Source of the DNA: Verrucomicrobiota bacterium
Lineage (GTDB): Bacteria; Verrucomicrobiota; Verrucomicrobiia; Limisphaerales; UBA9464
Direction of reading: 5' to 3'
Length of the DNA stretch: 64,000 nt
Assembly (NCBI GenBank): GCA_017309115.1
Contig: JAFLEF010000028.1
Location: forward strand, 32,849-96,848
The notes beneath the pieces were generated by a model. It did no database searches, was not told where the DNA came from, and was given only the letters and a program-made list of their open reading frames with translations. Positions 1-64,000 of the stretch are shown here, in pieces. Position 1 is the stretch's first letter. Each line of letters begins with the position of its first letter. The position numbers and the translations under genes were made by a program.

Positions 1-531
1 GAGGCGGCCAAGGTGCCGGTGTTCTCGGCCTCGTCACTGCGCTTCGGATCCAACACGCTGGCGGTTCGCAATGGTTCCATTGGAGTCGTGACGAATGCGG
101 TCACGTCCAGTCCGGCCCACTTGGAGAAAACGCATCCCGATCTGTTTTGGTACGGCGTGCATGGGGTGGAATCGCTCTTCACTGTGATGGGCACCGGATG
201 TGTCAGCGTCCGACGCGGCACGACGCCTCAGGGTGAGATTGAAGTGATTGGCACCTGGAAGGGCGGGCGGACGGGAACCTTCCGCGAAGGCAAGGGTTAC
301 AGTGGGCTGGCGCAGGGAACCAAGGGCAGTTCGCCAGTGGGTTCCTACGATGGTTACGCTCCGTTGGTGGCGGCGATTGTGCCGTTCCTCAAGACGGGCG
401 TTTCTCCGGTGAAGCCGGAGGAGACTATTGAGATTTTCGCGTTCATGGAAGCGGCTGACGAAAGCAAGCGCCGCGGCGGAGCCGAGGTCACCCTGGCTGA
501 GGTATTGGCGAAGGCGGGGAAGCGAAATTAG
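1..531 (+). CDS. Gfo/Idh/MocA-family oxidoreductase, C-terminal part (5' end outside window)
   Basis: The frame is open from the first base, so the N-terminal Rossmann domain lies upstream of the window. The visible 176 residues contain the segment HLEKTHPDLFWYGVHGVE, followed by LFTVMGTGCVSV and a late PLVAAIVPFLKTG helix. I recognise these from the substrate-binding half of the secreted or cytoplasmic Gfo/Idh/MocA-like dehydrogenases common in Planctomycetes and Verrucomicrobia. Family members are NAD(P)-dependent oxidoreductases of sugars or similar substrates; the substrate here cannot be told. A 7-bp tandem repeat follows within a few bases of the stop codon. Confidence 0.75.
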   Translation, partial: EAAKVPVFSASSLRFGSNTLAVRNGSIGVVTNAVTSSPAHLEKTHPDLFWYGVHGVESLFTVMGTGCVSVRRGTTPQGEIEVIGTWKGGRTGTFREGKGYSGLAQGTKGSSPVGSYDGYAPLVAAIVPFLKTGVSPVKPEETIEIFAFMEAADESKRRGGAEVTLAEVLAKAGKRN

Positions 532-1200
532 CTGAGAGCTGAGTGCTGAGAGCTGAGAGGTCGGAAAGGAAAAGATGGTAGGGCGACGCTCTGCGGAGCC
601 GTCCGTGTGTGGACTGGTGACGCGTGAATTCGCTGCGGCGCTTAGGAAGGCGCGAAGCGTTTGGACTGCGCCAACCCTCTGGCGCTTTGGGCGCGTAACT
701 GGCGGGTGAGGTTGTCGATGCACTGACGCGTCAGCAGCCGTGGCGAAAAGCGGTAGCTCGCTGCGCTCCGCGACCGCAGTCCAAGACGCTTCGCGAGGGC
801 GACGCGGGTGGGGAAACAGGACCGACAGGGTGTATGGCGCGAACGGCTCGGCGGAGCCTCGCCCCACCGGGGGAAAGCTGAGAGCTGAGAGCTGAGAGGT
901 CGGAAGGTAGGGCGACGCTCTGCGGAGCCGTCCGTGTGTGGACTGGTGACGCGTGAATTCGCTGCGGCGCTTAGGAAGGCGCGAAGCGTTTGGACTGCGC
1001 CAACCCTCTGGCGCTTTGGGCGCGTAACTGGCGGGTGAGGTTGTCGATGCACTGACGCGTCAGCAGCCGTGGCGAAAAGCGGTAGCTCGCTGCGCTCCGC
1101 GACCGCAGTCCAAGACGCTTCGCGAGGGCGACGCGGGTGGGGAAACAGGACCGACAGGGTGTATGGCGCGAACGGCTCGGTGGAACCTCGCCCTACCGGC
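532..1200. repeat. Gap filled by a duplicated composite of repeat families A and C
   Basis: No gene is seen here. After a short run of GAGAGCT-like heptamers (532-566) come two direct copies of about 329 bp (578-906 and 907-1200). Each copy begins with the family A left arm (GTAGGGCGACGCTCTGCGGA) and ends with its right arm (GGCTCGGYGGARCCTCGCCC). Family C is nested inside at about 651-799 and 980-1128, with arms GCGAAGCGTTTGGACTGCG and CGCAGTCCAAGACGCTTCGC. The copies are almost identical, so the duplication is probably recent. The long reading frames over this region are translations of the repeats. Confidence 0.8.
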
Positions 1201-1941
1201 TCATCCCGCGAGGGAACGAAAGCGGCGTACGCGCTGTTCGTCAGCGACCGAGAGAGAATACTCCGAGGCGGCCAGGGTCCGGCCCATCGGGATGCGGGTG
1301 TTGCGGAATTCCATGCGGCTGTCGCGGGTGGCGCTGGCCGAGACGTGGAACTCGCGCGCCGGACATTCCCGCAGGATACGCGGCAGATTGCGCTCGGTAA
1401 TGCCCCCGCCCGGCACCACGCCAATGCGATCACCGGCCTGACGCGTCAGTTCGGTCAGCAGTTCCAATCCTTCCAGCACAGACTTCTCCTGACCCGACGT
1501 CAGGACCCGTTCGCAGCCAAGTTCGATTAGTGTTTCCAGGGAGGAGCGAGCGTCCCGGGTCATGTCGAAGGCCCGGTGAAAGGTCACCGGCAGCGGACGC
1601 GCCAAGGCGATCAATTCCTTGGAACGTTCGACGTCAATGGTGCCGTCCGGCAGCAACAGACCGAACACGATCAGGTCCGCACCGCGCGCCTTGAGGGCGA
1701 GCAGATCCCGCCGCATGACTTCGAACTCGGCGGGCGTGGCGTGGAAGTCGCCGGCGCGGGGACGCACCATCGCGGCGATCGGAATGCGCAGGCGTTCGCG
1801 GGTCACTTCCATCAGACCCAGGCTGGGTGTGAGTCCGCCTTCGCCGAGAGCGGAACAGAGTTCGATGCGGTCGGCGCCTCCCAACTGGGCGGCTTCGGCC
1901 GATTCCACGGAGTCAACGCAGACTTCAAATCGCAAGGACAT
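1201..1941 (-). CDS. cutC: CutC family protein (copper homeostasis protein CutC)
   Basis: A 246-residue TIM-barrel protein starting MSLRFEVCVDSVESA. The start is the ATG at 1941; the open frame runs further upstream but overlaps the neighbouring gene. Typical CutC features are the N-terminal strand with VDSVESAEAAQLGGADRIEL, the segment IAAMVRPRAGDF, the TFHRAFDMTRD segment, and GVVPGGGITERNL near the C-terminus. The length matches the family (about 240-250). CutC was named for copper tolerance, but its biochemical role remains uncertain. It lies 20 bp downstream of the dimethylformamidase-like gene on the same strand, so the two are probably co-transcribed. Its 3' end abuts a family A repeat arm. 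Confidence 0.9.
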   Translation of the reverse strand: MSLRFEVCVDSVESAEAAQLGGADRIELCSALGEGGLTPSLGLMEVTRERLRIPIAAMVRPRAGDFHATPAEFEVMRRDLLALKARGADLIVFGLLLPDGTIDVERSKELIALARPLPVTFHRAFDMTRDARSSLETLIELGCERVLTSGQEKSVLEGLELLTELTRQAGDRIGVVPGGGITERNLPRILRECPAREFHVSASATRDSRMEFRNTRIPMGRTLAASEYSLSVADEQRVRRFRSLAG

Positions 1942-1961
1942 GGCGCGGGAAACGGTAAAAC

Positions 1962-3473
1962 TCAGGCCAGGGCGTGGGCGAGCAGGTTCCGGGTGATCTG
2001 TTGAACTCGCGCGTCGGGACCCTGCGGCGAGGTGTACACGCTGGGTCGAAGATATCCGGGCGGGGCGCTGAGGCCGTCGGCCCACCAAATGGTGGCGGCA
2101 TTGAACACGTAGTTGCCCTTGGGACCGGGATACACCGTCGCGGTGTAGATGCCGCCGTTGAGTTTTCCCGGGGCGTCCTGGGTGGGACCGGTGGCGACAA
2201 TTTCGAGTCCGGGAATGGGCGCCGGATCGCCATGCCATTCCCAGCCCACCAGACCGGGAATGCCGTCCCCGCGGCGCATTCCTGTGTCGGCGAAGATCCA
2301 GTGATCGGGCGCGGCGCAGATCCAATCGGCGCCGCCGGTGACCGGTCCGGTGCTGTGCGCGCCGACCAGTTCGTTGGCGTAGGGACGCTCGTGCGGCAGC
2401 GAATCCATGGAGACGAAGTCGCGGGTGCCGTGCGGCGGACCAAAGACGCCGGTTCGCTCGAAGACCCGGTCCGGCCGACCCTGTGCGTCAGGCGACAATT
2501 GAATTCGTCCACAGCAGGTGTTGCCGGAAAGAAAGGCGACGCTCACGCCCTGATTCACCGCGTTCTGCACGTTGCGGAACATCTCGGGCGTCCAGTATTC
2601 GTCGTGTCCCACCGACAGGAACCCGCGCGCCCGCAGCAGGCCGGACGGATTCCGGTGGGTGTCCTGATTCGAAATGTACGTGAGGTCGTAGCCTTCCTTT
2701 TCGAGCCAGAAGGCGAGGGGGAATTCCCACAGCAGGAATTCGCCGGAACCCTGCGACAACGGGGCGTCGAAGATCTGACAGTATCGTCCGTAGGGCCGGT
2801 TGAAGGAAATCTCCACGTTGCCGCCCCAGTACCACTCGTTCTTGCCGTCGTCGTAGAGGGAGAACTGGGTCGGCCAGCGATTGTAGGCCTGCCAAGTGTG
2901 ATCACTGCACTGGAAGAGGAAGTCAGCCCGCCGTTGATCGCGAACGATAAAGGTCACGTAGCTTTGCCAGCCGTCCTTTTCGGAGGTGAGTTTGCCGAGG
3001 TACACACCGCTGACCCAGTCGTCTGGAATACGAATCTGCGCGGACGGCTCCCAGGCGCAGTCCCGGCGACGTTTGGGGCCGATGGGCGGATCTGGTTGCG
3101 TGACGCCGGGCAGAGGACCGAGTTCCTGCACCTTGCGGGCGCCCAGTCCGCCGTACCAGCCGAGCCGGTAGATCTCCACCCGGAAAGGCGAAGCAGGCTG
3201 GGTGCTCACGAACAGCGTGAGTTCATCGCCGGCGCGGACCGACGTGTGCGAGCAGTAACCTTCGATCCACGGACAGCGCCATTTGGTCTTCGGATCCACG
3301 CCGGTCTTGGTGAGTTGCCAATCGGGCGAACCCGGGCGGGCGTTTTCCCGGACGATGGGATTGGGTCCGCCGGATTTGCGGTCCGTGGCACAACCGGCGA
3401 CGGCGGTGACGGCACCGGAGGCGGCCAACTGTTTGAGAAACGTGCGGCGATTGGCGGCGGCCTCCGGAGTCAT
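1962..3473 (-). CDS. N,N-dimethylformamidase beta-subunit-like secreted protein
   Basis: This 503-residue protein opens with a twin-arginine-like leader (RRTFLKQLAASGAVTAVAGC). That suggests Tat export and possible lipidation at Cys27. The body matches the large-subunit-like family of N,N-dimethylformamidase: RLGWYGGLGARKVQELG, then DFLFQCSDHTWQAYNRWP, YDLTYISNQDTHR, FLSVGHDEYWTPEMFRNV and SVAFLSGNTCCGRI. Characterised members hydrolyse N,N-dimethylformamide, but most genomic homologues have unknown amide substrates, so the activity here is open. It is the first gene of a likely two-gene unit with cutC. No small subunit gene is visible beside it. Confidence 0.8.
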   Translation of the reverse strand: MTPEAAANRRTFLKQLAASGAVTAVAGCATDRKSGGPNPIVRENARPGSPDWQLTKTGVDPKTKWRCPWIEGYCSHTSVRAGDELTLFVSTQPASPFRVEIYRLGWYGGLGARKVQELGPLPGVTQPDPPIGPKRRRDCAWEPSAQIRIPDDWVSGVYLGKLTSEKDGWQSYVTFIVRDQRRADFLFQCSDHTWQAYNRWPTQFSLYDDGKNEWYWGGNVEISFNRPYGRYCQIFDAPLSQGSGEFLLWEFPLAFWLEKEGYDLTYISNQDTHRNPSGLLRARGFLSVGHDEYWTPEMFRNVQNAVNQGVSVAFLSGNTCCGRIQLSPDAQGRPDRVFERTGVFGPPHGTRDFVSMDSLPHERPYANELVGAHSTGPVTGGADWICAAPDHWIFADTGMRRGDGIPGLVGWEWHGDPAPIPGLEIVATGPTQDAPGKLNGGIYTATVYPGPKGNYVFNAATIWWADGLSAPPGYLRPSVYTSPQGPDARVQQITRNLLAHALA

Positions 3474-3853
3474 GGCGGTGAGTCTGCCACGCGATCGGAC
3501 TTGGCGTCACGCGGCGGACGTCTGAAACCGTCGGATAAGTGTGGTGTGCTGCCGCATTCCGGGGAGGAAGAAGGGAGGGATCTGGAATACAGGAAAACAG
3601 GAAGGGAACAAGGACCGGCAGAGGGGTAGGTGCGATTGGATGGGAGCTGAGCCGGAACTCAGACCAGCCGCTGGAATTCACGCGAAAGGAAAAGGGTAGA
3701 ATCGGATTCAGAGAGTCGCGGTCATTTAGGTTTTTCCGATTATTCGCTCCGCAATTCCAACGGTTTGATCCTCCCGCGAAGCATTCCGTTGTCGACTGGG
3801 TCGTTCCCGGTTTTCGGCGTGCGCTCCGGGCTGGTCTCGCCTACTTTCCGTCT
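3474..3853. repeat. Intergenic gap with a family F repeat copy
   Basis: This gap separates the divergent dimethylformamidase-like and DUF433 genes. At about 3580-3720 it holds a family F element: an A-rich core (AACAGGAAAACAGGAAGGGA), a GGGAGCTGAGCC block and an AATTCACGCGAA block. The same order recurs at 6252-6395, and the core recurs at 25528-25560. No open frame here looks coding. Promoters for both flanking genes should lie here, but I cannot point to convincing boxes. Confidence 0.55.
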
Positions 3854-4084
3854 ATGAAGAGGTTCACTCGGATCACTCGCGATCCCACGGTCATGGGAGG
3901 AAAGCCCTGTATTCGGGGGATTCGGGTGACAGTCGGTGCGCTGGTTGGTCTCGTTGCCGCCGGACATACCTGGGAAGAAATCCTTCGGCTCTATCCCTAC
4001 CTCACCACCGCCGATATTCAGGAAGCCTTGTCGTATGCTGCCTGGAGGGTGGAGGAACTCGAAATGCCCTTGCCGATGGCGTGA
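3854..4084 (+). CDS. DUF433 domain protein, putative antitoxin
   Basis: A 76-residue protein beginning MKRFTRITRDPTVMGGKPCI. DUF433 hallmarks are PTVMGGKPCIRGIRVTV, then a winged-helix-like region GHTWEEILRLYPYLTTADIQEAL and the helix SYAAWRVEE. Small DUF433 proteins usually form two-gene modules with a DUF5615 PIN-like protein and are thought to act as antitoxins. Here the partner starts at a GTG overlapping the stop of this gene (GTGA), the usual coupled arrangement. I chose the ATG at 3854 because homologues start near this point and the longer open frame upstream is repeat DNA. Confidence 0.85.
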   Translation: MKRFTRITRDPTVMGGKPCIRGIRVTVGALVGLVAAGHTWEEILRLYPYLTTADIQEALSYAAWRVEELEMPLPMA

Positions 4085-4374
4085 GGCTGCTCATCGACAT
4101 GAATTTATCACCCGTGTGGGTGAGTTACTTGAGTGGGCAGGGAATTGAGTCTGTTCACTGGTCGGCAGTCGGAGCGGCCAACGCACCGGACGCGGAAGTT
4201 ATGGAATGGGCCCGCGAGCATGGATGCGTCGTTTCAGATCGCGAGTTCGAATTCTGCCTATTTGACTACCGGATGGGACGTGGGAAAGAACGGCATACCC
4301 ATGCGCTTACCAGCATCTCCAGCACGCTAAGCGATCATCGAGTATCTGGTTGCGAATCGCGTCAACCTGACTGA
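4081..4374 (+). CDS. DUF5615 PIN-like protein, putative toxin, probably degenerate
   Basis: It starts at GTG, overlapping the DUF433 stop by 4 bp. The first 60 residues match the PIN-like DUF5615 family: RLLIDMNLSPVWVSYLSGQG, then ESVHWSAVGAANAPDAEVM and WAREHGCVVSDREFEF. The first acidic residue (LLIDMNLS) and the later acidic pair are where PIN nucleases bind metal. After DREFEF the usual continuation (a GxxLA helix, then PSVVQIR) is missing. It is replaced by a basic stretch with no family resemblance, suggesting a frameshift or replaced C-terminus. The protein is therefore likely inactive or altered. Confidence 0.6.
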   Translation: MRLLIDMNLSPVWVSYLSGQGIESVHWSAVGAANAPDAEVMEWAREHGCVVSDREFEFCLFDYRMGRGKERHTHALTSISSTLSDHRVSGCESRQPD

Positions 4375-4375
4375 G

Positions 4376-4780
4376 TTGCCGCGAAACGAAAGGACCGAGG
4401 TCTGCCGCCGATGGCTTGAGCACTTCGCGTCCCGGGTGAAACGCCAGGAGGGAAGCTGGATCTACCGCGGATACAAATGGCACGGCTTCAGTTACGGCAT
4501 CGAGCCCTGTCGTTCGGGTGGCGCCGCCTGGGACGCTTACCGCGACACCAAAGGTAAGTTTTTCCTCTTCGATGAGGGTGAGAACTATGGGTACTTGTGT
4601 CAGACTTTGTCTCCGTTCAGACCGGACCTGTCCCAGGTTCGCGCCGACAGTTACCTCACAGCAGTGACCTTCGCCTGGACCATGGTGTTCACCCACGAGC
4701 AGCCGGAGATCGGTCCATTTTTTGCCGAAGCGGATCCTCGCGAGATCGGAAGTCAGGCGAGACGTCCCGAAGCGAAGTGA
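4376..4780 (+). CDS. Hypothetical protein, likely 5'-truncated
   Basis: The frame is open from 4331, after a stop codon, and reads AIIEYLVANRVNLTELPRNE before a TTG at 4376, the first possible start in the frame. No ATG precedes the conserved-looking body CRRWLEHFASRVKRQ, so the native N-terminus may have been lost at the junction with the broken toxin gene. The body contains IYRGYKWHGFSYGIEPC and a late FAWTMVFTHEQPEIGPFFAE segment. I do not recognise the family. It could be a remnant rather than an active gene. Confidence 0.4.
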   Translation: MPRNERTEVCRRWLEHFASRVKRQEGSWIYRGYKWHGFSYGIEPCRSGGAAWDAYRDTKGKFFLFDEGENYGYLCQTLSPFRPDLSQVRADSYLTAVTFAWTMVFTHEQPEIGPFFAEADPREIGSQARRPEAK

Positions 4781-4942
4781 GGATCCTCCGCGACGGGTTC
4801 CAGAGATTGAGTTTTGGACTGAAGATGAAGCGTTTCAGCGCTGGAATTCGGATTGCCAGACGATTCGCGATTTACGCGGTCAGGGGACCACGGTACGAAC
4901 AGGCTTCCGGCGAATGGGCAGTCGGGAATCAGAAAGATCCGA

Positions 4943-5509
4943 ATGGGAACACGTCTCAAATGGGCGGTCGGGGGGCTGTTCGTGGTCGCGACGATCGTCT
5001 TCGTGTTACCGGCTGTTCAGGTTTGTCGGGACTGGGCGTTCATCGATCGCCATAGCGGGTCGCGAAAAGGATACCGCGAGTGGCCCCTGGGTTGGCGCAC
5101 CGGTCAGTGGTACCAGGATTCGGCCATTGAGCGGTTCATGCGCTCACACTACCCGGCTGAGTTTCAACAGGACTGGGTCAGCTATGCCGGCACCGGTCGG
5201 AACGCCTTTGGCCGCGGGATCCTGTATGGCCACGGACGACCGGGGAGAATTTTGCAGCCCCAGCCAGAGTGGATTCGTGATTTTTGTCGAGGGAGGTCTG
5301 ATTCGGAACTGCGTCATCTATATGACGTTTTGGCGAGCGCGGAACCGGTGGCAATTCAGAAACTGGTGGATGAAATCATCGAATCAGCGCTTTCGGCGAA
5401 GGAATCCCAGCCGGTGGGCCCAACGAAGGGAAGGCAGTCTATTCCTCCTGACGGGAACCCAACACTTCCTGCTTCGAATTTCCCCGGTGAACCGAAGCTC
5501 CGGAAATGA
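4943..5509 (+). CDS. Hypothetical protein with one N-terminal membrane segment
   Basis: A 188-residue protein from the ATG at 4943. It was chosen because it places RLKWAVGGLFVVATIVFVLP at the N-terminus as a signal anchor; the longer open frame upstream has no coding character. The rest is soluble and presumably periplasmic, with aromatic-rich stretches (EWPLGWRTGQWYQDSAIERF) and a low-complexity tail. The gene ends in an ATGA overlap with the next gene, so translation is likely coupled. No family is recognised. Confidence 0.55.
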   Translation: MGTRLKWAVGGLFVVATIVFVLPAVQVCRDWAFIDRHSGSRKGYREWPLGWRTGQWYQDSAIERFMRSHYPAEFQQDWVSYAGTGRNAFGRGILYGHGRPGRILQPQPEWIRDFCRGRSDSELRHLYDVLASAEPVAIQKLVDEIIESALSAKESQPVGPTKGRQSIPPDGNPTLPASNFPGEPKLRK

Positions 5510-6150
5510 AACGCTTTTTGGCAATCGCAGTGGGCTTGGCCGTTGCCGGGACGGTGGCGATCTCCTTCTTCTCCGAGGAAAGCCATCCGGAGTTCGGACT
5601 CATCCGGAGCACGCAATGGAGTGAACCGCATTCGCCCAGCCGCTTCATGGGCCTCGTGTTGGAGGTTACGGATACCTTCTGGGAGCTTCTCAACGGCGCT
5701 CCTCCGCCCACCGGGAAACGGGAACACCTGCACATCGGTTCGAATCAGCTCGAGTGGTCCCTCATGAGCACGGAGCTGAAGTCGGGGTGGCTCTATTTTC
5801 ACCAGCCAGAGTCGCACGTGTTGCCCAACGAGTATATCTGGGAATTTGCTCCGTGCGCTCGGGTGAATCTGGCCGACGTCACGAAGGCGGATTTGGGTCA
5901 GGCGCAATTCGTCCGGGCCCTTGAAACCAACAAAATCCGGGCGGCCTTTGATTCCGATTCCTGGGTGGAGACCAACGCCCGGTTGACCGTGGAAGGACGG
6001 ACGATCCCCGTGCGGGAGGGACAAATCGTCCTCGCGCGCCTGCTGAGCGCGCCCCAAACCATCTACGTCCTCAAGTTCAAGAATCAGGTGGGTGCGGGCA
6101 CCTGGGGAGGCATTGGGGTTGATTACGTTCAGGGGGAGGTACGACCATGA
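5506..6150 (+). CDS. Hypothetical exported protein
   Basis: 214 residues, starting MKRFLAIAVGLAVAGTVAIS, a clear signal peptide or anchor. It is translationally coupled to the upstream gene by ATGA. The C-terminal two-thirds has mixed strands with segments LGQAQFVRALETNKIRAAFD and VGAGTWGGIGVDYVQGEV. I do not recognise a domain. Together with the preceding anchored protein it may form a two-component envelope unit, but nothing in the sequence says what it does. Confidence 0.6.
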   Translation: MKRFLAIAVGLAVAGTVAISFFSEESHPEFGLIRSTQWSEPHSPSRFMGLVLEVTDTFWELLNGAPPPTGKREHLHIGSNQLEWSLMSTELKSGWLYFHQPESHVLPNEYIWEFAPCARVNLADVTKADLGQAQFVRALETNKIRAAFDSDSWVETNARLTVEGRTIPVREGQIVLARLLSAPQTIYVLKFKNQVGAGTWGGIGVDYVQGEVRP

Positions 6151-6155
6151 ATCCG

Positions 6156-6410
6156 CTATGGAGTGCGGGCAGACTTTCCGCCGCTTTCCCATCCCCCGGG
6201 GCACGTGGTGGCGTTGACGCGTGATTCGTTGCCGGGCCCTCGGAGACTGAATGGATAAATCTGGAAAACAGGAAAACAGGAAGGGAACCAGGACAGGGAC
6301 AAGGTGTGATTACTTGGGAGCTAAGCCAGAGCGATGCAGTTGGAACCGCCAATTCACGCGAATGGGAGGAGCCAGAATCGAATTCAGCAAAAGTGTGCCG
6401 CACTCCATAG
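6156..6410. repeat. Family G inverted-repeat element with an embedded family F copy
   Basis: The left end reads CTATGGAGTGCGGGCAGACT, with GCCGCTTT following. The right end reads GTGTGCCGCACTCCATAG, giving inverted terminal arms about 255 bp apart. A second family G element at 61695-61815 has the same arms in a 121-bp span. The core carries a family F copy at 6252-6395. A mirrored copy of the F core, CTGTTTTCCTGTTTTCCAGA, lies just outside at about 6440-6460. The 6411-6677 remainder of the gap contains this mirrored core and otherwise nothing recognised. Confidence 0.6.
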
Positions 6411-6677
6411 AAGTGCCCTTCATTCCCTGGGTCTTTTTCCTGTTTTCCTGTTTTCCAGATTTGCCCCTTTGCCGTTCTTCCCATCCCCCGACGCGGGTGG
6501 ATGTGGTGGAACTCCCTCCGCGTAAGGTCGAGGTGGAGCCTCCGCCGCCTGAAGGCGGGACTCCGAACGGGAACTCGGAACGAAGACGGGACTCTGAAGT
6601 ACGGTGGTGGACGCGTGATGTGCTGGAAGGGAAAGGGCGGGCTCGCCCGGGGGCGGGTCTTTTTGCAGGCTGGGCCG

Positions 6678-8498
6678 ATGACGGTGCCGGAACTTTATCT
6701 GGGCTTGGAATGCGGGGGGACGCGGACGGTGGCTTTGGTCGCCGACGGGCAGGGTCAGTTGGTCGCGCGGGTGGAGGGCGGGCCGTGCAATCTTCGCTTG
6801 GTCAGTGATGCGGAACTCGAGGAGCGGTTTCGGGATCTCGCCGGGAAACTTCCCGCTCCGGTGGCGGTGGGAATTGGCATGGCCGGAGTGCGCGATGCCA
6901 CGGACTGCGCCCGGATCGAACGAATTCTTGAGAAGGTTTGGCCCGGTCTTCCGCGGTTGGCGGATCACGATCTGGAGTCGGCTTGGATGACGGTCGAAGA
7001 CGACACGGGTTCCGAATCGGAACCTCGGGTGGTGGTGCTGAGCGGAACCGGTTCCTGCTGCTACGGCCGGGATTCCCACGGGCACATCGCCAAGGTCGGC
7101 GGCTGGGGCCATTTGCTGGGGGATCGCGGAAGTGCCTACGACATCGCCTTCCGCGCCCTGCGCACCGCGGCTCACGAATACGACCACACCGAAGTCTGGG
7201 GACCCTTTGGTCAGCGGGCGCTGCGGGAACTGCAGTTGAACGAACCCAATGATCTGATTGCCTGGCTGCAGTCGGCCAGCAAGACGGCGGTGGCCGCGCT
7301 GGCACCGCAGGTGTTCGCTGCGGCCGCCGAAGGGGATTCCGGAGCGCGCCGGGTGCTGAAGGACACTGCCGATATTCTCGCCCGCGACGCCTTGGCCTGT
7401 GCCCGGCGGTTGGTCAAGGGGCGCGGGCCAGTGCAGTTCATCCTGGCGGGAAGTGTTTTGCTGAAGCAGCCCGGATTGGTTCGCGCGGTGGCCCGGCAAA
7501 TTCGGGCCGAACGTCCCGGGTCCCGGGTGGTGCCGTTGCCCCGGGAATCTGTCTGGGGGGCGGTGGCGATGGCGCGCGCGGCTCGGCGAGGTCGGCCGGG
7601 GTCGGTGGTGGCGAGCGCGTCGGAGAAGCCGGCTCAGCGGGAGCTTCGCCCTACCGGGTTGGTTCCGGCCACTCGAGAGTTGTCGCCCACCGAACAGCGC
7701 AATCCGCGCTCGATGGAGCTGGACCGACTTCCGCTGGGGGAGGCCATTGAGCTCATGCTGACCGAGGATGCTGGTATTCTGGAAGCGATTCGGGCGCATC
7801 GGTCAGCCTTGGAACGGCTCATTCAGCGGTCGGTTCGCACGTTCCGGGCGGGCGGACGGTTGTTCTACGTCGGTGCCGGCACCAGTGGCCGGCTGGGCGT
7901 GCTGGATGCCAGTGAGTGTCCGCCCACGTTTCGCACGCCGCCGGAGTGGGTGCAGGGCATCATGGCCGGCGGGGAGAAGGCGCTGCATTCGGCGGTGGAA
8001 GGGGCTGAGGACGATCCCGAGGCGGGATCCCGCGCGGTTCAGTTCCGGGGTGTGGGACCGAAGGATCTGGTGGTCGGCATTGCGGCGAGTGGACGCACCC
8101 CGTTCGTGTGGGGCGCACTGGCCGAGGCTCGGCGCCGGGGGGCGGTGACGGGACTGATTTGCTTCAATCCCCACTTGGTGTTTGCCCGGGGTCAGAAGCC
8201 GGATCACGTGCTGGCGGTGGACGTCGGGCCGGAAGTCCTGACTGGGTCCACCCGGCTCAAGGCGGGCACGGCGACCAAGCTGATCCTGAACCTGCTGACC
8301 ACGCTGACGTTTGTGCGGTTGGGCAAGGTGGTGGGCAATCTGATGGTCGATCTGAACCCTTCGAACGTGAAGTTGCGCGACCGGGCCTGCCGGATCGTGA
8401 TGGAGCTCACCCACCTGGATCGGCCGCGGGCCGAAGCGGAACTGGCGCGGGCCAAGTGGTCGGTGGGGGAAGTGGTGCGTCGTTTTCGGCGGGCGTAG
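6678..8498 (+). CDS. murQ: Fused amino-sugar kinase and N-acetylmuramic acid 6-phosphate etherase
   Basis: The protein is 606 residues long and has two parts. Residues 1-310 are a BadF/BadG-type sugar kinase (N-acetylglucosamine kinase-like), with LYLGLECGGTRTVALVADGQ as phosphate-1 loop, VVVLSGTGSCCYGRDSHG and GGWGHLLGDRGSAYDI. Residues 350-606 are MurQ, with FYVGAGTSGRLGVLDASECP, IMAGGEKALHSAVEGAEDD, IAASGRTPFV and LNPSNVKLRDRA. MurQ splits the lactyl ether of MurNAc-6-phosphate to GlcNAc-6-phosphate. The kinase would phosphorylate GlcNAc or MurNAc, giving two steps of peptidoglycan recycling on one chain. The linker (about 315-345) carries a repeat relic. The ATG at 6678 starts the kinase domain cleanly; no strong ribosome binding site is visible. 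Confidence 0.88.
   Translation: MTVPELYLGLECGGTRTVALVADGQGQLVARVEGGPCNLRLVSDAELEERFRDLAGKLPAPVAVGIGMAGVRDATDCARIERILEKVWPGLPRLADHDLESAWMTVEDDTGSESEPRVVVLSGTGSCCYGRDSHGHIAKVGGWGHLLGDRGSAYDIAFRALRTAAHEYDHTEVWGPFGQRALRELQLNEPNDLIAWLQSASKTAVAALAPQVFAAAAEGDSGARRVLKDTADILARDALACARRLVKGRGPVQFILAGSVLLKQPGLVRAVARQIRAERPGSRVVPLPRESVWGAVAMARAARRGRPGSVVASASEKPAQRELRPTGLVPATRELSPTEQRNPRSMELDRLPLGEAIELMLTEDAGILEAIRAHRSALERLIQRSVRTFRAGGRLFYVGAGTSGRLGVLDASECPPTFRTPPEWVQGIMAGGEKALHSAVEGAEDDPEAGSRAVQFRGVGPKDLVVGIAASGRTPFVWGALAEARRRGAVTGLICFNPHLVFARGQKPDHVLAVDVGPEVLTGSTRLKAGTATKLILNLLTTLTFVRLGKVVGNLMVDLNPSNVKLRDRACRIVMELTHLDRPRAEAELARAKWSVGEVVRRFRRA
7629..7658. repeat. Family A repeat arm relic inside the fusion-gene linker
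   Basis: The 30 bp here read CGGCTCAGCGGGAGCTTCGC followed by CCTACCGGG. They match the right arm of family A (CGGCTCGGGCGGAGCCTCGC then CCCACCGG) with a shifted G and one C/T change. They are translated as part of the linker (QRELRPTG). No matching left arm is obvious nearby. Confidence 0.5.
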
Positions 8499-8655
8499 CG
8501 AGTAGCGGAATCCAGTTGGGGTGCGAGTTCACCCCTAGCGGGGGATGGGAAAGCGGTAAAAAGTTAAAAAAAGTTTACCTCACTCCATAGGCTTCGCCCC
8601 AGGCAAAGGTTTGACTGGCCGGGCGGCGTGGGGTCCGTAGCCTGCGCGGATACGG
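8499..8655. repeat. Short gap with a family G right-arm remnant
   Basis: At 8553-8591 a sequence reading AAAGCGGTAAAAAGT, then an A-rich stretch and CCTCACTCCATAG, matches the right arm of family G. No left arm is present. The rest of this 157-bp gap shows no gene or clear promoter. Confidence 0.5.
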
Positions 8656-10098
8656 ATGGACGCTACTCGTTTGCAGCTCTTCAACACGCTCACCCGCCGG
8701 GTGGAGCCGTTTGAACCCCTGTTCCCGGATCAGACCAAGGACGGTCGCCCGGTCGTGGGCATGTACTGCTGCGGACCCACGGTCTACGACTTCGGTCACA
8801 TTGGAAACTTTCGCACCTTCGTGTTTGCTGACCTGGTTCGCCGCTACCTCGAGTTCCGGGGTTACGCGGTGAACCACGTGATGAACATCACGGACGTCGA
8901 GGACAAGATCATCCGCCGCGTTCAGGAGACCGGCCAATCCCTGCGCGAATTCACTGGGCATTATGAACGCGAGTTCATTCGGGACCTGCAGACCTTGTTG
9001 TGCCGGGTGCCGACGCAGACGCCTCGGGCGACGGAGCACATCGCCGACATCATTGCGCTGATCCAGCGGTTGGAGTCGCGCGGTCTGGCGTATCGGGCGC
9101 CGGATGGCTCGGTGTACTTCAGCATTCAGAAGTATCAGGGCTGCGGCTGCCGGTATGGTCAGTTGGTCAACTTGAACTTCGACGCCATGCGCGTCGGGGA
9201 GCGGGTGGCCGAGGACGAATACGACAAGGAATCCGTGGCCGACTTCGCCCTGTGGAAGGCGCGGGTGCCGGAGGACGGTGAGATCTTCTGGGAGAGTCCC
9301 TGGGGGCCGGGCCGGCCGGGCTGGCACATCGAGTGCAGCGCCATGAGCATGGCGTTGCTCGGGCCGAGCTTTGATCTGCATTTGGGCGGTGAAGACCTGG
9401 TGTTCCCGCATCATGAAGACGAAATCGCGCAGAGCGAAGGCGCGGGTCTGCAGGCTCCGGGCCGGCCGTTTGTGAAGCACTGGGTCCATGCCTCGCATCT
9501 GCTGGTGGAGGGCAAGAAGATGAGCAAGTCGCTCGGAAACTTCTTCACCGTGCGGGATCTGCTGGCGAAAGGCTACACGGGCCGGGAGATCCGTCAGCTG
9601 CTGCTCAGCGCCCATTATCGGGAAACCTTCAACTTCACGATGGACGGACTCGACGGAGCCCGCACTGCTCTGGCGCGCATTGATGAATGCGTGGCGAAGT
9701 TGACCGAAGTGGCGGGCGGCGCGGCGCCGGGACCGGAGTCCTCTTCATTGGTGCGGGCATTCGTGACGGCGTTGGATGACGACCTGAATGTCTCGCGGGC
9801 CTGGGCGGCGGTCTTCGATTGGGTTCGGGAAACCAATCGAGCGCTGGCGGGTCAGCAGCTGTCGCCGGTTCAAGCAGCCACGGCCCTGGCGGCGTGGCAG
9901 CAGGTGGATCAGGTGCTGGGACTCGGCGCCAAATCCACCAGCGACGTACCGGCGGAGATCGTGGCCCTGGCGGAGGAACGCGCGGCGGCCAAGAAGGCGC
10001 GCGATTTTGCCCGGGCGGATGCCTTGCGGAAGGAGCTCAAGGATCGGGGCTGGGTCGTGGAAGACACGCCCAAGGGTCCCAAGCTCAAGCCGGCGTAA
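8656..10098 (+). CDS. cysS: Cysteine--tRNA ligase
   Basis: A 480-residue class I aminoacyl-tRNA synthetase that charges tRNA-Cys. Visible signatures are [20 protein letters not shown] (zinc-binding Cys plus the HIGH-equivalent HIGN), the [12 protein letters not shown] zinc-ligand region, [13 protein letters not shown], and KMSKS at residues 288-292. The C-terminal helical DALR-like region ends [20 protein letters not shown], typical of CysRS. The length is in the family range (about 460-500). A short insert [13 protein letters not shown] follows the SVYFSIQKY strand, where other CysRS proteins also vary. The start is the ATG at 8656. Confidence 0.97.
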
Positions 10099-10190
10099 GT
10101 TGCGAAGGGACGGGCTGGGGCGCGGAAACGGCGAGCCACCGGGAGACGGTACGGTGGCCTCCGTGTTCCCACCCGCCCGCCCGTTGTTCC

Positions 10191-11024
10191 ATGTTCCAGA
10201 CGCAGTCCATCACCGATTTTGCAGATCCCCGGCTCGCTCCCTTCCGGTCGATGCGGGCGCAGTTCGATCATCTGCACGACGGCGTTTTCGTGGCGGAAGG
10301 TGAGAAGGTGGTGCGCCGGCTTCTGGAATCGAGCTGCGAAATCGTGTCGGTGTTGCTGCCGCCCAAGTGGCAGGCCGAGTACGAGCCGTTGCTCGCGGTC
10401 CGGCCGGAGAACATTGAGTTGTTTGTGGCCGACCGGGAGGTGCTCACGAAGCTGACGGGATTCTCCACCTATCAGGGGCTCCTGGGGCTGGCTCGGGTGA
10501 CGGCTCCTGTGACTTTGGCGGACCTGAACCGGCTGCCCGAGCCGCGACTACTGGTGGCGCTGGACGGACTGACCAATGCCGAGAACGTCGGAACGGTGGT
10601 TCGCAATCTGGTGGCCCTGGGCGGGCAGGCGTTGGTGGTGGGGGAGACTTCGGCGCATCCGTATCTGCGGCGGGCAGTGCGGAGTTCCATGGGCGGGATT
10701 TTCAAGGTGCCGTACACGGTTTCCTCTGGGTTGGTGGAGTCTCTGGCGGAGCTCCGATCGAGTGGCGTGCGCTGTGTGGCGGCGCATCCGCACACGGAAC
10801 AGCGCTGGCTCTGGGACGTCGATTTCACCCGGCCCACCTGCCTGGTGTTGGGTGCGGAAGGGGAGGGAATTCGCCCCGAAGTGTTGTCGGCGTGTGACGA
10901 GGTGGTGGCCCTGCCCATGTCCAACGGCGTGGATTCGCTCAACGTGGCCAACGCGGCAGCCGTGTTTTTGGCGGAGGTGCAGAGGCAGAGGGGAAAGCTG
11001 AGAGCTGAGGGAAAGACCAGTTGA
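10191..11024 (+). CDS. TrmH/SpoU-family RNA 2'-O-methyltransferase
   Basis: 277 residues from the ATG at 10191 (MFQTQSITDFADPRLAPFRS). An N-terminal substrate-binding region with FVAEGEKVVRRLLES is followed by the SPOUT knot domain: LLVALDGLTNAENVGTVVRN (motif 1, Asn-Glu), VLGAEGEGIRPEV (motif 2) and LPMSNGVDSLNVANAAAVFL (motif 3). Such enzymes methylate a ribose 2'-OH in tRNA or rRNA using S-adenosylmethionine; the target cannot be assigned. The last dozen codons (RGKLRAEGKTS) run into a GAGAGCTGAG heptamer repeat, so the native C-terminus has probably been replaced by repeat sequence. Confidence 0.92.
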   Translation: MFQTQSITDFADPRLAPFRSMRAQFDHLHDGVFVAEGEKVVRRLLESSCEIVSVLLPPKWQAEYEPLLAVRPENIELFVADREVLTKLTGFSTYQGLLGLARVTAPVTLADLNRLPEPRLLVALDGLTNAENVGTVVRNLVALGGQALVVGETSAHPYLRRAVRSSMGGIFKVPYTVSSGLVESLAELRSSGVRCVAAHPHTEQRWLWDVDFTRPTCLVLGAEGEGIRPEVLSACDEVVALPMSNGVDSLNVANAAAVFLAEVQRQRGKLRAEGKTS

Positions 11025-11547
11025 GAGTTGAGAGTTGAAAGTTGAGAGACCGGAATGGGAAGCATGGTGGGGCGACGCTCTGCGGAGCCGTGCGTGTGTG
11101 GAGTAGTGACGCGGTGATTCGCGGGGACGCGCACGGCTCCGCGGAGCATCGCCCCACCGGGGGAAGGAGCTGAGAGGCGGAGGGGCAGAGGGGGAGAAAG
11201 TGGGAGGGGGAGACTTGGGTGACCGGGCCGGAGAGTTCGCGAAGCGTTTGGACTGCGCCAGCCCTCTGGGGGTAGTAGGTCGAATGGTCGGCGCGGGAAC
11301 GGTCCGTTGGAAACCTGGCCCTACCGCGCTTCGCTTCCTTACCGCTTGCCGCCTGGCGTTCCCGGTGAAGTGACACGTAGGGAGTCCAGACGCGCACGGC
11401 TCGGGCGGAGCCTCGCCCCACCGGGGGGCGGTTTGGTCTCTCAACTCTCAACGTTCAACTCTCAACTGCCCCGCAATCCGCAAGGAGATTCAGCCCTGCA
11501 TTGACGGGGCAGGGCTGGCTTTCCCACACTCCCCGTCTATTTCCGTC
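10998..11547. repeat. Repeat-filled gap between the methyltransferase and acs
   Basis: GAGAGYT heptamers occupy 10998-11050, starting inside the methyltransferase gene. A complete family A unit lies at 11066-11163 and a family C left-arm piece at about 11236-11275. A family A right half lies at about 11395-11425. Heptamers in the opposite orientation (CTCTCAACTCTCAAC) follow at 11440-11470. No gene is recognised. The last 60 bp before acs are repeat-free and presumably hold its ribosome binding site. Confidence 0.7.
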
Positions 11548-13557
<2,010 letters not shown>

Positions 13558-13560
13558 GGA

Positions 13561-14105
13561 AAAGCTGAGAGCTGAGAGCTGAGAGCTGAGAGGTCGGAAG
13601 GAAAAACCGGTAGGGCGACGCTTTGCGGAGCCGTGCGTGTGTGGACTGGTGACGCGGGAATTTGCGGTGACGCGAACGGCTCGGGCGGAGCCTCGCCCCA
13701 CCGGGGCGGAAGGCTGCGGTTGATAGGGCGACGCTCTGCGGAGCCGTGCGTGTGTGGACTGGTGACGCGGCAATTTGCTACGCTTTGCGGAGCCGTGCGT
13801 GGGTGGACTGGTGACGTGGGAATTCGCTGCGACGTGAACGGCTCGGACGGAGCCTCGCCCCACCGGGGCGGAGGGCTACGGTCGGTAGGGCGACGCTCTG
13901 CGGAGCCGTGCGTGGGTGGACTGGTGACGCGGTAATTCGCTGCGACGCGAACGGCTCGGGCGGAGCCTCGCCCCACCGGGGCGGGAGGCTACGGTTGGTA
14001 GGGCGACGCTCTGCGGAGCCGTGCGTGTGTGGACTGGTGACGCGGCAATTCGCTGCGACGCGAACGGCTCGGGCGGAGCCTCGCCCCACCGGGGTGGGAG
14101 GGTGA
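13561..14105. repeat. REPIN-like tandem array, left of the RAYT gene (family A, about five units)
   Basis: After heptamers (13561-13594), family A units start at 13609, 13722, about 13780 (lacking its first bases), 13884 and 13997, with a spacing of about 113 bp. Each unit has a left arm with GTAG or a GATAG variant, then GGCGACGCTCTGCGGAGC. A spacer of about 45 bp follows, then the inverted right arm CGGCTCGGGCGGAGCCTCGC with CCCACC. The second unit is broken after GCAATTTGCTA and joins directly to the middle of the third left arm, which looks like a deletion between units. Confidence 0.85.
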
Positions 14106-14108
14106 GGC

Positions 14109-14576
14109 TCACCACCCTACTTCCGGGAATACATCTCCTTGATAGGGCCAGGCTGAACGCTCTGTGACCAGTCCGGCTCGGACCGGGTTCTCCAGTACGT
14201 AACGCCATTTCTGACCGTGTTGTTCGTGATTGCGCAGTCGGTGGTGAAAGACGCCTGACTGCCACTGCCAATCGGCATGTCCATGTCTCTTGCGGAAATC
14301 ACTCTTCCAGTACCGGACCCAGCTTTCCACGGAACGGTTTGGATGATGTGCAGCCGCGAGGCAATGGAGGTGGTCGGGCATCAGAACATATCGTCCCACC
14401 AGCCAGTCGGTCGCCTGCGCCCAGGTGGATCGGAGGAGCTCATGAGCTTCTTCACAGGCAAGCCATTGGCGACGGGCCCGAGTGCAGATGGTCAACAGAA
14501 GTAGCGTGGGTTCACCCGTTCTCGTTAGTACGACTGGGTTCGGCCGCTCTCGCGAAGGGAAGAATGGATCAGCCAT
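14109..14576 (-). CDS. REP-associated tyrosine transposase (RAYT, Y1_Tnp/TnpA-REP)
   Basis: A 155-residue single-domain HUH nuclease. The paired metal-binding histidines are in VLMPDHLHCLAAAH (His69, His71). The likely catalytic tyrosine is Tyr126 in WRYVLENPVRAGLV. Between them are SWVRYWKSDFRKRHGHADW and WQSGVFHHRLRNHEQHG, also family-typical. RAYTs bind and cleave single-stranded REP hairpins and are thought to spread them. This gene sits between two arrays of family A units, which strongly suggests they are its substrates. The ATG at 14576 was chosen over the longer open frame, whose start is repeat sequence. No nonsense or frameshift change is seen. Confidence 0.92.
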   Translation of the reverse strand: MADPFFPSRERPNPVVLTRTGEPTLLLLTICTRARRQWLACEEAHELLRSTWAQATDWLVGRYVLMPDHLHCLAAAHHPNRSVESWVRYWKSDFRKRHGHADWQWQSGVFHHRLRNHEQHGQKWRYVLENPVRAGLVTERSAWPYQGDVFPEVGW

Positions 14577-14657
14577 CGGCTCATTATGGCGCAACGGATC
14601 TGCACCGTTATCCCTAAATGTATGGAGCAGGCACTCAGGCTTCGCAGACCTCTCTTG

Positions 14658-15440
14658 GGTAGGGCGACGCTCTGCGGGGTCGTACGTGGGTGGACGGATG
14701 ACGCAGGAATTCGCCGGGGCGCGAACGGCTCGGGCGGAGCCTCGCCCCACCGGGGCGGAAGGCTGCGGTTGGTAGGGCGACGCTCCGCGGAGCCGTGCGT
14801 GTGTGGACTGGTGACGCGGGAATTCGCTGCGACGCGAACGGCTCGGTGGAACCTCGCCCCACCGGGGTGGGAGAGGCTACGGTTGGTAGGGCGACGCTCC
14901 GCGGAGCCGTGCGTGTGTGGACTGGTGACGCGGGAATTCGCTGCGACGCGAACGGCTCGGGCGAAGCCTCGCCCCACCGGGGTGGGAAAGGCTACGGTTG
15001 GAAGGGCGACGCTCCGCGGAGCCGTGCGTGGGTGGACTGGTGACGCGGGAATTTGCTGCGACGCGAACGGCTCGGGTGGAACCTCGCCCCACCGGGGTGG
15101 GAGAGGATGCGGTTGGTAGGGCGACGCTCTGCGGAGCCGTGCGTGTGTGGACTGGTGACGCGGGAATTTGCTGCGACGCGAACGGCTCGGGCGGAGCCTC
15201 GCCCCACCGGGGTGGGAGAGGCTGCGGTTGGTAGGGCGACGCTCTGCGGAGCCGTACGTGGGTGGACGGGTGACGTGGGAATTTGCTGCGACGCGAACGG
15301 CTCGGGCGGAGCCTCGCCCCACCGGGGTGGGAGAGGCTGCGGTTGGTAGGGCGACGCTCTGCGGAGCCGTACGTGGGTGGACGGGTGACGTGGGAATTTG
15401 CTGCGACGCGAACGGCTCGGGTGGAACCTCGCCCCACCGG
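14658..15440. repeat. REPIN-like tandem array, right of the RAYT gene (family A, seven units)
   Basis: Seven head-to-tail units start at 14658, 14771, 14885, 15000, 15115, 15230 and 15345, with periods of 113, 114 and then 115 bp. The left arm holds a GTAG tetranucleotide followed by a hairpin centred on GCTCCGCGGAGC or GCTCTGCGGAGC. The right arm is an inverted relative. The spacer (GTGTGTGGACTGGTGACGCG then GGAATTCGCTGCGACGCG) is also nearly constant, so the whole unit was amplified rather than just the arms. The last unit ends 20 bp before the stop of the amide hydrolase gene. Confidence 0.88.
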
Positions 15441-15460
15441 AGACTGTCACGCCGCCGAAC

Positions 15461-16552
15461 TCAGGGATTGAGCGACTTGATGACCTCGTTCCCTTTCATC
15501 GAGATCTTCGTGATCGCGGTCGCATCGAGGGGCATTTTCATGAGGTCCACGGAACGGATCTGACTGTTCTCGTAAGTCCGGAAATAGAACCGCCGGGCCT
15601 GGGAGTTAATGGCGCTGGTCCAGAGCGTGTAGTCGGCTGTGACATTGCCCTTCGCGTCCTTCTCGGCATCCCGGGCGGCGCCCTTCGGAATGTCGAAGTT
15701 GTTCAGAATGTGAAACGCTTGGAGGATGGCCTCCTCGCCAGTGGCGGAAGGAAACACCGAGGTGCTGTAAGCGACAGCGCGGACAAAGCGGGACGGCGGC
15801 GTGAAGTCGCCGGGCAATCCCAACATACCGGTGCCCTGACCAAACCCGACCAGCGTCACGCTGCCCACCTTGACCGGCGGACGGTTCACCATCGAAAAGT
15901 TCACATAGTTGCGCAGATTGGTCATGTGCCAGTCGTAGGTCGGGGAATTGGTCATCACCCCCAGCGGGTTGTCATGCACGTGGAGTTTTCCATCGACGTA
16001 CTCGATGACGATGCTGGTGCCGGTCTCGTCCTGGACGACGTAGTGGGCCGGGGGGGTGAATCCCCAGGCCGGAAAGACCACGTCGGCCACGACCACATCG
16101 GCGATGTTCTGCCGCACTTCCTGAACCGTGGCGAAGTTCTCCAAGATCCAAGAGCCAAGTTCCCATGGCGCCAAGGTGCGGTCGGCCTTGGCTGGATCGA
16201 ATTTCTCGTAGCCGGCAGACGTGGGGAAGTAGAACAGCCCGACGGTCATGCCCTTTTCGTTCACCCCGTCAAAAATGAAGGGCAGGCCTACTCCATTGGC
16301 TCCCAGCGAGGCATACTTGGACTTCCATTTCAGGCCAGTGGCGCCCTGCGGGGTGGTGCCAGTCCGGGAGAAGTTACGGGGAATCATCAGAACCTCAGAC
16401 TCCAGATCGAGACCGAACTCCAGGGTGCGCGCGCGGATGACCGTGCCGTCTTGGGCGATCAGGCGGATTCCCGTGCAGGCTTCGGAGTCCGGAGCGAGCG
16501 GAAGGGACGTGGCGAGGGCAAGTGCAAGCAGCAGGCGGGACAGCGGTTTCAT
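15461..16552 (-). CDS. Secreted linear amide C-N hydrolase (choloylglycine hydrolase family)
   Basis: The 363-residue protein has a signal peptide (MKPLSRLLLALALATSLPL) ending just before Cys26. In this Ntn-hydrolase family (penicillin V acylase, bile salt hydrolase), cleavage exposes that cysteine as nucleophile. CTGIRLIAQDGTVIRARTLE is the classical N-terminal stretch, with Arg and Asp at expected spacing. Later landmarks are GLPFIFDGVNEKGMTVGLFY, GVMTNSPTYDWHMTNLRNY (Asn and Asp region) and SRFVRAVAY. Substrate could be a bile-salt-like conjugate, penicillin or an N-acyl homoserine lactone; it cannot be fixed from sequence. It is divergent from the prolyl oligopeptidase gene across 186 bp, which should contain both promoters. 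Confidence 0.9.
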   Translation of the reverse strand: MKPLSRLLLALALATSLPLAPDSEACTGIRLIAQDGTVIRARTLEFGLDLESEVLMIPRNFSRTGTTPQGATGLKWKSKYASLGANGVGLPFIFDGVNEKGMTVGLFYFPTSAGYEKFDPAKADRTLAPWELGSWILENFATVQEVRQNIADVVVADVVFPAWGFTPPAHYVVQDETGTSIVIEYVDGKLHVHDNPLGVMTNSPTYDWHMTNLRNYVNFSMVNRPPVKVGSVTLVGFGQGTGMLGLPGDFTPPSRFVRAVAYSTSVFPSATGEEAILQAFHILNNFDIPKGAARDAEKDAKGNVTADYTLWTSAINSQARRFYFRTYENSQIRSVDLMKMPLDATAITKISMKGNEVIKSLNP

Positions 16553-16738
16553 AACGGTAAGGAGGATGTGGACCGGGGAAGTGATCGAACCGAGATTCGT
16601 CCAGGCCGGGCCGGTTGAGGTCGTTTGGTTCGGATCGAATGATTCCAGAGAGAGGTCTGGTTTGTCGAGCCTGCGGCGGCCGGGCGGGTTCCCTCGGTTC
16701 GAGGTTTCGAATCGGCGTTAATGTGATTAGAGTTCGCC

Positions 16739-18916
16739 ATGCGGAGTTGCACTCGTCTTGGCCAACTGGTTCTCGGGATCTTCTGGATCACTTGGATTGG
16801 GTTGGGGGCAGAGTCTCCGCCCACTGCTTTGAATTCTTCGCCTGCCGCTGTTGCCGCCTCAATTCCCACGCCTCCCCGTGCCGCCACCCGGGACCACTGG
16901 TCCACCTGGCACGGAGAACGGGTGAACGATCCCTGGTTTTGGCTGCGGGAGAAGACCAACCCCGAAGTGATCCGGTATTTGGAGGCCGAGAATGCCTACA
17001 CCGAGGCCTCCACGGCAGACGTTAAAGCCTTTGGGGAACAGTTGTATCGGGAGGCTCTGGGCCGGATCCAGCAGACCGACCTGAGCGTTCCCTTGCGGCG
17101 GGGCCAGTTCTATTACTACTCCCGCACTCAGGAAGGTCGGCAGTATTCCGTCCTTTGTCGGAAACCCGCTGACGCCTCGGGAAACCTGGATTCCCAGGCG
17201 CCGGAACAGGTCCTGCTGGACCTCAATCAACTGGCGGAGGGAAAGACCTTTCTGTCGTTGGGCAGCTTCGAAATCAGCGATGACGCGACGCAGTTGCTCT
17301 ACAGCACCGACGTCACCGGGTTTCGGCAGTACAGCTTGTTTCACAAGAATCTCGCCTCAGGGAAGACAAGCGGCCCGTGGGCGGAGCGGGTGGATGGCGT
17401 GCAGTGGGCGGCTGACGGCCAGACGGTGTTTTATGTCATCGAGGAGCCCGTGACCAAGCGTAGCCACCAATTGTGGCGCCGGCGCAGTCTGGAGGCTCAG
17501 CCGGAGTTGGTCTGGGAGGAGAAGGATGAGTTGTACGGCTTGAGTCTGAGCCGGACCAAGGATCGCCAGTTCCTCATTTGCTCCAGCACAAGCACGGACA
17601 CGTGGGAGCAACGGATTCTGCCAGCCCACACGCCGCAGGCGGAATTCCAAGTCGTTCTGCCCCGGGAGAAAGGTCACAAGTACGATCTCGAGCACCGCGC
17701 GGGACTGTTTTATATCCGCTCCAATCAGAACGCGAAAAACTTCCGAGTGGTCACCGCTCCCGTCGCTACGCCCAACCGTTGGACCGAGTTGGTTCCGCAC
17801 CGTCCAGACGTGCTTCTGGAAGGGTTGGAGTTGTTCGCCAACCATCTGGTCATTCAGGAACAGCGCGAAGCCCTGACCGTACTGCGGATTCAGGATTCCC
17901 GGACCGGCGCCTGGCGCGAAGTCACTTTTCCCGAAACCGTTTATGCGGCCGGCGCGACGGGCACTCCGGAGTTTGGTGCCGCCGCGTTTCGGCTCTCGTA
18001 CCAGTCGATGATCACCCCCGCGAGTGTCTATGACTGCGATCTGACCACCGGCAAGTTGACCCTGCTGAAACGGACCGAAGTTCTGGGAGGCTACGATCCC
18101 AGCGCCTACGTCACCGAACGTCGGTGGGTAACGGCCCGGGATGGCGTTAAGGTACCGCTGTCCCTGATGTATCGTCGGGGCACGGAGCTAGATGGAACCG
18201 CTCCCTGTTTTCTCTACGGGTACGGCTCCTATGGGATCGGCATGGACGCGAGCTTCTCGGTCGAACGTCTATCGCTCGTCGATCGCGGCTTGGTGTATGT
18301 CATTGCCCACATTCGCGGTGGCAACGAACTGGGCGAGTCCTGGCACGACGAGGGCATGCTCCTGAAAAAGAAGAACACCTTCCACGACTTCATCGATTGC
18401 GCCGAAGCACTGGGATCCAAGCGTTGGGTGGACCCCAAGCGGATCGTCATTGAGGGCGGGAGCGCCGGGGGCCTGCTGGTCGGCGCCGTGGTCAATCTTC
18501 GTCCGGACCTTTTTCGAGCGGCGCACGCGGCCGTGCCCTTCATGGACGTGATGAATACGATGATGGACGCCAGTCTGCCACTGACCGTGGGCGAGTATCT
18601 CGAGTGGGGCGATCCTAACAACAAGACCTACTTTGACTACATGCGGTCCTACAGTCCGTACGACAACCTGCGCGCGACGAACTATCCGGCGATGCTAGTC
18701 ACCACCAGTCTCAACGACAGTCAGGTGATGTATTGGGAACCGGCCAAGTATGTGGCCAAGTTGCGGACCCTGAAGACGGATCAGAATCCGTTGCATCTGA
18801 AATGCAACATGGGCGCCGGACATGGCGGGGCGAGTGGCCGTTACGACCGGCTTAAGGAGCACGCTTTCGAGCACGCGTGGTTGCTGACCCAGTTGGGAAT
18901 CCGTCAACTGCAGTGA
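16739..18916 (+). CDS. Prolyl oligopeptidase family serine peptidase (S9A)
   Basis: 725 residues with an N-terminal signal peptide (LGQLVLGIFWITWIGLGAES), so the enzyme acts outside the cytoplasm. The first two-thirds is the beta-propeller that gates the active site, starting RDHWSTWHGERVNDPWFWLR. The C-terminal alpha/beta-hydrolase domain has the catalytic triad Ser575 (VIEGGSAGGLLVGAVVN), Asp660 (TSLNDSQVMYWEPAKY) and His695 (NMGAGHGGASGRYDRL). Members cleave short peptides after proline. The length fits the family. It is presumably a peptide-scavenging enzyme. The amide hydrolase gene is divergent upstream. Confidence 0.94.
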   Translation: MRSCTRLGQLVLGIFWITWIGLGAESPPTALNSSPAAVAASIPTPPRAATRDHWSTWHGERVNDPWFWLREKTNPEVIRYLEAENAYTEASTADVKAFGEQLYREALGRIQQTDLSVPLRRGQFYYYSRTQEGRQYSVLCRKPADASGNLDSQAPEQVLLDLNQLAEGKTFLSLGSFEISDDATQLLYSTDVTGFRQYSLFHKNLASGKTSGPWAERVDGVQWAADGQTVFYVIEEPVTKRSHQLWRRRSLEAQPELVWEEKDELYGLSLSRTKDRQFLICSSTSTDTWEQRILPAHTPQAEFQVVLPREKGHKYDLEHRAGLFYIRSNQNAKNFRVVTAPVATPNRWTELVPHRPDVLLEGLELFANHLVIQEQREALTVLRIQDSRTGAWREVTFPETVYAAGATGTPEFGAAAFRLSYQSMITPASVYDCDLTTGKLTLLKRTEVLGGYDPSAYVTERRWVTARDGVKVPLSLMYRRGTELDGTAPCFLYGYGSYGIGMDASFSVERLSLVDRGLVYVIAHIRGGNELGESWHDEGMLLKKKNTFHDFIDCAEALGSKRWVDPKRIVIEGGSAGGLLVGAVVNLRPDLFRAAHAAVPFMDVMNTMMDASLPLTVGEYLEWGDPNNKTYFDYMRSYSPYDNLRATNYPAMLVTTSLNDSQVMYWEPAKYVAKLRTLKTDQNPLHLKCNMGAGHGGASGRYDRLKEHAFEHAWLLTQLGIRQLQ

Positions 18917-19102
18917 GGGCGGAGTGCTGCGGTTCGCTGCGTTTGCAATGCAACGGCAGTTGACTGAGGAGCCGTCGGGTGGGGCCAGCGGACGGGAAGC
19001 GTCGGCCGAGGAATGGTCTAGGTCCCACGGCAGGAGTGGGTTTCCGGGTTCCTCTGAATCGGTTTGGGAGGGTGGCACTCTTCCCGCTTTCGGGGCGGTG
19101 GA

Positions 19103-19903
19103 GTGCGCGTTTTTCGAACATGGATGTTGGGAGTCCTGATGTGGGCTGGAGTTGAGTCGGCCTGGGCCACCTTCATTAATCCCCTCGGCGGCGGCAACGG
19201 GCGCGAACTCTCGCTGCAGACCATTCTCGACCAGCGACGATCCACGGCGGGGCAGGTGCCGTTTGACGTGGATGACGATCAGCGTTTGGACGACACCCTA
19301 TGGGAGTTTTCCAGCGGCCGCTCCTGGGCCACGGTGGTCATCGAGATCGCCAGCTACGCCGACGGCAATCGGTTCGGACTGTACGATCCGCTGGATCCCA
19401 ATCGTCGGGTGGAGGTGTTCAACGGCGCGGCCATCGGCGGATCCCGGACCGAGATTGAACTGCTGAAGACCGCGGGCGGGTATGAAGTTCGAATCAATGG
19501 TCAGGCCCGTCAGACGTTTGGTTCCGACGACTTCGGATTTTACCTGACCAGCAAGGTGAACCGGACGTTCTTTTCCGATCCAGCGCTCAATCCGGATGTC
19601 TTTCCGCGGCCACCGAACAAGAACGAGCCGGTCGACCATCTGGTTTCCTATACCGGTCGAGCCGGGCAAACCTTGCAGGTCGGGAACCAATCCTTGAGCT
19701 GGGGTGCGCAGGATGCGGTGTTGGCGTGGGAGGATCTCTTCAACGGTGGAGACCGCGACTACAACGACTTGGTGTTGTTGGTGCAGAATGTTCATCCGCG
19801 GGATCCGGATCCGGTTACAGTTCCTGACGGGGGCAGCTCGGTGGTTCTTTTGGCCATTGGGCTGGCGGCCGTGCTGGGAGTTCGGCGCGGCCGGTGGAAG
19901 TGA
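19103..19903 (+). CDS. DUF4114-like exported protein with VPDSG/PEP-CTERM-type sorting tail
   Basis: About 266 residues from a GTG at 19103; an ATG at 19124 is the alternative, and both give a short signal peptide ending AWA. The C-terminus has the three-part sorting signal: VPDGG, a hydrophobic helix SSVVLLAIGLAAVLGV and a basic tail RRGRWK. This matches the VPDSG-CTERM variant described in Verrucomicrobia, with G in place of S. Before it, AVLAWEDLFNGGDRDYNDLV resembles the calcium-binding-like core of DUF4114. The protein is likely exported and processed by an exosortase-like enzyme encoded elsewhere. No partner gene is adjacent. Confidence 0.82.
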   Translation: MRVFRTWMLGVLMWAGVESAWATFINPLGGGNGRELSLQTILDQRRSTAGQVPFDVDDDQRLDDTLWEFSSGRSWATVVIEIASYADGNRFGLYDPLDPNRRVEVFNGAAIGGSRTEIELLKTAGGYEVRINGQARQTFGSDDFGFYLTSKVNRTFFSDPALNPDVFPRPPNKNEPVDHLVSYTGRAGQTLQVGNQSLSWGAQDAVLAWEDLFNGGDRDYNDLVLLVQNVHPRDPDPVTVPDGGSSVVLLAIGLAAVLGVRRGRWK

Positions 19904-20103
19904 AGGTTCGGAACGGGTGGCCGGGGGGCTACCCGGGGTTCAGCCCGTCGGTTTTCCGAGTAGTGGGTAAGGTTCGGACCGGCGGACGACATTTCCCGGT
20001 GCTGCGCGCTTGCTGATGGGGAAGGTCCGGGGAAACTTCCTCCGCTCAAGGGATCTGACCCGCTGGTCCGCGGCTGGCGCAGATCCTTTGCTGGCACCAC
20101 TTC

Positions 20104-22395
20104 ATGACCCTCACCCGCAAACGTGCGTTTCTCGGGATGCCGTTGGCGGCGGCGCTGGTGGTGTCGTTGGTGGGTTGGTGGAGTCATGGTGTGCTGCGCC
20201 GGACCTTGGAGGCACGCTTGCAAGGCGAACTTCAGACGGTCTTGAACGCGAACGTCGCCGCGCTGGATATCTGGGTCAGTTCGCAAAGCCGCTTAGCGCA
20301 AGTGTTGGCCGATGACCCGGAGCTTCGGCAAGCGACGGCGGCGGTCCTGGCCGAGGCCGGAACGGGGCCCGCCCAACGCGACCGGAGGTCAGGTCGGTCG
20401 GCTCCCGAGTTGGAACTGCAGCGGGTGATCGACGAACGACTCAAGCCGTCGGGGTTTGGGGCCGCACTGTTGCTTTCCACCAATCTGCAAGTGGTCGCCG
20501 GATCCCAACGGACCCGCACTCGCATGGGGGAAGTGTTTGAGTACGAGCACGCGTCCCGGGTGCGGGAGGCTCTGACCCAGGGTCGGCCGGTGATGATCAC
20601 TCCCTTTAAGGCGGGGTTTGCCCGTGGTCCCCGGGGACGGGTCAATCCTCGGCTCTACGACTCCGGTGTCTCGGCACCGCCCCAGTTCCCTGGGGAATTC
20701 CGGGGTGGAGGTGGTCCGCGGACGAATCGTAATCGGGGCCTTGGTGGAGATCCGGCGGCCAATCGACTGGGCCCGGTGGGAGCCCGACCACCCGACGGTG
20801 ATCTGAACCTCATGGAATGGGTGGTACCGGTGACCTCGAAGGAGGGTGTGAACCAGGCGGCGCTCATCCTCGTGCAGCGTCCGGAAGAAGAATTCACCCG
20901 GGTTCTATCTGTGGCGCGCCCCGGAGAAACCGGGGAGACGTTTGCTTTTGATCCCGCCGGCCGGCTCATTTCGGGAAGTCGATTCGATGATCAGTTAAAA
21001 CAGTTGGGACTGCTCACGAACGCGCCGGGGGTCAGTTCCCCCCTGAATCTAGAGCTGAAGGATCCAGGCCGTGACTTGACTGAGGTGCCCTTGGCTGAAT
21101 CGGCGTCTGCAGCTCGGGACAAGCTTCCTCTGATGGGCATGGTCGCGCAGGCCGTGGCGGGTGAATCTGGAAGTACGGTGACCCCTGTTCGCGATTATCG
21201 GGGCGTCCCGGTGGTTGGGGCGTGGCGCTGGTTGCCGGAACATGAGTTCGGCGTGGTGACCAAGATCGATGCCGCGGAAGCCTTCCGACCGCTGCGCGTG
21301 CTACGCTGGATCATTTTCACCTTGGTGGGTTTGCTGGGCCTGGCCACGCTGGTCATGCTGGTGTCGAGTTACCGTAATTCGGTGTTGAAGCGGCGTTTCA
21401 ACGAGGCGCAATTGAAGGCCCGGCAACTGGGTCAGTACACGCTGCTGGAACGGATTGGTGAAGGCGCCATGGGCGTGGTGTACCGGGCGGACCACGCCCT
21501 GCTGCGGCGAGATACGGCGGTCAAGCTGCTGCTGCCCAACCGGGCGGATTCCGATCTGATCCATCAGTTCGAGCGTGAGGTTCAGCTGACCTGCCGTCTG
21601 ACCCATCCCAATACGATCCAGATTTACGACTACGGTCGAACCGACGACGGCATCTTCTACTACGCGATGGAACTACTGCGCGGAATGACGCTGTATGAAC
21701 TCATCGAACGGCATGGTCCGCAGCCCGAGGAGCGGGTTATTCATTTCCTGATCCAGGTCTGTGAATCGCTCCGGGAGGCTCATCGTTCCGGGCTCATTCA
21801 CCGCGACATCAAGCCGGCCAACCTGTTCCTGTGCGAACGCGGCGGCGTCCCGGACACGGTGAAGGTGCTGGATTTCGGATTGGTCCGACGCCTCGTGGAA
21901 GGAGCGGTGCGGGAAGGTCGGGTCAGCGGACCGGATTCGCGATTTCTCGGCACCCCGGACTACATGGCGCCGGAGACGATTCGGGAGCCGGGTTTCGGAG
22001 ATGCTCGCACTGATATCTACGCGGTGGGGGCGGTGGGATATGAGCTGCTCGCGGGCGAGCCGGTGTTTTCCGGGGAAACTCCGAAGGAAGTGTTCGATCA
22101 GCAGGAGCGCATCGTTCCGGAACCGCTGTCGCGTCGGGTGCCGGGAGGAGTGAGTCCGGCCTTGGAAGCGTTGATTCTCCGGTGTCTGGAGAAGGATCCG
22201 GAGCAACGTCCGCAGTCGATGACGGAAGTCCTCGTGGCGTTACGGAACTGTCCCCTAGCCACGGCGTGGACCCTGGAGCGGCGGGTGGCTTGGTGGACGC
22301 GGTATGGCGTTCCCGAGCATCCCCCGGAATCAACGGTTGGGGTGACGGTCAGTCAGAAAACGCTCAAGATCGATTTCGCGGCGAGGGAGGGATGA
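20104..22395 (+). CDS. Transmembrane sensor serine/threonine protein kinase
   Basis: 763 residues. A first membrane segment (about 10-27) and a second (about 399-423, WIIFTLVGLLGLATLVMLVS) bracket a 370-residue extracytoplasmic region. That region resembles a double-Cache-type sensor, with ends such as GVPVVGAWRWLPEHEFGVVT. The cytoplasmic Hanks-type kinase starts near residue 445: glycine loop IGEGAMGVVYRA, Lys474 in AVKLLL, catalytic HRDIKPANLF (Asp568), DFGLV (Asp590) and GTPDYMAPE. All catalytic residues are present. N-terminal sensor and C-terminal kinase is the reverse of the common Pkn layout. The ligand is unknown. A short tail without domains follows the kinase. Confidence 0.92.
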   Translation: MTLTRKRAFLGMPLAAALVVSLVGWWSHGVLRRTLEARLQGELQTVLNANVAALDIWVSSQSRLAQVLADDPELRQATAAVLAEAGTGPAQRDRRSGRSAPELELQRVIDERLKPSGFGAALLLSTNLQVVAGSQRTRTRMGEVFEYEHASRVREALTQGRPVMITPFKAGFARGPRGRVNPRLYDSGVSAPPQFPGEFRGGGGPRTNRNRGLGGDPAANRLGPVGARPPDGDLNLMEWVVPVTSKEGVNQAALILVQRPEEEFTRVLSVARPGETGETFAFDPAGRLISGSRFDDQLKQLGLLTNAPGVSSPLNLELKDPGRDLTEVPLAESASAARDKLPLMGMVAQAVAGESGSTVTPVRDYRGVPVVGAWRWLPEHEFGVVTKIDAAEAFRPLRVLRWIIFTLVGLLGLATLVMLVSSYRNSVLKRRFNEAQLKARQLGQYTLLERIGEGAMGVVYRADHALLRRDTAVKLLLPNRADSDLIHQFEREVQLTCRLTHPNTIQIYDYGRTDDGIFYYAMELLRGMTLYELIERHGPQPEERVIHFLIQVCESLREAHRSGLIHRDIKPANLFLCERGGVPDTVKVLDFGLVRRLVEGAVREGRVSGPDSRFLGTPDYMAPETIREPGFGDARTDIYAVGAVGYELLAGEPVFSGETPKEVFDQQERIVPEPLSRRVPGGVSPALEALILRCLEKDPEQRPQSMTEVLVALRNCPLATAWTLERRVAWWTRYGVPEHPPESTVGVTVSQKTLKIDFAAREG

Positions 22396-22958
22396 GGACC
22401 CGGTGGGGCGACGCTCCGCGGAGCCGTGTGTGTGGAGTGGTGACGCGGCGATTCGCCAAGCGGACCGGAAGGCGCGAAGCGTTTGGACTGCGCCAGCCCT
22501 CTGGCGCTTTGGGGCGCGTGAGGGGTGATTGCGGATTGTGGATGAACTGACGCGACAGCAGCCGTGACGAAAAGCGGTAGCTCGCTGCGCTCCGCGACCG
22601 CAGTCCAAGACGCTCCGCGCACCACTTCGCCGTCTCTCAACTCTCAACTTGGCTCCGGTAGGGCGACGCTCTGCGGAGCCGTGCGGGTGTGGAGTGGTGA
22701 CGTGGCAATTCGCCGAGACGCGAACGGCTCGGGCGGAGCCTCGCCCCACCGGGGGAAAGAGCTGAGAGCTGAGAGCTGAGAGCTGAGAGGTCGGAACGGG
22801 GAAGCGCGAGGCGGCAAGCGGTAAGGAAAGCGAAGCGTGGTAGGGCGACGCTCTGCGGAGCCGTGCGGGTGTGGAGTGGTGACGCGGCAATTCGCCGAGA
22901 CGCGAACGGCTCGGGCGGAGCCTCGCCCCACCGGGGGAATCAGCTGAGAGCTGAGATT
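22396..22958. repeat. Repeat-filled gap between the kinase and ppk1
   Basis: This gap holds a family A left arm at 22402 without its own right arm, followed by a nested family C element at about 22471-22620. Reverse heptamers lie at 22633-22650. Complete family A units are at 22657-22755 and 22839-22935, with GAGAGCT heptamers between them (22759-22795) and after them. There is no coding sequence. The last 60 bp before ppk1 are unique. Confidence 0.75.
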
Positions 22959-23022
22959 CGGATGCGGATTGGATTCTGCGCTGGCTTGCGAGCCGGCGCC
23001 CGATAGCCTCCCTCCCCTGTTT

Positions 23023-25176
23023 ATGGCAAAAGCGAAGACGGCCCCCGCTCCCGTGGTTGAGAGCCGTTACTTCAATCGGGAATTGAGTTGGCTGGAGTTC
23101 AACCAGCGCGTCTTGGACGAGGCCTTGGACGTCTCCAATCCGTTGCTGGAACGACTCAAGTTCTTCTGCATCGTGAACTCCAATCTAGACGAGTTCTTCG
23201 AGGTTCGGGTGGCCGGATTGAAACAGACCATCGCCGAAGGGATTGTGGAACGAACTCCGGATGGACTCAACGCGACGCAGACCTTGGCCCAGGTCCGGCA
23301 ACGGGTGAAACGTCTGGTGGACGAGGCCAACCGCTGCTGGCGCGAGGAACTGGTCCCCGGACTGGCCCGACACCACATCCGGTTCCTAGATCCTTCCGAG
23401 ACGGAGGAGCCGGACCAGGCGTGGCTGGAGAGTCATTACCGCGAGAAAGTGTCGCCGGTGCTGACGCCGCTGGCGGTGGATCCCTCCCATCCGTTTCCGC
23501 AGCTGCTCAACAAGTCGCTCAACCTCATCGTCCGCCTGCACGGTCAGTTTCACGGTCAGTTGCGCCGCTGGCTGGCGGTGGTGCAGGTACCCCGGGGACT
23601 GCCCCGGATTGTCACCCTGCCGCGCACTGATGGGCGCCGGGACTTCGTGTTCCTGAGCCATCTGATTGGTCACTACTTGGGCGATCTGTTCCCTGGCATG
23701 GCGCTCGAGGGATGCTGGAGCTTCCGGGTGACCCGCAACAGCGAGCTCTACATCGACGAGGAGGAGGTTCCGAACCTGCTGCGCGCGGTGGAACACGAGC
23801 TCGATAAACGGAAACGCGGTGCAGCGGTTCGCCTGGAAGTGTCGGCCGATTGCCCGGAGGAGGTTCGCACGGAGTTGCTCAGTCATGTGGGGCTGCATCC
23901 CGACGACCTCTATGTGGTCGACGGCCCGGTGAATCCCACTCGCCTGATGGCTATTCTCGACGGCGACTATTCTCCGGAACTAAAGGACCGTCCGTTCTTC
24001 GGCCCTCCGACACCCACGCTCCGACCTGAGGAGAATCTGTTCGAGGCCGTCCGGGAGCGGGATGTGCTGATGCATCATCCCTACGACAGCTTCAACACCG
24101 TGGTGGAGTTTCTGGAGAAGGCGGCGGCGGATCCCAAGGTGCTGGCCATCAAACAGACCTTGTACCGCACCGGCGGCGATCCGCGCATCGTCGGTGCGTT
24201 GATGAATGCCGTGAAGAACGGCAAGCAGGTCACGGCGGTGGTCGAACTCAAAGCGCGTTTCGACGAAGCCAACAACATCCGCTGGGCGCGGGCGTTGGAG
24301 GAGGCCGGCGTGCACGTCATTTACGGAATCTTCGGCTACAAGGTGCACTGCAAGGTGGCGCTGGTGGTGCGGGCCGATGACGATGGCATTCGCCGCTACG
24401 TTCATCTCGGAACCGGCAACTACAATCCGAGCACAGCGCGGTTGTACACGGATCTGAGTCTGCTGACCTGTCGGCCGGAATTCGGCGCCGACGCGACGGA
24501 CCTGTTCAATCTGCTCACCGGGATTTGCCGTCCGCAACCGATGCGCCGTCTGTTGGTGGCGCCGCATCAGATGCTCAACCGGATTCTGGAATTGATCGAC
24601 CGGGAAACCGGACATGCTCTCGCCGGGTTGCCGGCGCGCATCGTGGCCAAGATGAACGCGCTGGTGGATACCCAGGTCATCGACGCGCTGTACAAGGCGT
24701 CGGCGGCCGGCGTGGAGGTGGATCTGATCATTCGCGGCATTTGCTGTCTGCGTCCGGGGGTTCCGGGCTTGAGCGAACACATTCGCGTTCGCAGCATTGT
24801 GGACCGGTTTCTGGAACACGCCCGGGTTTGGTACTTCGACAACGCGCATCGTCCGGAAGTGTTCGTGGGCAGTGCGGACTGGATGCCGCGTAATCTGCAT
24901 CGGCGCATTGAAGTGGTGTTCCCGGTGGAAGACGGTCGCCTGCGGGACCGGATTATCGAGGATCTGTTGGAAACGGAACTGGTGGACAACACGAAGGCGC
25001 GTCAGCTGCGTCCGGATGGTTCCTACTGGATTCCCCCGCGGGTGAAGGGAGCGAAAGTGCGTCGCGCCCAGAGTGAATTCATGGCCCGGGCGGAAGCCGC
25101 CAAGAAGGGGTCGACCAAGGAGCGGTTCCGCAATCCGAAGGACAAACTCCTCCCGAAGCCGCGTCCGCAGGGGTGA
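23023..25176 (+). CDS. ppk1: Polyphosphate kinase 1
   Basis: This 717-residue enzyme polymerises the gamma-phosphate of ATP into polyphosphate, reversibly. The N-terminal domain begins YFNRELSWLEFNQRVLDEAL and continues KFFCIVNSNLDEFFEVRVAG, both diagnostic. The phosphorylated histidine is His442 in FGYKVHCKVALVVR. It is followed by HLGTGNYNPSTARLYTDLSL and the second histidine, His599, in VDRFLEHARVWYF. SADWMPRNLHRRIEVVFPV closes the core. The ATG at 23023 was chosen; upstream codons in the frame are repeat DNA. No exopolyphosphatase (ppx) gene is next to it. Heptamer repeats begin a few bases after the stop. Confidence 0.97.
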   Translation: MAKAKTAPAPVVESRYFNRELSWLEFNQRVLDEALDVSNPLLERLKFFCIVNSNLDEFFEVRVAGLKQTIAEGIVERTPDGLNATQTLAQVRQRVKRLVDEANRCWREELVPGLARHHIRFLDPSETEEPDQAWLESHYREKVSPVLTPLAVDPSHPFPQLLNKSLNLIVRLHGQFHGQLRRWLAVVQVPRGLPRIVTLPRTDGRRDFVFLSHLIGHYLGDLFPGMALEGCWSFRVTRNSELYIDEEEVPNLLRAVEHELDKRKRGAAVRLEVSADCPEEVRTELLSHVGLHPDDLYVVDGPVNPTRLMAILDGDYSPELKDRPFFGPPTPTLRPEENLFEAVRERDVLMHHPYDSFNTVVEFLEKAAADPKVLAIKQTLYRTGGDPRIVGALMNAVKNGKQVTAVVELKARFDEANNIRWARALEEAGVHVIYGIFGYKVHCKVALVVRADDDGIRRYVHLGTGNYNPSTARLYTDLSLLTCRPEFGADATDLFNLLTGICRPQPMRRLLVAPHQMLNRILELIDRETGHALAGLPARIVAKMNALVDTQVIDALYKASAAGVEVDLIIRGICCLRPGVPGLSEHIRVRSIVDRFLEHARVWYFDNAHRPEVFVGSADWMPRNLHRRIEVVFPVEDGRLRDRIIEDLLETELVDNTKARQLRPDGSYWIPPRVKGAKVRRAQSEFMARAEAAKKGSTKERFRNPKDKLLPKPRPQG

Positions 25177-25875
25177 CTGAATTAGCTGAGAGCTGAGAGC
25201 AAAGGCGGGTTGAGAGTTGAAAGTTGAGAGTTGAGAGACCCAAAGCCGGGGAATGGGTGTGCCTTGGGCAAACAAACCAACGCTGCAGCAGCAGTCGCAA
25301 CTGCCCCGTTTTTGCCTTTTTCTCTCAACTCTCAATTGGTTTGTGGGTTGAGAGCTGAGAAATAAGTGCCGGTAGGGCGACGCTCTGCGGAGCCGTCTTT
25401 ATCGTTGGGGTGGCCCGCTGGGCCGTCCCCGTATTCCGAGCTCCGCGCCGGAATACGGCCCTCGCTGGTCAGCGGTGAACGTCGTGGGCTGCAACTGTGA
25501 TGGGCGACGTGAAGAACCGGAAGGGGGATGAATCTGGAAAGCAGGAAAACAGGAAGGGGAACGGAAGAGGGGGCGAAAGTGCGACGGGGAGACTTGGAGA
25601 GGCGGTATAGGGAGTCGCGAAGCGTTTGGAGTGCGGTCGCGAAACGCAGTGGAGCTACCGCTTTTCGTCCCGGCGAGTGGCGCGTCGAACAGCCCCATCC
25701 GTTCACCCGCCATCAACACGCTAACAAATATTCGAAGATCTCCCGCGGAGGGCGCGGAGGCCGCGGAGTCAGAATCGGAATCGTCGAATCGAACGAAGAA
25801 CTGGGTATCGACGGGACGAATGCTCATGCGGCCGAACGTTCTGGCTCACCGAGCCCGCGCCACTGGCGTTCGCTA
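25177..25875. repeat. Repeat-filled gap downstream of ppk1
   Basis: GAGAGYT heptamers occupy 25182-25245, and reverse heptamers lie at about 25319-25340. A family A left arm is truncated at 25371-25400. A family F core follows at 25528-25560 and an inverted family C block at about 25611-25690 (GAAGCGTTTGGAGTGCGGTC). A family E block at about 25736-25775 reads CGCGGAGGGCGCGGAGGCCG; its reverse complement occurs near 30140-30190. The 75 bp before 25876 show nothing recognisable. Confidence 0.65.
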
Positions 25876-26286
25876 TCAATCGCCAGTGCCATTGCGGGGT
25901 TCGGTGGGTTCGGTGCATCCGGCTTGATCGTCTCTATACTCTTCTCGCTGGCGCTGCCACCTGACACGAAGTCCCCAAAGCAAAAGCAACCACAACGGCA
26001 CAACAAACGCTGGATGTCGGATAACTCGCGCAACCGAATCCCCAATGGAAGCTGGGACCAAACGATCGCACGCGACGATGAGTGGAATAAAAACAGCCAA
26101 GCCGCCGATCATTACCCAGAGCTCACGGCCTGAAATGGGACGATGAAATTCAAAACGAGGCTTGGCTAAAGCTGTTGCAAAACAAAAGCTACCGACGGCG
26201 CCAGGAAATCCCGCCAGAAGGAGAAAACTTCCTATGCTTACCAGCACCGCCGCAGCTGCAAAGCGAAGATGGAAGGATGCCTTCAT
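25876..26286 (-). CDS. Small membrane protein of unknown function
   Basis: 136 residues from the ATG at 26286 (MKASFHLRFAAAAVLVSIGS). Three hydrophobic segments are visible: LVSIGSFLLLAGFPGAVGSF, LWVMIGGLAVFIPLIVA and FVVPLWLLLLWGLRV. The tail is charged (RWQRQREEYRDD). The upstream in-frame codons look non-coding. It is the last gene in a same-strand run of envelope proteins (25.9-29.8 kb). No family is recognised. Confidence 0.6.
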   Translation of the reverse strand: MKASFHLRFAAAAVLVSIGSFLLLAGFPGAVGSFCFATALAKPRFEFHRPISGRELWVMIGGLAVFIPLIVACDRLVPASIGDSVARVIRHPAFVVPLWLLLLWGLRVRWQRQREEYRDDQAGCTEPTEPRNGTGD

Positions 26287-26415
26287 GGTGGGTTCAGGCC
26301 GAACGAAGCGGCTCAGACACGCTCGGCCACGGTTGTGCGAACGGGAACGGGAGTGCACCGAGCCACTGAAGTGATCCTCTGGGTAGCCTCGCCCACCAGA
26401 GTCTTCGAATCGCTT

Positions 26416-27064
26416 TCATATCGGCGGGATCCTCCACTGCACGAATGCGATCAAAACGAAGGCAGCGATGAGGATGAGCGGGATCGAAATCCAGATAATC
26501 GGTAGGAATCTGCCATCGGACGGTCGAGTGGGCCAATCCCCACGTACGAATCCGAGTCGGACACCGAAGCGTCCTCGTGCTTCCAGGTTCCACAGAAATC
26601 CGGCGGCGACGTAGATGATCGGTGACAACATCAGATTACTCCACCAACGGGTCGTGTAGCTGCCATCCCGCAGAAGTAAGTAGCCATCGTAAAACCAGCT
26701 GCTCGAAAACAACATCAGTCCTGCGGCGACGACTAGGTATCGTAGAGGACGCCGGCCAGTCAGCACCTGATAGACCATGCCCAGGCACCAAGGCGCAGTG
26801 AGAAAGGTAAGTACTGACATCCCACCCCCCAGTGATCACATCCCAAGTCTCGTCGTCGGTAAAGCGACCGGCGAAGGTGACGAAGAGGAAGGCTGGGAGG
26901 AAGATCGCCAGCTTCCATGGCATCGTGAGATAGGCCCGGTACCGCTGCAATTCGTCCCATACCCGTTCCCGGTCGTTCACCAGAATTCCGACTCCGACGA
27001 GACAAAAGCCAATCCACCCCGCTACGTACCAGAGCAGACGTGGATCATCCGTGTGGGTGATCAT
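26416..27064 (-). pseudogene. Membrane protein gene split by a single-base frameshift
   Basis: Two frames together make one plausible protein. The first (from the ATG at 27064) reads MITHTDDPRLLWYVAGWIGF and continues through FTDDETWDVITGG. The second covers VLTFLTAPWCLGMVYQVLTG to the stop at 26416 and ends ISIPLILIAAFVLIAFVQWR. The switch lies at a run of six G on the coding strand (26825-26830). Removing one G restores a continuous frame of about 215 residues with about five membrane segments. This is either a real mutation or a homopolymer sequencing error. The start overlaps the stop of the upstream relic by ATGA. Confidence 0.65.
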
Positions 27065-27493
27065 TGGTCGGGGTCCGTGCAGGACTCCAAACGGACTGCC
27101 AATTCGGGTGGAACCTGGGCGAATCGGGTGGAGATCACGTCGCGAATGGCCTCCTTCAGCGCCTCATTCTGGCCGGCCTGCAGACCATCTTGGTGACCTT
27201 CCAGCCGGCCATTTTTGATGGCCCTCCTGACGGACCCTCGGGAGTCCTTCTTGCATTGCGAAACGTTCGAAGCTGGTGACAAGGGGCATGATCGTCTCTG
27301 GTTGTAGTTTCTGCAGTTCCTGACGAAAGGAGTGTTCCTGGGGTGGCGACAACGGCAAGAGCCAATCCGTGAGTCGGAGCAACCGGTACAGGGTCTCCCG
27401 GCCATAATCGTCGCGATTCAGGTGCCGCAGCAATTCCAGCTTCCCTCGGCAACGATGAGGTGAGCCATAGTCAGTCAACAATCGGAACCACAA
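27061..27493 (-). pseudogene. Rpn-family nuclease/putative transposase, truncated and frameshifted relic
   Basis: One frame (27493 to about 27250) encodes LVTSFERFAMQEG after LLRHLNRDDYGRETLYRLLR. A second frame (about 27250 to 27061) encodes RLEGHQDGLQAGQNEALKEA and IRDVISTRFAQVPPEL. In order these resemble the C-terminal part of Rpn/PD-(D/E)XK recombination-promoting nucleases, where a TSWE/TSFE motif precedes an EG-rich coiled segment and a helical tail. The nuclease N-terminus is absent. The relic overlaps the end of the RraB-like gene at one side and the membrane gene at the other. Confidence 0.5.
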
Positions 27494-28226
27494 CCTCCCG
27501 TGCGAAGCGCAGCTCTGAACCAGGGGGTGCTCCGAGTTTCCGAAGTGACTTCTTCGTCAACTCCAACGCTTCATCGAGGTCAGCCAACCGAATCTCAATA
27601 TCCACATACGCAACCTGAAATCTGTCGTTCAACTGCGAGCCGCCGCCGGTGACTTCGCCGAGGCCACGCTCCTCCAAAACCGCTGCCAACGGGTCTTCAT
27701 ACTTCTCGCCGCGCTCCATCGGTTCGACGCTGTCGAGAATCTTGGCGATGACCATGTGCGGATAGGAAGAATCCTCCAGCTCTGATGCAGGAGCGGCACC
27801 CTCGCTCTCGTCCGAATCCGCTGCCTCGCTTGCGGCATCTACGGCTGCGTTCGTAGCCGGTGCGGGACTCCAACCATCAAAGCGGCAACCGAACTGGTTG
27901 CCGGCGTCGCACATGTAGCCGACCCAGCCGAGAATCATGCCCAACTCGAAACCAACCTCTGCGCTCTTTCCGCTGAGAATCCATGTGCCGTCGCACTGCT
28001 TGATGGTGATCTCGTCCTCTGCTTGTTCATGGATGTAGTCCTCAAGTGACTGCGCGACCTCCTGGGAAGGACACTCGAAGGAGTAAGCCAAGGCTGAATC
28101 GTTGCCCTCCTCCAGACCGCCGAGAAGAGCCTTCTCATACTCGCCTCGCGTGATCTGAAGCTGCCAAACGAAGTTCTCCAGCAATTCGCGGGTGAACGTC
28201 TTGTAGATGTCTGTTGGTTTCGACAT
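27471..28226 (-). CDS. RraB-like domain protein of unknown function
   Basis: 251 residues, MSKPTDIYKTFTRELLENFV. The N-terminal 120 residues end in GWVGYMCDAGNQFGCRFDGW. This resembles the W-M-...-GC-(F/Y)-DGW signature of RraB-like proteins (regulators of RNase E or immunity-like proteins). A low-complexity Ala/Glu/Ser linker follows. The C-terminal domain carries GLGEVTGGGSQLNDRFQVAY and ALELTKKSLRKLGAPPGSEL, a motif I know from small uncharacterised bacterial proteins. It is soluble and has no signal peptide. The assignment is by motif only; an immunity-type or RNA-regulatory role are both possible. Confidence 0.5.
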   Translation of the reverse strand: MSKPTDIYKTFTRELLENFVWQLQITRGEYEKALLGGLEEGNDSALAYSFECPSQEVAQSLEDYIHEQAEDEITIKQCDGTWILSGKSAEVGFELGMILGWVGYMCDAGNQFGCRFDGWSPAPATNAAVDAASEAADSDESEGAAPASELEDSSYPHMVIAKILDSVEPMERGEKYEDPLAAVLEERGLGEVTGGGSQLNDRFQVAYVDIEIRLADLDEALELTKKSLRKLGAPPGSELRFAREVVVPIVD

Positions 28227-28279
28227 GTGTGTGGTGTGTGGTGCGGTGCGTGGTGCGTGATGTGGCTGAACGATTCAAT

Positions 28280-28825
28280 TTACCGATGGCGGTCCTTCCC
28301 CGACAGCTGAGTTACCGAAGACGTTGCAGGGCCGCCATTCGGTGCCGTGCTGGGGTTGGCTCGCCTTAACCTGTCGGCCTTCCTTTGGCACTCATCGGGT
28401 CCCTCTTCGGCTCGAAAGTCACTGACGAGCGTGGCAACTGAAGGCCACACGACGCGGAGAGCGTGAAAGGCACGGTTGCGAGTCTCCTGCAGGGGTGACC
28501 CGAGCTGCTCAATAACCAACGACAGATGGTTGCTCAAGTTTTCACCACGCGCTCCAAGTTCCAGCAAGACGCCGGTTGGGTTCGCCAATTCCGGGTCCCG
28601 AAGACTCCGCCGCAATTGCTCTGTCGTCTTGCGCTTCAGAGGATCCCGATCCAGCCACCACAGCGGTAGGAGGATCAAAAGCCGAGCGGCCCAAAATCCG
28701 ACCCCTCCACACAATGCGGCCCCCACCATTCCGGGAATAGTGCCAAACCGAGATCCGACCGCGTGACCAGCGAGCAGCCCAATCGTAAGTCCGCCGATGG
28801 GAGCGAGATCGAAGAGTGTGGTCAT
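28280..28825 (-). CDS. Membrane protein with soluble C-terminal domain, unknown
   Basis: 181 residues from the ATG at 28825 (MTTLFDLAPIGGLTIGLLAG). Two hydrophobic segments, PIGGLTIGLLAGHAVGSRFG and GAALCGGVGFWAARLLILLP, precede a helical cytoplasmic or periplasmic domain with charged repeats (RDPLKRKTTEQLRRSLRD). The more upstream in-frame start would overlap the preceding gene, which ends 20 bp before the chosen ATG, so co-transcription is likely. No family is recognised. Confidence 0.6.
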   Translation of the reverse strand: MTTLFDLAPIGGLTIGLLAGHAVGSRFGTIPGMVGAALCGGVGFWAARLLILLPLWWLDRDPLKRKTTEQLRRSLRDPELANPTGVLLELGARGENLSNHLSLVIEQLGSPLQETRNRAFHALRVVWPSVATLVSDFRAEEGPDECQRKADRLRRANPSTAPNGGPATSSVTQLSGKDRHR

Positions 28826-28845
28826 AGCCTCGCCAACGTCAGAGC

Positions 28846-29298
28846 TCACGGACCCGGCGCCTGTGGCGTCCGATTTGAAACCGAGTCGCTGCCGCCGCGT
28901 TCGGTCCAGCGATCTGGTTGGCGGTGAGTCGTGCCACGCCAAAAAAATGACGCCGCCGTGGCCAGAAGGCCGCCGAGTGCCAATCCTGGCATCAAGGGGA
29001 AGGACATCTCCGACCACGCGAGCCGCTTCATCTGGAACTGAACTGGGCTCCAGAACCAGAGATAGAACGCGAGGCCAAGAACCGTAAACAACACCGACCC
29101 AATCAGCCGACTCCGCCTTTCCAAGCAAAGGCAACCCAGGAAGACACCGGCAAAACCACTGACGACGGGGGTGAGGCGCCCGGCAAAACTTGCCGTTGAA
29201 AAGAAGCCCGCCATGGCAGCGGTTAGCGCTACCAACAATCCGGCAGCGTATCGTCCGCTGAGTGCGACGAATCGTTTATGATTTCCCAAGGGCTTCAT
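28846..29298 (-). CDS. Small multi-pass membrane protein, unknown
   Basis: 150 residues, MKPLGNHKRFVALSGRYAAG. Four hydrophobic stretches are seen, including LLVALTAAMAGFFSTASFAG, VVSGFAGVFLGCLCL, LIGSVLFTVLGLAFYLWFW and PGLALGGLLATAASFFW. The tail is polar. It lies 20 bp upstream of the next gene in the same run of minus-strand envelope genes. The gene-dense arrangement supports expression, but I recognise no family. Confidence 0.6.
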   Translation of the reverse strand: MKPLGNHKRFVALSGRYAAGLLVALTAAMAGFFSTASFAGRLTPVVSGFAGVFLGCLCLERRSRLIGSVLFTVLGLAFYLWFWSPVQFQMKRLAWSEMSFPLMPGLALGGLLATAASFFWRGTTHRQPDRWTERGGSDSVSNRTPQAPGP

Positions 29299-29353
29299 GT
29301 GACAGACCAGTCAGTGGCGTTAGACCGAGGCCCGACCGAGAGGGCGGCCTCCG

Positions 29354-29560
29354 TCAGGGGTTGGGTGAAATAGGTCGTCGTGAAGCGGTCTTGTTGCCAA
29401 GGCAGAGAAACAACGCTCCAGCCCGCAGGAGGCGCAGCGACAATGTTGCTGCGAGCAACCTGTGCGTCATAGCGGCGCGCTGGGGGCTCAACGGAGCGAC
29501 CAACGCTGGAGCGATGAATGCGAGAACGCACCCGAGTAGGAGCAGTGATTTTCGGCTCAT
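29354..29560 (-). CDS. Small hydrophobic protein, hypothetical
   Basis: 68 residues from the ATG at 29560, MSRKSLLLLGCVLAFIAPAL. One or two hydrophobic segments (LLLLGCVLAFIAPALVAPL and LRLLRAGALFLCLG) are followed by a basic tail. It starts 28 bp after the stop of a 55-residue ORF and ends 55 bp before the next gene. Short length keeps confidence modest. Confidence 0.4.
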   Translation of the reverse strand: MSRKSLLLLGCVLAFIAPALVAPLSPQRAAMTHRLLAATLSLRLLRAGALFLCLGNKTASRRPISPNP

Positions 29561-29588
29561 GTTTTCAGGAAACGCGACATTCGTGGTT

Positions 29589-29756
29589 TCATACAGCAAT
29601 GGCCGGCACAGCCCACACTATAAGTCCTATCAGCGCATAGAGTCCTGCACCAATCAAGAGACGCCGACGAAAAAATCGCTCGGGAACTTCGGGACGGAAT
29701 ACAAAGGCAACGGGCCAGCGCATGGATGCAAGTAGGTCTTTTGGCTGCTCGTTCAT
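29589..29756 (-). CDS. 55-residue single-pass membrane protein, hypothetical
   Basis: The ATG at 29756 starts MNEQPKDLLASMRWPVAFVF. A basic RFFRRRLL segment leads into the strong membrane helix IGAGLYALIGLIVWAVPAIA, followed by Val and the stop. Charge placement fits the positive-inside rule. It would be the first gene of the minus-strand cluster reaching down to 25876. Nothing is known of its family. Confidence 0.45.
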   Translation of the reverse strand: MNEQPKDLLASMRWPVAFVFRPEVPERFFRRRLLIGAGLYALIGLIVWAVPAIAV

Positions 29757-30488
29757 GTGGTCAGGCGCTCAATGTCGCCGAGAACCGGCTCACCGACGCC
29801 GCGCCGCGGATGCTGGATTGGAACACGAGTGCTCTCGCGGCTTTCGAGTGCAGCCGGCGGCTTGAACTTCTGATGCGTCACTCGGCGGGACGAAAAGCGG
29901 TAGCTCCACTGCGTTGCGCGACCGCAGTCCAAACGCTTCGCGAGACTCCACCTGTTCCGAACTCCACGGACGAAAGGTCAGGCCAAGCGTGGGGGGGATG
30001 GCGCCTTCTGCCGTCGGCGGCTACGGGCGGGGGCGTGGACGGCTCGGTGGAACCTCGCCCTAGCGGGCAGCGAAGGGGTAAGCGGTAAGGGGGAAGTTCA
30101 GGGATTCGTGCGCTTCGTTCTTCGTTCGATTCGTGGTTTCCATTCTGACTCCGCGTCCTCCGTGTCCTCCGCAGGAAACCTTCGGAAGATTTAGCGCCTT
30201 GATGGCGGGTGGGCGGTGGGCTGTTCGATGCGTCACTCGGCGAGACGAAAAGCGGTAGCTCCACTGCGTTGCGCGACCGCAGTCCAAACGCTTCGCGAGA
30301 CTCCACGTGTTCCGAACTCCACGGACGAAAGGTCAGGCCAAGTGTGGGGGAATGGCGCCTCCTGCCGTCGGCGGCGACGGGGCCCTCGCCCTACCGGGCG
30401 GTCCTGCGGTTTGTTGATATTCTGTTGATGTCGGGGGCGGGGCTATTGATTACCGCGTTGGCGGGGGAGGGCCAAAGCTGGGGGCGTT
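29757..30488. repeat. Repeat-filled gap upstream of kdp, with a 158-bp direct duplication
   Basis: Two near-identical copies at 29872-30030 and 30227-30383 carry, in order, a family C right half (AAAAGCGGTAGCTCCACTGC), a block GAACTCCACGGACGAAAGGT and a family D block (GGCGCCTTCTGCCGTCGGCG). Between them are a family A right-arm piece (30035-30065) and a reversed family E block (30140-30190). Family D recurs at 35275-35303, just before kdpD. The kdp promoter should lie in 30400-30488, where no clear boxes are evident. Confidence 0.65.
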
Positions 30489-30572
30489 ATGTACGACCTG
30501 CTTCTGGTCCTGGGATTGATCGGCTTCTTTGGCGCGGCTGCCGGATACGCCTCCTGGTGCGGCAAACTCTGA
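30489..30572 (+). CDS. 27-residue membrane ORF preceding kdpF
   Basis: The ATG at 30489 encodes MYDLLLVLGLIGFFGAAAGY followed by ASWCGKL and a stop. It is a single hydrophobic helix with a charged C-terminal end. It lies 6 bp before kdpF in the same direction. I recall tiny membrane ORFs of this type, with an aromatic-rich helix and a Cys-x-x-Leu end, ahead of kdpF in other phyla. If that holds, it may be an accessory subunit of the potassium pump. The size makes it easy to miss by automatic calling. Confidence 0.55.
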   Translation: MYDLLLVLGLIGFFGAAAGYASWCGKL

Positions 30573-30578
30573 ACGACC

Positions 30579-30662
30579 ATGGAAACTATTCTCGTCGGGC
30601 TCCTGGCTCTGGGCCTCCTCGTCTACCTCTTTGTGGCGATGGTGTATCCGGAGAAATTCTAA
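30579..30662 (+). CDS. kdpF: KdpF, small subunit of the Kdp potassium ATPase
   Basis: 27 residues, METILVGLLALGLLVYLFVA followed by MVYPEKF. One membrane helix with the family-typical LVYL core and a (P)E(K/R)F end. KdpF stabilises the KdpABC complex in the inner membrane. It ends 12 bp before the kdpA ATG. It is below the usual length cut-off for gene calling, but position and sequence make the call firm. Confidence 0.85.
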   Translation: METILVGLLALGLLVYLFVAMVYPEKF

Positions 30663-30674
30663 CCCCACAGTGCG

Positions 30675-32471
30675 ATGACTCCCTCGGCTTGGATGGAATT
30701 CGCCCTCTTCCTGGGGCTTCTGACGGTCCTCACCAAACCGGTGGGACTTTATCTGGGACAGGTGCTTGACCCTCGGGGTCGGACTTGGCTCGACCCGGTG
30801 CTGAAACCTCTGGAACGGCTGACCTATCGCGTACTCGGGGTGAGGCCGGATCAGGAGCAGGACTGGAAGCAGTACACCCTGGCGCTGCTCCTGTTCAGTT
30901 TGGTGGGCTGCCTGTTTACCTACATCCTGCTTCGGTGTCAGGCGTGGCTGCCCTTGAATCCGCAGGCGTTGGGCGCGTTGAGCGAACACCTCGCATTCAA
31001 CACAGCCGTAAGTTTCACCACCAACACCAACTGGCAGAGTTATGGCGGCGAAGGAACGCTGTCGTACTGGTCGCAGATGGTGGCGCTGGTGCTCCACAAT
31101 TTCGCCTCGGCGGCGACGGGAATTGCGATCGCGGGGGCGTTGGTGCGGTCGGTCGCTCGCTCAGCGGCGAAGACCTTAGGTAATTTCTGGGTGGATCTGA
31201 TCCGCTGCACCTACTTTCTCCTCCTGCCATTCAGCGTGGTCTTTGCGGTCTTCCTGGTGTCCCAGGGCATGATTCAGAACTTTCAGCCCTACACGAAGGC
31301 GAAGCTGATGGAACCGATTCCGATTCAGGTTCCCGTGGTGAACGAACAGGGCGAAGCCGTGTTGGATGCCGCCGGCAAAGCGGTTACTCGGCCCGGCACG
31401 GTGGACGAGCAGGTGATCGTCCAAGGCCCGATGGCCTCGCAGGTGGCGATCAAGATGCTGGGAACGAACGGCGGTGGTTACGCCAATGCCAATGCCGCCC
31501 ATCCGTTCGAGAATCCCAATCCGCTCTCGAACTTCGTGCAGATGCTCTCGATCTTCGCGCTGGGCAGCGGTTTGACCTACTACCTGGGTCGGGAGACGGG
31601 GAATCAGGCACACGGTTGGTCGGTGTGGGGAACGATGATGATTTTGTTCGTGGCGGGTGTGCTGGCGTGTGCCTGGGCCGAGGCGCGTGGCAATCCGATT
31701 CATCAGGCGTTGGGCGTGGCGGCGGAAGGGAACTGGGAGGGCAAGGAAGTCCGCTTTGGAATCTTCAGTTCTGCGCTCTTTGCGACCATCACCACGGCGG
31801 CGTCCTGTGGGGCGGTAAATTCGATGCACGATTCCTTCACTGCCCTCGGAGGGTTGGTGCCTCTGTTCAACATTCAATTGGGCGAAGTCGTCATCGGCGG
31901 GGTCGGCGCCGGGCTCTACGGCATACTGGTCTTTGTGGTGCTGGCGGTGTTTATCGCGGGTCTGATGGTGGGTCGGACGCCGGAGTATCTGGGCAAGAAG
32001 ATCCAGGCCTATGAGGTGAAAATGGCGATGCTGGTCGTGTTGGTGACCACACTGTCGATTCTCGGATTCACTGCTTGGGCTGCGATAAGCCCCTGGGGCT
32101 TGGCCGGTCTCAACAACGCCGGACCTCACGGCCTAACCGAGATCCTTTATGCCTTCAGTTCGGCGACAGGGAACAATGGCAGTGCCTTCGCTGGTCTGAG
32201 CGCCAACACCCCCGCTTATAACCTGACGCTGGCGGTCGCGATGTTGGCGGGTCGATTCCTCATGATCGTTCCCATCATGGCTCTGGCAGGATCGCTGGTG
32301 CAGAAGAAAAGTTCGCCGCCCAGTGCCGGCACCTTTCCGGTTTCCGGAGGAACCTTCGTCCTGCTGTTGCTCGGAACCGTGCTGCTGGTGGGCGCGCTGA
32401 ACTTCCTGCCGGTGCTCGCCCTGGGTCCGGTGGTGGAGCACTTCCTCAATCTTCAGGGTCAACTGTTCTGA
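30675..32471 (+). CDS. kdpA: Potassium-transporting ATPase subunit KdpA
   Basis: 598 residues with about ten membrane helices. This is the K+-binding channel-like subunit, related to Trk/Ktr superfamily channels. Filter-region signatures visible are [20 protein letters not shown] (first filter loop), [20 protein letters not shown] (second) and [20 protein letters not shown] (later loop). The length is slightly above the usual 560-590. It is followed 19 bp later by kdpB. Transcription is expected to respond to K+ limitation through KdpDE, encoded downstream. Confidence 0.97.
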
Positions 32472-32490
32472 TTCCCTTTCCGTACGTCCC

Positions 32491-34530
32491 ATGAGCCAAC
32501 GCGTCCCTTCTTTGTTCGATCCGAAATTGGTCGGCCCCGCCGTGACCGGAGCGTTCCGGAAACTGGATCCGCGGGTTCTTATCCAGAATCCGGTGATGTT
32601 CGTGACTTGGGTGGGCGCGGTGCTCACCACAATCGCGGTGTTCACGGCGACCGCCGATCGAGGGTTCATCGCTCAGTTGGCGTTGTGGCTCTGGTTTACG
32701 GTGCTGTTCGCCAACTTTGCCGAAGCTATGGCCGAGGGCCGGGGCAAGGCTCAGGCCGACAGCCTGCGTCGGGCTCGAAAAGACACCGTGGCCCGCCTGC
32801 TTCGGGGCAGTCGGGAGGAGAAGGTCGCGGCGCCCGATCTGCAGAAGGGTGATCTGGTCGTCTGCGAAGCGGGGGATGTCATCCCCGCAGACGGCGAGGT
32901 CATCGAAGGCATCGCGAGCGTTGATGAAGCCGCCATCACCGGGGAATCCGCGCCGGTGATCCGGGAGAGCGGTGGCGATCGCAGTGCGGTGACGGGTGGG
33001 ACGCGGGTCATCAGCGACCGCATCGTGATTCGGGTGACGTCCGAGAAAGGGAACACGTTTCTGGATCGAATGATCGGCATGGTGGAAGGCGCACGCCGAC
33101 AGAAGACCCCGAATGAGATTGCGCTGACGATCCTGCTGTCGGCGCTGACGTTGGTGTTCCTGCTGGTCTGTGTGTCATTGCAGCCCTTTGGGCGCTATTC
33201 AGGTTCGCCCTTCTCGATCCCGGTGTTGATCGCGCTGTTGGTGTGTCTCATTCCAACGACGATTGGCGGGCTGCTGAGTGCCATTGGCATCAGTGGAATT
33301 GACCGACTCATCCGCCGCAACGTCCTGGCGACGTCGGGCCGCGCGGTGGAAGCGGCCGGAGACATTGACGTCCTGCTGCTCGACAAGACCGGCACCATCA
33401 CGCTGGGAAATCGGATGGCCAGCGACTTCCTTCCAGTGCCGGGCGTCACCGCGGAAGCCCTCGCCGATGCCGCACAGTTGGCCTCGCTCGCGGATGAGAC
33501 GCCGGAGGGACGAAGCATTGTCATACTGGCCAAGGAACGCTTTCAACTGCGGGGTCGGGAAGTGGCCTCCTCCCATGCGACTTTCGTTCCGTTTACGGCG
33601 CAGACCCGGATGAGTGGAGTGGATCTGAGAGAGACCGACGGCAAGGCGGCGCGTTCGGTCCGTAAAGGCGCGGCGGACTCCGTCAAGAACCACGTGCTGC
33701 AACAAGGCGGACAGTATCCCGAAGCGGTGGGCCGAATGGTGGACGAAGTATCGAGGCAAGGTGGAACCCCGCTGGTGGTGGCGGACGGGCGGCACGTTCT
33801 TGGAGTGATTCACCTCAAGGATGTGGTCAAGGGCGGCATTAAGGAGCGATTCGCCCAGTTGCGGAAGATGGGCATTCGCACGGTCATGATCACCGGAGAT
33901 AATCCGCTCACGGCTGCTGCCATTGCGGCTGAAGCGGGCGTCGATGACTTCATGGCCCAGGCCACTCCGGAGGCGAAGCTGCAGCGCATCCGATCCGAGC
34001 AGGCCGCCGGACATTTGGTGGCGATGACCGGCGATGGCACCAACGACGCGCCGGCACTCGCCCAGGCGGATGTCGGGGTCGCGATGAACACTGGAACGCA
34101 GGCCGCCCGGGAGGCTGGCAACATGGTCGATCTCGACAGCAATCCCACCAAGCTCATTGAAATCGTGGAGATCGGGAAGCAGTTGCTCATGACGCGGGGA
34201 TCGCTCACGACCTTCAGCATCGCAAACGACGTGGCTAAGTACTTCGCAATCCTTCCGGCGATGGTGATGGTCACCTTCCCGGCCATCGCGCCGTTGAACA
34301 TTATGCGACTGGCCAGCCCGAACAGCGCCATCCTAAGTGCGATCATTTTCAATGCGGTCATCATCATTGGTCTGATTCCCCTGGCGCTCCGCGGCGTGTC
34401 GTATCGACCCGTCGGGGCCCTCGCCCTGCTGAAGAGGAATCTGCTGATCTACGGTCTGGGCGGGCTGGTCCTGCCGTTTGTGGGAATCAAGGTTATCGAT
34501 CTGGTGATCACCCGCCTTCATCTCGTTTGA
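32491..34530 (+). CDS. kdpB: Potassium-transporting ATPase catalytic subunit KdpB
   Basis: 679-residue P-type ATPase, the energising subunit. The actuator motif is [20 protein letters not shown] and the phosphorylated Asp298 lies in [18 protein letters not shown]. The hinge is [18 protein letters not shown]. The membrane region near [20 protein letters not shown] is highly conserved in KdpB. The length matches E. coli KdpB (682). All catalytic residues are intact. The stop lies 6 bp before the ATG of kdpC; a TTG start for kdpC would overlap it. Confidence 0.98.
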
Positions 34531-34535
34531 AACTC

Positions 34536-35126
34536 ATGAACTCACTTCTTGGCTCCTTACGTACCGCCGTCGTGGCCACCCTCGTTCTCGCAGCGGTCAC
34601 CGGTGGACTCTATCCCGTTCTGGTTTGGGCGATCGCCCAGGGCGTGTTTCCTCAGCAGGCCAACGGCAGTTTGATTCGGGATGCCGATGGCGTGGTTCGG
34701 GGGTCGCGACTGATCGGTCAGGGCTTCACGAGCGAACGATACTTTCATCCCCGTCCCAGCGCGGCGGGAGCGAATGGCTACGACGCCAGCAGTTCGGGAG
34801 GCAGCAACTTGGGACCCACCTCGCAGAAACTTCGCGACCTCATCCAGGAACGGGTTGCGGCGTATCGAGCGGAGAATGGAATGCCGGAAACGAACTCCGT
34901 GCCGGCGGATGCGGTGACGGCATCAGCGAGCGGACTGGATCCGCACATCAGCCTCGCCAATGCGCGAATCCAGGCGGCTCGGGTGGCTCGCGTTCGAGGG
35001 CTAACCCCAAGCCAGGTGGAGACTCTGATGGCGGCCCATACCGAATCGGCGGGGTTCGGATTCCTGGGTCAGCCGGGAGTTAATGTGCTCACTCTGAATC
35101 TCGCGCTGGATCAGGGCGCGCGGTGA
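34536..35126 (+). CDS. kdpC: Potassium-transporting ATPase subunit KdpC
   Basis: 196 residues from the ATG at 34536; a TTG three codons earlier is possible. One N-terminal membrane helix (TAVVATLVLAAVTGGLYPVL) and a periplasmic domain. The domain contains RGSRLIGQGFTSERYFHPRP, YDASSSGGSNLGPTSQKL, and the C-terminal VRGLTPSQVETLMAAHTES and FGFLGQPGVNVLTLNLAL. KdpC helps KdpA bind K+ and stabilises the pump. The length is normal. Confidence 0.96.
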   Translation: MNSLLGSLRTAVVATLVLAAVTGGLYPVLVWAIAQGVFPQQANGSLIRDADGVVRGSRLIGQGFTSERYFHPRPSAAGANGYDASSSGGSNLGPTSQKLRDLIQERVAAYRAENGMPETNSVPADAVTASASGLDPHISLANARIQAARVARVRGLTPSQVETLMAAHTESAGFGFLGQPGVNVLTLNLALDQGAR

Positions 35127-35340
35127 ACGGGTATGAGGCTGGTCGAACGCGCTACAACTCCACCCGTGAACGGCTCCGCGGAGCGTCGCCCCAACGTAGC
35201 CGCCGAGGGGACGAGGCGCTGGCTGAACGGGAGGACCTCACGGGTGGGTTGGCAAGGAACGCGTTGGGGATTTGGATGGCGCCTTCTGCCGTCGGCGGCT
35301 ACGGAGTCTTTCGCGCGCCGACACGGGCGAACGCTCTCCC
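35127..35340. repeat. Gap between kdpC and kdpD with repeat fragments
   Basis: A reversed family A left-arm fragment (ACGGCTCCGCGGAGCGTCGC) lies at about 35169-35193, and a family D block at 35275-35303. The 214-bp interval breaks the usual tight kdpC-kdpD spacing, so repeats seem to have inserted into the operon. No gene is seen. Confidence 0.55.
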
Positions 35341-38016
35341 ATGACTGATTCCGACCGACCGAATCCGGACGCGCTGCTGAAGGCAGTGCAGCGGGAGGAA
35401 CAGTCCCGTCAGCGGGGACGTCTCAAGGTCTTCTTCGGAATGTCCCCGGGCGTGGGAAAAACCTACGCCATGCTGGAAGCCGCCCGACGGGAACTGGCGT
35501 CGGGCCGGGATGTCGTGATTGGCTATGTGGAGACCCACGGTCGCACGGAGACGGAGGCGCTGACCCGCGGACTGCCCCAACTCCCTCGTCGAGAGATGGA
35601 GTATCGCGGAGTTCGCCTGACTGAATTGGACTTGGACGGGTTGTTGCAGCGCCGACCGCAGCTCGCGCTGGTGGATGAACTGGCCCACACCAATGCGCCG
35701 GGTTCGCGCCATCCGAAGCGGTATCAGGACGTGGAAGAACTTCGGGCTGCGGGCATCGACGTGTTCACCACGCTGAACGTCCAGCATGTCGAGAGTCGGG
35801 CGGAGGTGATTCGGGAGATCACAGGATCCACGATTCACGAAACTGTTCCCGACTCGGTGCTGGATGGCGCGGAACTCGAGTTGGTGGATCTACCTCCTGG
35901 CGACCTGCTGCAACGCTTGCGGGAGGGCAAGGTTTACGTTTCCGACCGGGCGGCGACCGCGGTGGAGAACTTCTTTCGTGAAGGGAATCTCACGGCCTTG
36001 CGCGAACTCGCCCTGCGCCTGGCGGCGGAACATGTGGGCCATGACACGCAGTTCTTCGTGGCCTCCAAGGCGCAGTCTGGTGTCTGGAAGACCGGCCAGC
36101 GGCTGCTGGTGGGGGTGAGTCCGAGTCCTTCCTCGTTGTCGATGGTCCGGTGGACGCGGGGGCTTGCGGAGAATCTCCGGGCGCCTTGGCTGGCCCTGCA
36201 CGTGGATACCGGGGCGGTGCTGGAGGAGGCGGATCGCCAGCGGTTGGATCGCAATCTGGCACTGGCCCGGGATCTCGGCGCCGAGGTTATCACCACCTCG
36301 GATCAGGATGTGGTGTCGGCATTGCTCCGCGTGGCCCGGCAGCAGAACGTTACGCAGATCATCATTGGTAAACCGTCGCCTCCAGGTCCGCTCAATTTCT
36401 GGCGCAGTTACGTTGGACTGAACCGTCTGATCCGCCTGAGCGGTAACATCGACGTTCATTGCGTGCGGGCCGAGGGTCAGGAGCGTCCTTCCCGGCGTCC
36501 CCGGTTGCCGCGCGCTGGTGAGGGAACGCTGGCCCAATATGGGGTCGTGTGCGCCGTCGTTGCGGCCGTCACGGTGTTGTGCTTTCTGCTGCGGAATCTG
36601 ACCGGGCACAATCCGCTTTCCCTGGTGTACCTCCTTACGGTGGTGGTTCTGGGATTGGCCGTGGGACGTGGCCCAGCGGTGCTGGCGGCAACTCTGAGCG
36701 CCTGCCTGTGGAACTTCCTGTTTGTTCCGCCGCTCTACACCTTTCGCATCGGATCGCTGCATGACGGGCTCATGTTCGGCATGTTCATTGTGGTGGGATT
36801 GGCGATGGGCCAGTTGACCGCGCGGCTGCGGGCGCAGGAACGCAATGAACGGGAACGCGAGGAACGGGCGACGGCGTTGTATCTGCTGACCCGCGAACTC
36901 GCCGAATGCCGGAACTTGCCCGAACTCTTGGGTGTGGTGGTCCGCCAGTTGCGGGAGGTCTTTGCGGCTCAGGTGGCCGTGTTGCTTCCGGATTCCGAGG
37001 CGCCGTCAGAACTTTTGACGTATCCGTTCGGCACGTTTGAGGTGAGCGCCAAGGAACAAAGCGTCGCCGTCTGGGCCTTTCGCAACGTGAAACCCGCCGG
37101 GCGCACCACCGATACCTTGCCCTCGGCTGCGGCATTGTATCTGCCGCTGACCACACCGACCGGATGTCTTGGAGTGATCGCGTTGGCCGCGCCCGCCTTG
37201 GAGCAGCTGACTCCGGGACGCAGAAATTTGCTGGAGAGTTTTGTGCGACAGATTGCGCTGGTGCTGGACCGGCAGCGCTTGCGCGACGCCGAGCAGGAAG
37301 CGCAGTGGGTGGCGGAGTCAGAACGTCTGGGAAAAGTGCTGCTGAACTCGGTGTCCCACGAACTTCGCACGCCCTTGGCCGCGCTGCAAACGGCGGGAAC
37401 GGGGTTGCGTACCGCCGGTCCGTTGAATGCCGTGCAGACGGAACTGGTGGACGAGATCGAAGAAGCGGGAGCACGACTGAATCGGTTGGTGCGGAATCTC
37501 CTCGATGTGGCGCGGCTGGAGTCGGGCCATCTCCAACCGCGACTGGATTGGTGTGATCTCACTGATCTGTGTCAGGTGGCCGCGCGGGGAGTGGGGCCGT
37601 TGCTGGGGGCGCGTTCGTTGGCTTTGCAGATTCCGCCGGGATTGCCGCTGGTGCGGGCAGACTTTGTGTTGTTGGAGCAGGCGTTGCTGAACCTGCTGGT
37701 CAACGCCGCGGTCCACACGCCCGAGGGGACGCCAATCGAATTGTCCGCGGGTGCGGGCGAGGGGACGGCTTGGATTGCCGTGTCGGATCGCGGGCCCGGA
37801 CTGGCTGCGGCGGATCTGGGGCGAGTGTTTGATCGGTTCTATCGGGCCACGGCGGCGCGGCCGGGTGGCACGGGGCTGGGGTTGGCGATTGTGAGGGGAT
37901 TTGTAGAAGCCAATGGGGGCACCGTCGAAGCGGCCAACCGGCCGGACGGCGGAGCCCGATTCACGATTCGACTCCCGGTCACGGAAGCCCCCAAGCTTCC
38001 GGCCGAGGCTTCATGA
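35341..38016 (+). CDS. kdpD: Osmosensitive K+ channel histidine kinase KdpD
   Basis: 891 residues from the ATG at 35341. Domains in order: the KdpD N-terminal domain with Walker A at Gly33-Thr41 (GMSPGVGKT) and [20 protein letters not shown]; a USP-like domain (about 250-370); and four membrane helices (about 400-500, [20 protein letters not shown]). A GAF-type region follows, then HisKA with His673 in [18 protein letters not shown], and an HATPase_c domain ([19 protein letters not shown], then [18 protein letters not shown]). It senses K+ limitation or osmotic stress and phosphorylates KdpE. Overlaps kdpE by ATGA. Confidence 0.97.
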
Positions 38017-38726
38017 GTTCCACTGCCCCATCGGCCATACCGGGTCCGCAGGTGCTCGTCATCGACGACGAGCCACAGATCCGGCGTCTGCTCCAGTTGA
38101 CTCTGGAGTCCGCCGGCTACCGCGTTCTGGCCGCGGAGAAAGGTCAGGAAGGACTGATTCTCGCGGCGCAGCATCGGCCCGCTCTCGTTGTGCTCGACTT
38201 GGGACTGCCCGATCTCAACGGCCTGGAAGTGCTGCGTCGATTGCGGGAATGGTCGGAGGTGCCGGTGGTGGTGCTGTCGGTGCAGGAGGCCGAGGCGGAC
38301 AAGATTGCGGCGCTCGACTCGGGCGCGGACGACTACGTGACGAAGCCCTTCAACAGCGGGGAACTGCTGGCCCGGTTGCGCGTGGCGTTGCGGCATGCCG
38401 AGAAGGCGCCGGAACTGCCCGTGGTGGAGATTGGGCATTGGGTGATTGATCTGGCGGCCCGTCGGGTGACCGCGGACGGCCGGGATGTCAGTTTGACCGC
38501 GACCGAGTATTCGCTGCTGCGACTGCTGGTCCGGCATGCGGGTAAAGTGCTGACTCACCGTCAGCTCTTGCGCGATGTGTGGGGGCCGAATGCCGAGCAC
38601 CAGACGCACTATCTGCGCGTGTACCTGGCTCGGCTGCGGGAGAAGCTGGAGCGCAATCCGGCCGCACCGGAGTTGCTGGTGACCGAGCCGGGCGTGGGCT
38701 ACCGGCTGGTGGTTCCTGCGAAGTGA
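38013..38726 (+). CDS. kdpE: Response regulator KdpE
   Basis: 237 residues in OmpR/PhoB layout. The receiver domain has acidic pocket [20 protein letters not shown], phosphoacceptor Asp62 in [20 protein letters not shown] and Lys in [16 protein letters not shown]. The winged-helix DNA-binding domain carries [20 protein letters not shown] and [19 protein letters not shown], the last being close to the KdpE consensus. It activates kdpFABC transcription. Coupled to kdpD by ATGA. A family B element follows 23 bp after the stop. Confidence 0.96.
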
Positions 38727-38749
38727 TTCCACAAAACGCATCGGAGTGG

Positions 38750-38843
38750 CCTGGGAGCGCCGGCGTCTCGCCGGCATTTTCGCGTCTCGTTTGAGTCGTT
38801 CGTCTTCAGTTTAACTCGCCGGCGAGACGCCAACGCTCCCAGG
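38750..38843. repeat. Family B REPIN-like element, copy 1
   Basis: A 94-bp inverted pair of hairpin arms. The left arm is CCTGGGAGCGCCGGCGTCTC plus GCCGGC. The right arm is its near-complement GCCGGCGAGACGCCAACGCT with CCCAGG. Each arm folds on its own (GCCGGCG-TCT-CGCCGGC), and the two arms can also pair. It lies between the convergent kdpE and prepilin genes and could act as a transcription barrier. No T-tract is present. Confidence 0.85.
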
Positions 38844-38850
38844 CACGTCC

Positions 38851-39408
38851 CTACTTCAAAGGAGCCGCATGCCCGTCGAGATACACGACGTTCTTCACGC
38901 CGTTGGTTCCACCCGCATGGAAGTTCTCGTAGTCGTACAACATCGGCGTCCGTTCGGTCGGCAATTCGAACCAGCGCGTTTGGACCGGCTTGAGCGGCTT
39001 GTCGTTGAGCGACTCGTTCCATTCGTAGCTCGCGCCTTCCTTTCGGTAATACCCGGGCCGGTCAAGCGGACAGGAGAACACGCTTTTGACCGGAGGGTTG
39101 TTGGTGTTGAGGGATTGACCCACGTAGGCCGCGAGGACATCGGCGATCCGGGGATCGGGATTCTGCGCGTCGGTCGGCGATGTGGGAATGCGCTCGGCGA
39201 CGGGCAACCGTTCGGAGTGGTCGCCGGCGTAGACCATGACGGCCATTCCGAGCTGACGGAGATTGTTGAGGCAATAGACGTCGTTGGCCTTGGTCTTGGC
39301 GCGGGCCAGTGCCGGCAGGAGCATACTGGCGAGAAGACCGATGATGGCGACGACCACCAGCAGTTCGATGAGGGTGAATCCGCAGCGGTGGGAGGAGTGG
39401 GTGTTCAT
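38851..39408 (-). CDS. Prepilin-type N-terminal cleavage/methylation protein
   Basis: 185 residues, [20 protein letters not shown]. The class III leader ends at Gly10, and the following [20 protein letters not shown] helix is typical. It continues [20 protein letters not shown] and ends with a short [13 protein letters not shown] motif, the H-x9-DG-type tail found in many Planctomycetes/Verrucomicrobia pilin-like proteins. Such proteins are often numerous and encoded singly; no pilus or secretion assembly genes lie here. Function is probably surface- or secretion-related but not established. Confidence 0.85.
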
Positions 39409-39640
<232 letters not shown>

Positions 39641-40588
39641 TCAGCGTTTTGCTTGGGATTTTTGGCGGGCGAGTCGCATTTGATCGCGTTCGGCGCGTTG
39701 TTGCGGGGTGGAGTTCACCAGCCCGCTGAGCATTCGGTTCATGGCCTTCTCCTGACGCTCGGGATCGGCGGCCATTTGCTGACGCATTTGTTCGCGCTGT
39801 TCCTCTGTAGGTGCGGCCGGTCGGGTCGGGGCGTTCTCGGAGGTGACGGCCACGTCAGTAGGACGATTCAGGGGACCGCCGCCGCGGGACTCGAACACGT
39901 AGAAGCGGGTCCATTTGCGGAAGGTCTTCTTGGCGGCGAGCGCGACGATGTCTTCCACTTGGGCTTCCGCGACGGCCAGAGTGATCGGGAGCGCCGTGCC
40001 ATCCTCGGGAATCACCCGCACACCGGCCTGACGTCGGAACGTGGCCGCGAACTGAACCGGCGGCAGATTGGTGACGGAGAGGCTGACCCGGGAGGGGCGT
40101 GCGCCAAAGCTGTCGGGACCGCCGCCTGGGGGACGACCGGTGGTGCTGACCAGCGTAGGGCCGCTCGCGGCTTCAACGCCGCCCGGAGCGGACGGACGCG
40201 GACCGCCTGCGCCGGGCCGGCTGTTCCAGTTCGTCCAACCTGGGGTGGGGGACTGAAGCTGTCCTTGCGCGAGCGCCCGAGCGGTATTGAGCGACTTGCG
40301 GGTAGAGTAGAGCGGATAGACCGCCGACCAGCGTCCGTTGACCTGCTCGTTGAGGATGTCGAGGACGGCCTCAAGCGGCTGATCTTTGACCTTCAGCGTG
40401 ACTTGGCCCGAGACGCCTTCACCCACGTAGATGGGTTCCCAGGTTTGCCAGCGCAGTTCGCGCACCACTTGGTTCAGATCGGCATTGCGCACCTCGAGGG
40501 TGACGAGATCCTGATGTGCCCGCCAAGCCCAGCGCGCACCGTAAGTGACCACCGAAAGAGTCAGAGCCAGCCACAACGTCTTCTTCAT
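39641..40588 (-). CDS. Exported STN/secretin-N0-like protein
   Basis: 315 residues from the ATG at 40588 (MKKTLWLALTLSVVTYGARW), with a signal peptide. Residues about 30-90 read LVTLEVRNADLNQVVRELRW and VSGQVTLKVKDQPLEAVLDI. This is the short beta-alpha STN module found at the N-terminus of secretins and TonB-dependent receptors. A second related unit occurs after a Pro/Gly-rich linker (SLSVTNLPPVQFAATFRRQA and LAVAEAQVEDIVALAAKK). The tail is Gln/Arg-rich and may be helical. No secretin beta-barrel follows, so the role is unclear. Confidence 0.7.
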   Translation of the reverse strand: MKKTLWLALTLSVVTYGARWAWRAHQDLVTLEVRNADLNQVVRELRWQTWEPIYVGEGVSGQVTLKVKDQPLEAVLDILNEQVNGRWSAVYPLYSTRKSLNTARALAQGQLQSPTPGWTNWNSRPGAGGPRPSAPGGVEAASGPTLVSTTGRPPGGGPDSFGARPSRVSLSVTNLPPVQFAATFRRQAGVRVIPEDGTALPITLAVAEAQVEDIVALAAKKTFRKWTRFYVFESRGGGPLNRPTDVAVTSENAPTRPAAPTEEQREQMRQQMAADPERQEKAMNRMLSGLVNSTPQQRAERDQMRLARQKSQAKR

Positions 40589-40736
40589 ACACCCATAGAA
40601 GACGCCCCCTGCGTTAAGTCCGGATGTGGGTTGAAGGGAATTGTGTAAAGCTGGGGTAAATCCGGAGCGGGTCCTTGGGATCGATCTGGGACACGACGGA
40701 ACTTGTGTTTCCGGGAGCTTCCGCTGTGCTCGGTCC

Positions 40737-42086
40737 ATGCAGCGGTTTCGCAGTCGTTGGTTTCAACTGGGATGGATGTTCGGGCTTCTCGGCCTGGGAG
40801 GCGGTGTGGCGATCGCGGACGATTGGCCGCAGTGGCTGGGTCCGCAACGCGACGCTCATTGGCGCGAAACCGGAATCATCGAACGCTTTCCGGCAGGCGG
40901 CCCCAAACGGCTCTGGAAGACTCCCCTTGGGGCGGGTTACTCCGGTCCGGCGGTGGTGGGGAACCGCGTGTACGTCATGGATCGTCGGGTTTCGGATGGT
41001 GCGGCCAATCCCAAGGACGCCTTCGACGCGTCCACCATTCCCGGCAACGAACGGGTGCTCTGTCTGGATGCGCAGGACGGCCGGATCGTTTGGGAGCGCG
41101 CCTACAACTGTCCGTACAACGTCAGCTATGCCGCCGGTCCGCGGACCACTCCGCTCGTTTCCGACGGGCGCGTGTACACGCTCGGGACGATGGGGAATTT
41201 GGCCTGCCAGGAGGCGAGGGAGGGTCAGTTGGTGTGGTCGCGGGACTTCGTGAAGGAGTTTGGTCTGAAAGTTCCCACGTGGGGCGTTTCCGCGCATCCG
41301 CTGCTGGACGGGGACAAATTGATTTGTGTCGTGGGCGGTGAAGGCACGGTGGCGATGGCCTTCGATCGGAAGACGGGACGTGAACTCTGGCGCGCGCTGT
41401 CGGCTCGGGAGCCGGGATATTGTCCGCCGATGATCTACGAGTGGAACGGTCGCCGGCAGTTGATCATCTGGCATGCCGAAGCCGTCAATGGACTCGACCC
41501 CGAAACAGGTCGGGTGCTGTGGACCGAGCCGTGGAAGTTGAATTACGGAATGGCCATTCCCACTCCGCGTCGATTGGACGACGGATTGTTCCTCACGTGC
41601 TTTTACAACGGTTCGATGCGACTGCGGTTTGAGGCGGGCAAGGAGGTTCCGGTGGTGGCGTGGAAGACCGCCAAGCAGAGTGAAAAGGATACGCAGCACT
41701 TGAACTGCACCATGGCCACGCCGTGGGTGGAGGACGGTCACGTGTATGGGCCGTGCAGTTACGGTCAGTTTCGTTGTCTGCGCTTGGACACCGGGGAACG
41801 CCTGTGGGAAACCTACGCGCCAACCACGGGCAAGTCGGAGCGCTGGGGCAATTGCTTCGTGATCAAAAACGGTTCGCAGTGGTTTCTGTTGAGTGAACAG
41901 GGAGATCTCATCATCGCGAAGCTGTCGCCCCAGGGATACGACGAGGTCAGCCGGGCGCATGTCATTGATCCGGTGAACATGGATCCGCGACGTCCGGTGG
42001 TCTGGAGCCATCCGGCCTTCGCTCAGCGGCGAATCTTCCTGCGCAACGATCAGGAGATCGTCTGCTACGACCTGGCCGCGGAGTAG
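40737..42086 (+). CDS. Exported PQQ-like beta-propeller repeat protein
   Basis: 449 residues from the ATG at 40737. The signal peptide is followed by DDWPQWLGPQRDAHWRETGI, the usual start of these Verrucomicrobia/Planctomycetes proteins. Repeats of the PQQ type follow: VLCLDAQDGRIVWERAYNCP, LACQEAREGQLVWSRDF, AMAFDRKTGRELWRALSA and RCLRLDTGERLWETYAP. Despite the name, most such proteins do not bind PQQ and form a periplasmic propeller of unknown role. A family B element follows 4 bp after the stop. Confidence 0.88.
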   Translation: MQRFRSRWFQLGWMFGLLGLGGGVAIADDWPQWLGPQRDAHWRETGIIERFPAGGPKRLWKTPLGAGYSGPAVVGNRVYVMDRRVSDGAANPKDAFDASTIPGNERVLCLDAQDGRIVWERAYNCPYNVSYAAGPRTTPLVSDGRVYTLGTMGNLACQEAREGQLVWSRDFVKEFGLKVPTWGVSAHPLLDGDKLICVVGGEGTVAMAFDRKTGRELWRALSAREPGYCPPMIYEWNGRRQLIIWHAEAVNGLDPETGRVLWTEPWKLNYGMAIPTPRRLDDGLFLTCFYNGSMRLRFEAGKEVPVVAWKTAKQSEKDTQHLNCTMATPWVEDGHVYGPCSYGQFRCLRLDTGERLWETYAPTTGKSERWGNCFVIKNGSQWFLLSEQGDLIIAKLSPQGYDEVSRAHVIDPVNMDPRRPVVWSHPAFAQRRIFLRNDQEIVCYDLAAE

Positions 42087-42090
42087 GTGT

Positions 42091-42177
42091 CCTGGGAGCG
42101 CCGGCGTCTCGCCGGCTCGTTCACCCAATTTCGTATTTCCGTTACCCACTCGCCGGCGGGACGCCAGCGTTCCCAGG
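42091..42177. repeat. Family B REPIN-like element, copy 2
   Basis: 87 bp with arms CCTGGGAGCGCCGGCGTCTC and GCCGGCGGGACGCCAGCGTT (then CCCAGG), mostly complementary. The spacer between the arms resembles the spacers of copies 3 and 4 in length. It sits at the 3' ends of two convergent genes and overlaps the 3' end of the minus-strand one by 36 bp. Confidence 0.88.
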
Positions 42178-42567
42178 GGTGGTTCGTCGGCCTCGCAAAA
42201 GGCTAAGCAGGCCAACTCCGGCCAGAGTTGTTAATGCGCCCAGGACGCCGAACAGCAAGTCGAGCATGGTCTCCGGCACACTTTGTTGGATGGAGGTTCC
42301 CCGGAACTGATCGGAAGCAAACTCCGCAATCTCCCAGAACACGGCGATGGTGCAGGCCCAGGCGAAGGTGAGCAGGTAGAGAACCCAGCTGGGACTGCGA
42401 GCGGCCGGCAGCGAGGCGAAGAGACCCAAGAAAAAGTAGGCGATGGACGCCCCGCCCAGGAAGTGCAGCAGATGATCGAAGCGCTGGGTCAGACCGTATC
42501 CGGCCAACACCAAGTGCAGAACGACGACCAGCCGCAGCAGCCAACGAACGGCGGGGAGATCGGTCAT
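42142..42567 (-). CDS. YjdF/VanZ-like integral membrane protein with a repeat-derived C-terminus
   Basis: 141 residues from the ATG at 42567. Four membrane helices, with FDHLLHFLGGASIAYFFLGL, YLLTFAWACTIAVFWEIAEF and DQFRGTSIQQSVPETMLDLL as the polar signature. This agrees with DUF2238/YjdF-type inner membrane proteins: the H-x3-H in helix two, the W-E-x-x-E in helix three, then the D-x-x-D motif. No function is established. The last residues (NAGVPPASG) are encoded by the family B element at 42091-42177. Confidence 0.7.
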   Translation of the reverse strand: MTDLPAVRWLLRLVVVLHLVLAGYGLTQRFDHLLHFLGGASIAYFFLGLFASLPAARSPSWVLYLLTFAWACTIAVFWEIAEFASDQFRGTSIQQSVPETMLDLLFGVLGALTTLAGVGLLSLLRGRRTTPGNAGVPPASG

Positions 42568-42744
42568 GACGCTTTGGGGTGAGGATGGGAGGAAGTTCGG
42601 AGGAGGTAGCTCTCGTGGATCACTCGCAGGGATCCGCTGTCGTTTGGTTGGGTGCGCCGATACCACGCGCCCGGGCGGCCAATGATGGATTAACTGGTGT
42701 TTCTTTTCGACCCGGCGCTTCTAGGGATGGACGAGCAATTGTGG

Positions 42745-43494
42745 CTACGGGAACCGGTTGGCAAGTGGCATTCCGTCCCTGCTCCAAATAATAAGGTCGG
42801 AATCATTCGTCGAAACGAAAGCTCGCCGCCACCCCACTGCCTCCACATGTCCGTCGACAAAAGCTAGGTTAACCATTCCGCCATGCCGTCGCCACACCGG
42901 CTGAACGGCATCCCTCACACTCGGGTCCAAAATTACTCTCCCAATACTCGCCGATCCATCTACAACCCTATCCGCACTTCCGGAGTAACCATCGCCCAGT
43001 GACACAACCAGTGGATTTACTACCTCTGCCTCGCGCACCGGCCGCGGAACCGAACCGGTAAATGCCACCCCCAAACCCACAGGAGGATAGCCCCCTTTTC
43101 CTAGGATTCCCTGACTGTTGTATCCTAAATGCAATCGCTCCTGACCACGCTTATACTTCGCGGCTGGGCAGTTCAATAATCTAAGCTTCACCTCACTAGT
43201 CTCATTCGTGCCATAAATAGACTGCGTCCAGGAGCTTCCGTGGTTCGGATATGGCGAACCATCCTCGATTTCATTCCGCCTAAGGGGATACTCACGGTTT
43301 TCTGCGACAAACAGAGTCAAAAGCTTTCCGCCTTCCCTCAAGTTGTTGATGCATCCAAGGCCTGCTGCTCGGTTTCGCGCTCTACCGACCGCAGTGAATA
43401 ATAAGCCTGCCAACACTCCGAGGCAGGCAAGAGTTGCCATAAGCTCCATCATCGTGAAGGCGGGGCAACTCACATTGGATTTACCAGTCTTCAT
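42745..43494 (-). CDS. Prepilin-type N-terminal cleavage/methylation protein
   Basis: 249 residues, MKTGKSNVSCPAFTMMELMA. The leader here is divergent: Ala replaces the usual Gly before FTMMELMATLACLGVLAGLL. The remainder fits the family, with CINNLREGGKLLTLFVAENR, LNCPAAKYKRGQERLHLGYN and the C-terminal NLAFVDGHVEAVGWRRAF. With Ala at -1 the signal peptidase may work less well, or this may be a decayed copy. No assembly genes are adjacent. Base composition is lower in GC than the flanks. Confidence 0.75.
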   Translation of the reverse strand: MKTGKSNVSCPAFTMMELMATLACLGVLAGLLFTAVGRARNRAAGLGCINNLREGGKLLTLFVAENREYPLRRNEIEDGSPYPNHGSSWTQSIYGTNETSEVKLRLLNCPAAKYKRGQERLHLGYNSQGILGKGGYPPVGLGVAFTGSVPRPVREAEVVNPLVVSLGDGYSGSADRVVDGSASIGRVILDPSVRDAVQPVWRRHGGMVNLAFVDGHVEAVGWRRAFVSTNDSDLIIWSRDGMPLANRFP

Positions 43495-43957
43495 TTTGAG
43501 TCCTCTAAAAGCTCTGATTTAGCCAACCGGCCATCGACTACCTTGAGTACCTAAGAAAGCCAATTCCTTTCGTGGGAATGCGATGAATTCACCTTGCCCC
43601 AGCCTGGTGGCCACGATCGGGTAATGCTCGGCGTTGCGCACGCAGCGGTCCAGATACTCGCGTTGCCAGAACGGTCCCATGTGCGCGACGAGAGTGCTTG
43701 CCTTCCGGCTTGTGAAGGGTTTCCACGAATGCTGAATCAGACCGGGACGATCCTAGTGCGGCAGATAACCCAGCGAATGCCAGCCGCGATGCGGCTCCGA
43801 CGAAACGACGTTGGTGACGACGCGTCCGGTTTCCTTCGACGTCAGCGGGAAGTTCGGCGCGAGCGATGGCAGGCATTGACGGCTCGGCCCGCAACCGCTG
43901 CCGTCACTGCCGGAATCGTCATTCTGTTCGTTCGCTCCGCTCGTTTTCAGTTAGCCC
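43495..43957. other. Gap between prepilin gene and family B copy 3
   Basis: Apart from the RAYT relic, this gap has no recognisable gene. The 95 bp next to the prepilin start are AT-richer than the average and are where its promoter should be. The reading frames predicted on the plus strand over 43594-43989 have no homology that I recognise. Confidence 0.4.
43590..43800 (-). pseudogene. RAYT (REP-associated tyrosine transposase) relic with internal deletion
   Basis: Reading the minus strand from 43800, GWHSLGYLPH is followed by a stop and DRPGLIQ. That is the N-terminal block seen in many RAYTs (GY-LPH-x-D-x-PGLIQ). It then jumps directly to HSWKPFTSRKASTLVAHMG and PFWQREYLDRCVRNAEHY, the mid-to-late RAYT block. 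The HUH motif that belongs between them and the C-terminal tyrosine are absent. So the gene was deleted internally, truncated and has a nonsense codon. It lies 160 bp from a family B element and was probably its transposase. Confidence 0.6.
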
Positions 43958-44044
43958 CCTGGGAGCGCCGGCGTCTCGCCGGCTCGTGAATTCCATTTCT
44001 CCGCACCGTTACCGACTCGCCGGCGAGACGCTAGCGCTCCCAGG
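43958..44044. repeat. Family B REPIN-like element, copy 3
   Basis: 87 bp. Arms are CCTGGGAGCGCCGGCGTCTC (plus GCCGGC) and GCCGGCGAGACGCTAGCGCT (plus CCCAGG). The spacer ATTCCATTTCTCCGCACCGT is nearly identical to that of copy 4. It is downstream of the sigma-fusion gene's stop (44185, minus strand), separated by 140 bp without a recognised gene. Confidence 0.9.
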
Positions 44045-44184
44045 GGCCCTCAGCAGATCGCTTGTCACTTTATCGATCACGCTGAGTTCACTCGTTGAAT
44101 CTGGGGATGTCCGGGAAGGAGTTGTCTTACGGGTTTCGCTGCCGCGCGATGAGGTCCGGAGCACCTCTACCGCGTACCCGCGAT

Positions 44185-47100
44185 TCAATGCCGCACGGCC
44201 TCAATGACCCCGAGGTTTAATTCACCGCCTTGAAGATCAGGTGTAACTTCGAGGGATTTTCGAGTTACGGGGCGAATCTTGGCGTTCGGCGAGGTTGGTT
44301 TGGAAAAGAAGACAAGTTCGTACCGACCGGGCTCCACGGAATCGATCACGAATTGTCTATCTTCGCCGATCGTCACAAACCGATTCCGGCGGGACGCTTC
44401 TTCCAATTTTTCGCGGATACCGGGCTGCAGTCGCCACTCGGCGAAGGCCCTGGAATCCGACACGATTTCGGGAGGAGGTTTCGGGAGATTATCGTTGATC
44501 GCTCGCAGCGACCCAACCCACTCACCTTCGATTGCCTCGCTCTGAGGAATCAGGAGGGTTCCGGATATTCGCGATCCGGCGTCACCCATTTTCACCGACA
44601 GTGTTTCGCCCGCGACGACGTGGACCGATTTGGATTGCCCGGGTGGATATGACCTGCCGCCGCCGGTTTGAACGTTGGGACGGACTTGATGGACTACCCA
44701 TTCCCCGGGGGGAAGGTAATCGAAACGACAACGGCGATCCGTGGCGGCCTTCTGATGGGCCGTGTCGAATTCCAGGGTCAAATCGGCGTTTAAGGGATCG
44801 GCTGGTTGAAGCCATGCATGATCGTTAGCCCGATCGACTCCCGTAAACTCAACTTCGAGTCGGCCCCAAGGCTGGAGCTGCAATTGGGTAATCCTGTTCA
44901 AAGTCGCGAACGGCACCCGGCTGAATCCCCCCGAATGCACGATCAAGGCGGTTGTGATTTCCTCATCCTCTGATAAGTGGACGCGACCCGCGGAGTCAGC
45001 GGTACGATACGAAAAACCTGCGGTCTCGAGAGGGTTTCGGTTAAAGCGGGTCCGTTGGAGACTAAAGGTATCGCCCTTCCGGAGGAGGCCCACTTGGGCT
45101 TCGGCCGCGGGCTGTCCGTTGGGTTGGAGAATAGTCAGGCTGAATTCACGGGCAGGCTTCAGATTCGCGTCGAGCCGGACTTCCCCTTCGTTGATTTGAA
45201 GTGGACGCGAGTACCACGGCTGGAACCCATCGGCCTCCAGCCGAATGACAACTTGAGGGTGGGCAATTCCCGCGATGGATCCGGTGAGTCGATGACGAAA
45301 ATAACCGCCTTCGAACCGCGCCCAGTCGCCTTCCTGCTCCGTAAACAAGAGTGGTGGTTCACGCATTGGGTTCATGGTCAGGAGCTGACCCGCCGCCAAC
45401 TGGAATGACGGGATCAATCGGCCGGTATTGGCGTCTTTGACTGCGCCATGGACCACCAGATCCACCGCGGGTTGGAGGATGACTTCCTGTTCTGATCCGT
45501 CTGACTTCAGCCTGACGGCGAAGCGGCGCTCGTGTCCATCGGCGAGGAAATCCAGTAGGGTTGATCCGGCCGGCGCATCACTCCACTGGCCGCGACCGGC
45601 CTCATCCGTTATGCCCCGGAAGGCCGAGATGGACGGGGGTGGGGGATACCCAGCTTCGGATGAAGTTTCCCAGGGATTGTTGCTGTATCCGAAGGCGACG
45701 TTCGGTAGCGGTTTTCCTTCGACGTCCACTACACGAAAGCGCACGAGGCCGGAAACTTGCAGAGTCAACGTTACCGAACTCTGATCCGCGGGCACCGGGA
45801 ATCGTGCGGGTCCGAAGCCGGGAGCGCTGGCGGTGATCCACTGATTACTGACGGGCCATCCACGAAGTTCGAAGAAGCCGTCAATTGCGGTTCGTGTCGA
45901 TCGCCGGGAGCCGGGATCGGGTCCAACCAAGGCGTCGGCAATGCCCTGACCCTCTGGATCCACGACTCGACCCTTCAAATGGCGGCTGGGTTTCAACCGC
46001 AGGACGTGGGTGCCGTTCTGGAGTTCCACGGAAGCGGAGGGAGAACTGCGGAGAGTAAGCGTTTCGGAGGGCTGGTGGTCCGGGTGGCTTGCGCCAAGGG
46101 AACACCGCTCCAAGTGGTCGGCGGCAACCCGCGAGAGCCTCCATCTTCCCGATGCATCGGTAACGGTGGAGACGCTCCCCAGTTCGTGGTTTTCCGGACC
46201 CTGGTTTTCCGATGGTCGGGGTTCCTGATCGACCGACACCGTGGCGCCTTCGAGTGGATTCCCGTCGGGATCCAGAACTCGCCCGCCGAGGGCAACGGCA
46301 GGTTCCAAGCGGAGGGTGTACTGGGTGGGAATGGTTTGACCTAAGCGCGGTTCCCAGCGCAATCGCGTGTCGGCGAACCCATCGATTCGCGTCGTGATCT
46401 GGACGAACTGGGCATTGGTAGACCGGGGAATCCAGGCCTCCCCCGCCTCAGTGGTGGGCACTCGATGTGAAAAAACTTCCGCGGGCCAGCGGTCAAACCG
46501 AACGAGATGGTCGAGCGGGCCATTGGGAATGGGTTCACCGGTCTCCTTAGCGACGACGGTTAGCTTCAAGATGTCTTCGGAATCGAAGTCGGATGGGGTT
46601 GCTCCCTTGGACGCGGTAGGAGTGAGTTGGGTGGGATTTGGGGAAAGCCCAGCCGAATCGACTTCGAGGCGGGAAGTGGCGTCGGAAATGGGCTTGGACG
46701 GATGGTTGCGAAGCCAAGTATTGCTTAATCGAAGAAGGGAAAAGACGCCGAGGGAGATGGCGATCAGAACCGCAGCCGGGATCCATGTAGGGGTCACTCT
46801 CCGTGAAGATCTTCTTGGAGTAGTTTGGAGGAAGGATCCAGGAGTAAGGGTCGATTGCTGCTCCAATCGGGCGAGTAACCCCGATGGAGCGGGCTCGACC
46901 GCGTGGGCTGCTAGGAAGCTACCCAGGGCGCCCGCCGTGGAGGCGATACCTCGCCTTTCCAACGAATTCCTAAGTGAATCAAGCGCCCGCGCGACACGCA
47001 TGCGCGCCGCATTGGGTGCGGTTCCCAGCCGACGACCGACTTCTGAATGGGAGAGTCCTTCGAAGAATCTAAGGAGGATCGCCGTGCGATCCGGTTCAGA

Positions 47101-47490
47101 GAGCTCCGCCAAGGCCTCATCAAGGGCTGCCCGAAGTTCGTCGTCATCGGATGGGAATGAGGGAAGTACGGAAGGAGGCGTCATGGAGGCATAAAGGCAC
47201 TCGCGTTGTACGCGGCGTAACTGACTTCGATGGAATTCTGCTACAGAAAGACGGGTGCATGAGTAGAGCCAGCCGACGAGGTGCGGATGGCTGAGCAATT
47301 CGGCTGACTTCCGGGCCAGGTCGGCAAAAACCACTTGGGTGATGTCTTCGGCGACGAGTGGATCGTTTCGCGTCTGGCGGAGAGCGGCGGAGAAAACCAA
47401 GTCGACATGCCTCCGGAGCAAATGGGAAAAGGCGTCTTGGTCGCCAGCATGGGCAAACAGACGCAGTAGTTCGGTATCCGACATGTTCAT
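44185..47490 (-). CDS. ECF sigma factor fused to a membrane anchor and carboxypeptidase-regulatory-like domains
   Basis: 1101 residues from the ATG at 47490 (two codons upstream of another ATG). Residues 1-180 are an ECF-type sigma-70: region 2 with GDQDAFSHLLRRHVDLVFSA and ITQVVFADLARKSAELL, region 4 with LSEPDRTAILLRFFEGLSHS and VGRRLGTAPNAARMRVARAL. One membrane helix follows (about 240-260, WIPAAVLIAISLGVFSLLRL). The remaining 800 residues are extracytoplasmic beta-sandwich repeats (LGGRVLDPDGNPLEGATVSV, LKGRVVDPEGQGIADALVGP) like carboxypeptidase-regulatory/SpaA-like domains. The layout suggests a sensor whose sigma domain is held at the membrane. No separate anti-sigma factor gene is seen nearby. 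Confidence 0.85.
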   Translation of the reverse strand: MNMSDTELLRLFAHAGDQDAFSHLLRRHVDLVFSAALRQTRNDPLVAEDITQVVFADLARKSAELLSHPHLVGWLYSCTRLSVAEFHRSQLRRVQRECLYASMTPPSVLPSFPSDDDELRAALDEALAELSEPDRTAILLRFFEGLSHSEVGRRLGTAPNAARMRVARALDSLRNSLERRGIASTAGALGSFLAAHAVEPAPSGLLARLEQQSTLTPGSFLQTTPRRSSRRVTPTWIPAAVLIAISLGVFSLLRLSNTWLRNHPSKPISDATSRLEVDSAGLSPNPTQLTPTASKGATPSDFDSEDILKLTVVAKETGEPIPNGPLDHLVRFDRWPAEVFSHRVPTTEAGEAWIPRSTNAQFVQITTRIDGFADTRLRWEPRLGQTIPTQYTLRLEPAVALGGRVLDPDGNPLEGATVSVDQEPRPSENQGPENHELGSVSTVTDASGRWRLSRVAADHLERCSLGASHPDHQPSETLTLRSSPSASVELQNGTHVLRLKPSRHLKGRVVDPEGQGIADALVGPDPGSRRSTRTAIDGFFELRGWPVSNQWITASAPGFGPARFPVPADQSSVTLTLQVSGLVRFRVVDVEGKPLPNVAFGYSNNPWETSSEAGYPPPPSISAFRGITDEAGRGQWSDAPAGSTLLDFLADGHERRFAVRLKSDGSEQEVILQPAVDLVVHGAVKDANTGRLIPSFQLAAGQLLTMNPMREPPLLFTEQEGDWARFEGGYFRHRLTGSIAGIAHPQVVIRLEADGFQPWYSRPLQINEGEVRLDANLKPAREFSLTILQPNGQPAAEAQVGLLRKGDTFSLQRTRFNRNPLETAGFSYRTADSAGRVHLSEDEEITTALIVHSGGFSRVPFATLNRITQLQLQPWGRLEVEFTGVDRANDHAWLQPADPLNADLTLEFDTAHQKAATDRRCRFDYLPPGEWVVHQVRPNVQTGGGRSYPPGQSKSVHVVAGETLSVKMGDAGSRISGTLLIPQSEAIEGEWVGSLRAINDNLPKPPPEIVSDSRAFAEWRLQPGIREKLEEASRRNRFVTIGEDRQFVIDSVEPGRYELVFFSKPTSPNAKIRPVTRKSLEVTPDLQGGELNLGVIEAVRH

Positions 47491-47834
47491 CTTGCTATGT
47501 AACTGCCGCAGACTCCCAAAACGCACAGAGCTTGTGGGTCCGGTGGGTAATTCGCACTTCGACAAAGGGAGGAGGGCCTCCGCTCGATTTTTTGTCTGGA
47601 TCGAGACCGGGGCGGAATGGATTGCCCGGCACTCTATCGATCCCCCTGGGAGCGCCGGCGTCTCGCCGGCTCGTGCATTCCATTTCTCCGTACCGTTACC
47701 GACTCACCGGCGAGACGCCAGCGCTCCCAGGGGTGCGCAGACCCCAGGCGACTTCCGAATTGCGCTCGGCGTGGGGGCGGTAACGCTGTGCGCGGCGCTC
47801 GGGCTCGCGTGGCCCGCGCCGCCTGACTCCGTTG
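47491..47834. other. Divergent intergenic region containing family B copy 4
   Basis: The 343-bp interval between the divergent sigma-fusion and HEAT-repeat genes contains family B copy 4 at 47645-47731. The first 150 bp, next to the sigma-fusion gene, have no recognised gene and presumably hold its promoter. I cannot identify boxes with confidence. Confidence 0.4.
47645..47731. repeat. Family B REPIN-like element, copy 4
   Basis: 87 bp with arms CCTGGGAGCGCCGGCGTCTC (plus GCCGGC) and CACCGGCGAGACGCCAGCGC (then TCCCAGG). The spacer ATTCCATTTCTCCGTACCGT differs from copy 3 at one position. Unlike copies 1 to 3 it lies between divergent, not convergent, genes. Confidence 0.9.
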
Positions 47835-48851
47835 ATGAACTTTCGCCGCGTGTTCCTCTGGCTGCTGCTGGCGATTGTCGTCGCCGGGTCGGTAGCGTGG
47901 CTTTGGCCGGTGCCGGAGCGGGTCATTCAGGGGAAGTCAGAACGGCAGTGGATTGCGGAGCTCAAGCCTCATTACGATCCGGATCAGGAATTACTCTGGA
48001 AAGCATTGGGGGATGACGGCATCCGGATGCTGGTGCGGAAGTACCAGAACTCCTATTGGTCCGCCGAATACGTCTGGCAGCGGACCTATCGAAGGCTGTC
48101 CCGGTTCCTTCCGAAAGGCGTGCTGAGGTTGTTTCCATCACCGGCGGCCATTGTCACCATGGGGCCTCGCGCCACCCTGATGTCTCGTCTGGGAAGCTTG
48201 AGGGATCCCCAGGGCCTAGGACTGTCGGTGGCCACTCTGGCTTTGGACGATTTCGATATGGGGGCCCGGTTGGGGGCGATCTCGTACTTCAAACACGGAA
48301 CGTTAATCGATACGCCGTTAACCCGAATGGATCCGCGCGACAAAGCCCGTCTCCTGCCCAAGTTTCTCGCCGGACTCCAGGACCCGCAATGGCTCGTGCG
48401 CAACAGTTCAGTGGCCGCCCTGCGCTTCTTTCCCGAGGCATCCTCCGAGGTGGTTCCCGCCCTGAGCCGGGCACTGAGCGATCCCCAGCCGGAGGTCCAA
48501 TTGGCCGCCGCTTGGATTCTCCATGGGATGGCGTCGGATCCTCAAACCCAACATGCGGCTATTGTCGCGGTGATCACGGTTCTTAAGGGTCCCAACGATC
48601 AGATTGCCTGGCAGGCGGCTGAAGCCCTCGGGGAACTCGGCGCGGAACCCGAATTGGCGGTACCGGCCCTGATCGCCGCCCTGGATTCCCCCAGCGCCCT
48701 GACGGCTAGTACCGCGTTCGAAGCATTGGCGCGCTTTCCCCAGTGGCCGCCGGGAAGCCGCGCGACCGTGGAGAAGTTTCTCCAGCATCCGAATGCGGAC
48801 ATGCGTCAGCACGCCGCCAACGTTCTCAAAGCGCCGGCGGCGCGACGGTGA
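47835..48851 (+). CDS. HEAT-repeat domain membrane-anchored protein
   Basis: 338 residues from the ATG at 47835; a TTG directly before is an alternative. An N-terminal anchor, FLWLLLAIVVAGSVAWLWPV, is followed by tandem helical pairs. The HEAT-type ones are clear from residue 180: KFLAGLQDPQWLVRNSSVAA, PALSRALSDPQPEVQLAAAW, GPNDQIAWQAAEALGELGAE and HPNADMRQHAANVLKAPA. HEAT arrays bind proteins; no partner is indicated. The stop lies 13 bp from the stop of the convergent giant gene. Confidence 0.85.
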   Translation: MNFRRVFLWLLLAIVVAGSVAWLWPVPERVIQGKSERQWIAELKPHYDPDQELLWKALGDDGIRMLVRKYQNSYWSAEYVWQRTYRRLSRFLPKGVLRLFPSPAAIVTMGPRATLMSRLGSLRDPQGLGLSVATLALDDFDMGARLGAISYFKHGTLIDTPLTRMDPRDKARLLPKFLAGLQDPQWLVRNSSVAALRFFPEASSEVVPALSRALSDPQPEVQLAAAWILHGMASDPQTQHAAIVAVITVLKGPNDQIAWQAAEALGELGAEPELAVPALIAALDSPSALTASTAFEALARFPQWPPGSRATVEKFLQHPNADMRQHAANVLKAPAARR

Positions 48852-48864
48852 TTCTGGAGAACGC

Positions 48865-51800
48865 CTATTGGCCCTCGACCAGGCGGAGAAACTCCAGGAC
48901 TTCGGTGGCATTGAGTTCCACGTCCGTGCGGTCGCCGGTCAGGGTAACCGTGCGGATCACCGTCCACGGGCCGGTGAGGTTGGGCGCCGATTGTAGGCGG
49001 TAGGTGCGACCCGGGTGTCCGAAGACCGTCAGGCGCGGACCGGTGATGAGTCGCAGGATGGGATCCTCGCCTAACAGAACGATCGAGCCCTCGTCCGCTC
49101 CGGACCGCTGAACAGCGGTTCCATCGCCGCGCAGGCCGGTGATGAATTCTGGGCGGACGGGAACAATTCCCGATTCTCCGGCGTCCACGGACGTGAAGGC
49201 CAAATCCGCGATGCGCCGGGTTGCGGTGAGCGAAGCCCCGGGGCGCAATTGCACCTGGACCAAGGCGAAGTCCGCGTCGAAGTCCGCCACGGTGGCGGAG
49301 ACCACTTCCTCCGACAGACCGGACAAGGCGAGTCCCTCGAAGCGGTCGACCGGGAGCGGGAGTCGGAAGGTCACCCGGGTGATTTCCGGATCAGCGTTCA
49401 GCGACAGCGGGACCGACGCGGAGTCGCCGAGGAACAGGTTGGTCGAGCCCACGCCGACCAGGAGGTCGAAGGTCGTGTCGCGCACCCAGACGGTGAACGC
49501 CAGTTCCGTGGAGAGCGGCGGGGTGCCGTTGTCCGTGGCGCGGATCACAATGCGATTGGTGCTCGGACCGTCGGTCGGGCGCGTGCGCCAGCGGAAGATT
49601 CCGTCGGCTTCCAGCGTCGCCGTGGGCGGTGCCTGGACGAGGGTCAACTGAATCGTCTGACGCGGCACATCGGGATCGGTAACGACGATGGGTTGCTCGA
49701 GGCGGGAGCCTTCGGTCACCAGCAGATTCTCCACCGGCGTCAGCGCGGGTGGGCGGTTGGTGGCAATCAGGGTGACGGCGACCGAGGCTTGGGCGAACTC
49801 TGAGGGAAGTCCGTTGTCCGTGGCCCGCACCCGGACGGTGAACGTTCCGGGGACATCGCTGTCGCCGGTTTGCCAACGCAGGGTGCCGGTTTCGCCGTCG
49901 AGCGCCAGACCCCGCGGCGCGCCGGGCAGCATTGTGAAGAACACTCGTTGATCCGGGTCCGGATCGTCGGCGGTGAACTGGGCCTCCAGGAGTTCTCCCC
50001 GGCGGACGGTGAGTGCGGCGGGGCCGGCGAGAACCGGCGTGCGGTTGGACACCGTGATCTGGGTCGTGGTGTCGGCTACGGTCCGGACGGCTTCGATGTT
50101 GCCGGCGCGGTCAATGGCCGAGGCAACGAATCCGTAGCTACGTCCGCTCGCTCCGGAGTAGATCGCGCCGGTCAGCGGACTGTTCGTCAGCCACAGCTGG
50201 AACGGACCGCTGTCGATGGAGACGTAGATGTTGTAGGAGAAGACTCCGCTGGAGTCGTCGGTGCCGCTCCAGGCGACCGGGAAGTTCAGCGGGCTTTGCG
50301 CCGGGAGCGCGGCCACCTGGCTGACGGGTGCGGCCGTGTCAGGAATCGGTGGCGGGGCGACCTCGTACACGAGCGTGTAATGCGTGGGCGCGTCCACATC
50401 GACCAGATGCAGCTGATTGATGCGGATGGGTCGCTTGGCGCCGCCGCGGATGAATCGGTCGGTGGTCCAGACGTTGGTGCCCACGCCGAGATCGGTACCA
50501 TCCGGCCGCAGCACTTGCCGGAGGAGGTAGTTGGTCCCGCCCGGTTCCTCGACACGCAGGTAGGCGATTCCCCGGGGGAGGGCGACGTCCAGACGCAGTT
50601 GCAGGTTCGACGGCGACAGTTGGCCGGTGATGACGGCATTCGTCACCGCGGAGACGGGATACGTGTTGCCGTCGCTGGCGTACAACGTGTCCGGAAGAAT
50701 GGCGGCGTCACCAGTGGAGTTCACGAGCAGGTCGGCCCGGTTATCTTCGCTCGGGATCGGCAACTGGACGATCCGGATGAGTTCGTGGATTTCCACCGAC
50801 TTCACCAGCGAGAGTCGCGGCACGCCCGCGATGGCGTCCTCCTGGCGGAAGGTGGCGGTGAAGTTCGTGAAGCTGCCCTGGAGTGACGACGTGAAGAACC
50901 ACCGCGCGAGCCGGTTGGTGCCCGGGGCAATCTCGCCCAGGTCAGCATTCAACGACGGGGAGAACGGCCGATTTTCCACGCTGGCGCCAATGGCCTGGAA
51001 GTCGATCAAGAGTCCCTTTTCGTTTTCGATGATCTGGGGTTGGCCGCTTTCGATGCGGAGCGACTTGGCCGTGCCGTAACCCACATTCAGGACCTGCGCG
51101 GCCAGAGCATAGGGCACGGCCGGTTCGAGCACGCGAGTGAACGGATCGTCACTGTAGACATTGCGTTCGTGGAAGTAGCGGACGACGAGTTCCGGCTGCG
51201 GATGCACATCAATCGAAGCCGGTGTGAGCGGAACCGTGATCCGCACGCCATCCTGGCGATAGATGATGGTGCCACCGACCAGGAACGTCCGGACTCCCTG
51301 AGTCGGGGCTGCATCGAGCGAGGGAATGAGGGTCCACCGGGCACTGCCACTGGACTGGGCGCCCAGGCTTCCGGAACCATCCACACTGGTGAGACCCGTC
51401 AGTTCCGGCGGGCGGACGCCGAAGAGCGCGTTGGCCGGCCGACCTTCCGAATCGACGATGTCCAGGGTCACCTCCAGGTCGGTCAGCGAACTGTCGGTGT
51501 CGTTGCCCAGTTCCAGGCGGGCCTGGAAGGCGTCCCGGGTGAGAACCGCCCGTTGATCCAGGCGGAGACGAACCTTGGCGCAGACCGCGCCTTCCGATCC
51601 GGGATCTTCGGCGGCGCGGGCGACACGACGCGGGGTCGCGGTGGAATTGGCCGGGGTGATCACCCTTTGGGGACCGGGTCCAGAGGAGCAATCCCCTGAC
51701 GACGAATCGACGGGTGGGCGGGAGGAAATGCGGGTTGGACTGTAGGTGTAGTTTCCGTTTCCACCGTCGCCGGGACCGCAGCAGACAGGGAAGCCGGCGA

Positions 51801-54800
51801 ACGCCTGCGCCAGGGAATCCCCCAGGGCCGCGGCCACGGCCAGAAAGTTGCACGCGGCGGAGACATTGAACGCGACGGGCGCAGAACCGTTAATCTCCGA
51901 CGGGCCGCAGGGATAGGAGTAAACGGCCTGTCCCACAGCGGTGCAGCCGCCGAAACCTACCGTGCGATCGACCCGGCGGGCGGACGTCACCCCGGCGCGC
52001 TGGAGCGTCTTCGCGTGCACACTGGACGGAGAGGTGGGCCGGCCCCGGTGCACCAAGACCGGAATGTTGACGGACGACCGGGCGGCCATGCGACCGATCT
52101 TGGAGATGAGCGGCGTCATCTGGAGATCTGCCGTCGAAGGCAGGTTGAACTCCACGTTCTGGGCGGCGATGAGGCCGTGATTGGAGATCGTGAAGTTGAT
52201 CTGGAATTCGTCCTCCGCGAAGAGTGTGAGGTCCACCGAGGGCGGATCGATGGTGATGACCGGCTTGGGCACCTGAGTCTCGAAGGTGGACTCGATGGTG
52301 AAGGTGTAGACGTCCTCAATGGTGGTGGGCACCACGGAGAAGGTGTAGCGCACGGACTGCCGGGGGAGGAAGGCGGTCACGGGCGTCACGGCGGGCGTGG
52401 CGTCGGCTCGCTGAACCCGGCTGGTGAACGGAGCCGCGCTGGTCGGATTCGCATCGGCGGGATTGATGCCTGCGACCCGCACGGTTCGGCGGAAGGAGTC
52501 ATGGCCATCGGCGGTGACGCTGACGAGGTAGTCGCCTTCGAGCAGATTCTCGAAGAGCACCTCGCCGTCGGGACCGCCCTCACCATTGGCCACCACTGTT
52601 CCGGTAAGGGCGTCGCTGACGACCACCACGGCGTTGGTTGGGCGCGGCGAACCTTCGGCGAAATAGGTGTACTCGTCCTCGGCAGTCACCAGGAGTCCGC
52701 CGCGGGCTTCGGAGACGGCGCGGAAGGAGAACGGAACGCGCAGCAGGGCGTTGGTGGCGCGGAGGACGACTTCGCCGTTGTAGACGTTCAGGGCGAGATC
52801 GGCGGCCGGGGAGAGCAGCAGGTCCACCGAGGTGTTGGCTCCGGGTTCCAACGGCGGCAATTGGACGGGCGATACGGCAGTCAGCCAGGGCGCGCCGGAG
52901 AAGACCACTTCCAGCGGGCCGGTGGCGGTGCCGCCGACGTTGGTGGCGGAGAAGGAGACGACCCGTTGCTGACCGAGCGGCATGGTGGCGGTGAGCGGGC
53001 TGCGATCGGCGACGAGGCGCGGAACGATCCGTTCCAGCACGAGCGGCAGGATCACGTCACCAAAGGCGCCTTCACCCGAAGTCACGCGGAGATGGGCGAA
53101 CCCATTGCCCCGAGCGGCACTATTCGCGGTGACCACGAACGCCAGCGTGGCCTCGTCGTCGCCATCCAGTCGATTGGTGGCGAGTTGGGCGCTGACTTCG
53201 AATCCGGGGGAGTTGCTCAGCACTGTGGCCACCAGTCCGGTCAGCGGCAGGTCACTGAGGTTGAGCAGCCGAGTGGTGCTGGACACGGAGCTCAGCTCCA
53301 CGATTCGCAGGGAGTTCACCGGAGTGACGCGCAGGCCCTGCAGCGTGAACTGATCCTGGGCGGCGGGCATGGGCAGACCCGGGAAGCTCGCGGCCACCCG
53401 GTAATTGCCGGCCTCGTCGGGCAGCGGATTGAAGACGGTGCTGAAGCGGCCGGTGGTGTCAGTGGCAACGGTCACGTTGCGACGAATGCCGCGGACTTCC
53501 AGATGCACTTCGACCGCCACGTTGGTGGCGGGCTGACCGTCGCTGGCGCGGGTGGCTTGACCGCTCAGCGTGATGGGCGAGTTGGCCAGGGCGACCTTGG
53601 GTTGGGCCGTGACTGTGGCGAGATAGGACGCGCCGGCGTTCACCGCGGCGTCGCTGATACGAATGTTGTTCGCTTCCACCAGTTCGGTGACCTGCCGGCT
53701 CGAGTCGGCTTCCACCGCAATCCAGTAGGGACCGGGCTTGGCCGGGAGCCGGAGGTTGGCGGTCTGTTCGAGGAAGCCACCGGCGGGCACCGGCGTGCTC
53801 CACGTCAGCTGGGCCGCAAGGGAGCCGCCGCCGAACACGGGTGACTCACTGATTCGAACCGACTGGATGAATCCGTTCGTGATCGGCGCAAACCCACGGT
53901 TCTCTACCCGGAAGGAGACGGGAACCACGGTGCCGGCGATCCCGTTGGTGGGCGCCGTCAGCCGGGTCACCACCAGATCGGGCAGATTGGAATCCGTCAC
54001 GAGCAGGGTGCGGGTCGCGGTGGAGAATCCGGCGGCAGTGGCGGTGATTTGGACCGACTGGTTTCCGTCGGTTTCACCATCGTCCAGCGTTTGGATAGCG
54101 AAGGTGACCTGGCTGGATCCGTCGGGAATCACGACGGACGCGGGAACGACCGCTTCCTCCGGTTGGCTGGATTCCAAGGTGACCACCAGGGCTCCGTTGG
54201 TTCCGGTGTTGCGAGTGAGTCGGGCCGTGGTGGCCGGATTGCGGCCCTCAGGCACCACATCGGCGGCGAGCACCAGCGTGAGCGCGGGTCCATCGTCATC
54301 GGTGATGGTGAGCAGATCGGGAACAATTTCCGCCAACCGGGTTCCGCCCGAGCTTTCCACGATCCATCCGCCCAGGCTGGTGGCGCGCGGGCCGTCCACC
54401 TGGGTGTTGTTGACCGTTCCGACGGGGAAGGAAACCGTGGGCACATTCGCCGGAATGGTCACACTGGACGGCCAAGAGATGATGTCGGGCCGGCTCGCGA
54501 GTAGCGTGACCGTGACTGGCGCGGCGGTGATCGGACTGCGGGTGAGGGTGACTGTAGCGGCATTGGGACCGCCGCCTTCGCTGACCGTGCGGGGCGAGAC
54601 GGCGAGCGTGACTTGCGGCAGGTCATCATCCAGCACCTGCACGGTCGCGCCGCCGGATTCGTAGCCGGCCGTGGTGGCGGTCAGCGAAACACTCAGGGGC
54701 GCCTGGAGGGTCAGATTTTGGGGGACGGTGAGCAGAATCGGGACGGACGCTTGTCCCGCCGGAATGGTGATCGTTCGCGGTCCGGTTACTCGGGCGACGT

Positions 54801-57800
54801 CGGAGAGTTGCAATTGCACCACCAGGGCGGTGGCCAGGGTAGGAACCCGACTGATGACGGCTTCGAGGGTTCCACCTTCAGTCACCCGGTTCGTGGCGAA
54901 GGCGACGGCCAGGCGGGCGGCGGTCGAGTCGAGGACGTTGACCGTGGTTTGAGCCGGCAGGAACCCTTCGGCGCTGGCGCTGATTTGAACCGACTGCGGG
55001 CCATCCAGTAGGTCATCGGGAAGCGGTTGGGCCGGGACGGTGACCGATTTCTGGCCGGCGGGTATGACCACCGAATCGGGAACGGCGAGTTCGTCGGGAC
55101 GACTGCCCGTGACGGCAACGGTGAGCGGCAGTTCGGCCGATCCATTCCGCGACAGGGTGAGAGACAGGGGATTGGGGGAATTCTCGGGGACGGAACCGCT
55201 GGCGGCGACCAGCGTGAGGGCTTGGGCGACGTCGATGGATTCGGTGCTGACCCCGACGTTGTTGGCTCGGTTGGCTTCCGGGATCGCATTGCCCACGTCG
55301 AGGCGCACGACCAGCCACTGCGGTCCGGCGTCTCCGGTAATCGGAACGGCCACCCGGTTCGTGTGCCGGAGCGATTCGGCCGGCGCGAGTTCAGCGGTCA
55401 GGGAATCGAATACCAGCGACGTGTCTCCGCCGACCTGGTTGTCGGCGCTGAGAGCGAGGGAATTCTGCCAGGTGGTGTTGGCGGTGACGGAACCGCGGTT
55501 GGTGATCACCGTTACCACCTCAAACGGAACTCCGGGAATAGCTGAGTTCGGCACGATCAGTTCAGCCACGGCGAGATCCGGTCCGGACACCACGTCGAGG
55601 TTGGCCGAGTTGTTGAGTTCGGCGGGCGCGGTGGAGAATTCGGTGACGGCGTTGCCCACGTCGGCGAGGACCGTGACGGTGAACTGACCGAAGGCGTCGG
55701 GAACGGGAGGAACGGTGAACTCGAAGGTCTGTTCGCTGCTGGCTCCCGCGGCCAGATCAGTAGCGCGGGTCAGATCGCGCGTCGCCACGGGTCGGCCGGT
55801 GGTGCGATTGATGATCGTGACCCGGTCGGTCCAGGTCGCCCGGGCGGGACCGGTGCCGCTGTTGGTGAGATTCCACGTGACGGTGACGGAGTTGCCGGGA
55901 ATCCAGCCGGTGACCGGCGTGGTGCGCAATCCGACCACCTGGAGATCGGGATACGGAGCGAGCGTGCCCTGGAGCGGGACGGCGGACCGGTTGTTGGCTT
56001 CGCCGGTTCCGGTGTCATTGGATTCCGCGAGGGCGTTCAGAGCGTCGAGGCTGACCTCGACTTCCAGGTCTCCGGTGGCGGACGGGCCGTCGGGCAGAGT
56101 GATCGTCGTGGACCGCACCACCGTTCCCTGCGGCGCCAATCCAGTGGTGGCATCGGTGACCAGGCGCGTGGCGAGGACGGTTCCGGCGGCATTGCGAATC
56201 ACCACGCGATCCGAGAAGGCGTTGGTGACGGCGCCGAGTCCCCGATTCCGCGCGGTCCATTGCACCGTCACGATCCCGCCGGACAGCACCGAGTTGGGCG
56301 TGGCGGTCAGGGCGCTGATTTCCAGGTCGGGTCCGGCCGTCCCGGTTTCAAAGAGCGGTTGGGGCGTGGTTGGTACCACGGGCAACAGGGTGAACTGTAC
56401 GGAACCCTGCTGACCGGCGGCGAAGTTCTCTCCGTTCAGCACGAAGTAGTAGCTGCCGGTGAACGGCGCCGTGAAGGTGGTCACGTCAAAGCGGCTGTCG
56501 GACTGGAAGAGAAGGGCCCCGGTGGCGGCGAACATCCGGGTGTTAATTCCCAACGCGGTGAATCCGGCAGTCTCGTCGAACCGAAGGTAGAACCGGTCGC
56601 CGGCTTGGGCGGAGAAGCGAACGACCTCGGTCGAACGCGGTTCGCTGAAGTTCACGGTGACTGGTTGCCCGGGCGTGATCGCGGGAGCCTGGGCGGCATC
56701 CAGGAAGCGGAAACGGAACGCGTTGGTTTGCTGAAGCGGTTGGGAGAAGGTGGCCAGATATTCCCCGGCCGGCAGGGCCTTCAGTTGGGAGCTGTCATTG
56801 GCTTCGTGGGAGCGGACGGCGACATTGCTGAAGGGCGTCGCCAGATCTCCGCGCAGGGTGAGGGACAGGTCGACGGGTTCCCCGAGCAAATCGAACAGCA
56901 GGAGCGCGTCCTGGGGCAGGTTGAGCCGATAGTTGCTACGTTCGCTGAAGATCGTCAGGGCATCGTTGACCGGGGTGCCCAGGGCGACGGTGTTGGTGCG
57001 ATCCTGCGGACTCCAAAGCGCGAACTGGAAGGTGCCGTTGGTGCCCGTATCGTTGGGAAGTCCCGAAGCCAGGAGGTAGTAGCGGCCGGTGACCGGAGCG
57101 AGGAAGCGGTCGTCGATTCGGTCGAGCCGCCACAGGTCGCGCCCGTCGCCATTCGGGAAGTAGAGGTCGGCGAAGCCATTGTCCGAGTAACCACTGAAGC
57201 CGAGCCCCTGGTACAGGAGCGGCGTGCCGGCGGGGATGTCGAAGCGGTAGAAGCGGCTCTGGGCGGCGGGCTGATTGGTTCCCTGAATGACGGTGTTCAG
57301 ATTCTGCGGCTGTGCGACGGCCTCCAAATCCCACACAGCAAACCGAAACGGCCCGGGAATGGTCGAGGCGTTCAAGCGGAAGCTGAGGCTGTACGGACCG
57401 GCGGGCAGATCAAAAAAGGCGTTGCCGACCGAGGGCGTGGAACTGATGTCCGATGAATTCAATCCGCTGTCGGTACGCCACGTGCGATCAGGGGACTTCA
57501 GGTTCCAGACCATGCTGTGACTGCCGGCGGGAACCTGGATGAGATCCACGGCCACCCGGGTCGGCGCAGTGAGTACGAAGTCGTATTGGACGCTGCCCAG
57601 GGGGGACGTCACGGCGCCCGTCGTCGGGGTGTTGAGGGCGAGCGAATTCGTGGCGCTACGAATGGTGGCCAGACGAACGCGGTGCACTCCCTCCGGGGCG
57701 GTACTGCTCACCGGCACGCCGAAGAGCAGGTAGTATTCGCCCGTCCGGGAGAGGGTCAGCGTGGCTTCCGTGTTGGAGAACCAGCTGTAGACCGAGTCGC

Positions 57801-60800
57801 CCTTCGGATCCCAGATCGCGAACGAGGGCCGTTGGTCGAAGCCGTCGAACGTCCCTCCCAGGAACTGGAGTCGATCCCCGGCCTGGCCGGTGAACCGCCG
57901 CAACTGACTGGCGTTGGCCGGCGCATTCGTGATGGAGAGATCGGCATCCAAGACCAGCGTCGGGGCGCTGATGGCGTTGAGGAGACGGAACCGAATGGTA
58001 CCAGCCCCGCGAAACTCCAGCTGATAGTCCCCGGGTTCCGCGGGAACCATGCTCCAGGAGGACGAAGCGGCGAGGTCCACCTGGGTCAGCGTGCGGTCCT
58101 GGAACAAGATCCGGTGCCGATTACGAAGGGTTACCAGTTGCCCCGAGCCAGCCAACATGTCCACGTGGAGCATGGCTTTTTCGGTTAGCGTGAAGGTATA
58201 CTGATTGGTCGTGGTCGCTTCGGGCAGGGTGCCGGACACTTCCTGATTCCAGGTGATGGGCGTTCCGGGCCACGCCGCGGGCGGGGTTACTCCGCCATCA
58301 TCCAGAATAAACCGGATACTGCCATTGACCCCGGCATCTGCGGTCGGCCCCACCAGCATGAGCGCGTGTCGCCCGGCCAGAACGGTGGTGGCGGAGCTGT
58401 TGGCCGTGCTGGAGGATTCGAAGAGCCGGATTCCGTTCGGATCCACGAGAGTCCAGAGCGGGCCGGAGGTGAGGCCGGTTCGGCTGAGGAAGCGGGCGTT
58501 GACCCGCTGACCCGCGGGCAGATCGAGCGCGTACACCACGGTGGAGGCGTTCGGATTGAAGGTCGTTTGGACCTCTTCGCCCAAGTTGAGGGTGGGACCT
58601 GAGAAAATGTCGATCAGGCGGAACCGGTAGGATCCCACGCTCGGCACATCCCCGAACACCTCCAGTGTGTACTGACCGGCAGGGGCTTGCAGGGGTTGCC
58701 AGGAATTGTTCCAGAACCGGGTGCCAGCAAGTGCTCCCCAAGGTCCGGTTAGAGCCCAACGGAGATTGGAATCCGACAGCGAGTTGAACGTCAGCCAGGT
58801 GTCGTTGGACAAGGTGAACTCGTACCGATGCACCTCGCCAGGGAGGGTCAAAGCTGCCGCAATGTCGACGCCCAGGATGAGCGGTTGGGCGTTTTCCGGC
58901 GCCGTGCGGAGAGTGAAGGTGGCACTGGCCGGAGTGGACGGTTCGCTCAGATTGCCGCCGATGAGCAGATCGTAGGTCCCGGAGAATGGCACCTCGAAGG
59001 GCGCCTGTGGGGTGAACGAAGTGTCGAACACGGAATCGCCACTCGGACTGCGCAAGGTCCAGCCCGGCCGGCTCGTATTCCAGGTCGTCCGCTCGAGGGG
59101 ATCGGCATAGAACCGTTGCCCGGCCGTCAGATCGAACCGCACCCAGCGGCTGTGTCGGGCGGTGGGGAATTCCAATCGATTCGTCGAATTCAGCGTCAAC
59201 TTCGGACCGGCGGACGCGGCGAGAATCTGGAACCGAGCGGGCGGCGTCTCGTTGCCGTCCGCATACGTTTCCACGGTGTAGGCGCCGGGGATCAGTTCGT
59301 AAATCCACCAGGAGTCCTGCCAGAAGCGGCTGCCCGAATTGAGCGTTCCGGAGGGTCCCAGCAACCGGAACCGGGCGTTAGACGACTCCAGGATATCAAA
59401 GGAAACCCGGGTCGGCTGGGTGACTTCGAAGGTGTAGCGGCGGGTCTGGCCGGGCGACTGGATCGAATCGTTGATTTCCGTTCCGAGCGCGATCGGGGTC
59501 AGGGTGTCCGTGATCGGGAGCAGGGCGAATTCAATCTGACCGGTTCGGGTCAGCGGCTCGAGGTGGCTGCCGGAGAAGATCAGGGTGTAGGTGCCGGTGG
59601 CGGGAGCGGTCAGCGCGCCGGGTTCCGTGTTGACCGACGTGGAAAACACCACCCGGCCGGCGGGATCTTCGAGCCGCCACTGGGGAACTCCGGCGGGAAA
59701 GCCGCTGAAGTTGAAGAGCCGGGGATAGAATCTCTGGCCGGCGGTCAGGTTGAGTCGGAAGGCCCAGGTTCCTCCGGCCGGGGTGAATTCGCGGGCCACG
59801 GTGTCACCGAGCGTGATGACCTCCGCCGCCCCGAGATCGAGCAGACGAAAGGCGAACTCGGGAGTCTCGATGGTATTGCCCCGAACCGTGATCACGTAGT
59901 TCCCAGCGGGCAGCGGGTAGATGTTCCAGGAATCACTCCAGAACCGGGCGCCATCGATGGATCCGAGCGGGCCACTCAAGTTCCACAAGGCTTCGCTGGA
60001 ATTGAGCACATCAAAGGCGACCCGTCGGCTTTGGTCCAAGGCGAAGGTGTAGCGGCGAATCTGGCCGGGGGTGGTGATTCGATCCGCGACGACGGTGTTG
60101 AAGGCCAGGGGGCTGGCGGAATTGGTCACCGAGTGGAACCGGAATTCGCGGATGCCGTTGGTGCCGGGATTCGCGGCCGCGCTGCGCAGGGCGAGGATGT
60201 AATCCCCGGAAAACGGCGCCGTGAATCCCCCATCGCTCCAACTTTGGGAAAAAACGGAACTGCCGTACGGATTCCAGAGGGTCCATCCGACCGAGAAGGT
60301 CCCGACGAATCCGGTGACCGAACGGGCTTCGGCGTAGATCTGTTGACCCGCCGCCAGGGGAAGTCGGAAGTAGAGGTGGTCGTTGTTGAAGGCGTTGGTG
60401 ATCCGGTGAAGCGTGTCGACGGCGAGCGGTGTCAGCGCCGACAAGTCTTGAAACGCCCAACCGGCGACGCCGGAGTTCTCCGCGCGGCTCCAGACCGTGA
60501 ATTGATACTCGCCGGCCGGCGCCTCCCACCGCTTGCTGGTGCTCTCGGTAAACCGTTCTTCGCCCAAATTCCCGGCCGGGCCGAGGAGTTGCCACGAGAC
60601 TTGGGAGCCGCTCAGAAGGGAATGGAAGGCGAGTTGGGTTCCCGTCGTGAGGGTCAGACGATAGACGTTGGTAAAGGGGGTGGAGTTGGTGAGGAAGGTG
60701 CGGGTGTTGAGCGCGAGCGGCTGACCGGTGGAATATGGCTGCTGCGGGGCCAGTGGTTCCACGTTTAAGCCGAAGGAGCCGGCATTGGTTCCGTTGCCGA

Positions 60801-61500
60801 TGTTCCCTTCGACCAGCACCCAGTAGGGTCCGTCGGCTAGGAGCGTGACCGGAGAGCTGAAACCGTCGGAGGCCCGGGCCACCACGCGACCGAAGGGATC
60901 CACCAACCGGGCCGAGGCTCCCGAAGGCAGGTTGGTCCGGGTCAGTTGCAGCCGGACTTGATCCCCAAACTCGCCGGTGAACTGGTAGATCCGGGTGCCG
61001 TTGCCGGGGGAAAGCGGGGCATTCACCGGGGCACCCGGGGCCAAAAGCGGCGCGTCAGCCAGGCGCCAGAGTCGGAAGTGATAGTCCGGGGCTTGGTCCA
61101 GTGTGCTCCGGACCTGCAATCGGTAGTCGCCCGGCGCCAGCTTCAGAACCGATTCGGTGTCACCCACATTGGCGGAATCGGATCCGGTAAAGGTGCGGTC
61201 GGCGACTTCCGTGCCTTCGGGACCGAACAAGCTCCAGACCAGGGAATTCAGGGAGGTTTGGGCATCGAACACGTAGAAGTCCCGCTCGGTCCCGGACACC
61301 GTGAAGGTGTATTCGTCGGCCCCGCCAATCTGGCCCAGGGTGGCCGCGGGTCGCACGGAAGCGGATCGGCCCAAGGAGGTGGGGGAGGAATCGGGAGTCT
61401 GGGCCGGAGTCCGCGGCAACAGACCTAGCCACAGGAATCCCAGGAGGAGGAATTGCCGGAGCTGACCCAGGTTCGAGCCGATAAACGACAAACGTGTCAT
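48865..61500 (-). CDS. Giant secreted multidomain protein (PPC-like, CARDB and Calx-beta repeats)
   Basis: 4,211 residues from the ATG at 61500, with a signal peptide (FLLLGFLWLGLLPRTPAQ). About 40-1720: tandem paired modules of PPC-like beta-sandwiches (RYTFALDQSRRVAFDVLNSS type and FDLTAGQRFYADPLERTTWN type). About 1723-2090: three CARDB domains (PDLEISALTATPNSVLSGGI, PDLQVVGLRTTPVTGW, PDLAVAELIVPNS). About 2095-2500: four Calx-beta-like repeats. About 2505: another CARDB. About 3180-3250: a Cys-rich patch (FGGCTAVGQAVYSYPCG). About 3820-4005: two cadherin-like putative Ig repeats. About 4007-4100: a cohesin-like sandwich. Last 60: a TYRLQSAPNLTGPW module. Likely a cell-surface or matrix protein; no enzyme domain is visible. 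Export would need a dedicated system not seen here. Confidence 0.85.
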   Translation of the reverse strand: MTRLSFIGSNLGQLRQFLLLGFLWLGLLPRTPAQTPDSSPTSLGRSASVRPAATLGQIGGADEYTFTVSGTERDFYVFDAQTSLNSLVWSLFGPEGTEVADRTFTGSDSANVGDTESVLKLAPGDYRLQVRSTLDQAPDYHFRLWRLADAPLLAPGAPVNAPLSPGNGTRIYQFTGEFGDQVRLQLTRTNLPSGASARLVDPFGRVVARASDGFSSPVTLLADGPYWVLVEGNIGNGTNAGSFGLNVEPLAPQQPYSTGQPLALNTRTFLTNSTPFTNVYRLTLTTGTQLAFHSLLSGSQVSWQLLGPAGNLGEERFTESTSKRWEAPAGEYQFTVWSRAENSGVAGWAFQDLSALTPLAVDTLHRITNAFNNDHLYFRLPLAAGQQIYAEARSVTGFVGTFSVGWTLWNPYGSSVFSQSWSDGGFTAPFSGDYILALRSAAANPGTNGIREFRFHSVTNSASPLAFNTVVADRITTPGQIRRYTFALDQSRRVAFDVLNSSEALWNLSGPLGSIDGARFWSDSWNIYPLPAGNYVITVRGNTIETPEFAFRLLDLGAAEVITLGDTVAREFTPAGGTWAFRLNLTAGQRFYPRLFNFSGFPAGVPQWRLEDPAGRVVFSTSVNTEPGALTAPATGTYTLIFSGSHLEPLTRTGQIEFALLPITDTLTPIALGTEINDSIQSPGQTRRYTFEVTQPTRVSFDILESSNARFRLLGPSGTLNSGSRFWQDSWWIYELIPGAYTVETYADGNETPPARFQILAASAGPKLTLNSTNRLEFPTARHSRWVRFDLTAGQRFYADPLERTTWNTSRPGWTLRSPSGDSVFDTSFTPQAPFEVPFSGTYDLLIGGNLSEPSTPASATFTLRTAPENAQPLILGVDIAAALTLPGEVHRYEFTLSNDTWLTFNSLSDSNLRWALTGPWGALAGTRFWNNSWQPLQAPAGQYTLEVFGDVPSVGSYRFRLIDIFSGPTLNLGEEVQTTFNPNASTVVYALDLPAGQRVNARFLSRTGLTSGPLWTLVDPNGIRLFESSSTANSSATTVLAGRHALMLVGPTADAGVNGSIRFILDDGGVTPPAAWPGTPITWNQEVSGTLPEATTTNQYTFTLTEKAMLHVDMLAGSGQLVTLRNRHRILFQDRTLTQVDLAASSSWSMVPAEPGDYQLEFRGAGTIRFRLLNAISAPTLVLDADLSITNAPANASQLRRFTGQAGDRLQFLGGTFDGFDQRPSFAIWDPKGDSVYSWFSNTEATLTLSRTGEYYLLFGVPVSSTAPEGVHRVRLATIRSATNSLALNTPTTGAVTSPLGSVQYDFVLTAPTRVAVDLIQVPAGSHSMVWNLKSPDRTWRTDSGLNSSDISSTPSVGNAFFDLPAGPYSLSFRLNASTIPGPFRFAVWDLEAVAQPQNLNTVIQGTNQPAAQSRFYRFDIPAGTPLLYQGLGFSGYSDNGFADLYFPNGDGRDLWRLDRIDDRFLAPVTGRYYLLASGLPNDTGTNGTFQFALWSPQDRTNTVALGTPVNDALTIFSERSNYRLNLPQDALLLFDLLGEPVDLSLTLRGDLATPFSNVAVRSHEANDSSQLKALPAGEYLATFSQPLQQTNAFRFRFLDAAQAPAITPGQPVTVNFSEPRSTEVVRFSAQAGDRFYLRFDETAGFTALGINTRMFAATGALLFQSDSRFDVTTFTAPFTGSYYFVLNGENFAAGQQGSVQFTLLPVVPTTPQPLFETGTAGPDLEISALTATPNSVLSGGIVTVQWTARNRGLGAVTNAFSDRVVIRNAAGTVLATRLVTDATTGLAPQGTVVRSTTITLPDGPSATGDLEVEVSLDALNALAESNDTGTGEANNRSAVPLQGTLAPYPDLQVVGLRTTPVTGWIPGNSVTVTWNLTNSGTGPARATWTDRVTIINRTTGRPVATRDLTRATDLAAGASSEQTFEFTVPPVPDAFGQFTVTVLADVGNAVTEFSTAPAELNNSANLDVVSGPDLAVAELIVPNSAIPGVPFEVVTVITNRGSVTANTTWQNSLALSADNQVGGDTSLVFDSLTAELAPAESLRHTNRVAVPITGDAGPQWLVVRLDVGNAIPEANRANNVGVSTESIDVAQALTLVAASGSVPENSPNPLSLTLSRNGSAELPLTVAVTGSRPDELAVPDSVVIPAGQKSVTVPAQPLPDDLLDGPQSVQISASAEGFLPAQTTVNVLDSTAARLAVAFATNRVTEGGTLEAVISRVPTLATALVVQLQLSDVARVTGPRTITIPAGQASVPILLTVPQNLTLQAPLSVSLTATTAGYESGGATVQVLDDDLPQVTLAVSPRTVSEGGGPNAATVTLTRSPITAAPVTVTLLASRPDIISWPSSVTIPANVPTVSFPVGTVNNTQVDGPRATSLGGWIVESSGGTRLAEIVPDLLTITDDDGPALTLVLAADVVPEGRNPATTARLTRNTGTNGALVVTLESSQPEEAVVPASVVIPDGSSQVTFAIQTLDDGETDGNQSVQITATAAGFSTATRTLLVTDSNLPDLVVTRLTAPTNGIAGTVVPVSFRVENRGFAPITNGFIQSVRISESPVFGGGSLAAQLTWSTPVPAGGFLEQTANLRLPAKPGPYWIAVEADSSRQVTELVEANNIRISDAAVNAGASYLATVTAQPKVALANSPITLSGQATRASDGQPATNVAVEVHLEVRGIRRNVTVATDTTGRFSTVFNPLPDEAGNYRVAASFPGLPMPAAQDQFTLQGLRVTPVNSLRIVELSSVSSTTRLLNLSDLPLTGLVATVLSNSPGFEVSAQLATNRLDGDDEATLAFVVTANSAARGNGFAHLRVTSGEGAFGDVILPLVLERIVPRLVADRSPLTATMPLGQQRVVSFSATNVGGTATGPLEVVFSGAPWLTAVSPVQLPPLEPGANTSVDLLLSPAADLALNVYNGEVVLRATNALLRVPFSFRAVSEARGGLLVTAEDEYTYFAEGSPRPTNAVVVVSDALTGTVVANGEGGPDGEVLFENLLEGDYLVSVTADGHDSFRRTVRVAGINPADANPTSAAPFTSRVQRADATPAVTPVTAFLPRQSVRYTFSVVPTTIEDVYTFTIESTFETQVPKPVITIDPPSVDLTLFAEDEFQINFTISNHGLIAAQNVEFNLPSTADLQMTPLISKIGRMAARSSVNIPVLVHRGRPTSPSSVHAKTLQRAGVTSARRVDRTVGFGGCTAVGQAVYSYPCGPSEINGSAPVAFNVSAACNFLAVAAALGDSLAQAFAGFPVCCGPGDGGNGNYTYSPTRISSRPPVDSSSGDCSSGPGPQRVITPANSTATPRRVARAAEDPGSEGAVCAKVRLRLDQRAVLTRDAFQARLELGNDTDSSLTDLEVTLDIVDSEGRPANALFGVRPPELTGLTSVDGSGSLGAQSSGSARWTLIPSLDAAPTQGVRTFLVGGTIIYRQDGVRITVPLTPASIDVHPQPELVVRYFHERNVYSDDPFTRVLEPAVPYALAAQVLNVGYGTAKSLRIESGQPQIIENEKGLLIDFQAIGASVENRPFSPSLNADLGEIAPGTNRLARWFFTSSLQGSFTNFTATFRQEDAIAGVPRLSLVKSVEIHELIRIVQLPIPSEDNRADLLVNSTGDAAILPDTLYASDGNTYPVSAVTNAVITGQLSPSNLQLRLDVALPRGIAYLRVEEPGGTNYLLRQVLRPDGTDLGVGTNVWTTDRFIRGGAKRPIRINQLHLVDVDAPTHYTLVYEVAPPPIPDTAAPVSQVAALPAQSPLNFPVAWSGTDDSSGVFSYNIYVSIDSGPFQLWLTNSPLTGAIYSGASGRSYGFVASAIDRAGNIEAVRTVADTTTQITVSNRTPVLAGPAALTVRRGELLEAQFTADDPDPDQRVFFTMLPGAPRGLALDGETGTLRWQTGDSDVPGTFTVRVRATDNGLPSEFAQASVAVTLIATNRPPALTPVENLLVTEGSRLEQPIVVTDPDVPRQTIQLTLVQAPPTATLEADGIFRWRTRPTDGPSTNRIVIRATDNGTPPLSTELAFTVWVRDTTFDLLVGVGSTNLFLGDSASVPLSLNADPEITRVTFRLPLPVDRFEGLALSGLSEEVVSATVADFDADFALVQVQLRPGASLTATRRIADLAFTSVDAGESGIVPVRPEFITGLRGDGTAVQRSGADEGSIVLLGEDPILRLITGPRLTVFGHPGRTYRLQSAPNLTGPWTVIRTVTLTGDRTDVELNATEVLEFLRLVEGQ

Positions 61501-61895
61501 GGAAAAAGTACGAAGAATGTTTCCCAAATCGTGCAAAGTGAAAGTGGGGACCACGAATGGGGGACCATCGTAGGAAGGCATTCTGCCTGGAACTGACTGA
61601 CTGAAGAAAGCCCGAAGGGGTGATTGGGACGTAGCCGAAGGGTGTAGTCCGCTGATTTGAAGCCCGGCGAGACGCCAGCGCTCCCGGGTCGGCCTATGGA
61701 CTGCGGCAGACTTTCTGCCGCTTTGGTCTCCCGGGCGGGAAGTGGTGTGAGGCCCAGCTGCCCCGGCGGCCTCGCGTGAATACCAAGGCGGTAAAAAGTC
61801 TACCGCACTCCAGACGGGTGGTCTGCTGAGTTTCGGTCCTTACTTACCCCCTGCGCATTAAATTCTTACCCCTCAGCTGGAGACGGAGAGGTCGT
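61501..61895. repeat. Gap with a half family B element and a complete family G element
   Basis: At 61662-61688 the right arm of family B (GCCCGGCGAGACGCCAGCGC then TCCCGGG) stands alone. At 61695-61815 a family G element has left arm CTATGGACTGCGGCAGACTT and right arm GTAAAAAGTCTACCGCACTC, complementary over most of their length. The remainder is unique, and the promoter of the giant gene should lie next to 61500. No gene is recognised. Confidence 0.65.
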
Positions 61896-63992
61896 CTACG
61901 GCGTCACCAGCACGCGGAAGAAGAAGGGCAACCGCGGATCCAACGCCGGTAGGGTCACGCTTAGCGGGGCGCCGGTGGCCCGAACCCGGGCGGCGGCCGG
62001 CAACCACGTTTCCAAATCGTTACTCGTTTCGAAGGCGTATTCCCGGCCGGTCGCGGTGTTCCACTCGAAGCGCAACCGTCCGTCCAGCAGTTGGGTGGGT
62101 TCCTCCAACACCAGCCGGCTGGTGGCCTCGACCGGATTGGTGCCGGTCTGCCATTCCACGGCGTCGCTGACCCCATCGCCATCGGCGTCGGCCTGACCCG
62201 TGTAGCCGGGCGTCACGGTGCCGAAGTGCTGGGTTTCCCAGGCGTCGCTGATCGCATTGGCGTTGGCGTCGGCAAAGGTGTAGCGGCCGGTAAAGGTCAG
62301 CGGCGTGCCGATCGACAGGACATTGGTCTGCGGGGCCGGGGTGGTGTAGTGCGGCACGGGCTGCCAGGTGATCACGTATTCGCCCGGGGGCACGTTGGTG
62401 CGCAGGGTCATCCCTTCGCCGGTAACGGTGGCGGGACCGGTCAGGACGAAGGAGGCCTGCATCAAGTTGTTGGAAACGCTCAGCGCCGACTCCGGAACGC
62501 TGTTCATCTCGATGGCAATATCATCGAGCAGCCAGCCCAATCGGGGCGACGGGTTGAAGGCAAACAACTGATAGTTGAAGCGCAACCGCACGACCGATCC
62601 CAGGTACTTGGTTAGGTCCACTTCGACTTCCTCCCAATCCGCCGAGACTTCCCCATCCACAAAGTATAAGTCCTTCCAGGTGGCGCCATTGTCCGTGGAC
62701 AAAGCCACCTGCGCTGCCTCCAGAACGAAGTCACCGAAGGGATCCTCCTCCGAGCCGCCGGCCACACTGAAATCGTAGTACTGCCAGAACCGCAGGGTCG
62801 CTCGATTGCCGCCGCCCAAGTAAATGGCCGGGCTGATCAAATCGCTGATGCCGAAATCGATGTCGTCTCCTTTGAGGTTGGTGGCCCACACGTTCTCGCC
62901 GCTCAAGGCTTCAACTCCGGCCACATTTTCCGGAACGCCCCAGCGCCATCCGGTCCCGCTCAATTCCCCACCCCCGTCATCGTCTTCGTCGCCTGGGAGG
63001 GTCGCTCCAGTGCCGCCGTCGTCGTTGTACACCGTCCAGCCTGGTCGATCTTCCTCGAGGTCATCGTCCCAAGGCGCCGGCAGCGGGGTGAGGGTGTCTA
63101 CGGTGTACTGCTCGCCGTCATTGTTGTCCCGCACCAGATTGCCGGCGGCATCGCGGCTCAGGACCTGGAAGTAATAGGTCCGATTGGGCAGCAACCCGCG
63201 GAAGATTCCCCGGCGGACGGTCTCCGCGAGATCGAGGTTCCGGGTGGTGGTTCCGGCGGTCAGCGACACCGTGACCCGACCGGTTCCGGCCCGGGTGCTG
63301 TCGGTGACTTCCACTACGGCACTGCCGGGAACGGTGTACGCGGATTGATCAAACGCCACCGAGGAGCCACCCACTAAGTCCGGAGCCAGGAACCGCAGAG
63401 CATCGGCGAGGACCGCGACTCGATTGTTGGGCGCGGGGGTTTCCGTGGGAACGGCTTCCAGCGCGAACGAGTTGAAGACCACCCGACCGGTGGTGCTGTC
63501 CTGGCCGGTCCGGGGATAGCGGACCCCCACGGCGCGTCCGTCTTCCTGCAGATAGGTGGTGGCGGTATTGGTCGCGGCATTGAGGTGATCCGGGCCGTCA
63601 GACCAAACGATGCCCAGAATATCGATGATGAACCCGCTGGGGAATGCGTCGTAATTCAGATCAAGGGCTTTGCCTCCGCCGACGGGATCACCCGGGACCG
63701 CCGCCAGGCTGAAGGCGCCACCGTCCTCCTGATAACTCGCCACGCGCAGGACATTGGTCATGAAGGCCAGGGCCTGGGTTTCCGCCAGCCGGGACAAGAG
63801 GTCGAATGACGAGACGAACAGACTTCCGCCTTGGCTGACGTAGGAGGTCAGGGCCGCGGTGAGACCGGGGGCTGGGGCTTGCCCCTTGCAGGATGAGCCA
63901 GACCGTGAGAAGCGAAGCGCCGAATGGGCAGGCGGGGATTGGCAGGAACATGCGTAGCATGTGTATGACAATCCGCATCCTGTATTGCTCAA
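61896..63992 (-). CDS. Secreted multidomain protein, 5' end incomplete or interrupted
   Basis: The C-terminal 650 residues are coherent: GGSLFVSSFDLLSRLAETQA, an Ig/FN3-like region (YYFQVLSRDAAGNLVRDNND), and a MAM- or jelly-roll-like domain (WRWGVPENVAGVEALSGENV, then VRLRFNYQLFAF). A thrombospondin type 3-like calcium loop (DADGDGVSDAVEWQTGTNPV) follows, and the tail reads YAFETSNDLETWLPAAARVR. The frame is open to the window end, but residues before APGLTAALTSYV are Cys/Ser-rich and unlike the rest. So the true N-terminus is probably elsewhere or destroyed. Transcribed in the same direction as the giant gene, with which it shares the tail type. Confidence 0.75.
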   Translation of the reverse strand: MSNTGCGLSYTCYACSCQSPPAHSALRFSRSGSSCKGQAPAPGLTAALTSYVSQGGSLFVSSFDLLSRLAETQALAFMTNVLRVASYQEDGGAFSLAAVPGDPVGGGKALDLNYDAFPSGFIIDILGIVWSDGPDHLNAATNTATTYLQEDGRAVGVRYPRTGQDSTTGRVVFNSFALEAVPTETPAPNNRVAVLADALRFLAPDLVGGSSVAFDQSAYTVPGSAVVEVTDSTRAGTGRVTVSLTAGTTTRNLDLAETVRRGIFRGLLPNRTYYFQVLSRDAAGNLVRDNNDGEQYTVDTLTPLPAPWDDDLEEDRPGWTVYNDDGGTGATLPGDEDDDGGGELSGTGWRWGVPENVAGVEALSGENVWATNLKGDDIDFGISDLISPAIYLGGGNRATLRFWQYYDFSVAGGSEEDPFGDFVLEAAQVALSTDNGATWKDLYFVDGEVSADWEEVEVDLTKYLGSVVRLRFNYQLFAFNPSPRLGWLLDDIAIEMNSVPESALSVSNNLMQASFVLTGPATVTGEGMTLRTNVPPGEYVITWQPVPHYTTPAPQTNVLSIGTPLTFTGRYTFADANANAISDAWETQHFGTVTPGYTGQADADGDGVSDAVEWQTGTNPVEATSRLVLEEPTQLLDGRLRFEWNTATGREYAFETSNDLETWLPAAARVRATGAPLSVTLPALDPRLPFFFRVLVTP

Positions 63993-64000
63993 CCACTCTA
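63875..64000. mobile_element. Possible mobile-element end interrupting the secreted-protein gene
   Basis: From about 63875 to the window end the coding character of the minus-strand gene disappears. A plus-strand frame begins MSQTVRSEAPNGQAGIGRNM and stays open to the last base. The segment includes an inverted repeat, ACATGCGTAGCATGT (63948-63962). A transposon or intron edge would explain this, but I could not name the family. The alternative is a weakly conserved N-terminus of the host gene. Confidence 0.3.

Follow-up and report, generated by a model that had tools for sequence, protein, structure and literature searches.

How does a REP-associated tyrosine transposase (RAYT) gene come to lie between two tandem arrays of a REPIN, and do gene and repeat belong together? 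The question is raised by a stretch of 64,000 nucleotides, called the window here, which is part of contig C33 in the draft genome (7.53 Mb, 111 contigs) of a member of the Verrucomicrobiota. The RAYT-array block occupies positions 13609-15440, between an acetyl-CoA synthetase-like gene on its left (11548-13557, plus strand) and the gene of a CBAH-family hydrolase on its right (15461-16552, minus strand). A preliminary description of this DNA had placed five and seven repeat units around an intact Y1 transposase, and the coordinates of the block, the counts and the residues His69, His71 and Tyr126 were all borne out.

The RAYT gene and its repeat units

The RAYT gene (14109..14576, minus strand) encodes 155 amino acids from an ATG at 14576, its in-frame ORF remaining open up to 14750, and REPs lie on both sides of it. 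Like other Y1 transposases the protein has an HUH motif and one catalytic tyrosine, with HLH at 69-71 and Tyr126 as the tyrosine of WRYV. H69, H71 and Y126 are invariant in all 13 related sequences of set A1, the window RAYT among them; in the wider set A3 (29 sequences) this still holds for H71 and Y126, and H69 is nearly invariant. Sequence L110, which has a stop codon, was left out of A3, and L033, with an internal stop, was left out of A1 and of the tree described below. The window RAYT misses the cut-offs of the curated models: its sole NCBIfam match, REP_Tyr_transpos (NF047646), reaches 73.8 bits (E 1.3e-20) against a cut-off of 80, and the Pfam Y1_Tnp match is weak, at 18.7 bits against 23. 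The missed cut-off is a matter of score and not a biological feature. Since the NF047646 match has an E value of 1.3e-20 and the A1 profile matched only one distinct sequence in the PDB, TnpArep of entry 4er8 (E 1.7e-13), we still place the protein among the RAYT/TnpA_REP transposases.

The units, of 113-115 bp when full, are arranged head-to-tail in both halves of the array. The left array (13609..14107, plus strand), on the 3' side of the RAYT gene, holds five REPIN units starting at 13609, 13722, 13771, 13884 and 13997, and the right array (14658..15440, plus strand), on its 5' side, holds seven of 113-115 bp starting at 14658, 14771, 14885, 15000, 15115, 15230 and 15345, the last of them without a linker; the exact number of units is not certain, because the assembly is a draft in 111 contigs. 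Tandem Repeats Finder (TRF) reported a period of 113 at 13780-14102 and a period of 115, with 6.8 copies, at 14658-15440. One broken unit had been described on the left, which is correct for the truncated unit at 13722 (49 bp), but the unit at 13771 has lost its GTAG head as well. The GTAG that was said to precede the hairpin is retained in 9 of the 12 units; the copy first read as GATAG is ATAG (13722), the unit at 15000 has GAAG and that at 13771 has none. Nothing in the window matched Rfam at gathering thresholds, and a plasmid search with the array as query likewise returned no match.

A full unit consists of a REPIN of 92-94 bp followed by a linker of about 20 bp. In a typical 94-bp REPIN body (15115..15208, plus strand) the left arm (15115-15138) is followed by a spacer and an inverted right arm (15208-15184), and the linker (15209..15229, plus strand) is common to units on either side of the RAYT gene. 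The left arm, GGTAGGGCGACGCTCYGCGGAGCC, reads as a GGTAG foot followed by GGC-GA-CGC-loop-GCG-GA-GCC, a predicted fold with covariation in relatives; the inverted right arm opens GGTGGGGCGAGG. The inverted second hairpin of the preliminary description is thus present, but it starts with GGTGG and not GGTAG. Folding of the unit as single-stranded DNA, which had been proposed as a check, gave one long hairpin for the 94-nt REPIN (z -3.92), and none of 200 shuffled sequences did as well. Single arms fold no better than shuffles: the left arm alone is predicted to form two stems and a GA/GA loop at an ordinary energy (z -0.54), and the right arm of the window (z -0.94) favours a different fold.

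The anatomy of the arm was read from relatives: a GGTRG foot leads into an outer GGC/GCC stem, which a GA/GA internal loop separates from a covarying inner stem of 3 bp. At related RAYT loci the closing GAGC stood at the expected position in 54 of 63 arms, which carry 11 types of inner stem. Eight of the 11 types are fully paired (30 of 33 cells), compared with a mean of 17.4 paired cells for shuffled partners, of which 0 of 2000 sets reached 30. The arm therefore has the GTRG foot and short hairpin of a GTRG-type REP, and two such REPs, inverted at a fixed spacing within a long hairpin that also occurs dispersed, make up a REPIN. These arms offer a clean natural collection in which REP recognition by RAYTs can be studied, as foot and outer stem are invariant and the inner stem changes together with its partner strand. 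Another GTAG hairpin, GTAGGGTGGTGAGCCTCACC, lies over the stop codon of the RAYT gene (14092..14115, minus strand; fold z -1.97). It was considered as the true partner family and rejected, no second copy with up to 3 mismatches being present in the stretches searched.

A tract of the heptamer AGCTGAG (13563..13592, plus strand, reported by TRF) lies immediately to the left of the array, and (AG[CT]TGAG)n tracts also occur at 530-559 and 22758-22789 of the window. On contigs C1, C2, C33 and C90 such tracts lie within 50 bp of 24 of 52 REP clusters; random placement in roughly called noncoding DNA gave a mean of 4.4 and a maximum of 12. The tracts may reflect either a target preference or a composite element.

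Dispersal of the REP and its pairing with RAYTs

We refer to the repeat with the left arm GTRGGGCGACGCTCYGCGGAGCCG as family A. With up to 2 mismatches this arm has 454 copies in its own genome and 0-6 per genome in 50 other genomes of the family. A reversed control pattern had 0 matches in the same genome, so the count is not due to chance. Four contigs totalling 755,748 bases contain 134 arms, 78 of which form 39 inverted pairs 80-100 bp apart, where random placement of the arms (300 tries) gave a mean of 0.19 and a maximum of 3 pairs. The same placements produced clusters of up to 8 arms, and cluster size alone was left unused as proof. In the stretches searched, 33 of 34 strict REPIN matches measure 92-94 bp and 8 of the 34 lie inside the array. 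The genome holds 20 strict head-to-tail pairs, 6 at the window array and 14 at other loci. Dispersed high-copy REPs are thereby established for this genome.

Within the window, dispersed REPINs of the array type lie at 22657..22750 and 22839..22932 (both plus strand), and two tandem 329-bp composites opening with a family A left arm occupy 577..1197 (plus strand; TRF period 329, 1.9 copies), with arms at 577 and 906 (plus) and at 868 and 1197 (minus). These composites (577-1199) also contain GCGCGAAGCGTTTGGACTGCGCCAGCCCTCTGGCGC, a different repeat that surrounds the RAYT of contig C38 as well. Arm density is uneven across the genome, from 14 arms in 340 kb on C1, where positions 1-190000 have one weak match only, to 68 arms in 179 kb on C90. 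On contigs C9, C26, C31, C34 and C97 a family A arm lies no more than about 300 bp from the contig start, as if the repeats had broken the assembly there.

Evidence for pairing of the repeat with its RAYT came from related loci in named genomes. The tag GGTRGGGCGA lies within 400 bp of the RAYT at 22 of 80 such loci, on both sides at 16, compared with 2 of 80 in control stretches of the same loci. A RAYT tree was built from 125 sequences, of which 45 were left out (short, unmatched or identical) and 80 remained, 3 of them with flanks too short to label. The 77 labelled rows, of which 20 are tagged, require 4 changes of the tag, whereas 500 shuffles required at least 13 (mean 17.7). The supported six-member clade that includes the window RAYT is tagged throughout, and the nearest RAYTs, from other families of the order and other named genomes, share the tag of the window. 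Protein clades keep the tag over deep divergence. The RAYT with REPIN-like units of the preliminary description is upheld, and in relatives RAYT and tag occur together. At 23 of 57 untagged RAYTs a different hairpin, also headed by GTRG, is repeated on either side of the gene, compared with 2 of 92 controls.

Among 294 sampled genomes of the order, 53 have a RAYT of this clade (E<=1e-35), and 26 of these carry at least 20 arms of the wide pattern, compared with 20 of the other 241 (Fisher P 5.5e-11, uncorrected for phylogeny). Against pairing, fewer than 5 arms are present in 22 of the 53 genomes with such a RAYT, and at least 10 in 15 of 144 genomes in which A1 matched nothing at 1e-10. Eight of these 15 were searched with NF047646, and seven had some RAYT-like gene; the eighth, G054, has 28 wide-pattern arms and no RAYT-like match at E<=0.001. 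Abundance of the arm in genomes that lack a RAYT had been named beforehand as the observation that would speak against the pairing. Family A proper does not behave in this manner (454 copies as against 0-6), but wide arms are common in certain genomes whose RAYTs, if any, lie outside this clade. Genome G029 has 327 wide-pattern arms and 127 matches to GTRGGGCGAGGCTCYGCCGAGCCG (up to 2 mismatches), mostly GTGGGGCGAGACTCCGTCGAGCCG among the matches listed, and its RAYT is only distantly similar to that of the window (2.4e-24).

Cognate REPs that are abundant and coevolve with the protein are therefore found here, with exceptions in genomes that lack a RAYT of this clade and in arm-poor ones. Because the tag follows the tree (4 changes as against at least 13), the arm is dispersed in 454 copies and the inner stem covaries, the pairing of the RAYT with the family A REP is well supported at the level of sequence. 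The window RAYT probably recognises the hairpin repeats and helped to scatter them through the genome.

Origin of the tandem array

We next compared the units with each other and with the rest of the genome. For each of the 11 units compared the best match is another unit of the array, and the best dispersed match of all 11 is the REPIN at 22657 or that at 22839. The genome has 27 occurrences of the array-type spacer (up to 2 mismatches), of which 11 belong to the array and 16 lie outside; 7 of the latter are on the window contig, which makes up 1.3% of the genome, and some of these may be local duplicates. Outside the array the linker has only two matches, each with 4 mismatches, in 851,748 bases. 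As the units match each other best, the linker is confined to the array and kindred REPINs lie nearby, a REPIN with its flank appears to have been duplicated locally, and the comparisons speak for local growth of the array. The linker of the first unit on the right (14658) is identical to that of the leftmost unit (13609), so that the two halves form a single array, with the gene inside a linker. Units next to each other showed no significant excess of similarity over other pairs (P 0.12), which lends no support to simple duplication of neighbours.

The reading that we consider likely, and hold with good confidence, is that gene and repeat form a REPtron, in which the RAYT spreads the REPIN of its cognate REP family, and that the tandem array is a secondary, local duplication. 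By analogy with the E. coli enzyme, the RAYT would bind the REP hairpin as single-stranded DNA, with the GTRG foot and irregular stem as contacts, and Tyr126 would cut beside the hairpin, allowing the 92-94 bp REPIN to spread. The REPIN and about 20 bp of flank would then have been duplicated around the RAYT gene, which lies within a linker separating two units. Slippage, or unequal recombination involving the inverted and direct repeats, would have produced the duplication, and RAYT nicks may have initiated it. Local duplication neither needs nor excludes RAYT action.

Less likely, and suggested only tentatively, is that the RAYT itself built the array. The REPIN would be excised as a circle of single-stranded DNA, and head-to-tail units would arise next to the RAYT's own gene through rolling copying or repeated insertion. 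Array-type REPINs are indeed concentrated close to the gene, and other RAYTs have comparable surroundings. A second, unrelated RAYT of the same genome (contig C37; L008 1081-2373), from another subfamily, has 2.5 copies of a different, REPIN-like unit of 109 bp on one side and 3.2 on the other; the unit opens with GTAG and closes with CTAC, and copies abut at CTAC-GTAG junctions without a linker. The REP of this second RAYT has 78 copies at up to 3 mismatches. A RAYT of genome G047 (L029 815-2462) is flanked by 6.7 copies of a 97-bp unit on one side and 4.8 on the other. Of 65 related RAYTs, those of the 80 loci with 700 bp on either side, 10 have a TRF array no more than 1 kb away (2 of them on both sides), compared with 2 of 115 control stretches. 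A direct or inverted repeat spans the gene at 64 of 69 testable RAYT loci (L155, at a contig edge, not counted), and a direct repeat of at least 40 bp at 41 of them; pseudo-genes placed at the same loci gave direct repeats in 5 of 120 cases (at least 40 bp in 4) and inverted repeats in 2 of 120. Against construction by the RAYT, the amplified unit includes a linker that is absent from dispersed copies, as in duplications made by recombination, the 14 of 20 strict tandem pairs noted above are at other loci, and long arrays are a minority among related RAYTs. The E. coli enzyme TnpA_REP cleaves at CT, according to the portion of PMC8266576 that was available, and E. coli-like CT sites are not enriched upstream of these REPs: positions -1 to -12 contain one in 48 of 112 distinct dispersed arms, compared with 50-69 of 112 in five other 12-bp bins. 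A broader proposal, in which RAYTs of this group drive amplification of their own REPINs around their own gene, recurrently and independently, with the arrays seeding copies nearby and then genome-wide, seems unlikely to us. One genome with two unrelated RAYTs, each in an array of its own unit, makes the formation of REPIN arrays directly testable. The RAYT of contig C97 (L007 2001-2419) has a 141-bp tandem array of 3 copies downstream.

Two further explanations would detach the gene from the repeat. In the one, the array is an ordinary product of host slippage and recombination, and a RAYT not specific for family A landed in it or was caught between its units. The identical linkers at 14658 and 13609 would allow the gene to have entered a pre-existing array, and the nearest arms face inward at the window RAYT as against outward at 10 of the 20 tagged loci (inward 4, same direction 3, incomplete 3). 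We nevertheless regard this account as improbable, as the same tag recurs with the nearest RAYTs of other families and genomes and follows the tree, and a chance landing would not repeat. In the other, family A belongs to a different RAYT, such as that of contig C38 (L005), and the window RAYT is a passenger. With NF047646 the C38 protein scores highest, at 82.3 bits, and alone exceeds the cut-off, and family A-like arms lie 350 bp and about 680 bp from it on either side. These two arms carry 2 mismatches each, however, and the C38 RAYT is surrounded by a different repeat, a 144-bp unit with GCGCGAAGCGTTTGGACTGCGCC; P0001 has no match to it at E<=1e-5, and it is relatives of the window RAYT that carry the tag. 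A passenger role for the window RAYT is thus very improbable, and the REPtron with a locally duplicated REPIN remains the reading that we prefer.

Comparison with known systems

The preliminary description treated tandem amplification around a RAYT as unusual, a view that does not stand. In Pseudomonas fluorescens SBW25, as the available text of PMC3116915 reports, tandem clusters of REPINs, flanks included, lie beside each of three RAYTs, the largest reported comprising four REPINs and one REP. The window is similar in that a RAYT has its own REPIN family, with near-identical tandem REPINs by the gene and others dispersed, and the local duplication suggested above parallels the duplication of REPIN and flank in that genome. 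It differs in that 12 units enclose the gene on both sides and in having another REP sequence and another host group.

The REPtron of E. coli (TnpA_REP with y and z REPs), as far as it is described in the available parts of PMC8266576 and PMC6006769, has the same GTAG foot and irregular-stem hairpin and also places inverted REP pairs (three REPINs) by the gene; the A1 profile, in turn, matches structure entry 4er8. Unlike the E. coli REPs, those of the window owe their irregularity to a GA/GA loop between an invariant outer stem and a covarying inner stem of 3 bp, and their second foot is GTGG. The window RAYT does not fall into either of two TnpA_REP subclasses in the form in which those partial texts define them. 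Subclass 2.2 (Bertels group 2: DHLH, WE, YIHYNP and a long REP with a bulge) agrees in DHLH and in the irregular REP, but the window has WQ and YVLENP in place of WE and YIHYNP. Subclass 2.5 (Bertels group 3: DH[LF]H, WQ, YI[VI]ANP and a short perfect REP) agrees in DHLH and WQ, and assignment to it was dropped, as YVLENP and the internal loop of the window REP do not fit.

In gammaproteobacteria, according to the available text of PMC2817692, rayt genes have REPs on either side (a third of them in BIMEs), the REPs coevolve with the RAYTs, and in some genomes REPs accumulate close to the rayt gene. The two flanking REPs are always inverted in that account, whereas the nearest arms at the 20 tagged loci here are outward at 10, inward at 4, in the same direction at 3 and incomplete at 3. 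The phylum was thought to be little described in this respect. GTAG repeats have in fact been published for the verrucomicrobium Opitutus terrae, which the accessible part of PMC3733652 calls highly enriched in them; beyond that paper, we found nothing relevant on RAYTs or REPs in Verrucomicrobiota in the parts of the open-licence literature available. Compared by description, the GTAG repeats of O. terrae and others resemble those of the window in forming head-head dimers and tandem clusters. The placing of an array beside a RAYT is thus already known from other bacteria, and the locus described here combines it with a defined REP anatomy and a long array in a little-studied group.
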